Translations under genes and position numbers: made by a program
Part shown: positions 1-64,000 of the stretch, in pieces
Numbering within the stretch: position 1 is the first letter of the stretch
How the letters are laid out: each line of letters opens with the position of its first letter
The notes under the pieces: model-generated
Databases searched by the model: none
What the model saw: the letters and a program-made list of their open reading frames with translations, nothing else
Told to the model about the DNA's origin: nothing
Assembly: GCA_011037195.1 (NCBI GenBank)
Contig: JAAEAF010005122.1
Location: 57,539-121,538 of the forward strand
Origin: Triatoma infestans
Lineage: Eukaryota; Arthropoda; Insecta; Hemiptera; Reduviidae
Direction: 5' to 3'
Length of the DNA: 64,000 nt

Positions 1-95
1 AAACGGATATTTCCGGTGAAAACTCGATATCTAAAATTTGGCACGATTACAATACTTCCTCTTACTAGGAGTAAGAGAAAGTAAAAATTGCTTAT
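1..95 (-). repeat. Family A repeat, terminal end, cut by window edge
   Basis: This is the outer end of the commonest repeat in the window, in reverse orientation. It reads TTTCCGGTGAAAACTC, then GGCACGATTACAATACTTCC, then AGTAAGAGAAAGTAAAAATT. The same blocks recur at 28720-28770, 42480-42560 and 60590-60650, and in forward orientation at 39945-40020, 57525-57585 and 63940-64000. No coding potential is seen. Confidence 0.75.
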
Positions 96-1440
96 TAAAG
101 TGGGGCAGCTGGGGAGCTTTGTTTTGGGTGGTGACATGATGGCTAATCTTTAACGTTTATTCCATTCACTGATTATTTATTGATTTCAGCAAGGAACTGT
201 AAAGCATATCTCTAGAGACTAACTAAATCAAATATCTTTATTGTTTAACCTTATAGAACGGTTTAATTCTGATTGTCCTCTTCCAGAATTAGTATTGTCC
301 TGATGAGGACCGATCACCGGGTCGGAAAGCTCTGATGAAGTACAGGAACAAGAGAATACTGCTCGTTTATTATTAAGCACTATTTGTTTCAAATAGTAAT
401 TTAGGTTTTTTTTTAGGTAATTGCTGTAGAGAACTAACTCTAAACAACGTTTATATTAATGCATTTTTGTATCCAGATTTTTTTCCATTAAATTCTCTTA
501 AATAGAAATAATAATAATAAAAGAAACATTTTAATATAATTTTTGTTGAGTTGATAAAACATTGAAAGTAGTTTTAATAGAAAATTATTGGCAGTGACAT
601 ACGGAATATGCTGCCAAAGCATTTAATATATTTATATTTTTTTTATTTTATTCAGTTTAAAAAGGAAGTAATAGGAGTATTTTTTTTTTTTAATTTGTAT
701 TTCTTTATATCTAGATGTATAATATTATGATGATTGTATGAAGCAATTAATTAAAAAGAGGAAATTGTTATTAAGAGGAAGCCTCAAACGAATTAATTAC
801 AAATTTCAGTTGATAATTTTAATATATGTTAATAAAATATGTATTTAATTCACACATAGAAGAATATAAAACTATGTACTACTATAACCAGGTTTTAAAT
901 ATTATTCTTCAAGAAATTAACACAAACAATCTCGTATTTCTTTGTTATTGAGTCAGTTCTAGCCAGTTAGAAAAAGAAATAAATAAATAAATATATTATT
1001 TAGAAATTAGTTAAGATTTTAGGTCAGGATGTGTTAATTAAAAAAATAAAAAAAAATCAATGTTTCCCTAAACGTTCCGGTTCTCCAAAAGGCCAAATTT
1101 ACTTTTGTTTAAATACAATTATACTAGTTGCAATAAACTTTCTTCAAAAAACATTAAGCAGGCCATAAACATTAAAGGCATAGAAAACGTCAACGCAGAT
1201 TTTACATTAAGATCAAACAATAATAACGCGGAGACTCCTGTGTTCTCCGCTGCCTGTTACATTTTTTTTTTTTAGCGTGAACAAGTAAACAAACTGAACT
1301 AGTTTCTGGTAAATGTGTTTTATTGGTATTTCGAATTTATTTACATGCTCTTCGTTACACATAGACTACCCTCCCACCACTCACCCCACCCCCTCCCACA
1401 CACCCACATCTGTCCCCTGTCACCAGGCTCGGTAACGTTT
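96..1440. other. AT-rich noncoding stretch
   Basis: I see no gene here. There are homopolymer A and T runs and short microsatellite-like stretches, and stop codons are dense in all frames. The only structured element is the hammerhead-like motif at 300-332. The ORF opening at 1315 runs into the short family B insertion and is not a gene. Confidence 0.6.
300..332 (+). ncRNA. Hammerhead-ribozyme-like motif
   Basis: The segment has CTGATGA at 300-306, then a hairpin GACC/GGTC with an 8-nt loop, then GAAA at 325-328, then GCTC. AGCT forms a palindrome like the short stem III of hammerheads in Penelope-like elements, and UC would be the cleavage site. AGTATT (291-296) can pair with AATACT downstream (about 354-359) as an outer stem I. 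Weak points are a G-G pair at the base of stem II and poor pairing next to the core in stem I. No second copy was seen in the window. Activity is inference. Confidence 0.35.
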
Positions 1441-1527
1441 GTTGTGGTGGTTGGTTCCGCAGAGCTGGAAAGCATCAGAGACATTTTCCGTGGTAGCCTG
1501 CTTCATTTTGTGGTCATCTGTCTCTGA
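1441..1527 (+). repeat. Family B inverted-repeat element, short deleted copy
   Basis: This 87-bp copy starts GTTGTGGTGGTTGGTTCCGC and ends TGTCTCTGA, so the long left end is fused directly to the short right end. It is flanked by the 12-bp duplication TCGGTAACGTTT (1429-1440 and 1528-1539). The internal part with the hammerhead-like core is absent. The flanking duplication confirms the true element ends: GTTGTGG on one side and TCTCTGA(T) on the other. Confidence 0.85.
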
Positions 1528-1792
1528 TCGGTAACGTTTACTGGTAAAGCTTTTTTTGATAACGCTTTTTCCAAAGATAAGTGTAAGACGTATTCTATGT
1601 CGAACTTAATTGTTTTTGATTAAAATATAAGTGAAACCATTAATTATAAATGACTCTATTCTTTTAAAAAAGTAGATATTCCCTACTGACGTTGGTAATC
1701 ATTCCCAAAATCATAGAGAAAAGATAAAAGCTTGATCTTTTTTTTTTTTAATTAATTACATCCTGACCAAAGCCACAGCTATTTTCTCTATA

Positions 1793-2232
1793 TCATCAGA
1801 GAATTGTCCATAATAGCCTGCTTCTTTTTGTGGTCATCGACCGGTTTCAGGCGTTCGCCCATCATCAGGATGCGTTTGTCAAACAGTGTGATAACACAGA
1901 ATTGCACAGAGAAAATTCAGTTTATACACTCATACATATTTGAGCTCATGAGCTCATTTAAACTCATATACATTGAGTTAATGAATTTTGCGCAAAACAT
2001 TCGTGTCTTATACGTTGGAAATACTTAGACAGAATACCAAGTTTGCACATGTCATACATATATGAATGTATAACTGAATTTGCTCTGTGCAAGTCTTTGT
2101 TATCACGCTGTTTGACAAACGCAACCTGATAATGGGCGAACGCCCGAAACCGGTCGATGACCACAAAAAGAAGCAGGCTATCACGGAAAACATCTCTGAT
2201 GCTTTCCAGCTCTGCGGAACCAACCACAACAA
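1793..2232 (-). repeat. Family B inverted-repeat element, long copy with internal sequence
   Basis: The two arms are about 180 bp and inverted, flanking about 120 bp of unrelated DNA (roughly 1945-2060). The short end TCATCAGAG is at the left and the long end CCAACCACAACAA at the right. The flanks carry a 14-bp near-perfect duplication, CTATTTTCTCTATA (1779-1792) against CTATTTCCTCTAAA (2233-2246). Each arm has a hammerhead-like core on opposite strands. The minus-strand core (1835-1872) has canonical CTGATGA, a GGCG-type hairpin, GAAA and CCGGTC. The plus-strand core (2126-2160) has CTGATAA and would be dead. Short ORFs here are shadows of the repeat. Confidence 0.85.
1835..1872 (-). ncRNA. 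Hammerhead-ribozyme-like core in family B left arm
   Basis: Read on the minus strand: CATC (stem I), CTGATGA, T, a GC-rich hairpin with a GAAC-type loop, GAAA, CCGGTC, GATG (stem I). CATC and GATG pair perfectly. ACCGGT is self-complementary, so stem III would be 2 bp in a monomer and 6 bp in a dimer, as described for minimal hammerheads of Penelope-like elements. The unpaired T before stem II and the mismatch at its base in this copy are weak points. Activity is inferred, not shown. Confidence 0.5.
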
Positions 2233-2433
2233 CTATTTCCTCTAAATAATTCATACAAATGGAAGGCTAGATTAATAATACTCTGATTCTCTTTTTTACA
2301 AATAATACTGCTTACTCTTATTCCTGTTTAGTAGAAGTATTCTGGTCGTGCCAAATTTTCAAAATTTAGTGCTCACCGAAATTTAGATGTTTTGTGGTCT
2401 CCCTAATATGAAAAAAAAAAATTTTAGCAAATG

Positions 2434-2483
<50 letters not shown>
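2434..2483 (+). repeat. (GT)n microsatellite inside family A
   Basis: An uninterrupted TG dinucleotide tract of about 50 bp. It sits at the same internal position of family A as shorter GT-rich tracts near 10190, 36752 and 59440, so it grew from repeat sequence and is not an independent locus. Confidence 0.95.
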
Positions 2484-2486
<3 letters not shown>

Positions 2487-3228
2487 CAAAATATCTCAGA
2501 AACGAAAAATTAGAGAAAGTTGAACTTCGTATTCTGTCTAAGTATTTCTCACGTATATGGTACGAATGATTTGCGCAAAATTTATTAACCGGAAGTCTGA
2601 CTTTACTTAATATATATTTTCTTTTTTGTGCGTTTTTCGCCCTTTTTCTAGAAAACGGCTGCGACGATTTTCTTTTAACTTCTTATACTGTCTACATACA
2701 TAAATACTTAAATTATGTTTAACATTCTCGCAGGAAAAATTATTTTTTTGTTGGAATCTGGTGGAACTGTAACGTTAGGTTTTCCTCTATAGTATACTTT
2801 AATACAATGTATATTTCTATCAGTTATATAATAATTATATAACTGCATTAGAAGCATTGCTAGAATTCCAAAATTAAAGAAAAACACGTAACCGGAAGTG
2901 AAGCTTCATACTATATTGGAATTTCTATGTAAACGACTATAACGATTTCCTTTAAACTTGGATTGCTAGCTAACACGGAATGCGAAGTTGTAATAGTTTT
3001 GCCGAATTCCTAGCGTTAAATTTCATATATATGGGGTTGGTCCAATGCTACTAGCGTGCTCTTCTGGACTACTAGAATGTAATCATTTTTCTTCCTGCCT
3101 AAGTAAGTAGATTGGTAATTGTCCCCTCTATATATTTCCTATATATACATCTATAAGAGTAAATGAGTAAAATTTAGAGTTTAAAGAAAATTTGTCATCT
3201 CATAAACTTATAGTTGAATTAGCTGCAA

Positions 3229-3520
3229 CAGCAACCAAAGAGAGTAAAGAGCAAAACCCAAAACCACTCTCTCGAACTGGAGTGGGGGAAACTGTATAAA
3301 TATAGCGACGGACAGTCCATAAAAACACAGTTGTATTCAGTTCAATACATCCAATTACTACGTGTCATTTTCATACCACTCTACTTTAAAACATTTCTCT
3401 ATTGCAAAGTCCAGGCAGTCTGTATCACTTAATTAATTTATTAGTAACCAGTGTTAACCAAGTCTTCTTCTTATATCATCAACCAGACCTAAATTCTCTC
3501 CACCTAACACATCCATTATA
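3229..3520 (+). mobile_element. LTR-like insertion with TATA box
   Basis: This segment interrupts family A between the GAATTAGCT and AGTAAGAAAAAG blocks that are adjacent in other copies. It contains TATAAATA near 3294, then TTCAGTT about 45 bases downstream, which resembles a Pol II core promoter of a retrotransposon LTR. ATTAGCT occurs at both edges (3221-3227 and about 3518-3524) and may be the target duplication. Canonical TG...CA ends are not seen. Alternatives are another unclassified insertion or a derivative of an errantivirus-type LTR. Confidence 0.35.
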
Positions 3521-3585
3521 TTAGCTATAAGAAAAAGTAGTAAGAAAAAGTTGTGTGAGCATTTCACATCGGATTTTTTTCATTT

Positions 3586-4570
3586 TTCAAAATTTTCTAG
3601 AAACACAACTCCGAAACGATTTTCCAAATTAAATTAAATTTATTTCCAATTTTAAATATATAATATTTATTATATATTATTTATTTTTATTATAACTTCA
3701 GCCTTGCCATTTAGGTGGTATATAAAAAACAACAGTAAATATATACTACATTCACTTAAAAATTAATTAGTAAATGTAAGTGATAAAAGTGGGAAAGAAT
3801 AAACATTAAAACAACATAAATATGACATTGAACTGGTATTTTGTGCGTGGATATAATCATTAAGCATAATCCCTGAATGATTTGTATAATTTGGCGTCTA
3901 AATGTGTAGGCAAGAAATCGATTAAAGGTTGAAAAAATGTCTATTTACTAATACAGCCGCCTTTTACATTAATTAATAATTATAATCTTGAAAACAACGT
4001 AAAAATTGGACCACTGTTTCCCGTTTCTTTTTTGTTTTAAATGTCAAAAAATGATACTCCGTTAATATTTACCAATTCATTAATTTAACTAAATTAAATT
4101 ATAAAGTTTAAAAAAAAAAAAAATTAAAAATGAAAAGCTGTTAGAATATATATTGTTTATAAATTTGTATAATATATTTTGAAACTGCTACTAAAAATTC
4201 TTAATAGAGTTAAAAAAAATCCAACCAATTATAAAGTTTGGGTGGGGGGGACATAGTCAAAAGATTCCATTCTTTCGAAATGTTATCTAATTCACATTTA
4301 TCTTAATATTTGGTTAATAATTCTTTTCAATTTAGTTGTCTTTTATTTATTTATTTTTAAACAACTGTCTTTCCTCTTCATTAAATTTTAAAATTCTATT
4401 TAATATTAGCTTTCGAAAACTAGGTTCTACTCTTTCTAAATTAATTCCTCGTGTTTTCTGATTTATTTTAAAAAAAAAAAAAGGATTCCTTTAAATTTTA
4501 ATTCATTTTATTTTGACGATCGTCATTAAAATCTTTTTGTACGTCCATCATTAGGTACCATTCCTTATAT
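3586..4570. other. AT-rich noncoding stretch
   Basis: Very AT-rich, with poly-A tracts, TTATTTATTT-type repeats and stops in every frame. No gene, RNA gene or recognisable element is seen. Confidence 0.6.
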
Positions 4571-4574
4571 TATG

Positions 4575-4700
4575 TAAGGGGAGGAGTGGTCCAGCCACTT
4601 CTTCAGTGATCTTAGTGTCCCTGCGGGTATGCCAGCCTTGCAACATTAACAACATTTGCATTCACATTCCCCAACAGATACTCACTACATTTAGACACTA
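4575..4700 (+). repeat. Family F fragment (unclassified interspersed repeat)
   Basis: The block GTGGTCCAGCCACTTCTTCA plus CCCTGCGGGTAT resembles 24940-25080 (+) and the reverse complement of 53395-53470. All three share a 'gtggcc...cttcaggaat...cctgcggNtatctcg' core, and the first two also share a TTACATTCACAT-like stretch. It abuts the mariner tail at 4711. The ORF spanning the join (4606-4845) is a chimera and not a gene. Confidence 0.4.
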
Positions 4701-4710
4701 CCTAGACAAG

Positions 4711-4902
4711 GTGCAAAAGTGGCTTCGAGATCAACCCAAAGAATTTTATGCTGGAGGCAAACACAGATTAGAAGAGCGATGGGACAAGTCAATAAATGTT
4801 GCTGGGGACTATGCTGAAAAGAAGCCAAAGTTTTGTATTGATTAAATAAATCGTTTTTGAGCTACAGCGATTTGCCTCGTTACTTATTGAATGACATTTG
4901 TA
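4711..4902 (+). pseudogene. mariner transposase C-terminal fragment with 3' terminal repeat
   Basis: The DNA from 4711 matches the end of the mariner at 43360-44581 read in its coding direction, including GGCTTCGAGATCAACCC and the terminal block GAGCTACAGCGATTTGCCTC. The frame reads WLRDQPKEFYAGG, then RWDKSINVAGDY, and stops at 4843-4845. This is the normal end of a DD34D mariner transposase. All catalytic residues lie in the missing 5' part. Its C-terminus is in frame where the 43-kb copy is frameshifted, so the two copies complement each other for reconstructing family history. The 3' end reaches TTGTA at about 4902. Confidence 0.8.
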
Positions 4903-4944
4903 TATTTTTTTTAATGAGGTAGGAACTTGAAAACTTTACAGTAT

Positions 4945-5030
4945 AAGGAATTGTTTTCTTTTATGCATGTAAGAGGAAGTAATACGATCGTCGGATTTCA
5001 CCGGAAATTTATTAAGGTTATTTAATTGGC
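4945..5030 (+). repeat. Family A fragment (left end)
   Basis: Contains GTAAGAGGAAGTAATACGAT followed by TTTCACCGGAAATTT, the family A start block. The rest of the unit is absent. Confidence 0.6.
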
Positions 5031-5180
5031 TAATTGCGCAAACATCAATATACTTTACAAAAAATAATTAATTGTTTCTTGTTTTATTAAAAAAAAATTT
5101 ACAATTTTTAATAATTTAGTCATTGATTACGAGTCGACTTCCGATCTGAAAGGAGAAAGGTTGGTTCTGATCTGTTCTAA

Positions 5181-5361
5181 TCATCAGAGACATTTTCCGT
5201 GATAGCCTGCTTCATTTTGTGGTCATCGACCAGTTTCGGGCGTTAGCCTATCTTCAGGATGCGTTTGTCAGACAGTGTGATAACACAGACTTGCACAGAG
5301 CAAATTCAGTTTACACATTCATTGATGCTTTCCAGCTCTGCGGAACCAACCACCACAACAA
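5181..5361 (-). repeat. Family B element, right-arm-deleted copy
   Basis: It runs from TCATCAGAGACATTTTCCGTG to CCAACCACCACAACAA, and most of the second arm is lost. CTGTTCTAA(TC) flanks it on both sides (5172-5180 and 5362-5370), a clear target duplication. The remaining hammerhead-like core (minus strand, 5224-5261) has CTGAAGA and GAAA, but stem III reads ACTGGT, so the palindrome is broken. The two overlapping short ORFs here are shadows. Confidence 0.85.
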
Positions 5362-5803
5362 CTGTTCTAATCTCTTCAATAAATTTGTACAATGGTGGAT
5401 ATACATACTGCACCAAAAAAGTCTCCGTATACCAATTAGCTCTTTTCTTTATGACAAATTTTTATACTTTATACACATTTGAATTTCGTTTCTTAAGTAT
5501 TTTCTAATTAGTAAATTAGTGAAATTAATTTTAAATACACTAGTGTGAAAGAATAAAAAGAAATTTACTTTGCGAAATTAAGGCTAAAAGTTGAAATAAG
5601 AAAGAAAATGAAGCAAAGAAATCTCTGTATTCCTTTGATCATAAATTGTTTACCCACAATCTATAACCAATCTCAACTTTCTAGAATATTTTCTTAATCA
5701 AGAGTTGTTGATAAACAGTTTGTATGGCATTTTACATCACTAGATAACCAAGGTTCAATTACCATAACTGAATTTAGTGTTTAGTCTAAATTTAAAAATT
5801 TCA

Positions 5804-6437
5804 ATGGACCTTCCGTCTACTATTCGTGAGTTAATTCTGACGTTACGTAAACAAGGTGAATCTTTGCGGTAAACTGGTAAAATTGTAAATATAAAGGAAT
5901 CTTCTATATATTATCAATAGATTTAATTAATTAAATCCTGTGGGAGGAGTAATATGCCTCACACTGGACGCCTTTCAAAATTGAATACCATTCAATTTTA
6001 AAAACGATAAGGGTAGAGAGTCCTTCACAAATAGCGGTTGGCAAATAGCTAATTACTCCCCCTCTCCCCTTGACGGTAAAAAAATAACATAAATGTAGCT
6101 GGGTAACATAGGCGAGCACCTAGGTAAAAAACCTTTAAAAAAAAAATTAATCGCCAGTGTCGAGATGATTTTTACCAAGGTGCTCTTATCAAAGCATCAA
6201 TCTTCTTGGCAGTCAGTCCACCTTCTCATACCAAAGTTGTTCAAGGAAGACAAAATATGTGGCGGAAACAAACTTAGTCCCCGGATCACAAACCTATTGA
6301 ACAATTATGGGAATAGAACCCGTAGAGTTGGGAAACATGAGGTAAAAGGTAGGGAACAATTAAAAAATTGCGTTTATCGATGTGTGTGGGATAAAATTAT
6401 CCCAGAATGTACAAAGAAACTTGAGGGAGCCTTGTAA
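5804..6437 (+). pseudogene. Tc1-like transposase pseudogene with internal deletion
   Basis: The reading begins MDLPSTIRELILTLRKQGES, a Tc1-type N-terminal helix-turn-helix. After several frameshifts it continues KLNTIQFKTIRVESPSQIAV, then a block resembling KNRQCRMIFTKVLLSKHQSS, then KPIEQLWE near 6295-6320 and HEVKGREQLKNCVYRCVWDKI to a stop at 6437. Order and wording follow Tc1/mariner-superfamily DD34E transposases. The catalytic DES segment and the middle aspartate region are deleted. Stops occur at residue 23 and repeatedly downstream. Dead. No terminal inverted repeats could be assigned. It differs from the Tc1 relic at 8740. Confidence 0.75.
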
Positions 6438-7493
6438 TCCGGTTTACTGATAATTTAAGTCGTATTTTTTTATAAGTTATTTTTAAGTAGTTTAAGAGAA
6501 AAATTATTTATATCTACTGAAAATAAAAGTTTATGTTCGTTTTTATGAAAAAAAATTTCTTTTTTGTAACGAATATAAAAATTAATAAATACAAAAAAAA
6601 ATCGAAGTATACGGAGTCTTTTTCTGGGTGAGTACGTATATATATACATATTTACCAAAGTAAATAGTACAAGTATTATTATACTTCACAAGGCGCTAGT
6701 AATAGTTAATGCTTACCGTTACATACATCATAAATAACTATTTATCTAATCTCAATTATTATACAAGTACATTGGCTGTAATCATGATCATAATTTGTAT
6801 AATCAAGGCCCATATTATTGATGTGTAGGCTTTTAATGATGCTCCTTCTTGAATGGTAACTTTTACTATTTATTTTGAACATTCCTTGTTTTAATCTATT
6901 GTTTCCCCCCTCTTCCCCCCTCATAAATCGTTTATTTATACCTTTCGGGCTTAATTATTTACTGTAGAATAGACAATTATCGTTCTCCCTAAATAAATAT
7001 CGGCACCCTTTATACTATTACAACCTTCAAAAGTTAGTAAACAAAAAGTGTTATATCTGTTTAGAACACCATTGTTCATTTGTACCTTTTCAATTTAATG
7101 AATTGTATTAAAAGAGAGGTACATTCTCCTCTTTTAATTGCTTGCTACCGAATAAGTAATAAAATTTTAAAAAATCTAGAATATATGCATTATTTACTGC
7201 AAACTTTATGTTGAAAGAAACAAAAAAATTAATGTTTCTAATGCAAAAATTGTTTATCGCCGTTTGAAAGTGTTTGAAACAGTCATTAGCTGTTAGTTTT
7301 AATATCAGGCTGTAAATATAGTGGATACATTGCAGACCGACCAACCTGCCACCATCCTGGCCAGAATTACTTATTGCTTGTGCAATTTAAAGTTTACAAG
7401 ACTTAGCTCCTCCCAGAATCCATCTAAAATAATTTTTTTCGTGAAATTAAAATAAAAGTTATTTTTTTTATATTAGTGTTCAGTTAGCATTCA
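6438..7493. other. AT-rich noncoding stretch
   Basis: No gene or familiar element is visible. Short ORFs on the minus strand (for example 7108-7344) have no recognisable motif and are rich in F, K, N and I, as expected from AT-rich DNA. Confidence 0.55.
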
Positions 7494-7841
7494 TGTTATA
7501 AAGGGTATGAGAAGGAGAGAATAGGATTTAAGAGATAAATAAACTGGTAATAATGCTGAATACTGTATAATGAAGAAGTAATACAAACTGCCAGGACTTT
7601 ACACGTACAAGAGAAATTAGGTAGCGAAAGATTTATAGTGAGTGAAGAGAAGGGCAGTAGTTGGTTGCTGACTCGTTGTTAACTGTTCTTAAACTGTTGT
7701 AAGACTGTTGTATAAACTCCCCTGTAGGGCTAGGTTGGCTGTACAGAGTCTCCCACTCTAGGCTGGCCTAAGTAACGAGAGAAATTCTCAATTTTTTGTT
7801 TCTCTCTCTACTTTGGATCCCTCTCTTCGGATCCTATTACA
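7494..7841 (-). mobile_element. Family C solo-LTR-like repeat
   Basis: On the minus strand the unit starts TGTAATAGGATCC and ends CCCTTTATAACA, a TG...CA frame with short inverted ends typical of LTRs. Related copies lie at 44722-45045 (-), 50022-50290 (-, partial) and 29300-29548 (+, partial). Shared blocks include GGCCAGCCTAGAGTGGGAGA, CCTAATTTCTCT and GCAGTTTGT. No internal gag-pol sequence adjoins any copy. No target duplication is evident (ATTCA against AGGTT), so the boundaries or the class may be wrong. Confidence 0.5.
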
Positions 7842-7849
7842 AGGTTTAA

Positions 7850-8050
7850 AGAAATCAGGATTAATGAATCGTTTTCGAGAAAATATCAAAAAATTCGGAA
7901 AGTTATTTTGTAAAGTCGCACTTCTGATTAAACGATTTTTTTTTTCAAATTTAGAACTAAACTCAAGTAGTACTTTAGAGGAAAGCCTAATGTCATTCTC
8001 CTTCGAAACCCCACTAAAATGAATTTTCCCAGAAAAATGTATCAAATGAA
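7850..8050 (-). repeat. Family A fragment (reverse)
   Basis: The reverse complement carries the family blocks AATCGTTTAATCAGAAGTGC and CGAAAACGATTC. The ORFs on both strands here are repeat shadows. Confidence 0.6.
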
Positions 8051-8284
8051 AGTGAATGACCCACGAAAGTGACTACTTAGTATAAACAACAACTGGTGTC
8101 ACTGTTCCTGTTTTCTTACCACTCGTTCGGTTTGTATTAAAGAATCAAGCCTTAGTATAATCTAGTAAATTAATCGTAAAAATATTATCAGCAATCACAA
8201 TTTCTGTGGTAATCTTATTTATTTCTGAAATCTGATACGATCTTATTGCCTTGATGCTAATCAAAAAGAATCACAACATTTTTC

Positions 8285-8530
8285 TAGGGAGACTCCGCTT
8301 AGCCTAATGATTAGCTCTGTAAACTATGGTAAGAGCGGTCAGAGTTTCATTCCCATGGAGGCAAAAACTACTGTTGTATTAGCAATGTGAGTAAAAGTAG
8401 TGTGATTGACGTGGGAGCTAGTTATAGGGAAACATCGTTGCAGACCATATAGAGTTCAGATCTAAATGATAATGGCAACCACAGTTGCCAACAATGTTAA
8501 ACCACATGTAGCAGACAGTAAAAATCGTTG
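8285..8530 (+). repeat. Probable tRNA-derived SINE (second type)
   Basis: A possible box A (TAGCCTAATGATTAGC, about 8299) is followed by a box B-like GAGTTTCATTCCC (about 8343). A body with AACCACAGTTGCCAAC follows, and a related block lies inverted at 28500-28720. No poly-A tail or target duplication was identified. It could also be an unrelated low-copy repeat. Confidence 0.35.
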
Positions 8531-8739
8531 ACTGAACCATGGCTCTTCCATAGGCTGTTGCGTCGGTAACCCAAGGGGACAAAAGAGAAATAGCCAAGAA
8601 ATTAAGTAAAAAGTTGTTTATTTACACAAATTAAAAAAAAAAACTTAACAAAGTAGAAAAAAGTAATCTAAAAATCAAAACTAAAACAGTAAATGTTATT
8701 TTTTTTTTCAACAATATTAGGTGACACCTTCTCTAGCTC

Positions 8740-9640
8740 TTATATCCGCATCAAGCCTCCTCGGCATTGAAGCAATGAGATTTTGAATAATCTCTTGTGA
8801 ATCCCCATTCCATTCTTTAACAATCGCTCCAAACATAGCTCCATGAGAGAGCTAGGGCAATCCGAACGAAGCCTGAGACGTCTTCCAATAGTGTCCCAAA
8901 GGTGCTCTATAGTATATAGGTCGGGACTTCTCGGTGGGGAAACCAAACGATTAATTGCAACATCTTGTAGGTACTGCAGGACAACTCGAGCAGTGTCACA
9001 TCTGGCGCTGTCTTGCATAAATAAAATTAGCAAGAGAAAGTAAAAATTATCACCGACTCTTTCGGCAAATGACACAACATACTGCTGAATAATTTCCTAA
9101 AGATACCTCTGGGTATTTAATGAACCAGTGTCAACAATGTGTAGGTCTGTAGGCCCATCAAAACTTATGTCTCTCCACACCATAATCCCACTTACTACAA
9201 AGCCTCTGCATATCTCTCCCCTTGTTGCTTCTACACTCTCACCTTCCATCCGGTGAGAATAGAGTGAATCTCGATTCGCATGTAAATAAAACACGTCTCC
9301 AATCTTCGGACATGTTCATGAGAGTATTGAAGTCAGGCAACACTATGGGCTCTGGAAAGCAAAGGGCCAGTAGCGGCTCTCCTGGAAGCTAAGTTGGCTT
9401 CATTCAACCTTCTTCACACTGTCCTACTTGAAATGTGGACAAAACGGAAGCGATCAAATGTGGTAATTGATTGATTGAATGACAAACCTGTTCCATAAGA
9501 TATTCAGCTGAATAAATCTCTCATCTGTCCTGGTTGTACTTGTAGGGCGGCCCGTAACTGGCCGTCAGGAGTAGCTACTAATCTCCCTGTGATGTGTTAA
9601 AATTCTTGAGACTGTGGATTGGTTCATTCGTAGTCTCTGA
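8740..9640 (-). pseudogene. Tc1-like transposase pseudogene
   Basis: In reading order: RLRMNQSTVSRILTHHREIS (9640-9580), RPVTGRPTSTTRTDERFIQL, a linker with stops, FYLHANRDSLYSHRMEGE (9294-9240), SGIMVWRDISFDGPTDLHIV, then FMQDSARCDTARVVLQYLQD and SPPRSPDLYTIEHLWDTIG (8990-8880). These match a Tc1-family transposase from its helix-turn-helix to its DD34E core. The second aspartate (MQDSA) and the final glutamate (IEHLWD) are still readable. The first catalytic residue region is altered (HANRDSLY for a DESRF-like motif). At least four frame breaks split the gene. The 111-aa and 65-aa ORFs are its longest pieces. No confident TIRs. Confidence 0.85.
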
Positions 9641-9644
9641 GCTT

Positions 9645-10160
9645 AATTTAGCCTCATGTAATGTCACCACCCGTACTATAATTACTTCCGAATAATTACC
9701 ATGAAGAGGCATATTAAGAACAAATAGAAAAAAGAACTGAGAAGAAAAAATTAAACAAAAATTTATAGGAGAGAGAATTCCACAAACAGTGAAAGTGAAA
9801 GAAGAACTAGGATTATTAAGAAGAGTTCTTTGAAGTATTTTCAAGAGTTCAGTGAATTAGTCATTTAAAAACTAAACAAATGGCTTAGTCTCTTATTTCT
9901 CTTTGATCAGAGTTGATTTACAATGAATGTATAAAAAAAAAAAGTACAGTAATAGACTTTAACTTCAAATTACAACATTTTGAATTTTTTTGCAAAACAT
10001 TGTCCAACAATTTATATTGTTTATAAACTTTATAACTTGAGTTGTTATGATCATCTATGTTGGCTTCTGGAATCTCTTCTGCGCCTTGTTGAAATTATGG
10101 TTATATTTAAAAGAACGAAATTCATTCAACATTAAGCGGACTAACTCTGCACTTTTTACT
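9645..10160. other. Noncoding stretch
   Basis: No gene recognised. The minus-strand ORF 9578-9844 overlaps the Tc1 5' region and reads as low-complexity hydrophobic sequence. Confidence 0.5.
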
Positions 10161-10164
10161 TTCA

Positions 10165-10960
10165 CACATATTTTTAGCAAATGATCTGTATGTGTACGCG
10201 TGTGTCTGTGTTGTATGAACGAAATAACTCAAAAACTAAAACTGGGAGAAAGTTCAAACTTGGTATACTGTCTAGGTATTTTCAATGTATCTGGCACAGA
10301 AGTTTCAGGCAAAATCCATCAACCGGGAGTGTGACTGTACTCATTTTTTTTTTTTTAGTTTTTCGTGAGTTTTTTGGGGGATTCTGGGGGAGGGGGGATA
10401 GTGGCGTTAAACTTTCCTCTAAAGTACCAACTTCAGTGCAAAGGTATGGTTCTATACCACCTGTTTAATATTAATATACATTAGTAGCAGTGCAAGAATA
10501 TCAAATTCGAGGAAAATCGGTTAACCGGAAGTACGACTTTTGAGTTTTAGAATTTTATCGAAAAATACTATTTCGTTTATACTTGGAGTATTAAGTGCAC
10601 AGATATATAAACATATCACTTTTATTTGAAATATTTGGCCCTCAAAAAAATTAAAAAATTTATTTCAGCAGTTGTGTGGAATTTTGGACAACGCTAAATT
10701 TCAAATTAACTTGAATATGTACAAGTTACTTGTATGCTTTTCTGGACTATAATATAATAACTTTCCTACCTGCCTAGATTACTAGATCGGTACTAGTCCC
10801 CCACCATTTCTATATTTATCTCGAGACATTGTGTAAAATTTGAATTTTAAAAAGAAATTGTCATTTCATATATCTATAATTATTATTGTATTAATAGGAG
10901 GAACAGTGCGAGAAGTTTGTGTAAGTGTTTCACGCCAGATTTTTGATAAAGGATGCGATA
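10165..10960 (+). repeat. Family A repeat
   Basis: Blocks in family order: GT-rich start, CAACCGGGAGTGTGACTGT, GGCGTTAAACTTTCCTCTAA, GGTTAACCGGAAGTACGACT, CTTTTCTGGACTATAA, TGTGTAAGTGTTTCACGCC. The 95-aa ORF at 10181 is derived from it and is not a gene. Confidence 0.8.
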
Positions 10961-11955
10961 TTCTGAATAAGATGGAAAGTGAAAGATAGGCACTTTGGGT
11001 TCTATTTGCAAAAGCATAAAGAAATCAGTTTTAAAATGTGTTTAATCTAATTTAAATAATTCGGGCTGATTGAGTAGCAAGGGAAAAATATTGATTTCAT
11101 TTACTCCTGTTTTTATTAGCATTTCCATTGCGAGTTATTTATAAAGTCCATTAACTATTAATATTTTTAAATTTAGAAGATTATTTACTCCCTCTGGAAT
11201 TTATTACCCCACTTTATAAACAATAAATTTCAAATTATTCCTCCTCCCACTAATTAATAAACAAAACAAAACAAAAAAAAATATTGAAAAATGACAATTT
11301 ATTAATAGTGTTGAAATAATTTAATACTAATATTCTTTATTAAAATGAAGTAAATCATTTTGCAAACAGCAGCTGTTTGGATACCCTATAATCAATAACA
11401 TAAAAGGAGCAAGTATTTAAATATTTTACTATAAGATAGCCTGAGGCTATTATATCATTGATTCCTTTCCATAATACGTTAGACTAAAATGAATATTTAT
11501 TAAAAAAAAATGTAATAACTATAGTTTAAAATAAAATAAGAAATCCAATTTAAAATTTTCATATTTTAAACGCAATATTTTGAAAAACGAAAAATATTTT
11601 AAGATTTCCTTGAAACTAGAAAACTATGTAGTAAAATCTATAGTGAATTAATCCGTCTATTGCAATCTCAATCAAGTTATTGTTTGATAAAATTTATGTT
11701 CGTATTATATTTTAATAAGCTTAAGTGAAAAGAATAACTAAGATGTGACATATAAAAGGTGATAAAGCATAGTTAATTTTGCTTTCAGAAGAAATCTCAT
11801 TTGATAAAAAACTAAGAGTTGTTAAATTATTACGAAAAACATTAAGAATTTCTTAAATCAGTTTTAATGTAATACTGTACTAGGAATAACCACTTTTGAA
11901 AATCTCCCAAAACTTTCTTTTCAGCAATTAAATTACCAATTACTAATTGGTTAAT
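10961..11955. other. AT-rich noncoding stretch
   Basis: I see nothing beyond AT-rich sequence with frequent poly-A runs. Confidence 0.55.
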
Positions 11956-11959
11956 ATTC

Positions 11960-12640
11960 TTCAACTCCTGGAACATCAAAGACTTGAGAATTGGCAAAAA
12001 AGTCAGGGTGATGGAGAATCAGCGGTGCAAACTGGGACTTGTTAAAAATTTTAAATATCTCGAGATATACAATTGGATCGACGTAGAGATTAAGAAAAAA
12101 ATAAATGCTGCAAACAGACTCTTCTTCGCATTAACAAAAGGGTCCTCAACAAAAAAAGAAAAAGGAGAAGGCTCAAAGGGAGATGAAACTACTATATATA
12201 AGAATATACATCTGCCTATTCTGGGATATTCAAGTAAGTCCTGGATCATCACAAGAAACATCAGGGTGCTCTAAACAGAAGGGTGATGAGGTTTTGCGAA
12301 AAAATAGAAGGGGAGTCCCGATGTGACCGTATTAGAAACAACATAAACCGAATTAATTTGAATATATGGCCAGCTCAGTTCGAAAAGGCAGGCTAAGGTT
12401 TGTGGGCATTTGCATAGAATGGGAATGAACAGGACCGAATTCCGTTTTTGAAACGAAGTGAGAAGGTAAAAGGTCTCATCGTGGAAGACCAAGGAAAACT
12501 AGTGAAAAGGAAGTAAAGGAAGCCTTTATAAAAAGTAACCTAGATTATAAAAGAAGAGAGTTGGTTCAAAATTAAGAAGAATGGATAAAGCACTATAGAA
12601 AGACCTCCACACTGCTTAGCAGTAAAAAAGGCATTGATAA
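11960..12640 (+). pseudogene. LINE ORF2 C-terminal remnant
   Basis: The frame reads GLVKNFKYLEIYNWIDVEI, KINAANRLFFALTKG, TTIYKNIHLPILGYSSKSWI (to 12274), then after frame breaks RKGRLRFVGIC, SHRGRPRKTSEKEVKEAF and EEWIKHYRK. This is the familiar order downstream of the RT catalytic core in many non-LTR retrotransposons: 'FKYLG', 'Y..LI.PILTYG.E.W', 'RLRW.GH..R', 'RGRP..RW.D.V'. It resembles the end of RTE-like elements, but I cannot assign the clade. The RT catalytic YXDD is not included, so this is a 5'-truncated relic. Stops after 'NIRVL' and later confirm it is dead. Confidence 0.75.
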
Positions 12641-13310
12641 AGAAGAAGAAATTTTCTTGAAGAAGAAACGTGGAATTTTTACTAAGTTTAATTGGCCGTT
12701 GCCACTAAATATAATGGTGGGTATTATGATGTTAGTTTTTAAGGGCGTAAGATTCAACTGAATGTACCATATTAGTAAATGAGCGCCTCTCTCAGTTTCA
12801 GCAAAACTGTAACAGCAGAAACTCTCCATAAAATCAAGTTTTCCTGAAAAATATTTCAAATAAAAGTGATAAGTTTAAATCCGTGCCATAAGCATTTCAA
12901 GTAGTTAAGGACATTTGAAGCCCCTTACGTAAAAATTCTGAAAACCTCAGAAATCTTGTCCATAAAATCACACTTCTGGTTAAGATTTTCTTCAAACTTG
13001 GAATTCTAACAATATTTTTAATATACCTTAATGTTTTATAGACGATTAGTACTTACAATGGTGGGATGTTTAAAGAAAATCGCAAGCCCAAAAACCGGTA
13101 AAATCTATTCAGCAAAATGGTCTTACAGTTGAACGATTTTATCCAAAACCTTATTATCGAGTCTCTCAGTACCACTTCAACGAAATAGCAGGTTTTGTAT
13201 TTTCTGCAATTTTCCATTTTAACTTTCTCTTACTGCTGGTAACAGGAATATTTCGAGTTTTCACCGGAAATACATGTTTTGAAAACCCCTGGATAAAAAA
13301 AAATTAGTTC
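12640..13310. repeat. Family A fragments in both orientations
   Basis: 12860-13015 holds reverse blocks (AAAATCACACTTCTGGTTAA). 13218-13300 holds the forward start block (ACTTTCTCTTACTGCTGGTA, then TTTTCACCGGAAATACATG). Head-to-head joining suggests nested or rearranged copies. No gene. Confidence 0.6.
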
Positions 13311-13376
13311 TGGAAAATCGCTCTACTTAAGTTTGTATTGTATTTGCTTATCTATGATTATCTGCTATAACTATCT

Positions 13377-13565
13377 AAGGTTATGTAACTACTGTGTGTT
13401 TAGTGACAAAATAGAATCATTATAAATTATGATTATACATTAGAAAATAGTGTATTTATTTATACATTATAAACATGCTATTTATTATACACTATTTTCT
13501 AATCTATAATCATAATTTATAATAATTCCATTTTGTCATTAAACACACACACTCATAACATAACC
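13377..13565. repeat. Long near-perfect palindrome (foldback)
   Basis: The left arm begins AAGGTTATGT and runs through GTGTGTTTAGTGACAAAATAG and ATTATAAATTATGATTATAC to AGAAAATAGTGTAT. The right arm repeats the same blocks inverted and ends ATAACATAACCT. The stem is about 80 bp with few mismatches and a loop of about 30 bp. It could be a MITE with long inverted arms or a hairpin formed by DNA repair. No coding content. Confidence 0.8.
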
Positions 13566-13775
13566 TCCCGCGCATATATATAACCAACAATCCAACAAGT
13601 GTGAGTGTAACAAAAACATTGCGTTGAAGTGAACACTCTATAAGAACTTGGTGAATTTGCTCTGAGGGTGGATGAAAATCCGAAACCGTTCAGGAACAAA
13701 AGGAATATGCATGCTACGACGGATAAAATACCACATCTTATCCAGCATTGCGGACACATCCACATATTCAACCTA
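13566..13775 (+). repeat. Family G repeat with hammerhead-like core
   Basis: It matches 55740-55880 over GGTGAATTTGCTCTGA, CAGGAAC, ATATGCATGCTACGACGGAT and AAAATACCA. The core at 13662-13691 reads CTGAGGG, GGAT-GAAA-ATCC (a perfect 4-bp hairpin), GAAA, CCGTTC. It departs from the hammerhead consensus at A9 (G here). ORF 13553-13771 on the other strand is a shadow. Confidence 0.6.
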
Positions 13776-13794
13776 TGATTATATTCGAAACTTT

Positions 13795-14440
13795 TTTATG
13801 TAGTTTCGACTATAAACATATTCGAAGGATTTTCATGGGTTTCTCGGGAACAGTAATTTTAACTTTCCTCTAAAGTACTACTTCAGTATAATATATGGTT
13901 ACATCTGTGAATTAATATTATAAACATTAGAACAAATGCTAGAAAATCCGTTGACCGGAAGTGCGATTTTCGATTGCATTTGATGTTTTGAGTTTTTTGG
14001 AATTTTGTCGAAAAACGACTGTCAAGTTTTTCTCCGAACATGGAATACTAAACTGGTCATGTATGAATATATCATGTTTCTCTGAAATATCTTTTGATAA
14101 AAATTAAATTTTGGGGACTCTCCGGAATTTTGTTTTGTCAAATTTCAAACGTTGAGTTTGTTCAATGTTTTTACGCTGTCTTGTGGATTAGAATGGAAAC
14201 AGATTCTATTTCTACTTGGTATCTGTGCTCACCAATATGTAACCACCATTGTTACACCTGAGTTAGGGACACCTAAGTAAAAATTTCCTAGTTTAAAGAA
14301 AACTTATCATTTTCATAATTATATTAACTTAATAGTTATTAAGAGAAAGTCGGGTTTTCACATACAAAAACACGTACTTGAAAATCTAACACCAGTACTC
14401 GCTTTCACCAGTGGCAGTAAGAGAAAGTGAAAATAGGTGG
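13795..14440 (+). repeat. Family A repeat
   Basis: Blocks TTTAACTTTCCTCTAAAGTA, TTGACCGGAAGTGCGATTTT and CGCTGTCTTGTGGATTAGAA are in family order. It ends in a GGCAGTAAGAGAAAGTGAAAA block with partly rearranged ends. Confidence 0.75.
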
Positions 14441-15085
14441 TATAATTAACATGAAGCACCTTCACTTGTCATGTTCAAAATACAATCTAAATAAAGAATA
14501 ATGCACTGAAATAAATTTACTAAATACAGATACAGATGGCAGCAGTTAGTTGTAAATCTTAAGGTTTTCAAGTCAATGTTTATTTAAAACTGGATCAATC
14601 TTTATGTGTATTTATAGTTTTAAACTCTGCTTAAATTACGATCTGTTCTTAAACTGAAAAATTATACTTTCTTACCGTTTAAAAATATTTGTTATAATTT
14701 TAAAAATGGAAAATTAACTACTTCTACTAAAATGTATAATTTCATTTGTAGTTCCGACACATTAATATTTATTGTTTTAAAAAAAAACATTCTCTTGGGA
14801 AATGCAAGTTAAGTTACTTTTATTCACCTATCATTACATGCATTTCAGATATATGATGCGTGATTATTATAAATTGAATATGAATGTATATCTCTGTATT
14901 ATACGACACTAGATGTGTAATTTCGTAGAAATTGCATTTGATGATTTGAACACGTAGATTTGAGTTCAAACACCATATTTATATTATTATATTCAATCTA
15001 ATATGTTTGTATATGTACGTAACTGAGTGTGTATGTATACCATTCTATTTTTATTCTTGAAATAGTCAAAGATTTTCACTTTTTT
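14441..15085. other. AT-rich noncoding stretch
   Basis: No gene or known repeat recognised. Confidence 0.5.
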
Positions 15086-15290
15086 CTATGATAGGCTGCT
15101 ACTTTTTGTAGATGTCGATCGGATTCGGATATTCGCCCATCAAGTGGGTGTCTTGTTAAACAGATGATAGCTACTAGCGTAGTGCTAAGCCAGGACACAG
15201 GCTGTTATTCTTGTACTGGGCGAATGCTTGAAACTGGACTATGACACAAAAAAAAAAAAAATAAGCATTTGTCATGGAATTAAAGACAAA
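15086..15290 (+). repeat. Family B element, old degenerate copy
   Basis: Left arm traces read ATAGGCTGCTACTTTTTGTA, GATCGGATTCGGATATTCGC and CCATCAAG. The right arm traces read TGGGCGAATGCTTGAAACTG and GACTATGACACAAAA. Divergence is much greater than in the other copies, showing that the family has been active over a long period. Confidence 0.6.
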
Positions 15291-15469
15291 GATGATTTCC
15301 AAGTAATACGGTTTCAACAATTATTAATATTATATATTATCTTTTATTGTTTAAAATGATAAGCATTTCATACAATAAAGAATTGGTACATTATAATACA
15401 TTTATAACACGAAGAAAACAAAAGTGTCAATTACAAACATAAAGAAAATTAACTTATTAATCGACGCTG

Positions 15470-16600
15470 CTTAAATTAATAACGTTTTTACTTTTAAGCT
15501 ATTTATAAAAAATGCGTAAATCTTATTTATTTTACTGACATCATTAATATGCAAAAGATCCTCTAATGTATTAACCATAGCAAGATAGTCCCTCAGATAT
15601 TTATTTCTTTGACTAATAAACATTGGGCAGGAAAATAAGAAATGTGCTACCGTGTCCATCTCACCCCTGAAACAAACTGGACAGGGTACATGATCCAAGA
15701 ACACGTACTTACTGCCTTCAATATATAATGAGGTCCTCTTTTTATATGCCAAACGTAATTGGGCCACCAGTCTTATTTTTTTTATATTCACATTAAAATA
15801 TAAATATTCTTGTTTTATTCCAAATGTACAAATATTACGGTAATACAAGTTGTATGTACGATTGCAAACAGAGTTAATATCCTTACTGATTAAATTATTT
15901 TCAAAAGAACAAATCTTTATGCTTATTTTTAATAATATCAATATTTCTACATTGGTACAAACTTTCCTCAACTCAAGGCCCAGTTCAAAGGAATATTCTG
16001 ATTATCCATTTACTGTAGGAGCCTATTAAAGCAAATTTTGGGGAGTTTATCATTGGACATCCCTAACAAACTAATCCACCATCCTAACATTTTTTTTTTT
16101 AATTTTAAGTTGGGTGTGAGACCTGCACAACTCTAGCTTTATGTAAGCATTTGGTGTATGAAGAGGTAAATTCAATAATAATTTAAAAAAATTAATTTGA
16201 CCTCGTTCAACCTGAGTTAAACATTGCGAACCCCAAAATTCGGCCATATAAAGTAAATTAGTTTGCGAGATAGCGTCAAACAAATAAAACTTTTGAACTC
16301 CAAGAATCTGATTTGCAGGATTTTAACAAATTTAACACAGAGGAGTTGGCAGCAGAATATTTCGTAAGAAAATAATTACCAGCAGATGTAAAACGTCCAG
16401 ATGTCAAAAATGGGACGCCCAAATAAATAAACTTATTGTTTGTTTCAATGATTTTATCATCATAATGAAAATGTTTAATTTTACCAAGTCTGCCCCCTTT
16501 ATGAAATGGTAATGTAATACTGTCTTCTTGTAATCTAGTAGTAATCTAGTTGTAATTAAATTTTTCTTCACAAAGAGCTAGGAGTTCAATCTACATTTGT
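15470..16600 (-). pseudogene. LINE ORF2 3' portion with C-terminal zinc-knuckle-like motif
   Basis: The reading frame contains NKFIYLGVPFLTSGRF and WSSKVLF (16450-16290), then LLYMAEFWGSQCL and QINFFKLLLNLPLHTPNAY (16283-16130). After a break it reads IRLVAQLRLAYKKRT, VPCPVCFRGEMDTVAHFLFS and CPMFISQRNKYL (about 15790-15590), ending at 15471. 'YLG', 'WG', 'LP..TPN' and the terminal C-x2-C...H-x4-C motif are typical of the post-RT part of non-LTR retrotransposons. There are at least three frame breaks and no RT core. The 166-aa ORF is the largest intact part. The clade is uncertain (perhaps I, Jockey or R1 group). Confidence 0.75.
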
Positions 16601-16794
16601 TCTTAATTGGAATTTTTTTTGTAATGCGTTGAATAGTTTCTGAAAAATAATATACTGAATCTGGGGACATCAAACCATAGTGAACCTAATTTTGTCATCT
16701 ACAGTTCGTTCTAAAACTAATATACTTGTAGGTATATAAATAGTAAATTTTTTAATTATGAAATATATTTATATTTATTTATTGCTTCCACTTA

Positions 16795-17450
16795 GTGCTG
16801 CATGAGGAAGTATTGCAATAGTACATCGAAATTTTCGAAATTGAATTGTTGACGGAAATACGCTTGGAAGTCCACTGGTCCCTAAATGGTTTTTAGAAAT
16901 TGATGTTCAATCATCGTAACTCGTAACTGAAAAATTGTAAGGAAGTTCAAACCGACTTATTGCCAATAATTAGGTCAAAATAGGTCAACCGGAATACAAT
17001 CCGCAATTCATCAGTTTTTGCGTTTTTCCCGATAAAAAAAAATCTCGCAACGATTTTCTTTTTCAGGGAAAATTCATTTTAGGAAATTTTGATGTTAGGT
17101 GACTTAAGGCTTTCTTTAAAAATGTCATTTTACTATAATATACGATTGTAATACCTGTCTGTAATACTATATGGAATTATTCTATAAAATTAAATATGTG
17201 TGTCAGAATTCCGAGTTTGAAGAAAATTGTTTGATTGGAAATGCAACCATCCCATTTTTATGAATTTGATAAACTAGACCTTCACCTTTTTTTCATTTCC
17301 ATCCATGTACATTTATTTAAAAGTGTATTATTTTTAAATTTCTTCAAATTTGAGGGGGATCTATTTTCTAATCATTTTTTCAAATAGTTTATATTTTGCA
17401 GATTTCTAGTTTAAAATCAATTCATTAAAATATTTAGGCTGGTTTAAAAA
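16795..17450 (+). repeat. Family A repeat, diverged copy
   Basis: Contains CATGAGGAAGTATTGCAATA, then a GTCAACCGGAATACAATCC block, then GACTTAAGGCTTTCTTTAAA. More decayed than the other copies. Confidence 0.6.
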
Positions 17451-18480
17451 TTAGCTCTGTAAAGGAGCTAAAATTAATTAATAAAAAATTAAGATGTTAC
17501 CAAACACACAGTACATAATTAATTCTCATTGTATTCAGTTAGTTTTTGTTTCTTTTTATTACTAACAATAGTTAATTTGTTAATAAGTAGTTCAAGTAAT
17601 TGTATATAACAAGAAGACATAATATTGTATTTAACCTGTATGTTACATTAATATAAGTAATTACCGTTCCTTCTTAATGACTTACAGCCATTTACAAGTG
17701 GAGATAATTTAGATTAGCCGAGCGGTAGTAGTCATCAAACAAATAATCTAAATGGGGGCCATTATATATATATATATAATATATATATATATCTTTACTC
17801 ACTCTTACTTCTTTGAAATAAGCATTGTTTTAAAATTGTAATTCTTTGCATAACTTCGGATTATTATTGGAATAAGCATCCGTTCCAAATCTTCTTGTTC
17901 TAAATCTTAATTCCTGTAAATAAATAATATAGAAAAAATTGATTTTAATCATACGAGTAGCATATAGATATAAAATAAATAAAAAAGCAAAGCTTTTAAG
18001 CCTTTAAATTATTTTCTTTCTTGTTTTCTTTAATGCCTTTTTTATGGAGAAATAAAGCTGGTAAAGAAATAGTAATCCTGGAGGCTCTATGGTTTCCATT
18101 ATGAAGCGGAAGGATAACACACTTCCTCTCTTGTTTTAGAGCGCATATCCAATTGTGGCTGTAATCTTGCCTTAAAAATGTTGTAGTGTTAATAATAAAA
18201 CTTCTCAGGCTATTTTTTGGATTCCCGCTTGAATGATGGAGTTCAAGTTTCTCTTTCAGTACAACTGGCGCTTCATAACAACCAGTGCGATATGACAGAT
18301 AACGGATTATCTTCTCCGACTGATGGACTGCTTCACGCGGGTGACGTTTGTAATTTCAACAAATCTATGAATCTTCTATTGAGCAGACAGTGATCCATGA
18401 GTAGATAAACCATCACGATTTTACCCCAATGGTCCCTAGATCTTTTCCTTGATACAAAAAAATTTTACATGTCTTTATCA
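17451..18480. other. Noncoding stretch with AT microsatellite
   Basis: An (AT)n tract lies at about 17763-17792. A short tRNA-like string GATTAGCCGAGCGGTAGTAG (about 17713) has no matching second half. No gene recognised. Confidence 0.5.
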
Positions 18481-18483
18481 CGA

Positions 18484-18892
18484 AGTAATTTGGTGAGGTT
18501 CGGTCAAAAAAGAAACATTCAATTATGTCAACGTTTCGGCAGAGTTTCCTGTCTTTATCAAGGCTATAATATATAGATAGTCGTGAAGATGAGGAGAAAG
18601 AATTTTTAAAACATACATATTTGTTACATCACAAAAACATAAAAAAAAAAATTAAAAGTTTCAAGAAACTTGATTCAAATCATCTACAGTAAAAAAAAAA
18701 TTTTTTTTTCCTTTTTTTTTTCTGTAGATGATTTGAGTCAAGTCACTAGTAACTTTTAATTTTTTTTTTATGTACAACTGGGCATCAGAGCAATTACATC
18801 AGAGCCTTGATAAAGGCAGGAAACTAACTCTCTTGAAACGTTGGCATAATTGAATGTTTCTTTCTTGACCGAATCTTACATAATTTATCAGC
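18484..18892. repeat. Foldback element with GAAACGTT-type arms
   Basis: The arms are inverted over about 180 bp. The left outer part reads GGTTCGGTCAAAAAAGAAAC, and the right outer part reads GTTTCTTTCTTGACCGAATC. Inside, both arms carry GATAAAG...GCCGAAACGTT-like sequence, and the inner AATCATCTACAGTAAAAAAA is mirrored by CTGTAGATGATTTGAGTCAA. The arm motif resembles the second half of a Penelope-type hammerhead (GAAA plus palindromic ACGT plus U), but the first half reads CTTGATAAAG in place of CTGATGA. No ORF and no target duplication identified. Confidence 0.75.
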
Positions 18893-21200
18893 GGTCAACA
18901 AATACTTCTATATTTATCACGAAGATTACAGCGCTATGAAGTGTTGCTCATTAATGTGCTGATTATAATTTTAATAATTCACTTATTTCTGCCACAAAAT
19001 AATTCTCCGGGGGTGACTGAGGATAGAACCGATTCCACTGGTGTCAATTCTGCAACTCTTCCCCTCCCCCCAAAAAAACTACGAATTTGTCAATTAAACT
19101 AAGTCAGAATGTTTTGAATACCTATTAAACGGTCTCCGTTGTAAGCATTTACAAAAAGAAAATGATTTTTTTATTATCCTGAGATAGCAGTGTGTACAAG
19201 TTTTTATTTGAATGTTTCCAATCGCCAACAACAGACTCCAAAAACACCAACAACAAAAAATGCATCCAAATTTCGACGATTTATTTACTAGCCAAATTTG
19301 TTCATAAGTAGATCAAATAATTACTGGAAATTTTCGGATCTTATTAGAGGAAGGGTATTTACAATTGGTTGATTTGTTAGACAACCAAGATATTAGTTTA
19401 TCCCTAGATTACTGTCCTAATTTAAAGTATTTTTCAATAAACATTTTCCCATTGTTTAATACTTTTATTATATTGATTGTTTTAATAACATACTATTAAG
19501 TCATGGCATAGACATTTTAAATGAATATTACATTCATAAATCTTTAACTAATAGTATAAGCGAAGAACATTTTTTGAGAAGTATTAGTGTGTATAATCAT
19601 GTTGGTATGTTTCACTCTACACAGATAAAATTTCTTTGAAGATAAATAATAAGTTTTGCGTTTTAACTACAAGTTTTGTTACTTCTTGATAATATAATTT
19701 CATATTTAACCTATCTACTGGCGTCTTTTAAGGAAGTCTTGTTTGTTTTAATATTCTTATCTTGGTCGGATGTTCTTTCTCTTTTGTAAACATTCCGTGT
19801 AACCATGTTTGGTCAACTTACACGTACTTGAATAATTTTATTGTGAACTTAAAATCATTTTAGCTAAATTCAGTTTTTCTTGAACTTGCTTTTTTTTTTT
19901 TGTAATTTTATGTAAAACAGTAAAAAGCAGGCGTAACTAAAATTTTACAATCCAGCCAAGCGTTTCACTGCTTTTAAGAAATATAGAAAATGATGTAGAA
20001 TATAGAAGCAACACAGACCAGATGTTTTTGGCTTAAATAGAACAGTGGTCATAAGTGGAAAATTGATTAAATACATTATCTTCCCATATTTTATATGATA
20101 AACATTTTTCGACTTTACATTTTTAAAACTCATTATATCGAAATAATAAAATCCATGTTCAGATCGCATAGTGAGAATCAGTCGTACCAATGCCAGTTTC
20201 ATTTTTCTTTGAAATATAGCATTTAAAGAACTTCTGCCCCAATATTATTAAGTTTAATTTTGCGCAAATATTTGTTTTGTTGAACGTCTATAGAGACTAC
20301 TAATTTATATATTGATCGTTATAATATGATAAATCACATACATTCACCAATTTAATGTTTCCAATTTCTGGAAAGGTTTAATCACTGATCTGAACTGTTA
20401 GCCTCAAACAGTGTCTTCTTTTCATTAATTATCATATCTATTTTTACGCTATCAGTTTCAAAGCTTCGATTTTTTCTTTTTTTCTTTGAGTACAACTAAT
20501 TATACGTTTATGTTCAGCCAGTGCTAAAAATTGGATGCTTTCACTGATTTTTTTTTTGCATTAGCCTTGATGCAGTACAGCCACAGCTCTTAATGGTACA
20601 AAGCTTACAAACTATTTTATCTTATTTAAATTTTACTCCTTAACACTAAAGGTTCACTTTTGTACCGAGGTACTGCCCCGTCTCAGATACACACACAAAC
20701 AAATGACACATGCACACTAAAAAAACATTCGCACCGATAGGAGTTGAATATTTGATATTCCTCTATTCCTGTTCGTATTTAAACCTAAAATAAAACCATA
20801 TACACAGATTTAACCTAACCTAAACCATTCTCGGCAATAAATACTTTCTTGCTAATAAATGCATTCGTTCAAAACTAATTAAGCCTAATCTGATTTATCT
20901 TCCATCTTCACCAAACATACTTTAGATTTACGCAATACATTCTCACTCACAGCTAAGAACCTGGATGGAGTAGAGTACTCGATATTTTTCTACTCCTTTT
21001 GACTTATAAGTAAATTAAAACACTCTACAAATATTTATATTAAAATAATTTGCAAGACTAAACTTTTAAGTGCACACTATATTTTGATCTCAATTTTACC
21101 GAAATATTTCACTATAAATTCGGCCACTTTGATGTCTTCTATCTTTAGAATTGTAATGTACTGAAGAGAGTTGTAATTATTAAATTAAGTTTATTGAACA
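18893..21200. other. AT-rich noncoding stretch
   Basis: No gene recognised over 2.3 kb. The minus-strand ORF 19945-20202 (85 aa) shows no motif. TAACCTAACCTAAACC at about 20813 is too short to be telomeric. Confidence 0.5.
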
Positions 21201-21209
21201 GACATTCCT

Positions 21210-21492
21210 CTGTAGATTGAAAGCTGGACATATTGTACTTATATGTTCTAAATTTTCTTTATTTCCATATAGTTCTAAATTTTATTATCTCCACATAGTA
21301 TACAAAAAGGGTCTCCTTGCATATGCCATAGTTAGATCTGAGTCGGCAGATAGTTTTGATTACATACTTTTTCAAAACATGTTCACCATTCCAAGATTGT
21401 TTATTTACTTCTGGATTAATTCCTTCCTAAAACATCCCTTTATCGGCAGTAGCAAATTTAATTTACAATATTTTCAAAATAGATCATTTTAA
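21210..21492 (+). pseudogene. Possible LINE C-terminal fragment
   Basis: The frame reads RLKAGHIVLICSKF, then YKKGLLAYAIVRSESADSFD, YILFQNMFTIPRLFIYFWIN and KHPFIGSS. It resembles the RLR(T/S)GH...(E)...DHILF.C pattern that follows RNase H in some non-LTR retrotransposons, compare the tail at 38215-38458. The cysteines of the motif are lost, so this is tentative. An intact 91-codon frame in such AT-rich DNA is somewhat longer than expected by chance. Confidence 0.35.
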
Positions 21493-21499
21493 TTCTGTC

Positions 21500-22515
21500 A
21501 GTGAATTCCTCCATGGGAATTTCACTCATTGAAATTATGGTCATTCGTTATTCACAATCCATGTCGCGCTATCTGAGAACTAAATGTCCTTATCCTCCCG
21601 CCTCAGAACAATCTCTTGATTGCCTTTCGCAGCCTTAGTTTGTAAAATGACGGTATCTTTTCTAAAGTACAAAAAGAAGTACCTTTTTTTTTATATAATC
21701 AACGTTTTTTCAGGAATTACCAACTTCAGTTCTCCTGTTTTCACTGCTATTTTGTAGCAAACAAATTTCTTGCTCAGAACTATTAAATCCTGTATTGCTT
21801 ACACATAAAATAAAATCCAGTTTATTCAAATTAAAAAATAAAAAAAACAACATTAAGCGTTTATTTTTATTGAATATTTACTTGAATATCTATATTATTT
21901 CTCTATATGTTGTGCAATTATTATCAACACAAGGTAAACAACTGTTTCTCTTCCACTCTGACCTAGCTCTCTTTCATGAATATTAGAAATTAATTGACAG
22001 TTCCAATCAATATTTTTTTCTGTGTAGTGATATTTTTTCATTTTTGGTGAATATGTCCCACATCCTTTGTTGGCGTAGATAAATGAAAAAATAATTCATA
22101 AGTTTATGCGTATTTTTTTCACTGATGATAGGATTGTATACTCAAATGAACTAATATTTGAATTTGATTTGCGTCCTAATTAATAATTAACATTAACAGT
22201 TTGACAGAGAGACAAATGAGCACTCTATATCATTTACCAACAATTAAATAATATAGTTTTTGCCATTATTTCCAAAAATAAAAGGCGAGCTGATTCGTGT
22301 GAATGGTAGAAAATTTTTAAATTTTTATTGTACAATTTTCTAAGTTAGGTTTAAGAATCAACAAATTATTGGAATATCCAGTACTGAACACCAAATGGTG
22401 TACAGTGTGAGTAGAAAGATGCGTAGCCACATATGATTGTATTTATTATTAATTATTGTCTCATTAAGTCATTCTTTAAGTAACCAATATTATTTTTCTA
22501 TGCTTATTACTACAT
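21500..22515. other. AT-rich noncoding stretch
   Basis: No gene recognised. Short ORFs are hydrophobic and motif-free. Confidence 0.5.
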
Positions 22516-22519
22516 ATGT

Positions 22520-23055
22520 AATAGTAATAATATTTATTAGAAACATTGCAAGAATTCCAAATTTGAAGACAAATCGGATAACCGGAAGTGCGCCTTTAAG
22601 GAATAGATTTTTGAGCTTACCTGAAAACGATTTATAACGATTTCCATTAACAATCTGGTATTTTATCCTCAGGAAAAATATATGGAGTTAAATAAATGTC
22701 CAATATATGGCGTTGATTCAATGTTATTGGCGCTCTCTTCTAAAACAGAGTGTAATCAGTTTTTATCTATCTGGGTTGGTAGTTGGTAACATGATGGGTG
22801 GCCAGCATCTCTATATTTGTTTAAGTTAGGATAAATGAGTAGAAGCTGAAGTTTAAAGAAAATTGTATATATCTGGAGTAAAAGAAAGTTGTTTGAGTAT
22901 TTCAGACTAGATTTGTAAACTAAATTGTAAACGGGTTAAAGGAAAAAAAAAATCTTTGAATCGTTTTTTGACAAAATTCTCACATAAAATTCACTTTCTA
23001 AAAATGTTAGGAATTCAATATTTCCTTTTAGGTAAGAGAAAGTAAGTGGGGGAAG
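22520..23055 (+). repeat. Family A repeat, 3' half
   Basis: Blocks ATTAGAAACATTGCAAGAAT, GGATAACCGGAAGTGCGCCT, GTTGATTCAATGTTATTGGC and TTGTTTGAGTATTTCAGAC are followed by GTAAGAGAAAGTAAG near 23032. ORF 22437-22637 lies within it. Confidence 0.75.
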
Positions 23056-23945
23056 GGAGGGGAATCTTACATTAAATAAATAAAATAATACGAATAGGTT
23101 AATGAAATGATTTTTATATATAATGTAACATACATATATATAGGTGTGTGTGAAGGTCTAAAGAAGGTCAAACAGTGTTTAACTTGGGTAGACATATTCG
23201 CGGCCCAGTTTGGCACGTAGTCGATCTGCGCCAGTAGTGGCACAGGTAGTGGATGCTGTTCAGTTGTTTTAGTAACTAACTACATTAACCTGCAGACAGG
23301 TTTACCGCTTTAAATATCTCTCTCATTCTCCCTCTCCTGGTCACTCTCTCTCTTTTCGCTCTTATTCAAACTTAACTAATTACATACCGCCAACAAGACA
23401 AGTTCCTCTTTCTGCTATCGTTTCGGCATTACTTTGTAATATATACGTCATTTTTCGTTTATTACGCTGAAGTTGAACCATTATCAAGTGTAGTAGTTTT
23501 GGAATTTTTGTAGGTGTGGAAGGTAATATTGAGGCTTTAAACTTTCTTATCTGATTACTGATTATGATCTTTTCTGCAAATACAAATTGCCTCCATTCAT
23601 TCATATCATTTCTTGGAAATGCGCAATGTACTTCCATTATTATTAATTATTATTCATCATTATTTATAGTTATAGTATTTTTAGTTAGTTTAGTTGTTTT
23701 TTTAGTTAGTTTAATTGTTTTTTAGTTAGTTTAGTTGTTTTTTTAGTTTGGATTAAGTTTCTAAGTAAAATAAATCGTATTATATAGCTTTTAATGTTAA
23801 ATAAAGTGTCAACAAATATAAAGTTGCTCACCTTCATCCAAACTCAATGCTGCTTCTTCTTAAAAAAAAAAAATGATTCTTCCATATATATTACAACAAT
23901 TAATGTCAACTTTTAAACAGTTTTTACTAATTTTTATTTTTTGTA
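23056..23945. other. Unclassified stretch, GC-richer at 23200-23350
   Basis: 23150-23370 is less AT-rich (GCGGCCCAGTTTGGCACG) but matches nothing I know. The minus-strand ORF 23380-23637 (85 aa, starts at an ATG) has no recognisable domain. Confidence 0.4.
23679..23750 (+). repeat. Minisatellite, unit about 22 bp, three units
   Basis: Three tandem units of TTTTAGTTAGTTTAGTTGTT with one-base variation. Confidence 0.85.
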
Positions 23946-23949
23946 TTTT

Positions 23950-24340
23950 ACTTTTGCATAAAGGAGGAATAATTACCTACAGCCTGTATCGGTCAGATTT
24001 TCAAAATTAAGTTTTCTTCGAAAAATGGAAATTTTGAGGACTCCTGAAGTTGAAAAATGTTTTAGATGTTGGTTTTATATCTGTTGGTGTTGGTCTGTCT
24101 GTGTGTAAAGTCAAAACTATCACAAAACGAAAATCTTACAAATTTTAAATTTTGATGTTTTCATTGAATTTCACCAAGGGATTCGATAGAAATTTTCCAG
24201 TTCCGTTAACCAGTTTGCATTTAACAAGTTTCTTCTCCATATTTTTAGCGATTATCTCAAAAAAGGTCCTAGCAAGTTTTCTTAAATTTTATATCTGTAG
24301 AAGACAGGTTTATCGTTGTTTCTTTGAACCACATTTTTTT
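23950..24340 (+). repeat. Family A fragment
   Basis: The family start with TATCGGTCAGATTTTCAAAA, a GTGTGTAAAGTC tract and TATCACAAAACGAAAATCTT are recognisable but diverged. Confidence 0.5.
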
Positions 24341-26443
24341 CAGTGAAATTTCTTCTAAGTTTTTCTTCTAAGCAGGTGATGATGTATGGTTTCAAAATCT
24401 TTAAAATACAAAAGGGAAATCATATGTGTTATAAAAATACCAATTTTCCTATATGAGAAATGTAAAAGACAGAAATGTTGACTACATTTCATCAAATTTC
24501 TTTTGGTGAAACAAGTTATTAATTTTTTTTTGACTTCTACAGAGAGAAGTTTAAACCATTGGTTCTTCCCTAGAGAGTACATCGCTAAGGGAATCACCCA
24601 CCATCCGTGACAACTGGAATTGTAAAACAACTAGTTGGTGAGGGTGGCACGAGGAGGAGTAGATGAAGTCTGTATTGATATACCTATGATTAAATGTGCA
24701 AAAGGAATTTGTTCTAAGAGAGACTAAGTGGGATATGAGACTCTAAAATTTTGGAGGCGGCAGAGTAGTACGTATTTCGCTGGCCATCTTAGTTTGAATC
24801 AATAACGGTTTTGGGTAGTGCAGAAGTCTTGTTGAATTTTATGATAGTTTCTATGCAAGTCGTTAGTCAGTCTAGAGTTATTCAGTTCCTTACTTTAACA
24901 TTTAGTGCCAATTCACGGAAGTTAGTCTGTTTTAACCTATAGAAAGAAGTGGCCAAACTACCTTTTCAGGAGTCTTGGCATCCCTGCGGATATCTCGTCC
25001 TAACAAATACAAACAAAACTTACATTCACATGAACATATAGGAGGCTTACAGAGATAGTTGATGTCTCTAACTACTTGGATTAGCAAACCCACCACACAC
25101 ACATACACACACTAACAATAGCACTTTAAAGACGATTATATTCTGTGTACAAACACTAACACCTGAGAGTAGCCACTAGATCTTTCAGAACGCAATGGAT
25201 ACGTTTTCTAAAAATATCCCACCATCCTACTGCAAATATCCACTATTAAGGGACATTAAGTAATTGTGTCGCAAAAAATTACGAATTGGAAGAAACTCTG
25301 TTAACAAAGGGGGAGGGCGAATTTGTGAATGTTTTTTATTAGTTTTTCTCGACACATGTAATTACATCCTATATTTTAGATGACTATATCTAAAACCAGT
25401 GGTTACAAAGGAACCAGAATAAGTAATTTAAGTCGCAGTGGATTTGGCTTAATGGTCTTTCCCATTAAACATCTAACATCTACTCTATTTTAGAGATACA
25501 GGAAAGTAGATATTATAGCCTTATTACATTAAACTTATAATTATTATGTGTGTAGAGATCTTTTGTATTAAGTATTCTGATGAAGGCTAAATTTAATTGA
25601 TTTGCTTAAATAGTTCGTGATTTATTAAAAAAAAAAATGCCATCGACAAAAGGGTATATTTTTTAACCTATTTAGTGTATTATATATTTAAGGATATTAT
25701 TTTCTATAAATAGAGCACAATAGCTTTTCTATCGGATGGAACAATAGTTTATTACTTGGAACTATTGTTCAGAAAGTTATTTGAGAGTCTGATTTTTTTT
25801 CTATTACCGTAGTCTTTAGAGTTAGTTGTAAAATTGAATACCTAATATTGTCTGGCTTTTTAAACAACAAACAAATTATAGAAACCGTTGCATTTTTTTT
25901 TTTTTTGTTACTTTCATATTGTTGAAAGTTATTACTCAAGTTATTTCAAAAATACCAGAATCCATTAAACTCATACTAACAAATTTCCACACACATATAC
26001 ACACTCAAAATTATAAGCTGTAAGTTAAAGGAAGAAATTTTTACAACTGCTAATTATTATCTACAGCATAGCGGATAATGAACTTACCAAAAAATATTAT
26101 TGAGATTTTAATTTCATTTCTATTGCGCTCTTTTTTTTTCTCTCAGTTTAAATTAAGTTTACAACTTCAAAGCAGTTATTAACTTAATATTTTTGTGTAT
26201 TATTTCATTTATTTGTAGGTTATATATTTGCGAATGAATGTACTTATTTCGAAAAGCGTATCGCCGCTCTTTAATCATTTTTTAAAAGAAACAATATTAC
26301 AGTTGGTCTTTTTTAAATGAAGAAATAATACTGATATCTTAATTGTTATGTAATGAGAAATAAATCATGCTTGAAATTGTGCTGAACACAAGGCTGTGGT
26401 GGTTGGTTGGTCGGGGAAATACATAAAATTTACACACATCCCA
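24341..26443. other. Noncoding stretch
   Basis: No gene recognised. A family F fragment lies at 24940-25080. A small perfect hairpin, GAACAATAGTT/AACTATTGTTC, lies at about 25739-25771. Confidence 0.5.
24940..25080 (+). repeat. Family F fragment
   Basis: Shares AAGTGGCC, CTTTTCAGGAGTCTTGGCAT, CCCTGCGGATATCTCG and TTACATTCACAT with 4575-4700. Unclassified. Confidence 0.4.
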
Positions 26444-27290
26444 TTTAATTTGTGAAATAATTAACTAATTATCTGTACATGTTTTGGCTACAAATAAATC
26501 ATTATTCGTAGTCAATCGGATTGCAAAGTCATGTTCTAAAATAGATGACGAATTTTTTTGCATACAGTGAATCAATTTTTCAATTCGATTTTTTAATTAC
26601 TTTATTTTGTATTTTATATTTAATCTTGGATATTATATTTGTATAGTACAAAACAGTTATGAAACTGTACTTTATGTATGTTTATTATCGTCTATTTCGG
26701 TACATACTATCATTATAAAAAGAGATTTCTAAATAAATCAGTTGACGAAGTACTTAAAAGATTTTCAATCTGAAGACTCACGCTTCAATATGGACATACG
26801 GACTAGAACTGTATGGCACTGCTAAGCGTTCCAACCTCAATAGAATTCAAACCCTTCAGTCAAAAATCCTCCGTTTAATTTGTGAAATAATTAACTAATT
26901 ATCTGTACATGTTTTGGCTACAAATAAATCATTATTCGCAGTCAATCGGATTGCAAAGTCATGTTCTAAAATAGATGACGAATTTTTTTTGCATAAAGTG
27001 AATCGATTTTTTAATTACTTTATTTTGTTTTTTATATTTAATCTTGGATATTATATTTGTATAGTACAAAACACTTATGAAACTGTATTTTATGTGTGTT
27101 TATTATCGTCTATTTCGGTACATACTACTCATTACAAAATGAGATTTCTAAAGAAATCAGTTGAATAAGTACTTAAAAGATTTTCAATCTGAAGACTCAC
27201 GCTTCAATATGGACATACGGACTAGAAATGTACTGCTAAGCGTTCCAGCCTCAATAGAATTCAAACCCTTCAGTCAAAAATCGTTCGTCG
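26444..27290 (+). repeat. 430-bp tandem direct duplication
   Basis: Copy 1 (26444-26873) and copy 2 (26874 to about 27290) share TTTAATTTGTGAAATAATTA, GACGAATTTTTTT and AGACTCACGCTTCAATATGG with a few per cent divergence and small indels. The offset is 430 bp. Each copy ends in the same piece of a LINE coding tail, so the duplication is later than, or part of, that insertion. Confidence 0.9.
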
Positions 27291-27540
27291 CATTGTCGAC
27301 GCCCCTTTTTACGTCACCAACCGCACCATTCAAACGACTTGAAAATCCCGTTCGTCAACGACCTCGCAAAATCTAGATACAACAAATTCCAGTCACCTAT
27401 CGCCCCATCCAAATCTCCTCGTCCAAGCCCTCTAGGTAATCCCCAAAGACGGTTGAAGCGCCGTTGGCCTCGCGACCTCTTGGTATCTAATGGCAGTTAT
27501 CACTGGATAACTAGCCGTTATCTAGACTAGTCGCAACATT
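26740..27540 (+). pseudogene. Jockey-like LINE ORF2 C-terminus
   Basis: The frame in copy 1 reads LKTHASIWTYGLELYGTAKR and NLNRIQTLQSKILRLI. In copy 2 it goes on VDAPFYVTNRTIHTDLKIPF, VNDLAKSRYNKFQS, PRPSPLGNPQRRLKRRWPRD. 'W.YG..L.G.A..SN...IQ..Q.K.LR.I..APWYV.N..IH.DL..P.V' and a terminal 'RRLKR..P.DL' are diagnostic of the end of Jockey-clade ORF2. No RT core remains. Frame breaks lie between the pieces, and the first piece is duplicated by the 430-bp tandem repeat. The three short ORFs here (26914, 27161, 27339) are overlapping frames of this one relic. Confidence 0.8.
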
Positions 27541-27639
27541 GAAGAATAAAAAATATATAAAATATCGCGGTTTAATGATTGGATGAACTGAGAACAAGTG
27601 AAATGATGCTCATAAAGTTTCACAGTTGAAACTAGGGAA

Positions 27640-28060
27640 AACAACTTAGCTAGTAAATGTTGTAAAATTTTCATACGTCATGTTTCAGAAAAATCAATGT
27701 ATTTCTAGAAAAATATTTCACAAAAAAGCAATTAATATTTCAAGTTTAAAAGAAAATTATTGGAATAATTTTATTAAAAAATTCCGTTAAAAGTTCAGAA
27801 AGCTTTTGCGACGAAAATTGTCGCAATTCCCATTGATGAGAATTTTTAAACGAAATCTATGTTTCCGGTCCCATTGCAGTGTGTATCAATGGAATATCAA
27901 GTTAGGAGCTTCCTAGGATTTTCGTTGTTGAGGATTTTTTGCACCTACAAAGGAATGAACGATTTTTTTCATAATTAGGTATTTCCGGTGAAAAATCCAA
28001 CTTCAAAAATTGATTAATATCACAGTACATCCTCTTACATCTTTCAAACAGTAATAAAAA
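27640..28060 (-). repeat. Family A repeat, reverse
   Basis: The reverse complement has TACATGAGGATGT-like end blocks and TTTTTCACCGGAAATACCTA. AGAAAGCTTTTGCGACGAAA marks the middle block. Confidence 0.6.
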
Positions 28061-28499
28061 TAAAAATAATAATAAAAAAAAGCTAAAATAAATGTTGTAG
28101 TTAGTATTTTGTTGATGTTATAAGAGGGGGCAGGACGCATGTAAAACTTGTAGACAACGTTTATACTTTATTTTTTTCTGTTTTCTAATCTCTCCACAAG
28201 CGAACCTATTTAGCATAACTGGCTGACATCTCAGATTAATGTGCTAACAGGTATAATATTATGAATTATTGCAGGATTTAGTGAATAGCTAAATAACAAG
28301 GTAATCTGCGAATTTAAAGAAGTTGTATTAGTGCTGGCCAGTTGTTAGTTTTGTACTTTGTAGAAATCAAATGGACACCAAGGGCATTCACTTTTGTTAA
28401 CATAAGGAAGCAGGACCGGAAAAAAAAGTTAAAAAGTTCATTGCTAGAAGAAAATCTTCATTGATTAGTCACAATTAAATTTTATATGTAATTAAACTA
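28061..28499. other. Noncoding stretch
   Basis: No gene recognised. Confidence 0.5.
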
Positions 28500-28775
28500 A
28501 ACTGTTCGCCACCAAGATCTGTCAGAGAATGTCTGCTGATTTTTATTGGGGAAGTATGTGGCCAGCATGCCGCAGTTCCCATCGCCATTTAGTTCTGATC
28601 TTTGCTACCAGGTCCGCTACTAACTGTCCCTCCCCTCTTTTTCTTTGAATGCTAGATCAACACTGTTTGCTTCAACGGGAATTGAACGCAACAGCTTATA
28701 CGCTCATTCTTTACTTATTAAAACACAATTACAATACTTCCTCTTACTAGGAGTAAGAGAAAGTAAAAATTGTTA
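28500..28775 (-). repeat. SINE-like segment joined to a family A end
   Basis: On the minus strand GTTCAATTCCCGTTGAAG resembles a tRNA box B and is followed by a body similar to 8400-8520. At 28720-28775 the family A terminal block is present (TACAATACTTCCTCTTAC, then AGTAAGAGAAAG). No box A is visible, so this is 5'-truncated or not a SINE. Confidence 0.35.
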
Positions 28776-29299
28776 TCCTTCCAACTAAAGATTTGCATGC
28801 AAAATTTACATATAAGGTTCTTGCCAAAATTGATTCTCTTATTTATAGTTTCATTAATGTTAACTATTTTAACTATTTAGTAATTAACTATTTTATAGTT
28901 TCATTCATTAAAATTGATTCTCTTATTTATTTATTAGAAACTTCAGCTTAATGTACTTTCAAGACTAATATTATCAATTCGTTCACATCAAAGTTTACGT
29001 CCATTTAAATTATTCGTATCTGTTATGAGACTATAGACGACTTTCATTTGTAGCATTTCTTAAGTAGTAATGGGCATGGCATTTTTAGAGCCAATTGGTT
29101 TCTTAATATTTAGTTATATAGGTTGGAATGGGATCCGAATTATAAAAGATTCATAGAATCCGAAGACTGAAGAATCACCATTAGTATGAATCAAACGTTA
29201 GTTACCCCCACCTTGACCAGACTAAGGAGTTGAATTCTACTGATATACGCAGAGCGACAGCAGAACAGTTCAGGAAAGTTTACAACAGGGTTTTTAGAA

Positions 29300-29548
29300 C
29301 AGTACATCTAGTCAGCATCCAATCAGCATATCCATATCATCTAGTCAGCAACCAATCTAATTTCTAATTCTCAGCCAGTCTGTCTCTCACCTTATTATTC
29401 TCTCGCTACCTAACTTCTATTAACTGTAAAATCCTTGCAGTTTGTGTTTTCTATTAATTATCCATTGTTCAACTTATCATCTAGTTTGTTTCTTATTCCT
29501 AAATTCATTTTCTCTAAATTCTCTCCCTCTCATATCCATAAAGTGAAG
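29300..29548 (+). mobile_element. Family C LTR-like fragment
   Basis: TCAGCCAGTCTGTCTCTC, CGCTACCTAACTTCTATTAA, TTGCAGTTTGTG and CATCTAGTTTGTTTCTTATT match the reverse complement of 50022-50270. The 5' part of the repeat is missing. Confidence 0.6.
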
Positions 29549-30884
29549 AAAGGAACCATGCAAATGTTAGTAAGTTTCATTAAAGTCACGAAAACTTGAA
29601 GAGCTTATTAAAAGGGCACTTATGGTGAACCGATTTTCTAAACATGCCTAAACATACTTTTCGTTCTCAAAATTTGTATTTCCATTGAAAATTATTGTCA
29701 AAAGTCTGATTCGGTTTATATTTATTCCAACAGAATTAGGATAAAAGAAACTTAATAGGCAATAAAAAGGCATCTATTTACTAGATAAATTGTAGATTTG
29801 TATTTTCTATTTTAAAGCAAACTTCCTAAGTGCCATTAGACTTTTAACAAGTTCAGCGAGAAAGTGAAGTGTAGGTTTTTTTTTAAAATTTTTAAATATA
29901 TATTCTAAACTTGCCATTTTCATATATTGAGCATGATTTTTAATATATGCAAATTAAAAGGATAGGCCTCCGTAAATGACCGCTTATTAACGATCACGTG
30001 CACCACTAACAAGACAAGAAAAAAAAAACAAATTGAACATTTCTTTTTTAAGTTTTGTTGCAAATTCATATATATAGAGAAGAGTAGAATGCCGCAGGTA
30101 TATTTTTGGAAATATTCCACCGTGATACGGATCTTACTTTGGTGCTGAAGGCCACTCTTTGTGTTGTTTCTATTTTTTTTATTTTTGGGTTTTCGTTACT
30201 TAATTTGTTAACACATATTTAACTATAATAAGATATTTTTTTTATGAACTATCGAATATAGAAGTAAATTTTATTCTTGAATCTAACACTTTAAAGGTAT
30301 CAAGAAAAAAAAGTATTTTTATGGTTTATTTAATAAGAAAAAATTTCGAATCAAGCCGCCTTACAAAGGAGAGGCGGCCATTTTGATTGCTTCGAAATAT
30401 ATTCTTCTTTTTTTTCAAATAAAGAATCTACATTCGTATTTCTTTCTCCTGTTTTTTCTGGACTCCTAATTAGGATTAAGATAAGAGACAGACTGACAAT
30501 TGAGTCTTCATTTGATTTACGTTGTACTATTCAACATAACCTTTTAAATTTTTGTTTGTGTTAATTAATGGCCATACCTAGTATAATAGCAATTTAAATC
30601 TCTTCAGAAGTCACCCTCAAAAGAAATAAATTATAGAATTTTAAGATAATGTGTTTTTTTGCTTATTAGAAGAAGTTTAGATTTTTTGAAAACTCTTTTA
30701 TCTATTCAAATGTGCAAAAATTAAGGGATGGCGGTAAAATTAAGGTATTAAATCAATTAATTTAATTGAGATAAAGTGCAAATATATATTTGTTTTGTTT
30801 TTCAATAATTGCAAACATTTTTTTTTTCTGCAGCAGAGAAATAATATGTTAATTATTTCACTAAAATTAGTGAATAATATTGCA
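29549..30884. other. AT-rich noncoding stretch
   Basis: No gene recognised. ORF 29920-30120 is motif-free. Confidence 0.5.
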
Positions 30885-31136
30885 AGTAGTCGCAGTGTTG
30901 ACCGTCATCTTTAAATGAAATAATTTTTTTTTGTAACCGTGTAATAATGTGGCAATTATTAAATCAAAAGTAGTGAGTGAAGTTATACTTTTAACCACAA
31001 GTGAGAGAAAGTATAAACATACATTACTTTTTCTCATAAGTGACTTAAAGTAATATTGATCAACTCTAACTAGCCCGACATCTAGCGGTAATAAACGACA
31101 ACACAATCGTTTTGCAAAACAAATCCCAAATATCAT
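30885..31136 (-). repeat. Family E repeat
   Basis: The reverse complement shares ATATTTGGGATTTG, CTAGATGTCGGGCTAGTTAG and a TGAGAGAAAGTA block with 34190-34400, which lies in the opposite orientation. The class is unknown. The 89-aa minus-strand ORF is within the repeat and shows no known domain. Confidence 0.55.
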
Positions 31137-31544
31137 CGGAATGGAGGTTATATCAAAAAGAGCAGATTATACAGTGAAAGAGTATTTGACTTGAATTATA
31201 ATATATTCTCAGTATTTGCACCTTTGCATAATTTTGATATTAATATCCAATTAAATAGGGTCGCAGAAAAAAAAATTTAATATTCAACACATGAGAAAAG
31301 TATTTCCACACTCTTCTTCAGTTGCCACACTCGTTGTGCTCGTATGGTCAAATTCTGAGCCCGAGTATAAAAAAGCGTTCTTTACTCACTGTGTGATAAA
31401 TAATAACTTATTTAATTTTAAGAAAAACTTTAAAATTTATTACAAATTATTTAAAGTAAAGAAATAAATATTTTTAACTGTTGCTGAATACAATTCAATA
31501 AACTCGAGATAAAATGCAGATAGAGAAAAAAATAGTGTGGACTT
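31137..31544. other. Noncoding stretch
   Basis: No gene or repeat recognised. Confidence 0.45.
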
Positions 31545-32185
31545 TACTGTATTTTTTCTTCACATTTTCATGTCTCGAAAACGGCTTCAACTATTTTCTT
31601 GAAACTTCGGAGTGCCATGTACATATATAAATAATACGTATCACTTGAAATACTATCCATGAAAAATTGATTTTTTTTTGGTGGCTTTTGGAGTAACAGT
31701 AACGTCAAGCTTTCCTCTGAAGTATCACTTCAATTTAATGTGTGGTTCCACCAACTGTATGATATTAATAGAATTTAAAATTGGAAGAAAATCGATTAAC
31801 CGAAGGTATAACTTTACAGAATGGGATTTTGAGTTTATTGAAATTTTCTAGAAAACTGCTGAAACGTATTTCTTTAAATTCGGAATGTTTATTGTAGATA
31901 TACAAAAGTATAATTTTTATATGAAAAATTTAAAAACAAACTAAAATGGACAAATTTTTATGGTGATTCTGCGTTCGATTTCAATTGTTATTTTATCAAT
32001 TTTATTTGGCGCTGCATCCTGGGCTACAATGTAAAGTAGACTCAACCTGTCAAGCGTTCCTACCAACATATAACCTACTCTTGTATAAAACAAAAAAATT
32101 TCCCAATTTGGTAGCTGTATTAACTGCAGTAAGAGAAAGTCATGTGAATGAATGGTTCACACCAGATATTTTTAACCTGTGATAA
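31545..32185 (+). repeat. Family A repeat, internal deletion
   Basis: Blocks CGAAAACGGCTTCAACTATT, CAAGCTTTCCTCTGAAGTAT, TTAACCGAAGGTATAACTTT and TGAATGGTTCACACCAGAT are in order. A segment after the first CCGGAAGT-like block is missing. Confidence 0.75.
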
Positions 32186-34189
32186 AAATTGACAAAACAA
32201 TCTCTTTCACCTATTTGGCCACAAAACTATCCTCTTAGTATAAAGATAAATGTTTTCTAAAGTATAGATGACACTAAGTTTCGAAGTAGGCTTTCAAAAT
32301 TATATTTTTTTATAAATTATAAAAAGCTATCATTTAATCTTTCACAACAAGATTGTTTAATTTTTGTTTAAAAGAAAGAATACAACTTTCTTTGAGAGAT
32401 AGCTTATAGGTCAATATATGTAAATCAATTCAAATTTGAATACATTCAAGTATGTTGTACGGATAATGTACCTAAAAAAGATGTCCATAGCTTTTCATTT
32501 CTTTACAAATAAAGTTTATAATTAATGCAAACAAAATATGAATAATTTATATTAAGGAAACTATTAAATCTCTTTCCTTTTTTTTTCTTTTTTTTATTTT
32601 ATTAAGTCCATTCATTATTATTATTTATTTATTTATGCAAATAAAACCTGTCATTAATAAAACCGTAAATGATTAGTAATTATTGTTAATCATAATTTCG
32701 TTAAACATATTGTATTCAATGTCTTATTTCACTTCTTCTGGATAATTAATCATATTGCATTTTCAAATTATATTGTGATTTATTCTCTCAATTTTTTTTT
32801 TTTTTGCAGTCAGAGGAAGAATTGCGATCATGATAAATTTTCGGCAATGAATTTTCGCCGGAAATATTTGATTTAAGGCACTTTAAATGATTTTAGTGAA
32901 TGGCATACATACGCACATACACATTCATACTATATATATATTAACTCCATTCACTTCTATATATAATAAAATCTAAAATCATTCTAAGAGAGAAAAAATA
33001 CGCTGAATGTTTTTTTCATTCATTATCAGACCATTGTATAGATTCTTTTGTGTAGGTGAACTTATTTCTTGAATTAAATATATATATATATAGATATATA
33101 TAATTTGAGGAATTCATGATCACCACAACAACTACATGTCATTAAAATAAATCACTCCATGTTTCTCTAATAAATATATTTTTAATTTTCTAATTTATAA
33201 TTCTTGACAGATTTCCCGCTGTGTTCGCATTTTGAGAAACTATTTATATAATCAAAACAAAGATGGATTAATCATAATCACGGTGAATATAAATAAATAT
33301 CTCCAGCACATGGTCTTGATTTAAAAAATCTTCTATAATATTTTGTAACTACGCTATGAATGGATAGGGGGCCCACGAAGACCCCTCGCTTTGTGAAGTA
33401 TTAAATTTTTGTTTTGTCATCTTTCTTCTGCAACACTGGCCAATCCTCTCCCAGATAGCTTTCACATTGTCCTTTCAAAAGAATTGTGACTTATGAAAAA
33501 ACGATCCTTTTTTAGTATAGTTTTGGTACTCTACTTCGTCAGCACTTCATCTCCAATACTAAGTGCCTCCCAAAAGTCTCCAGCATGATGTAATGAGAAT
33601 TTGAAACAAAATGACGGCCATTCAATCTAAACCATTAATTTTTTAGTAGCAGTTTTAGAAAATCATGGAAAACACAATGGCGAAATATTCGTAAGGATTC
33701 GCACTATACCATACTTTGAAGACGCATAGTATTTTCTCTATTTTTAAAAACCAACACTCTACGAAAGGCCTAATTTTTAGATATACAAATTTTTATTAAT
33801 GTCGAATATATACTTGCTTGATCAATTAAAGGTAACCAAGGAATAAGCCTTGGTAATTCTAAATTATAATTATAAATAAAAAACAGTGGCAGTGAAAATT
33901 TCATCCAGTCCAAATTTTCTATGAAACAATAGTTATTTATCTGGCAAGAGAGAAAATTGGCCACTTTTACCCACTCGAGTTTCAGATTTGCCCTCAAGAG
34001 CGCTGAAACTTGGGTTGTAAAGAACTTTTCTCCTGAGTTAAAGATTAGCTTTTTCGGGGATAGTGTTAAATTGGTTCTTAAATTATATGAATATAAAAAA
34101 ATGTGAAATGGTTGGTGCATGTACTGAGAATGTATATTTTAATTCAAGTCAAATACTCCCTTTCTCTATAACCTGTTCCGTTTGATGTA
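32186..34189. other. AT-rich noncoding stretch
   Basis: The minus-strand ORF 33770-34120 (116 aa, containing LSPKKLIFNSGEKFFTTQ) is the only frame of note. I recognise no domain and it has no coding context. The rest is poly-A or poly-T and (AT)n DNA. Confidence 0.45.
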
Positions 34190-34400
34190 ACATCAAATTC
34201 GCTGTATTTGGGATTTGGTTTGATCTTGTTTTCGCGAATTGCCACTAGATTTCGGGCTAATTAAAGTGATTAATTTTACTTTTACACACTAGTGAGAGAA
34301 AGTAGTTGTGTAACTCACCAGTGAGAAAAATTAGAACGTTAGCCAATAAATTTAGTGTAATAATCGTCACATTATTCAAATGTTGTAAAAAAAATTTGTT
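34190..34400 (+). repeat. Family E repeat
   Basis: GTATTTGGGATTTGGTTTGA, CCACTAGATTTCGGGCTAAT and AGTGAGAGAAAGTAG match the inverted copy at 30885-31136. Confidence 0.55.
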
Positions 34401-34540
34401 TTAAATTGCATTTCAAATCTATATTATTCTGTAATATTCTTTTCATAAACCCACAAGCAAAGAAAATATTTCGAGTTTTTCGATTTATTCCTACTAAAAA
34501 CGAAGAATTTTAGGCCAATAAAAAATGGTTAGTCTTGTGT

Positions 34541-34690
34541 CAGGAGGAAGAGTAGACGGCCCGCCACCTGTAATTTGATTGCGTGGCAATAACCAAATGA
34601 GGGTTCACATACTAGGCCATCGGGGATGCCACAATAAGCCTATAATGGCTGCGGTGCTGGGGTATAGCCTACCCATGGGGCTTTAATCTA
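34541..34690. other. Unclassified GC-richer island
   Basis: A 150-bp island (ACGGCCCGCCACCTGTAATT, CTAGGCCATCGGGGATGCC, CTACCCATGGGGCTTTAATC) stands out from AT-rich flanks. It has no ORF and no tRNA boxes. It may be the remnant of a SINE or a 5' UTR. Confidence 0.35.
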
Positions 34691-35590
34691 ATCTACTATT
34701 TTACTTATTGTATTATACACTGAATGGATTTAATTTTGCTATTGTTATTTTATTTTATGATAGCCTGCTTCAATCAACCAGCCAGTTATTAATAATTTTT
34801 ATGATGATTTCATTAGTTTTGACTTGAGAAAAAAATTAATAAATTCTTCATTTTTTCCTCAGAAGCTGTGATTTCAAAAAAAAAAACAAATCTTGATGAT
34901 TATAAATTACCACTCTAAAACATTTCTTATTATATAATGTATGTAATTTATAAACCCTCATATTCCGAGAAAAATTAACTATTAAAGCAAATACCTCAAA
35001 TCGTAAATAATTGTACGCCAGATTAAATTAGCTGTAATTATTCAAATTAAATATTAATTCGAACAAAGGAAATTTGTAAAACTACAAAATGCTCTAACAA
35101 ATAGAATTATAAAGACAAATCTATCTAATTTTATAGTTGTTGTTACGATAACAGTTTCTTTATTAGTATATTAAACTAGAACAAACTTTATATGTATCTT
35201 AGAATGTGTTTAGATATAGTTCCATTTAATTAAAAGATAAAAGTTTTCAACATATATGTAAGTTTATGGATCAAAATACAAGAAATAAACGTGACTTCCT
35301 TAAAAGCATTGCCATGTAAACTAAACCTAAACTAAACTTCTCTTTTAGTTTGAATATAAAACTTACCTTTTAGTTTAACTTTTATAGAAGTTTATTTAGC
35401 AATTTGAATTTAATCGTTATAAATGGAAATGTTGTTGCCGAAATTCTTATAAAATTCCTCATTTTTTTTTCGTCTAAACATTTTAAAGTTAAATTACAAA
35501 AAATTGACCTTCAGTAACTTAGATTTTTAAAAAACATTTATTTTTTATAAATTATAACACTTTCCTAATTAAAAAAGCATAATATAATAG
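34691..35590. other. AT-rich noncoding stretch
   Basis: Only a possible family B scrap (ATGATAGCCTGCTTCAAT, about 34758) is seen. Confidence 0.45.
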
Positions 35591-35592
35591 AA

Positions 35593-35690
35593 GTGAAGGG
35601 ATTAGCTCAGTGGTTAGCGCACTGAGAAGACTCCCGGTGCAATTGATGATCACGGGCCTTAAATTAAAAAATAAAAAATAGTAATAATAA
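35593..35690 (+). repeat. tRNA-derived SINE, shortened copy
   Basis: GGGATTAGCTCAGTGGTTAG contains a good box A. The anticodon arm follows, box B is damaged (GGTGCAATTGATGATC), and an A-rich tail begins at about 35660. It is the same family as 49486-49725. Confidence 0.65.
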
Positions 35691-36625
35691 TTAATAAAAT
35701 AAGACGAAGCATTAATCTTTATTTACTTTATGAGTTATATTAACTATAAAACATTGGTCATCAATTATAACAAAAAAATATTCAACAAGAAGTTGAGGCG
35801 GAATAACGCACTTTCCTCACTTCGAAAATTCATTTTTTCGTCTGAAATGTTTTGATTTCCTCTAAATCTGAAAAAAAATATGACTGTAGAAATGATACGA
35901 ATGTATAAGCTCACGGAATGGATATATCATTTGTTTGATATCCATTATCTAATTTTGGACTTGTATAATGAGATATTGAAAGTATTTTAATACAGATTAT
36001 TAATAACAGTGATCTATTAAAGTGAAAGGTACGTTAATAATTAATTATATCCAGTAATATCACGATGATGAGATTTTGAAAACAAAGAAAATTGAGCTAT
36101 ATTCATTTTCAAACAGTAGATTATAAAGCAGCTGATAAAACTTCTTTATATTTTCACTTTCCAGGCATTAATAATTTTGTTTTAAGTCTTTCTAATTGTG
36201 AGAAACAACTTATATTCCTTTAAAATTCCACATTTTTTTGGTATCACGGATATTTCTTTAATTCTCCTTTTTTATATAAAATTCATTCAAGTCTGTATAA
36301 TATTCTATTTCTGGAATCTTGTTTTGCTGTCTTATTTTACATATGTTTTCTACTGCTGTGTGGTCTTTCTATTGGAGACCGTTACTAATCTGTAGCTGTT
36401 TGGTAACTGAAGCAAAAAGATGTTTGTTATAATAATATTATGGTTTCCATATGTCACTGAATTGGCGAAAGAGAATATCTACTTCATGTAATGAAGTACT
36501 TAACAAACATATTTGTAACGTTTTGAAATTAAATTATTGGCCCCCCCTCCAATCCTTTTTACCTTTTTTTTTTTTTTAATTTTTATACTGAAAAAAATAA
36601 CAGCCACCTCAAAAACATTTTTATT
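35691..36625. other. AT-rich noncoding stretch
   Basis: No gene recognised. ORF 36198-36395 is a hydrophobic, motif-free reading. Confidence 0.5.
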
Positions 36626-36629
36626 TTCT

Positions 36630-36860
36630 CTTACAGCTGTATGAGAAAGCTTGCGATCGTATTGTATTTTCGAAATTGTGATTTCACCGGAAATATACTT
36701 GGACGCTTGAATACGAAAAAGTTTTTTTTTTCTCTTTAAATTGGCTCAGTTTGTGTGTGTGTGTGTGTGTAAATATGGTCAGCATAACTCAAAAAAGGAA
36801 AAATCTCAGAAAGTTCAAACTTAATATTTAGATTCTAGGCCAACAGTAAGATTTTTTAAA
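36630..36860 (+). repeat. Family A, 5' fragment
   Basis: Start block TTTCTCTTACAGCTGTATGA, TTGCGATCGTATTGTATTTT, TTTCACCGGAAATATACTTG, a GT tract at 36752-36770, then ATAACTCAAAAAAGG and AAGTTCAAACTTAATATTT. Confidence 0.8.
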
Positions 36861-36904
36861 CAAAATTACTATTCTTTATTTGTAATTAAGGGTAATTGAT
36901 CAAC

Positions 36905-37203
36905 TTAGATTGTCCAGTAAGATGAGTTTCTCTCTGAAAATGGATTCAGATAAAACTGACTTCCTTCCTGAGAATGTTTGTCAATCTTGTAGTAGCAATT
37001 CCAGCAATGATGTACCATATTTCCTTTTTGAATGTCCAAGGTTTTCAGATTTAAGAAACAGATTTTTGTATGAATTTATAAGTTCTGGAAAAAGTGTGGA
37101 TGATTGTTTTCATGATCTGTTAAATATTAGCGATATCCATAGTTGTGAACCGTATATATTTTTGTTTTGCAAAAGTAGCTCTAATTTATTAAAAAATAAT
37201 TAA
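36905..37203 (+). pseudogene. LINE C-terminal zinc-knuckle-like fragment
   Basis: The frame reads SKMSFSLKMDSD, then ENVCQSCSSNSSNDVPYFLF, ECPRFSDLRNRFLYEFISSG and ends SSNLLKNN. C-x2-C...(H replaced by Y)-x4-C with 'FECPRF..LR' is the motif that closes ORF2 in RNase H-bearing and other non-LTR elements, compare HFLFSCPMFISQR in the 15.5-kb relic. Only this tail is present; RT and RNase H are absent, consistent with 5' truncation. It lies directly after a family A fragment and upstream of a different LINE tail, which is not the same copy because its RNase H domain lies downstream. Confidence 0.6.
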
Positions 37204-37930
37204 TTCTTTATATTATTATAGATTTACCTTTGGTAATTTGCTTAATGTTATCTTGTTCATGTACATTGTAATTAGAAGGCTGCATTCTGTGAAAATTTCA
37301 ACCTTTATTTACCTTTTTTTTTTTTTTTTTTTTTAACGTAGAGTTTCAAGTTTATTAAATGAACGTATTTAATTTTCTATAATAAAAATTTAAATTGGAT
37401 GTTTGTTGCTCTAATAAACAGGCCGAACAGCTTACCATATTAAAAAATCTAGAATGGATGGCAGATGCAGTTTATAGGTACTCATCTAAGATATGCACAA
37501 TTATGACTGATAGTCAGGTGACTCTCTCTTCTGTTGATGATCCTGGCAATCATAGATTCATTATAGAGATGATTCGCAGGCAGCTGAAAACGTTAGCAGA
37601 TTTAGGAGTTAAGGTGATATTTTCCAAGGTCAAGGCACATCATGGCTTGGCAGGAAATGAGGAGGCTGTTTTATTGGCTAAACAAGCGTCGATGGATAAA
37701 GACTTAAATATAAGTTACCATAGAATTCCCATATTCCTACCTGAAAACTAAAGCTTTGGAAGAATCTCTTAATGAATGGGATACATTTTGGCATCATTCA
37801 ACTAAAGGAAGGCATACTTATAGATTTTTCCCTTCAGTTAAACACAGGGTTAAGTACAGTTTTATCAACATCACCAATTCACTTACTGCATTTCTGTCAA
37901 ATCATGGTCCGTCTAACTGCTACCTCAATA

Positions 37931-38201
37931 GTTGTTGTGGTGGTTGGTTCCGCAGAGCTGGAAAGCATCAGAGACATTTTCCATGGTAGCCTGCTTCATT
38001 TTGTGGTCATCGACCGGGTTCCGGGCGTTCGCCCATCTTCAGGATGCGTTTTTCAGACAGGTGACAACACAGACTTGCACAGAGCAAATTATTACACACT
38101 CGCTGGAAGTCTTAACTATAGATGAAGCCTGAAGATGGGCGAACGCCGAAACCGGTCGATGACACAAAATGAAGCAGGCTACCGCGGGAAAAGTCTCTGA
38201 T
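37931..38201 (+). repeat. Family B element inserted in a LINE tail
   Basis: Full left arm from GTTGTTGTGGTGGTTGG, and right arm ending AAGTCTCTGAT. The target duplication is GCTACCTCAATA (37919-37930) against GCTACTCAATA (38202-38212). The plus-strand hammerhead-like core in the right arm (38129-38163) is intact at CTGAAGA, GAAA, ACCGGT and UC. The minus-strand core in the left arm (38008-38045) has GGAA for GAAA. Short ORFs across it are shadows. Confidence 0.9.
38129..38163 (+). ncRNA. Hammerhead-ribozyme-like core in family B right arm
   Basis: CTGAAGA, then T, then a GGC/GCC hairpin with a GAAC loop, GAAA, CCGGTC, GATGAC. All core positions that can be checked (C3, U4, G5, A6, G8, A9, GAAA, UH) agree with the hammerhead consensus. 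Stem I on the 5' side is disturbed in this copy (GAAGC for GCATC), so this copy may not cleave. Confidence 0.45.
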
Positions 38202-38458
38202 GCTACTCAATAGATTTCATTTAGAGCCAATCCATTTTGTCCCTGTTCACCGTATAAAATCCAAGATTTTCACCACATACTATACGATTGTCCACTACAT
38301 GAAGCAGAGAGATCCAAACTGATAGAATCTATTGTCTTGAAGGGATGCAGCTGGCCACTCCCAGAGTTTGAATTAATTAGGGAAGAGAACATTGACAGCT
38401 TCGAAATTTTTACCCATAAAGCAATCAATAAATTAAAAGTGTTAAATAAAATTAAATA

Positions 38459-38984
38459 AAGTGTTAAATATTTTAGTTCTCGCCTGTTAAACTTATGTAT
38501 TTTCTTTTGTCTGATTTTCTGCTTTCTGAAGCAGTTTCATTTCTGTGTTAATTATGTACATTAATTTCTCTATTTTTGTTTCTTTTATTTTGTTTATGTT
38601 TCATTCTTTTAATTTATCTTTGACTTGTTAATAGCTAAATAGCTAATTATATTACATGTAATATCGATTGATGAGACATGTAGATTTTAAAAATAAATAA
38701 AAAAAGAACGTATTCAAGTAACTTTACTAAAATAGTTTTTAGTATTATTGTTATTATTACTTTCAATTTATATTTGTATTCTTATTACTTTTCTAAAAAT
38801 ATCACTAGAATCTAAGATTTATTATTGCTTAGTTACTTTAGAGACATCCTAGGTGTGAAATCCACTCCCTTGCGACAAGTATATGGTATCACTTAATATG
38901 CAGAAATAAATATCGCTATTATTCTTTCTTTGTATAATATTAATACATTGAATGCGATCTTAAAATCTTGATTGTGGAAAGTAG
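38459..38984. other. AT-rich noncoding stretch
   Basis: Contains probable LINE 3' UTR and AT-rich DNA. No gene. Confidence 0.45.
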
Positions 38985-39260
38985 TCACCAGAAGTGCAAT
39001 TTCACTTGAACACTTCTTTTTTTTATAGTTTTACAAGAAGAGAAAAACGTGAAATTGTTGACCGATTTTGGTAGGAACTTAAGCGATTTATCAAGTTTGA
39101 ATCTTCTGCGATTTTTAGTTTTTGAGTTACGCTGACCATACACATACACACACCCAGACTAATTTTTTTAAACTACTTTTTTGAACTCAAAACATGAATT
39201 TTTAGGATCAAAAATTTGACGATCGCATGACTACCACTTACAGTCAAGAAAAAGTAAAAA
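38985..39260 (-). repeat. Family A, 5' part, reverse
   Basis: The reverse complement has TTTTTACTTTTTCTTGACTG, ATGCGATCGTCAAATTTTTG, TGTGTGTATGTGTATGGTC and CACTTCTGGTGACTAC. Confidence 0.7.
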
Positions 39261-39642
39261 CAAGCCATAAAATTAATTAAATAAAACCATAAATAGTCTA
39301 AAAATTAATTAAAAACATTCGTTCAATATTTTATTTATACAATTACAATATTAAAATTTACTATTATCAGTTTAATATTTTTGTTGATTATAGATATATA
39401 ATTAAGTCGGCATAAAACTTTTTCTTGTATTAAAAAAAACAAAAGTAAGTACTTTGTAAGGGCTCAAAATAGGACTTTTAGTGATTTAGTATTGAAGAGC
39501 ACTGCCCTCATTTTTCTTTCAACTGACTTACTATTTCATTCTTGTACTCCACTCCCATGTATTTTGGGTTAGTTACTAAAGTTAAGGATAGGTCGAGCTA
39601 ACAGAGGGGAGGATCAAACAATTTATAACTGAATAGAGTTTT

Positions 39643-39934
39643 AATGGAAGAGAGAAGTGTAATGGACCTGGAAGATGGTGGAGAACTTGATGATGAACTT
39701 TTGTGGAACCTTGTTTCTTGAAAATTTTTTGAAAAACATTATACTATACAAAGAAATTTATTTGATGTACGAAGAAAGCGCATTCTTTATAATGGTGTTG
39801 ATTTAGTTGGACTTAACAGTAAGTTATTATACTCTTGTGGACTTGATGAACAAAGTTGTAGGCGAGATTATGTTAAACTTTTTCAGTCTTTCTTATATTG
39901 TTTACGAAATGTAAAACAATTTAAAGATGAAGAG
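39643..39934 (+). pseudogene. Unrecognised coding-like reading frame with one stop
   Basis: From ATG 39643 the frame reads MEERSVMDLEDGGELDDELL, WNLVS, a TGA at about 39718, then KFFEKHYTIQRNLFDVRRKR, ILYNGVDLVGLNSKLLYSCG and DEQSCRRDYVKLFQSFLYCL up to a family A copy at 39945. With the single TGA ignored it is 97 codons. The amino-acid balance (charged, cysteine-containing) looks like protein, unlike the F/K/N/I-rich spurious ORFs around it. I recognise no family. It may be a remnant of a transposon ORF or a decayed host exon. Nothing suggests a link to the FGF exon 1.8 kb downstream. Confidence 0.35.
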
Positions 39935-39944
39935 TTTTTTTTTA

Positions 39945-40900
39945 CTTTTCACTTTCTCTTACTCATTCTAGTAAGAGGAAGTATTGCGATCGTGTCAAAT
40001 TTACGATATCGAGTTTCACCGAATACTTATATGTTTAGAGGTCTCCCGAGTCAGAAAAATGGTTTTTACAAATTGATCGGAATAAGGTTTTGATCAAAAT
40101 CGGTCAGCCGGAAGTCAACCACTTTACTGAATGGATTTTTTAATTTTTTGCGATTTTTTTCGAAAAAGACTTCGGATTCCTTTAGACTATATACACTACA
40201 TTATTAGATAAAAAAGACGGTTCTAATTCACTTTTCTGCACAACATGGCGGCCGTCCCCCTCACCCAACTCCTCCTCACCCACCACAGTTCCACCCATCC
40301 CCTCTCCTGTCGACGAAGAGGTATTAACAACCATACACCCATATAAGTCTATGATTTTATTTGAAACATTTTTCTGGGAAAATTCATTTAAGAGTGAAGG
40401 GTTATTTGGTGGAGGTAACGTTAGGCTTTCCCCTAAAATGACTTTTCAGTTTATTATAAAATTCTATCATTTATATAACATTGATATTAATTAAATTTTG
40501 TGCCAAAATTCCGTGTTTGAAGAAAATGGATTAACCGAAAGTGCACACATTCTTCCCTTTGATAATTTTTTGTTCAATTAAAATTTGCTAATGGCTATAT
40601 AAGCGGGTGGGATTATCAATGGCAGCGCACTGGACTTGGAACGCGACCGGGCCCGGGATTTGAGACCAGCAGTGCTCGAATTAATAAATTTAATTACATT
40701 TTTTCGCCCAAGGAGCCTCTTCAGCTTTAATGGAAGCTGTCCGATGATGAGCATTGCTGTATGTAACAAAAGGAACTATGTCCGAAGCCCAGCAAGCTTG
40801 ACAGAAGACTCCGACCCAATAACCATGTTGACCACCATAACAACAAAAAATTGCTGTAAGAGAAAATTGTGTGAATGTTTCACACTTGATTTCAGAATAT
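39945..40900 (+). repeat. Family A repeat carrying a nested SINE
   Basis: The start block ACTTTCTCTTACTCATTCTA, then AGTAAGAGGAAGTATTGCGA, GTCAGCCGGAAGTCAACC, TAACGTTAGGCTTTCCCCTA and GATTAACCGAAAGTGCACAC lead to a SINE (40600-40852). The end block TGTGTGAATGTTTCACACTT follows at about 40870. A GC-richer segment at 40240-40320 (CCACAGTTCCACCCATCC) is extra relative to other copies. Confidence 0.8.
40600..40852 (+). repeat. tRNA-derived SINE nested in family A
   Basis: Tolerable box A (GATTATCAATGGCAGCGCAC) and box B (GGGATTTGAGACC), then the shared body: CTTCAGCTTTAATGGAAGCT, GTCCGATGATGAGCATTGC. Diverged relative to the 49.5-kb copy. ORFs on both strands here are shadows. Confidence 0.55.
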
Positions 40901-41714
40901 GTATCTTGATGTATGATTGAGATTTGGATTACTAAAAACTCCCAGATACTTGTCAAAATAATGAATTTTGACAAGTGGAGTTTCGATTTAACTTACGGTA
41001 ATACAAACGTACTAAAGTTTTTCGTTTTTCGCCATTTAAAAACAAAAAATGGTTAACGATTATTATTGGATATGATAGTTTCTTTTCCAGATTGGATCCA
41101 GATTTCTTTTATTATTACTTGTGAAATATTTTTTAAATTGTTACCTTCCTATATATATTTTAACTCTTCTATTTTTTAAACACTTTTTTTTTATTACAAA
41201 AAAAGAAGAAGAAATATTTTTAATAAAATACAGAAGATATTTAGCAAAGAAGTTAAATCATTTCTGGAAAGTAATTTATTTCCTTTAAGAGGTTGCACCT
41301 GTTATCTGTTAGTTCGGCAAGTGATTTATACGGCATTTCTAGTAACGTATTTACAGCGATGAATATTAACTTGGGGAGAGTAGTGTTTATTCGGTTTTGT
41401 GACCTATTTTTTGCTTTTTTATAAATTGGGAATTTTTAATATAGATAATGTATGTTTCATAGCCCATATTTGTTGCATTATTTCTTTGCTACATGATCAG
41501 AATTATTAAATTCCTGAGATTGTTTTTCCTCTCAGTCAAATTTATTGGTTTAAATTTGTAAAACAAACTTAAAATGAATTTTTTATCTATTAAAATTACT
41601 TTTCTACTTAGTCATATTTAAAAATTTGTTATATTTATTTATGATTTAAAATTTATTTGATTTCATTTTGTGAATTACTGTTTAATAAATAAATAAAGGA
41701 ATTTGATGTTTCAG

Positions 41715-41818
41715 CTATGCTCCAAAGGAGTTCAGTAACTATGGGTCAAGTTAAAATCCAAGGAGTAACCACCTGTATGTACCTGTGCATGGATATATGC
41801 GGCATTCCTTACGCATCG
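41715..41818 (+). CDS. Fibroblast growth factor core exon (internal exon)
   Basis: The exon is 104 bp, with acceptor TTTGATGTTTCAG and donor GTAAGT. The only open frame (two leading bases, then 34 codons) reads MLQRSSVTMGQVKIQGV, then TTCMYLCMDICGIPYAS. It fits the FGF beta-trefoil pattern L-x-I-x-S-V-x-x-G-x-V-x-I-x-G-V-x-(T/S)-x-x-Y-L-C-M-(D/N)-x-x-G-x-x-Y-(A/G)-S without gaps. The middle coding exon of several vertebrate FGF genes is also 104 bp and ends at the same Y-G/A-S position, so both size and boundary agree. Secreted FGFs bind FGF receptor tyrosine kinases. In arthropods this would be a Branchless-, Pyramus- or Thisbe-type ligand, but orthology cannot be decided from one exon. The flanking exons were not found, so they probably lie across large introns outside the window. 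The exon is free of repeats, between two family A copies. Confidence 0.85.
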
Positions 41819-42149
41819 GTAAGTCTATACTATTAATTTACTTATACCCAGAAATATTTCCAATTTAATTTATCTTCTAAATTTCTTGCAGTCCTTTTGT
41901 TAATTATTATCGTTTCATTCAAAAAATATGTAGCATTTCTTAAACTTTCGTTAAATTATTACTAGATTATATTACTTTTATATCAGTTTAAATATGAACG
42001 AAATTTATCTATCATACAAAACTATAAATTCGAACATTTCTTGGAATGCAAGAGAAGAATTATAACATTATATTAAGACCGGATTTAGCAATCCACACAT
42101 GTTTACGCCACACACCTTTAACGCTATCTCTGACATTTCTATAAAAAAA
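41819..42149. other. Presumed FGF intron, noncoding
   Basis: AT-rich, directly after the donor site. No further exon found here. Confidence 0.55.
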
Positions 42150-42565
42150 AAAAAAAATATCTGGTGTGAAACACTCACACGACATTCTCTTACTGCGAAA
42201 TGGCAAATTTCCTTCACACCTACCGCTATTCTTATTACTGTTTTAAACCGTCGGCATTTCTATGAAGAAAATCACAAAAATACTGAAAAACCTATTCAGT
42301 AAAGTCGCACTTCCTGTCAACCGATTTTCTACAAACTGGGAATTTGGCAACTTAAATAATTCTAATTAATATTATTTAGGTGACAGAATTGTATAGTACA
42401 TTGTTGAACTGAAATAGCACAACGAAAACAACCAATTTCATTTTTGAAAAAAAAAAATTCTTAGACCTCCTCAAAATATGTAGTATTTCCGGTGAAAACT
42501 AACATGAGAAAACTTGACACGATCACAATATTTCTTCTTACAGAAATATAAGAGAAAGTAAAAAG
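42150..42565 (-). repeat. Family A, both ends present with a large internal deletion, reverse
   Basis: From TCTGGTGTGAAACACTCACA (reverse of the end block) through GTCGCACTTCCTGTCAACCG to TATTTCCGGTGAAAACTAAC and AATATAAGAGAAAGTAAAAA. ORF 42099-42302 is a shadow. Confidence 0.75.
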
Positions 42566-43357
42566 TCGCCCGCTTTGGTTCATAAGAGCTTTGAGCCCAT
42601 TTAACGTTCAGCTAATGGGCGGAAGCGGATGATAGCCTTTTATTTCTTCAATGTATGAAATTGAGGAATAGTGAATTTTATCAATGTATCCTTCACTTCC
42701 GCTTTACTTGTAAATGTTTGAAATCTATTTTTTTTTTTTTTTTAAGGTAGCAATCATACGCAAATACATATAAGAAAATTTATTTGAACGCTCAAATAGT
42801 GAATATCCCCACTCAAATGGAGAATATCCCCACTAAAAGGGTTCATATAATCATTTTTACAAGTGGCACTTTCTTGATACTATATTTTACCAAGTGTTTG
42901 GAAATAATGAAAAGTGACAGGTGGTAGTGTACAGTCATAAATCTTAAGTCTTTATTCGCTCAGGGTATTATGTCCACACATAGATCTAGAAACACATACA
43001 CGCGTACACACCAACATATACCATGTTTGTAAACTGATAGAAATCTTATGTTATGTGTTGGTTTCACTTCAGACAACAGACAAATTGGACTATTTACTGA
43101 CTTCTACCCCAGTTTATTTTTTTCTGTGTTACTAGGAATCTCACACCTAGTGTGTTATGGGAATTCTCCACAATTTTTTTTTGAGATGATCCAATTAGTC
43201 TTTAAAATAACACATACTGACTTCTCAATTAGGATATAAAGCTTTATAAACATTTTTCATGTTGATACTTTATTTTAATTGGTATTTTTTTTTTAAATAA
43301 CAATATGCAAGTAATATTAAATTGACGCGCGAATGAGAATAAAAAACATCTAATTGA
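42566..43357. other. Noncoding stretch
   Basis: A short tandem duplication, GTGAATATCCCCACTCAAAT with GAGAATATCCCCACTAAAAG, lies at about 42800-42840. ORF 43048-43239 has no known motif. Confidence 0.5.
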
Positions 43358-44583
43358 TACGAGCGTCATTCAATAAGTAACGAGACAAATCGCTGTAGCT
43401 CAGAAACGATTTATTTAATCAGTACAAAACTTTGGCTACTTTTCAGCTTAGTCCCCAGCAACATTTATTCACTTATCCCATCGTTTGTGTATACCTCTGG
43501 CATAAAATTCTTTGGGTTGATCTCGAAGCCACTATTGCATCTGATTTTTAACTTCTTCATTGGATTGAAAATGTTTCCCACGTAGAACTTCTTTAAGGAT
43601 CCAAACAAATGGAAGTCCGATGGGGCGAGGTCGGGGCTGTAGGGGGAATGTGGAAGGATCGCCCATTCCACTTTTTGAAGTGTTTCTTGAGTTAACTGTG
43701 CCGTGTGTGGGCGCGAGTTGTCATGAAGCAAAATCACGCTCCCAGTCAAGAGTCCACGCCGTTTCGTTCGAATGGCAACCCTTACTTTGTTTGTGAGCAT
43801 ATCACTGGCTGTTGATGGTTTATTAATCTTCGAGATAGTCACAATAAATAGGCCCCTGCGAATTCCAGAATACTGTAAGCATGACTTACCTACACACGGC
43901 TGGGTCTTGAATTTCTTTCGAGTGGGAGAACCCGTATGCTTCCACTCAAGGCTTCGACGCTTAGACTCCGGCTCAAAATAGTGAATCCATTTTTCATCAC
44001 ATGTTACAATTCTACTGAAAAATTCTTTTTCTGTTAAACATCGCTCTTTCAATTGTTGACTGATTTGAAACCTGTTTCTTTGTAGGCATTCGTAAGCTTC
44101 TTGGAAACCGTCTCGCATAAGTTTTCTTGTACTGCAGCTTATTCTGAATAACGTTATGGATAAATTAACGCGAGATTCGAGGGAGGAAGTTGCAACTTCA
44201 ACCGGTCGACCACTTCGTTGCTCGTCACAGACTTTCATACGGCCACTTTTAAACTGTTCTACCCATTTGTAAACGTTTGAACGGTTTAAACAATTATTAC
44301 CGTACACTTTCAACATTCTTTCGTGGATTTCACTACCTTTGATACCCTCTGCAACTAAAAATCTAATAACTGAACGTTGTTCTTCTAAAGTGCAATGCTC
44401 GAGCAGTCTCGCCATTGTCAACTGAATACATATGAGGTTATGATTACCAAATACTCTCGAACAGCTGATGAGAAATTAAGTACAAGGATGCCAACTTGAC
44501 GCACTAAAACTATTGTATTGTTTAAAAAAAAACGTTTCTGAGCTACAGCGATTTGTCTCGTTACTTATTGAATGACCCTCGTA
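43358..44583 (-). mobile_element. mariner element, complete ends
   Basis: The 1222-bp element (43360-44581) is bounded by TA on both sides (43358-43359 and 44582-44583). Its inverted terminal repeats start CGAG(C/G)GTCATTCAATAAG and continue AACGAGACAAATCGCTG over about 50 bp with two mismatches. This is the standard mariner structure with TA target duplication. It is slightly shorter than the usual 1.3 kb, consistent with an internal deletion in the gene. Confidence 0.93.
43465..44415 (-). pseudogene. mariner DD34D transposase, long but defective ORF
   Basis: From the ATG at 44415 (MARLLEHCTLEEQRSVIRF) the ORF is about 316 codons against roughly 345 for the family. Residues 1-80 hold the two helix-turn-helix DNA-binding parts joined by an SGRPVE linker. 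Catalytic aspartates are visible in VTCDEKWIHYF, ILLHDNSRPH and YSPDLAPSDFHLF, with 34 residues between the last two. The middle (LSITLFRISCSTRKLMRDG) does not fit the family and marks a deletion or frame shift after residue 90. The last 25 residues (INPKNFMPEVYTNDGISE) are out of frame compared with the copy at 4711-4902, where the end reads RWDKSINVAGDY. A functional enzyme is therefore unlikely. Confidence 0.88.
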
Positions 44584-44721
44584 TTTGTAGGTTTTTTTAG
44601 AAGTGTGTTAGTGGTTGTAATAGCAACATTTAGTATCCATTTTTACAAACTTTACTGGATCACTTACAGAATATTATGTTATAAATACATTACACTTGAC
44701 ATTATGTCATTTTGGAAATAA
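44584..44721. other. Short spacer between mariner and family C
   Basis: No gene. Confidence 0.5.
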
Positions 44722-45045
44722 TGTTTATAATGGAATTGTTGAGGAGAGAAATTAGGTTTGATTAAATGAACGAGATATGAAGACACTAATATAATGTAGC
44801 TGTTTACACTAACTGCACTGGACTTTTTAATGAAAATGATAGAATGAATGGTGTGAGTAAAGATATGACACGATGCGACGTATAGTTGTATGGTTGTATC
44901 TGATAGATCTTTTAGATAGATTCCCACTGGCTTATATACACGGGTTCTCCCACTCTAGCCTGCCTAAGTCAGAGAGTAGTCTCTGTTAACCAGAGAGGGC
45001 CTCTCTTCTCTCTGCTCTGGTTGCATTATCTTTGGTACCATTACA
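44722..45045 (-). mobile_element. Family C solo-LTR-like repeat
   Basis: On the minus strand it starts TGTAATGGTACCAAAG and ends CCATTATAAACA. It contains GGCAGGCTAGAGTGGGAGAA, followed by a TATATAAG box. TG...CA ends with matching inverted tips and a TATA box favour an LTR. No 4-6-bp target duplication is seen. ORF 44679-44927 is a shadow. Confidence 0.55.
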
Positions 45046-45499
45046 TGTTTCATATAACTACACTGAAATATTAATTACAGCAGAGGTTTAATAATTATTA
45101 CGTTCTCTGTTACGTTAATACTGTTGGGAAGTATTGTATACGTGAATGAGTAGTACAATATAATCAGAAAATAATGATAATAAATCAGCAAAACAATAAA
45201 GTAGTTAGGATAGAATTAATTAAATTACGAAAGTAAATTTATGTACTCTGTAAAACAACTACAAGATAAAAATTCCAAAATGTCATTCAGATTTTTCATT
45301 AATTTACATACTTTTCGACATAACTAAACTTTTTTTTATTAATAGATAACAAACTTTCCAGCCAATCAAATTCTGAAACAAAATTGAAATTTATATTTTC
45401 ATTTAAATATTTATTTCTCAATTGCGTAAAAAAAAAATCGAAAATCGAATCGACTTGCATACAAAAAATAAAAAATAAAAAACATTTATTAAATTGGTA
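45046..45499. other. AT-rich noncoding stretch
   Basis: No gene recognised. Confidence 0.5.
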
Positions 45500-45700
45500 A
45501 TTCGGTTAGGAGTTTTTTACCCGGGTTCGAATCCAGCTTGCTGCCCTTAGATTTTCTTTTTCTAGGAGCCTCTACAGTTCACTGTCCGGTAATAAGCAGT
45601 AGACTGCAGTTAGAACACCAGAACACTGCTCAGAGGCCCGTGCGGTGTGCCTTGAGAAAGGTCCAGGAGGTATAATCGATCATAAAAAAAAAAAAAAATT
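45500..45700 (+). repeat. tRNA-derived SINE, 5'-truncated, with poly-A tail
   Basis: A consensus box B GGTTCGAATCC at 45524-45534, then the shared body (TTAGATTTTCTTTTTCTAGG, CTCTACAGTTCACTGTCCGG), and a 15-A tail at about 45684. Box A is lost. Confidence 0.75.
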
Positions 45701-46965
45701 GATTTAGATCGAACTTTCAAAATACGAGTAAATATATCAATTAAAAAAAAAAATAATATTCGGATTCGGTAAGCTAAGGGGGCGGGGGTCCAAACTGAAA
45801 TTGACAGAAAAGAATATAGTTACTAAAGGTAATTTTTTATGTTTTATTTTTTAGTTCTTGTGTTCTTGAATTTTTTTTGTTAATTATATCATTCAAGATA
45901 TTATTGTTTTTAATACAAACCAAATATTAAAATGATCAAGTCCCAGCATACAGTTTTGTAGTTAGAAAGTTAAAAAACATTAATCAAATAACATTTCTGG
46001 CACAGTATTAAAATTTGTGTCCACCTATTACCAGAAAGATCGTGTTAAATAGTATCGCGTATTTTTTTATTCTAAACTTCCTACACAGATGCTCTCCTAC
46101 CCCTGTCTTCTATATTATAGACCTAAAATATTTATGTCTACTTTAGAATAGAGAAGCAGACTCATAAAAATGAATAATGTTGTGTATATATTTTGCCTCT
46201 AGTCTAAAATTTAAACTACCATGTTACTATTTGTAAAATAATATTATTATTAATTGCGTCTCCATTGTTATTCTTTTATAATTTTATTCCATTTTTTTAA
46301 TATTCAAACAAATTATTAAGATCGTTTGAATAATACATTGTTATCGGTTTAGCAATTACTTTTCTTTCTTTTTTTTTTAAATAAGACCTCGATGAAATTG
46401 AACAAGTCGCCAAAACTTTTTAATAAAGACAAATGAATAATGTCCCTAATTTTAGAACCGTCTTCTATGAGGCAGCCATATAATGAATCATTAATGGTGT
46501 TTTTTTTAAATAGAAAATGTGCCAAATGCTGTTTAAACTAAACTCTCTGCAGTGGTTAAGTTGTAATCAATGATGGCTGTTTTTTATTCAGTAAAATATG
46601 CATTTTCTAAGAATTGTGTTTACCCCCTACGGTGAGTTACTAAAAGAAACAAAAATAATTCAAAGTAATCATAGAAAGAAGTAAGTTATAAATGAACCCT
46701 TCACTTAGTGAATGTATTAATGAATCAAAGTTATTTTTATGTTATGTTACTAAAGAGTGGACTTATCTAGGCTTCATTGAATCTTTCTCATGGATAGACT
46801 ACACGAGATTGCATGCCTACTATAATATTGATCAGAAGTACTTACAGTCGATGAATATGATTGCCTGTGAGAAAGATATATTGAATTAATTGGCTGATTG
46901 TAGAGAAAAGGAGAAATTAGGGTTTTTTATAATGAGATTTTCATCAGATCAGAGCCAAAGCGAAT
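45701..46965. other. Noncoding stretch
   Basis: No known element. The plus-strand ORF 46692-46889 (65 aa; FLCYVTKEWTYLGFIESFSW) reads like protein but matches no family I know. Confidence 0.45.
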
Positions 46966-46969
46966 TTTA

Positions 46970-47890
46970 AGATCATCATGTATTGTTACATTGGAGTTGG
47001 AATGAGACATCATAGTGTGACAGAGATTTTACATTGAAGGGACAGTTATGAATGAGAAGTGAAATGTTTAGTGCATCTGCAAAAACTTGATGTCCTAGGT
47101 CTAGGACGGTAATAGTTGTACATCAGTATTTAGTTGATTCAAATCAATGGAAAATGTCGAGTCAAATCCCACCACAAGTACACGTGATTTGCTGCAGAAC
47201 TGGCAGTGTCTAAAGATACCGTCTGCCATCTCGAATACTATGTGAAAGGTAAAAAGGAGATATAGGATAGAGTTGCATACACAAACATACAACTTGCAAA
47301 GCAGGCCGCCAGGAGAAAGGATACTTGCCAACTTCTTTAAAAAATCCATTCGATTGCGCTTCTACAAAAGAGTAGTAGATATGTGATGAGAAATGGATTA
47401 GTTGGCGAAATCTAAGAAAGTCGTCAATGGTTGGATTGCGGTCAACGACATTTTCGATGCAATTGACTAAAAATCGATATTGTGCATTTTCTAGAATTAT
47501 GAAGCAGTAATTCATCACGAATTCGTTCTCGATGGACTTTCCATGAGTTCCGACCTTTACTGCCAACAATTAGATGGAATGTACTAAGAAATAAAAAAAT
47601 TGACCAGCATTATCCAGCATTGATTAATCGCAAACAAGTTTTGTTCCAGCAAAACCTCGCAAGATGAGGTTCGGCTTATTTCCTGTCAGACTAAAGAACT
47701 TCTCCCAAACTTATAGTTCAGACTTAGCTCCATCTGATTACTATTTGTTTCGGTGCATGGCACACTTTCTTAGCGAGAGAAAATGTAATAACTTCACCGA
47801 AGTTGATACTGGAGTGAAGAGTTTATTGATTGGCAGAAAAATGACTTGCAACAGTCAATCACATCGGCTGTATTTTGAATATTAACAAAA
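46970..47890 (+). pseudogene. mariner-type transposase pseudogene, second lineage
   Basis: Across several frames the plus strand reads IHKHTTCKAGRQEKGYL (about 47270), CDEKWISWRNLRKSSM (47385, first catalytic D), MQLTKNRYCAFSRIM, PALINRKQVLFQQNLA (about 47610), then SSDLAPSDYYLF (47720, third D) and FLSERKCNNFTE. These fit a mariner transposase from mid-protein to near the C-terminus. The second aspartate is replaced (FQQNLA for F..DNAR). The wording differs from the 43-kb element, so this is a separate lineage, perhaps irritans-like. No terminal repeats were found. The minus-strand ORFs 47101-47349 and 47210-47569 are shadows. Confidence 0.75.
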
Positions 47891-48469
47891 ACCTTTATAA
47901 AAGCTAATAAAGGAAAAAATTTATTTTTAATTGAAAAACGTTCATTTTTTACTCCAGTAAATTAAAAAAAAAAAAAAATTGAAATTAACAAATTAGACTA
48001 AATTAGAGTTTGTTTACATATAGTTACGTTATGTTGCAATCTACGTGCTTTTGTTTTTTTGTCCAAACGCAGCATGCTGTGTAAAAGAAATTGTATTTCT
48101 AAATTTAATACAACAAATATCAGTGAAACTTCCAAAAAAAAAACCATTCATTTAAAAAATATTAAAAAATAAATTAGACATCTAATTGCTATGTTTTAAA
48201 TTTTATGAGGCATTTAAATTTTAAAAAAAGTATACATAATAATAATTGTCAAGAAATCAAAAGATACAAACAAGGCTACTAGGTCGGCCTATTAGTATTT
48301 AATGATTTGCTTGACCGTTAGAAAAGCAATTTCGATAATTTCAGCCATGAAATTATTGAAATAAAATAATCGTGACCTGGGACATTTGGCTTCATGATGT
48401 TTTAGGGAAAAAAAAAGAGAAAAGAGAAGCAGCGCTTTATCTTTTATATATATATATTTTTTTAATTAT
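47891..48469. other. Noncoding stretch
   Basis: No gene recognised. Confidence 0.5.
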
Positions 48470-48870
48470 TTTCTCTTAAAGTTGTGAGAAGAGTAATCTA
48501 GATTTCAGACTCTTGGATACTTAGCGAATGTTTAAACTTCCTTTAAATTCTTTGGACAGTCCAGGTATTCCTATATGTTTTAATGAATTTCATCTATTTT
48601 TCTTATAAAGGCCCTCAGAAAGGTCTTTCACTTTTATTTGGAATATTTATCCAAAAATGTTTAAGGTCTATTTAAACTATGATCTGAGATTTCCCTTTTA
48701 AAGGGATATTTAAAAAAAAAACTGTTAGGTTCCACCGCCTGTATGATCGTAAGAACGATTCAGTATTTTATAAAAATTTCAATTTTGAAGAAAATTTCTT
48801 AACTGGATTTTTTTTTTTTTGAGAAATCAGTGAAAGAAAGCTGTAAAGCGTCTCACTTCAGTTTTTGCCA
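48470..48870 (+). repeat. Family A, diverged fragment
   Basis: TTTTCTCTTAAAGTTGTGAG, a GGTTCCACCGCCTGTATGAT block and AGTGAAAGAAAGCTGTAAAG (end block) are recognisable. Much of the middle is missing. Confidence 0.5.
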
Positions 48871-49485
48871 GAATTTTTTATTATTTTATATTTTTTTTTT
48901 TTTAAGCGAAGTTCCAATCAAAGTAACAAGTTTTAGCAAAATACATTATTTTATGTAAATAAGAGCTATCTTAATGAATAAATCTAAATTATATTAGCCA
49001 GTGTACTATAATTAAGTATAAAGTTGCCGCTGGTGTTGAAAGTTGTCTTGGTTTATGATATGGTCGTTCTGTTTATTTATTTATTTATTTTTTTTTTTAT
49101 TAAGAGCTAGTTGGAGCTCTTAATTCCTCACTACATGATATGCAAGGTTGATCATAGGGAAATTAAATGAACAGAATTTATTAGAAACTGTTATAGCAAC
49201 ATGTCGATGAGTATCCACTTGTACGTATATTCTTAACCTTTTCAAAATATTCAACTGAAAAAAACCTTAATTTTTTTTAAACTTGTACATCAATAACATC
49301 ATTTTATTTTACTTTTTTTAATATTTTGAATGTTATCTGAGAATCTAAGAAGAAACACATCTTGCTGGTTCAGTTTCATAATTCAAACTAACGGCCAAAA
49401 TAGTTATTATGGAACAACAAATTTGGCAGTGAGAATAGACAGAAAAAGAAAATCACGACGAAATATTCATAGAACAACAAATTTA
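48871..49485. other. AT-rich noncoding stretch
   Basis: No gene. ORF 49330-49581 runs into the SINE and is chimeric. Confidence 0.5.
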
Positions 49486-49725
49486 GGGAAGAGATTAGCT
49501 CAGTGGTTAGCGCATTGGACTCCCACGCGGAGGTCCCGGGTTCGAGGCCAGCTGGCTATCCTTAGATTTTTCTCTTCCTAGTGGACTCTACAGCTCACTG
49601 TCCAGTGATGGACATTGTTGCCTATAACGTGAGAACACTGTCCGAAAGTCGGCAGTGCATTGAGAAGGCTCAATGTTGACATTAAATGTTGACGCGCCTT
49701 GAATTTAAAAAACAAAAAATTAATA
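49486..49725 (+). repeat. tRNA-derived SINE, best-preserved copy
   Basis: A tRNA-like head with box A TAGCTCAGTGG (49497-49507) and box B GGTTCGAGGCC (49539-49549), which are Pol III internal promoter elements. It is followed by a body (TAGATTTTTCTCTTCCTAGT, CTCTACAGCTCACTGTCCAG, TGAGAACACTGTCCGAAAG) shared with 45500 and 40600, and an A-rich end. The head does not close into a full tRNA, and the body attached to it shows that this is a SINE. Confidence 0.85.
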
Positions 49726-50021
49726 ATGAGACAAATATATAATTTCACGACAAAAAATAAAATATAGCGGCAAAAATAGTATTTAAATAAACGACAAAAC
49801 ATATAATTTTAACGATATCGCATTCGTACTTTATATTACATATAATTAGGTAATGTTGTCACGTGTATTTTAGTTGCTTTTATTGTGCATTTTTGTTAAC
49901 ATAATACTGATAATAGTGAAAGTGAATTTTGAATACAACAAATATATATGTTTTACAATTTTGACGAAGTAGTTCAAAATTGAATTTAGTTTTCTTTAAT
50001 TCTAGTCTGTGATACAATTCT
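49726..50021. other. Noncoding spacer
   Basis: Nothing recognised. Confidence 0.45.
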
Positions 50022-50290
50022 TTAATGGTTGTGAGAAGGAGAGAGAGAGAGCGAATTAGAAAGAATGTATTTAGGAAAATAGAAATAAACTAGATGATAT
50101 GCTGAACACTGTATAATGAATAGAACACACAAACTGCAAGGACTATACAGTAAAATAGAAGTTAGGTATCGAGAGAAATATAAAGAGACAGACTGGCTGA
50201 TAAGAAGGTATTAGATAGGCTGCTGACTGGTTGTACTGCTGTAAAACGGTCGTAAACTGTTGTAATATCACTCTATTTACTTATACATAA
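50022..50290 (-). mobile_element. Family C LTR-like fragment adjoining a LINE
   Basis: Matches the 3' two-thirds of the unit at 7494-7841 and the copy at 29300. On its right it joins the broken end of the RTE-like LINE. At the other end of that LINE (52505-52515) the strand reads TGTAATGGGAACC, like the start of family C. This suggests that the LINE inserted within a family C copy, with loss of DNA, or that the ends were exchanged. Confidence 0.5.
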
Positions 50291-50770
50291 AGTTGCCTGC
50301 TTGAAGTCTATGAAGATGTGATGTAGATCTATGTTATACTCATAACACTTTTCGTGCATTGTTCTCAGGGCAAAAATGTGATCCGACGTTGATCGATTTC
50401 GGCGAAAACCAGGCTGATAATCGCCCAATATCCTGTCTGAACACTGGGTTAACCGTTTAGCAGTCAATTTTGCCATCACCTTATATACAACGGGCAGCAA
50501 CCGTATGCCACTATAATTTTCACAACAGGTTCTATCTCCTTTCTTAAAAAGCGGACATATTATTGCCACTGACCATTCGTCCGGCATCCTTTCCTTGATC
50601 CATATATCCAGTATTAGATCATACAACTTATCCCAGAGTGCTTCAACTCCTAGTTTTAATAGTTCCGCTACTACCCCATCAATACCTGCTGCTTTATTGT
50701 TTTTTAAGGACATAATTATTTCCAATATCTCTTCTTTCTCTGGATAATCGACGAAATCCTCATTTAATCT
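50291..50770 (-). pseudogene. RTE-like LINE reverse transcriptase, N-terminal part only
   Basis: After the frame shift the reading is DFVDYPEKEEILEIIMSLKN, NKAAGIDGVVAELLKLG, PLFKKGDRTCCENYSGIRLL, KRLTQCSDRILGDYQPGFRR and RSTSDHIFALRTMHEKCYEY, ending FIDFKQA at about 50301. These are RT blocks 0 to 3. The YXDD-bearing block 5 and everything after it is missing. The trailing TLCISK is flanking DNA. Because LINEs normally lose their 5' end, loss of the 3' end points to a later deletion or recombination. Confidence 0.85.
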
Positions 50771-52146
50771 ACCGCTCTCTCCCTTGGTGTTTCGCCTAGT
50801 TCTAAAACTTTATCACGCATATTCAATAATTCGTCGAAATACTCGGCCCATCTATTTCTTACTTGCGGTGCCCCTCCTATGAATGCTCCGTCCTTTCCTC
50901 TACAAAAATCCACATATGGCTGAAATCCTTTTTTCTCTGCTTTCAATGCAGCATAAAACTCTTTTACTCTATTATAATCTCCATCCTCCTCCATCCTCTT
51001 TATCTTCAATTGTTCGAATTCTCTCTTTTTCCTTCGACTTATTTTGTTAGCCTCTTTTCTTTTTTTCTTATATTCCTCAACATTTGATCTTGTAGCTCTA
51101 ATCATCATGATCATTCTAGCTTTTTTCCTCTCTTCCAATTTATTCTTACTTTCTTCATCGAACCAGCCATTTCTTTTAACCTTTCCCTCTTTTCCTACGG
51201 CATTCTGCACGGATGCGACAATAGCTTTCTTGATAAATTTCCATTTTTGATTTATACCATCTCCTTCCACCGATTCTAGGCCTTTCGTATCTCCTAAATT
51301 CTTACTCAGTTCCGTTTGATAATCTACCTTGCTTTTACTATCTATTTTTAATTTGGTTAAATTCCACTTATCTATTTTCTCAACTTTCTGTTGCTTAAAT
51401 TTTGAAATTCGCTGCTTATATTTAATTCGCACCAAATTATGGTCTGAATCACAATCTGCCCCTTTGCACCTTCTCACGTCATATATATCCGAAGCGTGCC
51501 TTATATCAATCATTACATGATCAATTTGATTTTTTGTTAATCCGTCCGGTGACGTCCAGGTTTCCTTATGGATGTCTTTGTGAGAGAATTGTGTACTGCT
51601 TGCACTCAAATTTTTTGCAATAGCAAAATCAATAAGCCTAATTCCATTTTCACTGCTTTGCTTGTGCAAGCTATTTCGGCCTAGAAATGGTCTATAGCAT
51701 TCTTCCTGGCCCAACTTCGCATTGAAATCCCCTAATACTATTTTAACATCATTTTTTGGGAGGCCGTCATACAGCATCTCAAGCTCTCCGTAGAATGGGT
51801 CCTTCACATCTTCATCCTTCTCTTCAGTCGGAGCATGCACATTTATCAAGGAAATATTAAAAAATCTATACCTCATTCTTAGAATAGAAATACTTTCGTT
51901 ATAGTTTTGAAAATTCATCACCATAGACTTAACTTTATTGCTTATGACAAATCCTGTGCCGAAATTTCCATTAATGCCAGCGCCATGAAAAATTATATAA
52001 TTTCCCGTTTTGAATATTCCCTTATCCTTCCACCTAACTTCCTGAAGAGCTGCGACAGCAATGTCATACCTCTCCAACTGATCTATCACTTTTCTCAATG
52101 CCCCAGGTTTACTTAGACTTCGTACATTCCAAGTTGCTAACCATGT
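50764..52146 (-). CDS. RTE-like LINE apurinic endonuclease and linker, long open frame
   Basis: The frame is open for about 460 codons, from TWLATWNVRSLSKPGALRKV (52146) to a stop at 50764. It continues a little further upstream in frame, so no start is certain. Residues 1-230 form the endonuclease/exonuclease/phosphatase fold: the N in WNVRSL, E in ALQEVRW, GTGFVI, NVHAPT, D and N in VLGDFNAKLG, and the closing SDHNLV are all present, so the nuclease could be active. Residues 280-400 are a K/E-rich linker likely to form coiled helices (KNKLEERKKARMIMM). It is separated from the RT part (50725-50291) by a one-base frame shift near 50767. It is the longest ORF in the window. It nicks target DNA for retrotransposition and is not a host gene. 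Confidence 0.85.
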   Translation of the reverse strand, partial: TWLATWNVRSLSKPGALRKVIDQLERYDIAVAALQEVRWKDKGIFKTGNYIIFHGAGINGNFGTGFVISNKVKSMVMNFQNYNESISILRMRYRFFNISLINVHAPTEEKDEDVKDPFYGELEMLYDGLPKNDVKIVLGDFNAKLGQEECYRPFLGRNSLHKQSSENGIRLIDFAIAKNLSASSTQFSHKDIHKETWTSPDGLTKNQIDHVMIDIRHASDIYDVRRCKGADCDSDHNLVRIKYKQRISKFKQQKVEKIDKWNLTKLKIDSKSKVDYQTELSKNLGDTKGLESVEGDGINQKWKFIKKAIVASVQNAVGKEGKVKRNGWFDEESKNKLEERKKARMIMMIRATRSNVEEYKKKRKEANKISRRKKREFEQLKIKRMEEDGDYNRVKEFYAALKAEKKGFQPYVDFCRGKDGAFIGGAPQVRNRWAEYFDELLNMRDKVLELGETPRERAVD

Positions 52147-52515
52147 GTAGTTTCCAGATCCTCGCCTATGTCGTACCTTTTTAGACGTCCTATGATTACT
52201 TTTTGGTTTCTCAACATACTAGTTTATTTACAAGGTTGGGTTGTTAGCCCCACGTTCTCAACCTCCACATCCTTGGAGGACCAGGGATTTTTGGGGTTTA
52301 CTCCCCAAAAAACTTAGGGGCGGGTAACCCTAAGGTGTGTACTGTTAATGCCCTTGAGTATTGTGCGAATGGAGTTGAGTATTGTGTAGTGTTTGGTGTA
52401 CTGTTCTGGTGCTTGCGCCTAGAGTACTGAGCTGTGGTAACCCGGGGGGGTCACTACTCCCCAAGTGGTTGTACGCGTCAACCACCCCTTGCGGGGAATT
52501 CGGTTCCCATTACAA

Positions 52516-53394
52516 TTCCTAAATTATAAAAGAAAATTGAAATCTAAATTATTTTAATAATATATGTATAATATTAACAAAATAGAAATTTAATAAATTT
52601 TATTATATTTGCCAAAGAATTATCATTTTTATTGATTAAAACGACTTTTAGACTTTAATTGACTTTATTTTTTTAAACACATATTTTTAGATTATTTTGC
52701 CAAAAGAGAACGAGAGAGTGAAACAATAAAGACCAGCCACCTGATCGCCATATTATTATTTATTGTTTAATAATGTGAAAAACTGATAGAAAATACAGCT
52801 AAATCTAAGAATTACATTGATAGCAATAAATTAAAAGTCAATTTTTCCGTGCGTACAATGTAATTTGCTGCAGTATCAATTATTGCCAATAAAAACACTT
52901 AATTTGTCGTGGTGCTAAGTATATATTTTGTCGTTAAATGCGATATTTTTGTCGTGCTAAATATGCCGTTTTTATGGCCGTATTTTATGGTACAGTTTAA
53001 TATTCCCCATTTCAAATTTTATAAAATCTAGATTTATCTTTTTTTTTTATCCAAAATTAGAGTGAAGATGATATTATAAGTGTTTTGAAGTAACGCATTG
53101 GAATCAAAAACAATACAAAAAGAAAAATCTGCTGTCAAATTAGTATAGCAACTATCTTTTACTATAACTTCCACTATCTTTCTAATTAGATTCCAAAGAA
53201 ATTGAAGAAAGAATACTGTACTCGTAAACTCAATTCTCTATAACCTAAGAGATCTAAGGAGTCTAAAAGAATCTGTGGATAAAGTGTCCAATGTGTAAGT
53301 GTGATTGATTCTGTGTGTGTTTGGTAGAGATCTGTTGTGTAGAAGCTAAACGTAAAAAGTTCCACACAATTATGTGTATTGTGTGTGCGTAGTT
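52516..53394. other. AT-rich noncoding stretch
   Basis: No gene recognised. Confidence 0.5.
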
Positions 53395-53470
53395 CGTATT
53401 ATTACACCGAGATACCTGCGGAATACCGTGTAATTCCTGAAGAAGTGGCTGGTCCTCTTTCTTCTATGGG
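53395..53470 (-). repeat. Family F fragment
   Basis: The reverse complement reads GACCAGCCACTTCTTCAGGA and CCGCAGGTATCTCGG, like 4575-4660 and 24940-25010. Confidence 0.4.
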
Positions 53471-55164
53471 GGAGAATTTGCTAAAAAGAGGTAATATCTT
53501 GTGGGAAGCTGAAATCTGATGTGAACAAAATACATTTTCTTAGTAAAATAATTTCCAAAGGGCTCAATCGCTGAACTAATAATATTGTATATCTATTCAA
53601 GTTTTGTTGATTGGCTTTCCAATCTCAAGATGGCGTGTTTTTGATTAATAATAATGTAATGATTTGCAAAACATAATAATCTATTATGAAAAATTATTGA
53701 TTCTCTTCTTTTTGCTTTTTTTACACAAAAAATAAATATTTAAATATATAATACACTTAAAAATAAAACAATAAACATAAAAATTATTCAAACAGAATAA
53801 ACACACACCTATAATTAAAGGCGTCAGAAATCAGATAAAAGCCTTCAAATGGTTTAATTAACGTCAATCTCTTAAATCTTCAACTCCGCCAACTTTTATT
53901 CCTTTCTCTCTCTCTCTCTCTCTCTCTTATTTTTTTTCTTTTCATCACCGAGAAAAATCAAGAACACCACCTTGGGAATTTATTTTTAATTTTTATTTGG
54001 TATTTTAATCTTAAATGGTGGAACGTGACCCGAGTTATTTTTTTTGTTTCTTTTTCAGTATTTAAAAACAACATCAAGATAATATGTACCATTTTGTTTT
54101 GTTTTGTTTTTTAATTATAAATTTAAGCCTGTTTTTAAGATCGTTTATTGAATTAAATAATTAATTAAAGAATAATATGCGTATTATTAAATAATATTAA
54201 AGTTAATTTTAATTTTTGAAACATCTTTTTAATAGTTGCAAAAAAATTTGTTAAGGATTGCTGACCAAGGAAAAGATGGTCGGAAGATGTGGAGGAAGGA
54301 ATGATGGGTAGAGGCCTACAGCATGGTGACTGGGAAGGCAGAGATTTTTGGCGGAAAAATGTCTTGGGTATCGGCATATGATATTTATTGCTAAGCCGAA
54401 AAATATATATAAAAAAAAAGACGGTTGAATATTGTGAATATGCTTACTTATTGAAAATTAAACTCTCATAACAAATGAACCAGAAAATCTGGAAATAAAG
54501 AATGTAAGTGAAATCAATTAAAATTTACAGAATGCTTACTATTCTCTTCTCAGTTTCTGTATTAACTGCGGATTTACAGAAATATGCTCGTAACATTTGA
54601 AAACTTTACGGCAATTACGAAAAGTAAACTCTCAGATTACACTATCGTAAACTCCCAGATTAATAAAAGAAAGTAAATTGATAGAAATTTCTTTAATTTT
54701 TGCACTTATATTTCTAATGTTTGTTGAATACTTTGAAATCAATGGCTAGAACTTAGCCAGTTTTCGAGTTTTTGCTTAAAATATCTTAAATAAAACCAGT
54801 AATATAAAAAAATATAAACTTTGAGTATTGGAATTTTAGTGAATCCTGAAAATTTAAATTTAACAATTTACTTATTATTATTCAACTAAAACCAGGAGAC
54901 AGTCTCAGTTAGACAGACCATGCTATAGAAATAACTTAAATACTTTGGCAGTCTACCGACTGCTAATTGTAGCTTTCCCGTAAACTCTCATAAAATTTAA
55001 TGACATTAAAAATAAACATATTGCATCAGTGGGAGAAATAGTATAACTAAGAACCGGGTGGGTATGCATTTAAAGTGAAAACAAATTACATGTACATCTC
55101 AATTTATTTGTACAAAAGAAAAAACCTTAAATCATATTATCATTTCTCTGATTTTGCTTATTTT
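53471..55164. other. AT-rich noncoding stretch with CT microsatellite
   Basis: A (CT)n tract lies at about 53907-53928. A plus-strand piece at 54290-54370 (RGLQHGDWEGRDFW) might be a LINE or transposase scrap but is too short to call. No gene. Confidence 0.45.
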
Positions 55165-55713
55165 TATTTCCTCTTACTATTGCGTTCATGTCACATTTTT
55201 AAAATTGAGTGTTCATAGGAAATACATATTTTGATGTCCCCTGAAAATGAAAAAAAAATGTTTTTAGCAATAGTGTATATATGTGAAGGAAAATTTGCAA
55301 GAATCTTAAACACAATGGGAATTTACGACTTTACAGAACGTTTTGGTTACAGTTTTCTCGCAGTGTTCTCGAAAATGACTCCAATGATTTTCTTTAAACT
55401 TCGTATACTCTACCACCTTAAAAAAATGCCTGTCATGAAGTATTTTTGAAGAAAAATTTATTTTAGTGGTTTCCAAGAAATATGACATTAAATTTCTAAT
55501 ATGATTTAGGGTTGGCTCAGTGTTAGTGTCGCTGTCTTTTGGACTATAGTGTAATTTCTTCAACTACAACTACTACACCCTTTCGCCTCTATATTTATGT
55601 TAGGCAAATGAATAAAATATGTAATTTTATAGAAATTTTGTCAGTTTTGTGATTGTACTATCTGTAGTAAGAGAAATTTATGTGAGTGTTTTACACCAGA
55701 TTTTTTTTTTTTA
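55165..55713 (+). repeat. Family A repeat
   Basis: TTCCTCTTACTATTGCGTTC, GAAATACATATTTTGATGTC, TTACGACTTTACAGAACG, GTTGGCTCAGTGTTAGTGTC, TGGACTATAGTGTAATTTC and GTGAGTGTTTTACACCAGA are in order. The 72-aa and 85-aa ORFs within are shadows. Confidence 0.75.
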
Positions 55714-55733
55714 TTCGACAATAATAAATTAAT

Positions 55734-55880
55734 ATCTGGTATTTTATCCGTCATCTTGGTGAATTTGCTCTGACGGTGGGTGAAAATCGGAAACCGGTCA
55801 GGAACATAATCAATATGCATGCTACGACGGATAAAATACCAGATGTTATCCAACATTGTGGACCCATCCTCATGTTCAAC
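55734..55880 (+). repeat. Family G repeat with closing stem and hammerhead-like core
   Basis: ATCTGGTATTTTATCCGTC (55734-55752) is the perfect 19-base reverse complement of 55826-55844, closing a 111-nt hairpin. Inside, the core 55770-55799 reads CTGACGG, GGGT...ATCG, GAAA, CCGGTC. The A9 position is G, as in the 13.6-kb copy. GAATTTGCTCTG and GAAACCGGTC also occur in family B arms. Confidence 0.65.
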
Positions 55881-56429
55881 AATAAATTAATAATTAAAAG
55901 AGTGTATCGTGGTGTTCATTTAGAACTTCATTATTTCAATTTGGACAAATTATTAGTGAATTATGTTGATTAAATATTTTTTTTGACTTCTTTACATGAT
56001 TTATTACCACCATATATTTATTTATAAATTGCAGTCTGTTGTTTACCAGTACATTTCTTCTCATTGTGGCCACACTCAGTAAAACATTGAAGAACATCTG
56101 CTTCGGCCATTAATGTGAGAAGGTAGATTCTTTGGTAGTTATTCGGCTTTATTTTCTTTACTTGCTCTTAAAGTCAAGGATTATGTTTGTGGTAGAATAC
56201 ACAGTTGGAAGAGCAATATACTTTTAGAAAATAAACTTAATGCGTGTTTGAATACATAGCAAAGACGCAAATAGACAAATTTCAGCCATTACATGTTCAA
56301 GCTTGATATTCCGTTTACTGAATCTGAGGCAAAGTTTCAGACATAAACTATTTGTATGATCTTTTAGATTTCCGTGGCCATTCTTATGCCAAACTCTCCC
56401 GTTTTCAGGTTGATTCGTGTCCGTGATTT
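55881..56429. other. Unclassified stretch with minus-strand coding-like frame
   Basis: The minus-strand frame 56460-56224 (NGRVWHKNGHGNLKDHTNSL, RFSKRNIKLEHVMAEICLF) and a further piece at about 56110-56040 (ECGHNEKKCTGKQQTAI) look protein-like and cysteine/histidine-containing. I do not recognise them. A remote resemblance to ISXO2/Merlin-type transposases is too weak to call. Confidence 0.3.
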
Positions 56430-56739
56430 TTTTTTTTTTATAAACCGACGTTTCACCCATATTTTAATTGGTTTCTTAAGTGTTGACATAATTGCTAAAT
56501 CTGGATTGACAAGAAACAGGGTGGGTAGAACAAGCAAGCGGAGGCAAGCTCTACTTCTCCTCTCAATTTAGCACGTCAATGGCTTTAGATAGAGAGCAAG
56601 ACTAAATTTTCCTTTCCATGTTTGTGGTTGGCTAGCGCGTAACAAAGTCTAAGTGTCCCATCCCATTGCTCCTCTGCCAATATTCCAGCCCTGTTTGCTC
56701 CGAAAAACCTTTAATTATTTGTTTTCCTTTTTCACACCT

Positions 56740-57010
56740 TTACCTGTGCAGCCATGTTCTGCTCAGATAGAGTTGCATCATCACTGTTAAACAGTTTTCC
56801 TCTTTCTCAATTTCCACTGCCTGTCTAAAGACATGTTCATAATAATTGTTTATTTGGGCAAGAACTTTTGTGTCCTCAAAATTTATTGCATGCCCAAAAT
56901 TGTAGACGAAATGCAGATTTTTCCGTTTTGTTATGTCTTGATACAAATTTATGTGCTCCTTAAGATGGGTTGGACTAACCTTTTGGTCTGTCCTATATAT
57001 ATTTTTCTCT
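56740..57010 (-). pseudogene. Penelope-like element GIY-YIG endonuclease C-terminal fragment
   Basis: The minus-strand frame reads EKNIYRTDQKVSPTHLKEHI, then NLYQDITKRKNLHFVYNFGH, AINFEDTKVLAQINNYYEHV, FRQAVEIEKEENCL, then a frame shift, and LYLSRTWLHR. 'YIG.T...V..RLKEH' followed by 'GH.I.F..TKVLA....Y..R...EAIEI.K...N.NRDD...LS..W' is the end of the GIY-YIG nuclease domain of Penelope-like elements, which nicks target DNA. The catalytic GIY start is lost and 'YIG' reads YRT. The DDG-like segment is frameshifted (VMMQ). Only about 90 codons remain, so it is non-functional. Confidence 0.75.
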
Positions 57011-57280
57011 ACAGCTGCAAGGAATTAATTAACAGCTACAGCGTACAGAGCACTCTACATTTCTCTACAACTACACAAAAACCAATTAACGATATGCCAA
57101 AGCAAAACAAGGCTGCAACTTTGGCGAAGGAGCAGTGGAAAGGAGACTTAGACTTTGTTGCCAACCAGCCAATCTTATGCATTTAAGAAAAAATTAAACT
57201 CGCCCACTATCTACGCGCCATTGACGTGTAAGAAGAAGGCTCCTCTGCTAGTTCTATCTAGCATTCAAGTCGATACTGTC

Positions 57281-57314
57281 CTGAAGAAACCTATTGCAAT
57301 ATGGGCGAAATGTT
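57281..57314 (+). ncRNA. Hammerhead-ribozyme-like motif in Penelope-like repeat
   Basis: CTGAAGA, then AACCTATTGCAATATGGGC in which CC-TATT pairs with AATA-GG around one bulge, then GAAA and TGTT. Core bases agree with the hammerhead pattern; stem III is the short AxGU type. Stem I is weakly paired. Known for the family: Penelope-like elements carry minimal hammerheads in their terminal repeats. Confidence 0.45.
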
Positions 57315-57524
57315 GGTTTACAATAAACCATTGACGCGATCTCAACCTGAAATGTATTTTGATTTTTCGGAAAATTATAAAACAGCTATCACTCCCACAC
57401 TGTATTAAAGACAGCTAAAACTTTAGAAGAAATATCGGTTTGAAAAAATTCGTTGCCTATTTAAAATTTGTAAAGTTAAATGGAGATATTTACATGTATG
57501 TTGTTTCTCGGGATTGTTTTCTTC

Positions 57525-58135
57525 TCACTGTGAGAGGAAGTATCGCCAATAATGACAATTATTCACCGGAAATGTTGATGTCCCCAGTGAGTAATTTCTG
57601 ATGAGATACTCATATTTATAAATTGGTGTGCCTATGTATTTGTATGTGAATAGCTCAACTTAGAAACGATAAATCACAGTTTTCAAGTAAATGAGTTATT
57701 ATTAGGACACCACCTGCGAATCCTGAAGGTGAATATCAAAGTTGGTTAACCAAAAGTACCACATTACTGAATAAATGGTTGAATGTTGTCATTCTTTATC
57801 TTAATAAATATATAAGTTCAATATCGAAAAATGGATCAAAGAAAAAAAAAAAAACCTGTTAACCGACATTTCGGCAAATTTATCGCTTTCTTCAGCGTAA
57901 GTATGTGAACTAGGTGAGCTGTATGATCACAGCTATTGTTTCTATTTGAATAATTTTGCCTAGCTATGTATTAAAATGCGCTAGAATTTAGGCTTTCCTC
58001 TATACTGTCACTTCCGTTAATTGGACATTTTCCACCGACCAACTAATTGAAGTAAAATATATACCGGCATAATTTTGCTGGTAGTATGAATGTGGTAAGA
58101 GGAAATCATGTGAAAGTTTCGCATAAAATCATTGG
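57525..58135 (+). repeat. Family A repeat with an inserted hammerhead-like scrap
   Basis: TTTTCTTCTCACTGTGAGAG, TTCACCGGAAATGTTGATG, GGTTAACCAAAAGTACCAC, TAGGCTTTCCTCTATACTGT and CATGTGAAAGTTTCGC are in order. At 57864-57900 an insertion reads, on the minus strand, CTGAAGA...GCCGAAATGTC followed by GGTTAACAGG and a poly-T (A-tail) block. It looks like the 3' end of another Penelope-type element. Confidence 0.65.
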
Positions 58136-59329
58136 AAATATACCAGATTGGGCTATTGTCGTAATTAATTTTATTGTCAATTAACTAATTGCTTCAAACA
58201 GTAAATAATATTATGGCTTCCTTCATTTCTATATCGTTTCAATTTGCTGGAAAATAGTTATATAATTTAATTATTAAATTTATAGAGAAAACTCAGCGTA
58301 ATGAATTTCTAGAAATTGAAGCTATATATTTTTTTAAAAAATTGCCACTAAATTATTATTAATGGTTTGTGAAAATTTATTCCTTAAAAAAAAAAGTCTT
58401 TCCTTTGAAATTTATCTTATACACAGTTGACGTTGATAGCGGTTTTATTTTATAGTCAACAAGTGTATTAAAACTGCTAACTACATCTCTCTCATACCAT
58501 GACAATAACAATCTATCGCACCTTACCATTTTACAGAGAATATGAATTTTTAATATATTTTTTAAAATACGTTCTCTATAATAAAAATTTGGTTTTTTGG
58601 TATCTAAGTGGGAGTTTGTTAAGTGTTCCATTCAAGTTATTTTAGATTTATTAATAGTTTAGTTTACTAAGTTTAGTTGTTTATTTATCTATTTTTTTAT
58701 TTATTACCTATAAATTTTTTGGTTGATATTTAACAAATGATAGGTTTAATAGTAATACTTAAATATATTTTAGTCCACCAAATTTCCACTAGATTATTAT
58801 GGCAGTATATTTTGTTGAAAGTGCTATAAAATTTTCTAGATAAGGAAATGATGGACAGAAATTATATACTAATGTGAAAATAAAACTTTAAAAAAAACTA
58901 CTCAGCGACCAGAACCGCTTTTGATAAATTAAAAAAACAAAATAAAAATGAATTAGTGTTCATTAAATTTATAAACGATAAAGTAATTTATAGAAATAAA
59001 GGATTATTAAAATAGCAGCGTGTTCCATGTTATTTTCATGACATAATAAATAGAAAAGTTAAGCCGTCTAAAATGTGTTTGTATATATATATATATTTCG
59101 ACCTCGAGATTTTGATGAAATATACGTTGGTTCTTTTTTGATTTCTTTTTTTTTTTAACGTATCCTATTTTGGATACGTTAAAATAGGATATGTTATTTA
59201 TTTATTTATTTTTACGGTAATTCTTTGTTAATTCTATTTTTTTAAAAAGCTTTAATCCGATATAAATCGTCCTAATGGAAAAAACTACGTATTTTTACGT
59301 CCGCTAAAACACATAATTTTTACTTTTTC
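58136..59329. other. AT-rich noncoding stretch
   Basis: No gene. A small hairpin lies at about 59155-59195 (CGTATCCTATTTTGGATACG). ORF 58377-58631 is motif-free. Confidence 0.5.
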
Positions 59330-59680
59330 TTACTTCGTGTAAGAAAAAGTTATCGATCTTGTCTAATTTTCGTGCAGAAATACATATTTTGAGGGCCCTA
59401 TATACGAAAAAAAATTTTTTAGCGAATAGTTCGTATGTGAGTGAGTGAGTGTGTGTCTGTATGGCAATAAAATATGTCAAAAACGAAAAAAAGAAGGAAA
59501 CAGGAACCTAAAATTAGGACAGAGGTACGATTATCGCATGTCAGTAAGTTTTCGGTTAAAATCCGTAAAAGCGAAAGTGCAACTTTAGTGAATTCTTTTT
59601 CCGCGATTTTCTCAGAAATGTTCCCAACGATTTTCCAACCAATTGGAAAAAAATATGCAATAATATTGTTATTTTCTTAT
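59330..59680 (+). repeat. Family A, 5' half
   Basis: CTTTTTCTTACTTCGTGTAA, ATCGATCTTGTCTAATTTTC, a GTGAGTGAGTGTGTGTCTG tract, GTCAAAAACGAAAAAAAG and GTTAAAATCCGTAAAAGCG. The 125-aa ORF 59474-59851 is this repeat read through. Confidence 0.75.
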
Positions 59681-60005
59681 AACCAATTTTGGCTAAAAGT
59701 TTGTTCCAAGGAGTTTATCGTTGTTGTGCACACACAAACAGACCCACACACACAAACATCCATCAATAGAGGGACCCCTTGCAACCATATATATAAACTC
59801 AATATCGAAAAATCTCACATTAATTCACATGACACCATTAAAAGGCAGTAAAAACCATTTACTCCTTAAGGTAATTATTATTAATAATTTTCTGAATTAT
59901 AGAAGGAGGATCGAAATGAAATTTTGGCAACAATAGGATCTTCCAGGATTTTTTAAAACCGATTGAAACAGGAGCAGAATATAGAGTGACAGCAATAAAC
60001 AATTG
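59681..60005. other. Noncoding spacer
   Basis: CA-rich (ACACACAAACAGACCCACAC) then AT-rich. No gene. Confidence 0.5.
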
Positions 60006-60308
60006 TCATCAGAGACATTTTTCGTGATAGTCTGCTTCATTTTGTGGTCATCCACCGGTTTCGGGCTTTCGCCCGTCTTCGGGATGCGTTTGTCAGACAG
60101 TGTGATAACACAGACTTGCACATAGCAGATTCAGTTTACACACTGAATGGTCTGTGCTCTGTGCAAGTCTGTGTTATCACACTGTCTTGACAAACGCATC
60201 CTGAAGATGGCGAACGCCCGAAACCGGTCGATGACCACAAAATCAAGCAGGCTATCATGAAAATGTCTCTGATGCTTTCCAGCTCTGCGGAACCAACCAT
60301 CACAACAA
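60006..60308 (-). repeat. Family B element, both arms nearly complete
   Basis: TCATCAGAGACATTTTTCGT at the left, GGAACCAACCATCACAACAA at the right, with arms inverted about a centre near 60140. The right-arm core (plus strand, 60197-60234) is the best in the window. The left-arm core (minus strand, 60049-60086) has CCGAAGA and a G at the cleavage site. No convincing target duplication was found. The 75-aa ORF is a shadow. Confidence 0.85.
60197..60234 (+). ncRNA. Best hammerhead-ribozyme-like core in the window
   Basis: Stem I CATC, core CTGAAGA, a hairpin T-GGC-GAAC-GCC-C, core GAAA, palindromic stem III from ACCGGT, cleavage site UC, stem I GATG. Every invariant hammerhead position is kept. 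Stem I beyond 4 bp is not obvious, and the U-C pair at the foot of stem II is unusual. A 2-bp stem III would be unstable in the monomer, but ACCGGT can pair between two molecules, as proposed for other minimal hammerheads. Confidence 0.55.
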
Positions 60309-60429
60309 CTATTGCATAGGCACTTATAAATGAGATCGGCCAAGTTCATAAAATGCAAAACAAAAAATTGTGCAGCACTCCAGCTTGAAAAAGTATTTGA
60401 AATGAAACTGGTAGGCTCATAAATTGGGA
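60309..60429. other. Short spacer
   Basis: No gene. Confidence 0.4.
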
Positions 60430-60650
60430 GTAACTGAATTAGGTGACACCTCCTAAAAACGTAATATAGATATTTTTCGGATTCCTATGATAACTCAACG
60501 GAATAAAGAGTTTGATCTTTCGGCGATTTCGAGAGAGTGAGAAATTTATCATTTCCTAACAGAATTTTTCTCTACTTAAGGTGGCCCGTATTTTCGGTAA
60601 AAACTCCGAAACTCTAAAATCTTACTTTTCAGATTTAAGAGAAAGTAAAA
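60430..60650 (-). repeat. Family A end fragment, reverse
   Basis: TATTTTCGGTAAAAACTCCG, then TTAAGAGAAAGTAAAAATG. The preceding part is diverged. Confidence 0.55.
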
Positions 60651-62199
60651 ATGTCAATCTATTTGGCAATATAAAATCGAATGAATTGTAAAATAGTAAA
60701 AAGATGGGCTTTAGATAATGGGAAAGTTAATACTAGGACTAGAAATAGTTGTTAATTAAAAAAATATCTTTAGACCAAATATATCTCAATGTATATTTGA
60801 AATAAGTGTGGATATCTTTCACGCATTGAAAGGTCAAAAATTAGTAAGCCTTTAGAAATAAAGTAGAATGATAACTTTAAGGATCTGATTGGCTGTGGTC
60901 CAATAAGAATTGCCAGCATGTTTATTGTGTTCCTCTCAATGAAGAACAAATCTATAGAGGGAAAGAATGGAGTACAGTCATCGTTGAATAATGAATGGTT
61001 GGGCTTTGTTCTATTTTTGCTACTTCTTTTTTTATTTTCACTTAAACTTTCTGTATAAAATAATGTTTTAATTGTGTAAAACAATTGAATAGCTAATGCT
61101 AGATAAGAGTTCCGTAATGCTGATGATTGTAGCCGACTTAATATTGGTTTCCTGGGTTCGACCAGTTTTGGATTTTCATGCATGATAGTTGTTATAATAT
61201 ATGTGACTGAAACTTTTGAAAAAGACTCTCTTGTATTTGACCGAGCAAAATAAAGCAAACGTACATAATGGAAAATATCAGAGCTCCCTTCCTCCCACCC
61301 CCCAAAAAAAATAAAAGAAAGGACAAAATGGGGTTATAAATTAGTTCAGAGCCAATGTTGTGTAGCAAAAGATAGCTATAACCTTTTCAAAAATATACTC
61401 CGCTATATTTCTAACTTGTACACTTAATCGTTGAATACTGATCATAATTCTTGCAGCCGTATTTCCCTCCCTAAATATTAACGACAGACGATTCATCAAA
61501 TGGTTAAATGAACTGTAGCAATAAATAATAAATAATCTTAAAATATTGTATGAAAATATTTTCAGCTGTATTACTATATTTTTTATTTATTTATTTTTCC
61601 CAAGAATTTCAAATATAATTGTTGCTAGTTTCAAGTTGACATCCTCCCCCTACTCTTTTCATTAAAAAAATTAAAAGTTGATGCTCAAATAATTTACGTT
61701 TGTATCATTTGAAATTTCGTTTGGAAATCAACTTTTTTATCATTTTAAAACTTCTTCAACACTCTGTTGAAATATTTTTTTTTCTCTCTTTAATCTTGGT
61801 CTATTTTAGGCTGCTGAACTGAACATGAAGAAAAAGCAAGTAGAGACAGTTTTATTTTGTCTGAGTAAAAATTCAGCATACAGCAGCGGAAAATACTCGC
61901 AGCAAATCATTTAGCGTAACTGTTTCAATAAACTTAAAGCATACCAATATTTTGTAATGAAGAGGAAAACTTCACGGACAATCTTCTGCGTTTGATGTAG
62001 ACTAATGGCTGCTATTGAAGGAGGCTTCATTGATTATTGGCAGTCAATCAGAGGTCGTAGAACATTTAAAGTCTACACTCGTAAAACAAAGGAATTTGAT
62101 GGGGTTACTAAAAAGTGCCAAACTCCCATCCACGATTGGGTGGGGGAATCCATCCTAAGGGATTAATTCTTCTAGTCTAGGCTAGACTACCGCATTTAC
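60651..62199. other. Noncoding stretch
   Basis: The minus-strand ORF 60770-61258 (162 aa; NPKLVEPRKPILSRLQSSAL, KRSSKNRTKPNHSLFNDDCT) is long for this region. It has no recognisable domain, signal peptide or neighbours, and I do not call it a gene. No exon-like signal is convincing. Confidence 0.4.
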
Positions 62200-62780
62200 C
62201 AGGGATGTCAAACTCCTATAACTAAGAGAGTCCACTTGATGGTAGGTAAAAATTTACACGGGCCACATCGTATGTCCAAATGTTACTAAATACTGAGATA
62301 TTTTTATATGCACATATATAGAGAATTTAGGAACATTAAATGATTAAAACACTTATGCGATTAATATATCAATAGACTTCGAATCCATAATATATCGATT
62401 GATTCAAATATATCAGCTAATTATATTTCATATCATTTTAATGGAAATAATTACATTTTAGTTTACTAAGTTTAATTGTTATATTGTTTATTCTTGAATC
62501 CAATGCCATGTTTTCAACGAAATATATTTTGAATATTGCATTTGTGATTTAATCTTACGATTAGACTACTATAGCTTACTAGCAACATCGAAGTACAGTA
62601 TATCGTAGACAGGTTGCCTAAAAGAACGTATGACTTATTATTGTAGATTTGTAAAGTTTGCAATACTACAATGTAATAAAAGGAGACGTCAGGTGTTTAT
62701 TACTGTTAGATTAGCCGTTTGCGGCCCACAAAAAGTCATAGGGGACCCCAGCACCCGCCGGCATGAGTTTGATACCCTTG
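62200..62780 (+). mobile_element. hAT-like non-autonomous element (MITE)
   Basis: Terminal inverted repeats CAGGGATGTCAAACTC and GAGTTTGATACCCTTG are flanked by the 8-bp duplication GCATTTAC (62192-62199) against GCATAAAC (62781-62788). An 8-bp duplication and CAGGG(A/G)TGTCAAACTC ends are hallmarks of a widespread hAT MITE group in animals. Subterminal GGGCCACATC and TTTGCGGCCCACAA are also typical. 581 bp, no transposase. Confidence 0.85.
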
Positions 62781-63929
62781 GCATAAACGAAAATAGGCCA
62801 TAAAATTCTGCCTCACCCGGCATATCTAATAATTTTTTTCTTAACATCTATTGACTACCACTTTATCTCCAAGACTGCCTCTAAAGAGAAATTTTGAACA
62901 GCGAAAGAAAGCATTATGAAGAAATCAACGATTCCAGACACCTGAATTCTATGTTCTAGAGATAAAGAAACTGGTTTCTTGTTGGCAGATATTCGTAGAA
63001 ATTCATTGGTCTTATTTCTTTGAAAAGGATTAATTATAATACACGAGCTTTAATGTTAGTAGTTAAAAGTGAAATGACAATGATTTTTGCACCCACCTAA
63101 TATTGAGTTGGAAAAAAAGCATTTGGCTTTTATTTTGAATTAAGCGTAAATATTTTAATTAAATGCTTGTCTTTTTTGGCGACATGTTTGAACCTTGTAA
63201 AAGACTTGTTTATTTATTTAACCTTTATTATGTAAACTCTCATTACGTTTTTTTCTTTTTGTTTCTACCTTATATTTCATTAAGTAGGAAAATAAATGGT
63301 AATGAATAATTAGGAAACTGGTTACCTTTTCAAATAATAGCCACCAGCAACCACTGTTTTGTTTTCTTTTGTACTTTATAATTTCTTTGTTTTATAAATA
63401 GAACTTGTAAAATAATTTGCATAAATTTTATACAGTTAGCAAGAGAATTTTGTTAAAACATTAATTAACACTGGTTTATGGTTGGACATTAATAATGATA
63501 ATCAGGTTACTTAAATTGTAAAATTGTATATTCAGCGATTATTGTTGAGTATAACCTACGCATAACTAAATTTACATTACCATACAAAGAGATTATGTCA
63601 GGATTAGTGCTTTTAAATTGTGTGTATAGTAAGTTATTGAGTTGCACTTGTTGTGCATACTAACTTGTTGTGGTGTATTTGAACATTCATTCAATTCGCA
63701 TATATTACAGCAAGTAGTTTATATTATTATTTCTATAAAGTTGCTACTTAGCGATGTTGGTTTAGGCCTTTCATGAATATTTAGGTTAGATGGAAGATAG
63801 TGGTAAATGGAAATATAGTGGTAAATACTTTTATTTTCATATACAGGGATCTCATTCTTGAATTCTGACTCTTTTTTTTCAAATGATAACATTCCAATAA
63901 AAATTATAGTTTTGTCTCTCTATTATATA
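62781..63929. other. AT-rich noncoding stretch
   Basis: No gene recognised. Confidence 0.5.
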
Positions 63930-64000
63930 TCATTCTCCTAAGAGGAAGTATTACGTTCAAGAAAAAAAAAAATTCAAAATTGAATGTTGCACGGGAAATA
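63930..64000 (+). repeat. Family A start, cut by window edge
   Basis: CTCCTAAGAGGAAGTATTAC followed by TTGCACGGGAAATA. The rest lies beyond the window. Confidence 0.65.

Follow-up and report, generated by a model that had tools for sequence, protein, structure and literature searches.

Our results indicate that the inverted repeat under study is, judged from its sequence, a known kind of element, a Penelope-like element (PLE) with inverted pseudo-LTRs (pLTRs), represented by an unusually large number of pairs that lack an ORF. Each arm of the repeat is the 5' part of a PLE and comprises a leader, a minimal hammerhead and an ORF start of 35 codons. We consider it probable that reverse transcription is primed by both target strands close to the 5' end of the PLE RNA and that the two cDNAs are joined head to head, a minority of them appearing to stop at the predicted ribozyme cut.

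The analysis covered a window of 64,000 nucleotides, which is the whole stretch of DNA shown here, together with loci (L numbers) retrieved from the source assembly, a eukaryotic genome of 941 Mb in 13,959 contigs. The original prediction had listed several copies with inverted arms and defined outer ends. BLAST bore out both features on the copies of the window and found the named copies again with slightly shifted coordinates (1439-1527, 1794-2233, 5179-5362, 37931-38204 and 60007-60309), and a match near 15082-15290 corresponds to the decayed copy that had been placed at 15086-15290. The individual arms are collected in Table 1.

Table 1. Copies of the repeat in the window and the duplication flanking the focal insertion. 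Arm positions (ref 1-170) are numbered on the hammerhead-bearing strand, after copy L014; the predicted cut lies between ref 90 and 91.
Feature	Position in window	Strand	Ref positions	Basis and remarks
Focal copy, tail arm	37931..38100	-	171 to 1	BLAST to reference arm, 95-97% identity; tail spans about 37931-37966; core damaged; cut predicted between 38011 and 38012
Focal copy, second arm without tail	38128..38204	+	60 to 138	Stem I missing; predicted cut between 38157 and 38158
Focal insertion, left duplication copy	37924..37931			Exact 8 bp, CTCAATAG
Focal insertion, right duplication copy	38206..38213			Exact 8 bp
Tail arm starting exactly at predicted cut	1439..1518	-	91-170	BLAST
Second-arm remnant	1519..1527	+		9 nt, TGTCTCTGA, ends at tail-less site; arm match by eye
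440-bp copy, second arm	1794..1923	-	7-136	BLAST
440-bp copy, tail arm	2072..2233	+	8-168	BLAST
Second arm	5179..5317	-	3-139	BLAST
Tail plus few arm bases	5323..5362	+	132-171	BLAST
Second arm	60007..60144	-	1-136	BLAST
Tail arm	60155..60309	+	16-171	BLAST
Decayed copy	15082..15290	not assigned		About 75% identity where aligned

Both cores of the focal copy are damaged. Its left arm, on the minus strand, has GGAACCCGGTC where GAAACCGGTC is expected, and the right arm has lost stem I through its start at ref 60. The final base of the left duplication doubles as the first base of the arm. With the flanks joined across the duplication, the insertion site falls within an uninterrupted open stretch, and its surroundings read like the 3' part of a LINE ORF, a label assigned by eye; the host region, 36886-38500 (+), was named by eye as a LINE-like RNase H and C-terminal region. 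The best core in the window, at about 60197-60234, has a stem II that is one base short. In the 440-bp copy the two arms are separated by other repeat sequence, and another interspersed repeat of the window (1977-2048, 2523-2589 and 10252-10323) has one of its copies between these arms. Elsewhere in the window, a 336-codon open frame at 43465-44475 (-) has by eye the look of a mariner-type transposase, and two overlapping open frames at 50273-52218 (-) that of a LINE endonuclease and reverse transcriptase. A scan for viral-contig patterns gave 0 matches.

The arms are very abundant. An exact 25-mer covering ref 108-132 occurs 12,477 times in the assembly, against 0 for the reversed control, and an exact 27-mer covering ref 91-117 occurs 11,081 times. 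Among the 192 distinct arms from the window and the retrieved loci, some of which were chosen by biased searches, the 3' ends form two clusters, at 134-136 in 66 arms and at 168-171 in 87, as for a pLTR with the optional tail of 30-40 bp that characterises PLEs. One arm of a pair bears this tail, here 35 bp of the PLE, and the other stops at the tail-less site; the asymmetrical end described in the original prediction is the stretch between the two places. One frame is open for 35 codons; it begins with an ATG (ref 67) where stem II starts and reaches the end of the tail. The predicted cut falls 24 nt past this ATG, and the cDNAs would start at about +69 and +104. Immediately 5' of ref 1 stands TCAGTT or TCAGTC, which we take to be an arthropod initiator.

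The connection with PLEs is made by loci in which more of the ORF is preserved. At L066 a 1.37-kb reverse transcriptase/GIY-YIG frame, truncated at both ends, lies between two arms and is flanked by an 11-bp duplication. It scores 35.1 bits with RVT_1 (cut-off 29.6) and 19.4 bits with GIY-YIG, which is below the Pfam cut-off of 22.6, and the piece ends inside that domain. The best match is an uncharacterised protein of Rhagoletis pomonella (LOC118734935; 44% identity over 100% of the length), and 124 proteins were found at E 1e-10, several with RVT_1 plus GIY-YIG among the best 120 of the 124. L011 was read from the tblastn matches within residues 1-457 (P0001). Here the ORF is preserved at its endonuclease end and is followed by a stop, roughly 600 nt of 3'UTR and then an arm, and the opposite end carries 17 nt of an inverted arm that starts at the tail-less site, both as read by eye. 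The sequence upstream of the L011 arm is common to L009, L081, L096, L097, L098 and L102. The ORF with reverse transcriptase and GIY-YIG endonuclease expected of a PLE is represented by the piece at L066 and by its endonuclease end at L011, and is absent from the focal copy; among the retrieved loci, no full-length PLE was recovered in which an arm reads on into the remaining ORF.

The hammerhead is recognisable in the majority sequence of the arms, which contains CTGANGA, stem II, GAAA, CCGG and TC. The originally predicted core holds for this majority sequence and for a second family, and fails for the focal copy, whose own cores are both damaged. Two of the checks proposed along with it were negative: the Rfam hammerhead models had no match in the window, even at E <= 10, nor in loci L014 and L107, and copies are conserved no better at the core positions than over the remainder of the arm. 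Such flat conservation fits dead copies and is not evidence of selection. Matches to Rfam microRNA-type models were under their gathering scores and reflect the long hairpin, and a microRNA precursor was rejected. Since ACCGGU is self-complementary and forms the sole helix III, without a loop, a dimer is implied, and this minimal type I hammerhead should act as one. Minimal PLE hammerheads of that kind have already been described (PMC7761336, PMC6155905), and a minimal hammerhead lacking helix III, with the ORF starting at stem II, is what we find here at the level of sequence. The second, diverged PLE family (L013 913-977 and L056 215-316) retains CTGANGA and GAAACCGGTC. In a comparison that involves two families only, L013 shows paired changes in stem II, with GGAU/AUCC where the first family has GGGC/GCCC; its two inner stem I pairs are U-A and C-G instead of C-G and U-A, and the third pair of stem I is lost. 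Stem II of L056 is imperfect. The frame of the second family, translated by eye, begins with MDEYPKPV and continues later with ATTDK, in place of MGERPKPV and ATTEN.

Target duplications were above threshold in 31 of 39 copies, among which L024, L026 and L035 appear to represent one duplicated insertion, against 1 of 192 mismatched flank pairs. Their length varies from 8 to 15 bp and is mostly 12-13 bp. Four copies of the window had been predicted to be flanked by duplications; of the 5 tested copies 4 are above threshold, including the copy at 1439-1527 with 12 bp (TCGGTAACGTTT), and the copy at 60007 falls below it (8 bp, one mismatch). The variable length supports target-primed reverse transcription, as originally proposed. 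A cut-and-paste or MITE transposon, for which one fixed length and matching ends would be expected, was rejected given duplications of 8-15 bp and unequal ends. Four loci (L024, L026, L027 and L028) have near-identical flanks, and one interior is common to three of them, that of L024 being different; this would be expected if a single insertion was duplicated and part of its palindrome was lost later. L029 and L035 resemble this group by their arm positions or duplication.

How do the inverted pairs arise? We propose that an arm is reverse-transcribed from roughly the first 175 nt of a PLE RNA, which would consist of a leader that starts at or near TCAGTT, the minimal type I hammerhead and the first 35 ORF codons. 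The PLE protein would cleave both strands of the target, and each end would serve as a primer within the 5' part of the RNA, so that copying would start at the end of the tail (ref about 170) from one of them and at the tail-less site (ref about 135) from the other. The cDNAs from these two putative rounds of copying would reach the 5' end of the RNA or stop early; their head-to-head joining, in many cases with filler or captured sequence between them, would leave two hammerheads in opposite orientation. Most template RNAs would run from the putative transcription start, and a minority from the hammerhead cut. We read 76 head-to-head pairs, two of which are repeats (L055/L012 and L048/L015), and in 71 of the 76 the tail arm is paired with an arm whose end lies at 133-141. 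Inverted head-to-head pLTRs combined with short duplications of variable length are typical of PLEs. The sequence between the arms includes pieces of the PLE ORF (L066, L012) and other DNA (L067, L072). At L059, L067 and L072, 186-770 bp of other DNA lie between two cut-ended arms; that of L072 is 91% similar to an adjacent inverted stretch, and that of L059 is itself an inverted repeat with a piece of tail inside.

Self-priming, in which the strand of a PLE folds back and copies itself to give the second arm, has been proposed for the inverted Penelope structures of Adineta vaga (PMC3846280). It would also give the variant at ref 51 that is the same in both arms of 30 of the 31 informative pairs, an observation that points against priming by two strands or is neutral to it, and would fit the shared non-majority bases, which amount to 0.53% of the compared sites within copies and 0.09% between copies. 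However, the outer ends differ in most pairs, one having the tail and the other none. In 15 of the 76 pairs the tail arm falls short of its tail-less partner by 10 nt or more at the 5' end, so each arm has sequence that is absent from the other and neither, as it now stands, can have been copied whole from the other. Moreover, L056 and L062 join one arm that reaches the putative transcription start to another that starts at or beside the cut. Later deletions could explain some of these cases: deletion within a palindrome can shift junctions and mimic unequal arms, as L024 and L026 suggest with the same flanks and different interiors. On balance we regard self-priming as unlikely. It is still harder to see the inverted pair as a transposable unit that multiplies whole, whether fold-back, MITE-like or a non-autonomous retroelement. 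The fixed outer ends and the thousands of copies would suit such a unit, which is what the original prediction took each copy to be, but junctions and fillers vary among copies with different flanks, duplications range from 8 to 15 bp, and single arms exist, some of them joined to the PLE 3'UTR. Among the copies read, a small part of all, no junction and filler was common to unrelated sites. We consider this reading very improbable; on the evidence, the copies are more likely to be products of a PLE that has its ORF at another place in the genome.

Priming by both target strands, our preferred account, allows for templates that begin at the ribozyme cut, and about 3% of arms start exactly there. 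A search with the copy at 1439-1518 returned many arms starting at ref 91; since it favours an A before that position, no frequency can be measured from it. Two less biased samples, which overlap in L079-L108, gave 2 of 42 arms at ref 91 (the window plus L079-L108) and 2 at the cut among 69 arms with a measurable end out of 74 taken in genome order. After removal of one end that fell at a run of N, 18 usable genome-order ends remain between 20 and 107, and 2 of them are at the cut (p=0.018 under a uniform model). The excess in these samples is modest. Genome-wide, a purine precedes the 27-mer at ref 91 in 255 cases, against 210 at the control position ref 98, a weak comparison because point changes form part of both counts. 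When 20 sites were fetched for each position and classed by eye as truncation or as point change or small deletion, true truncations made up 11 of 19 informative sites at ref 91 and 6 of 20 at ref 98 (p=0.11), from which about 148 and 63 truncations are estimated genome-wide. Cut-ended arms are a minority, and a comparison of ref 91 with one control position is weak evidence.

The two arms of a pair tend to share such an end. Of the 13 pairs whose tail arm starts at 88-91, 9 have a partner that does likewise, whereas among the 63 other pairs such a partner occurs 3 times (p=9e-7), and for exactly ref 91 in both arms the counts are 6 of 12 and 4 of 64 (p=7e-4). Most of the cut-ended pairs belong to the ascertained sample, although selection there was by the base before one arm and not by the partner. 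By hand count, arms truncated elsewhere have a partner ending within 3 nt in 1 of 14 pairs, a set that omits L053, L059 and L062. The starts at ref 91 may reflect some other stop or breakpoint, such as a second transcription start, pausing of the reverse transcriptase at a structure, or repair; truncations do occur elsewhere, as the sampled sites at ref 98 show, and cut-starting arms are few in the genome-order sample. Against this, the position was predicted beforehand from the hammerhead core, and the partners of cut-ended tail arms share their end far more often than those of other arms, including arms truncated elsewhere. Three of the six truncations at ref 98 have, by eye, a partner whose own end lies at or beside the cut. 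We would give such a stop a real but minority chance. The arms that start at the cut are a possible genomic trace of ribozyme cleavage in vivo, and a genomic signature of this kind was not found in print in searches of open-licence literature, most of it screened without full text. Their pairing raises a further idea, which we put forward with some doubt, that the PLE hammerhead is a pairing device: two RNAs would be held together through ACCGGU as a dimeric ribozyme, would travel to the target as a pair and would offer one template to each cut strand, and since cleavage would cut both RNAs, cut-ended arms would occur in pairs.

The closest relative in print is Penelope of Adineta vaga. Its description (PMC3846280) reports head-to-head inverted pLTRs, an optional tail of 31 bp on one of them, a 9-bp duplication in one case and 8-10 bp in several copies, a pLTR that spans the first codons of the ORF, and solo pLTRs with captured unrelated sequence between them, all as in the present repeat. 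In Adineta vaga, however, the ORF is usually inside and copy number is low, whereas here there are thousands of arms and many pairs without an ORF; the word 'hammerhead' does not appear in the text of that paper. Hammerheads in PLE pLTRs are on record (PMC11167929, PMC7761336 and PMC6155905), and with these reports the original suggestion of an undescribed system has to be given up. In the Poseidon PLE of Anolis (PAc; PMC11167929) the ORF likewise begins at stem II of the hammerhead, the distance from the ATG to the cut is 26 nt compared with 24 here, and reverse transcription starts 111-118 nt into the ORF compared with about 69 and 104. PAc resembles our element in its AC-rich start of reverse transcription and in having the tail between two internal start sites, 30-40 bp in that case. 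The PAc enzyme cleaves and extends both strands in vitro, and insertion in vitro does not need hammerhead cleavage. In contrast, the PAc repeats are in tandem and ours are inverted, and RNA-seq showed no ends at the PAc cut, whereas some genomic copies here start at it. Metazoan retrozymes (PMC7229834) share the small non-coding repeats, the type I hammerheads and the longer duplications, but are direct tandem repeats that yield circular RNAs, unlike the inverted arms seen here, which carry the start of a PLE ORF. A retrozyme was rejected on the inverted arms and on finding no direct tandem array of a 150-450 bp unit in the window.

These observations bear on how PLEs insert and on why they retain hammerheads. 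Thousands of short insertions in one genome constitute a natural record of where reverse transcription starts, how its products are joined and which sequences are captured, and a minority of them also record stops at the predicted cut. If this last point is upheld, the use of a ribozyme in vivo could be counted from a genome sequence, and the same check could be applied to other genomes with young PLEs. If the hammerhead does serve to pair two RNAs, the ribozyme cleavages that accompany PLE insertion would have left a record in the genome that can be counted.
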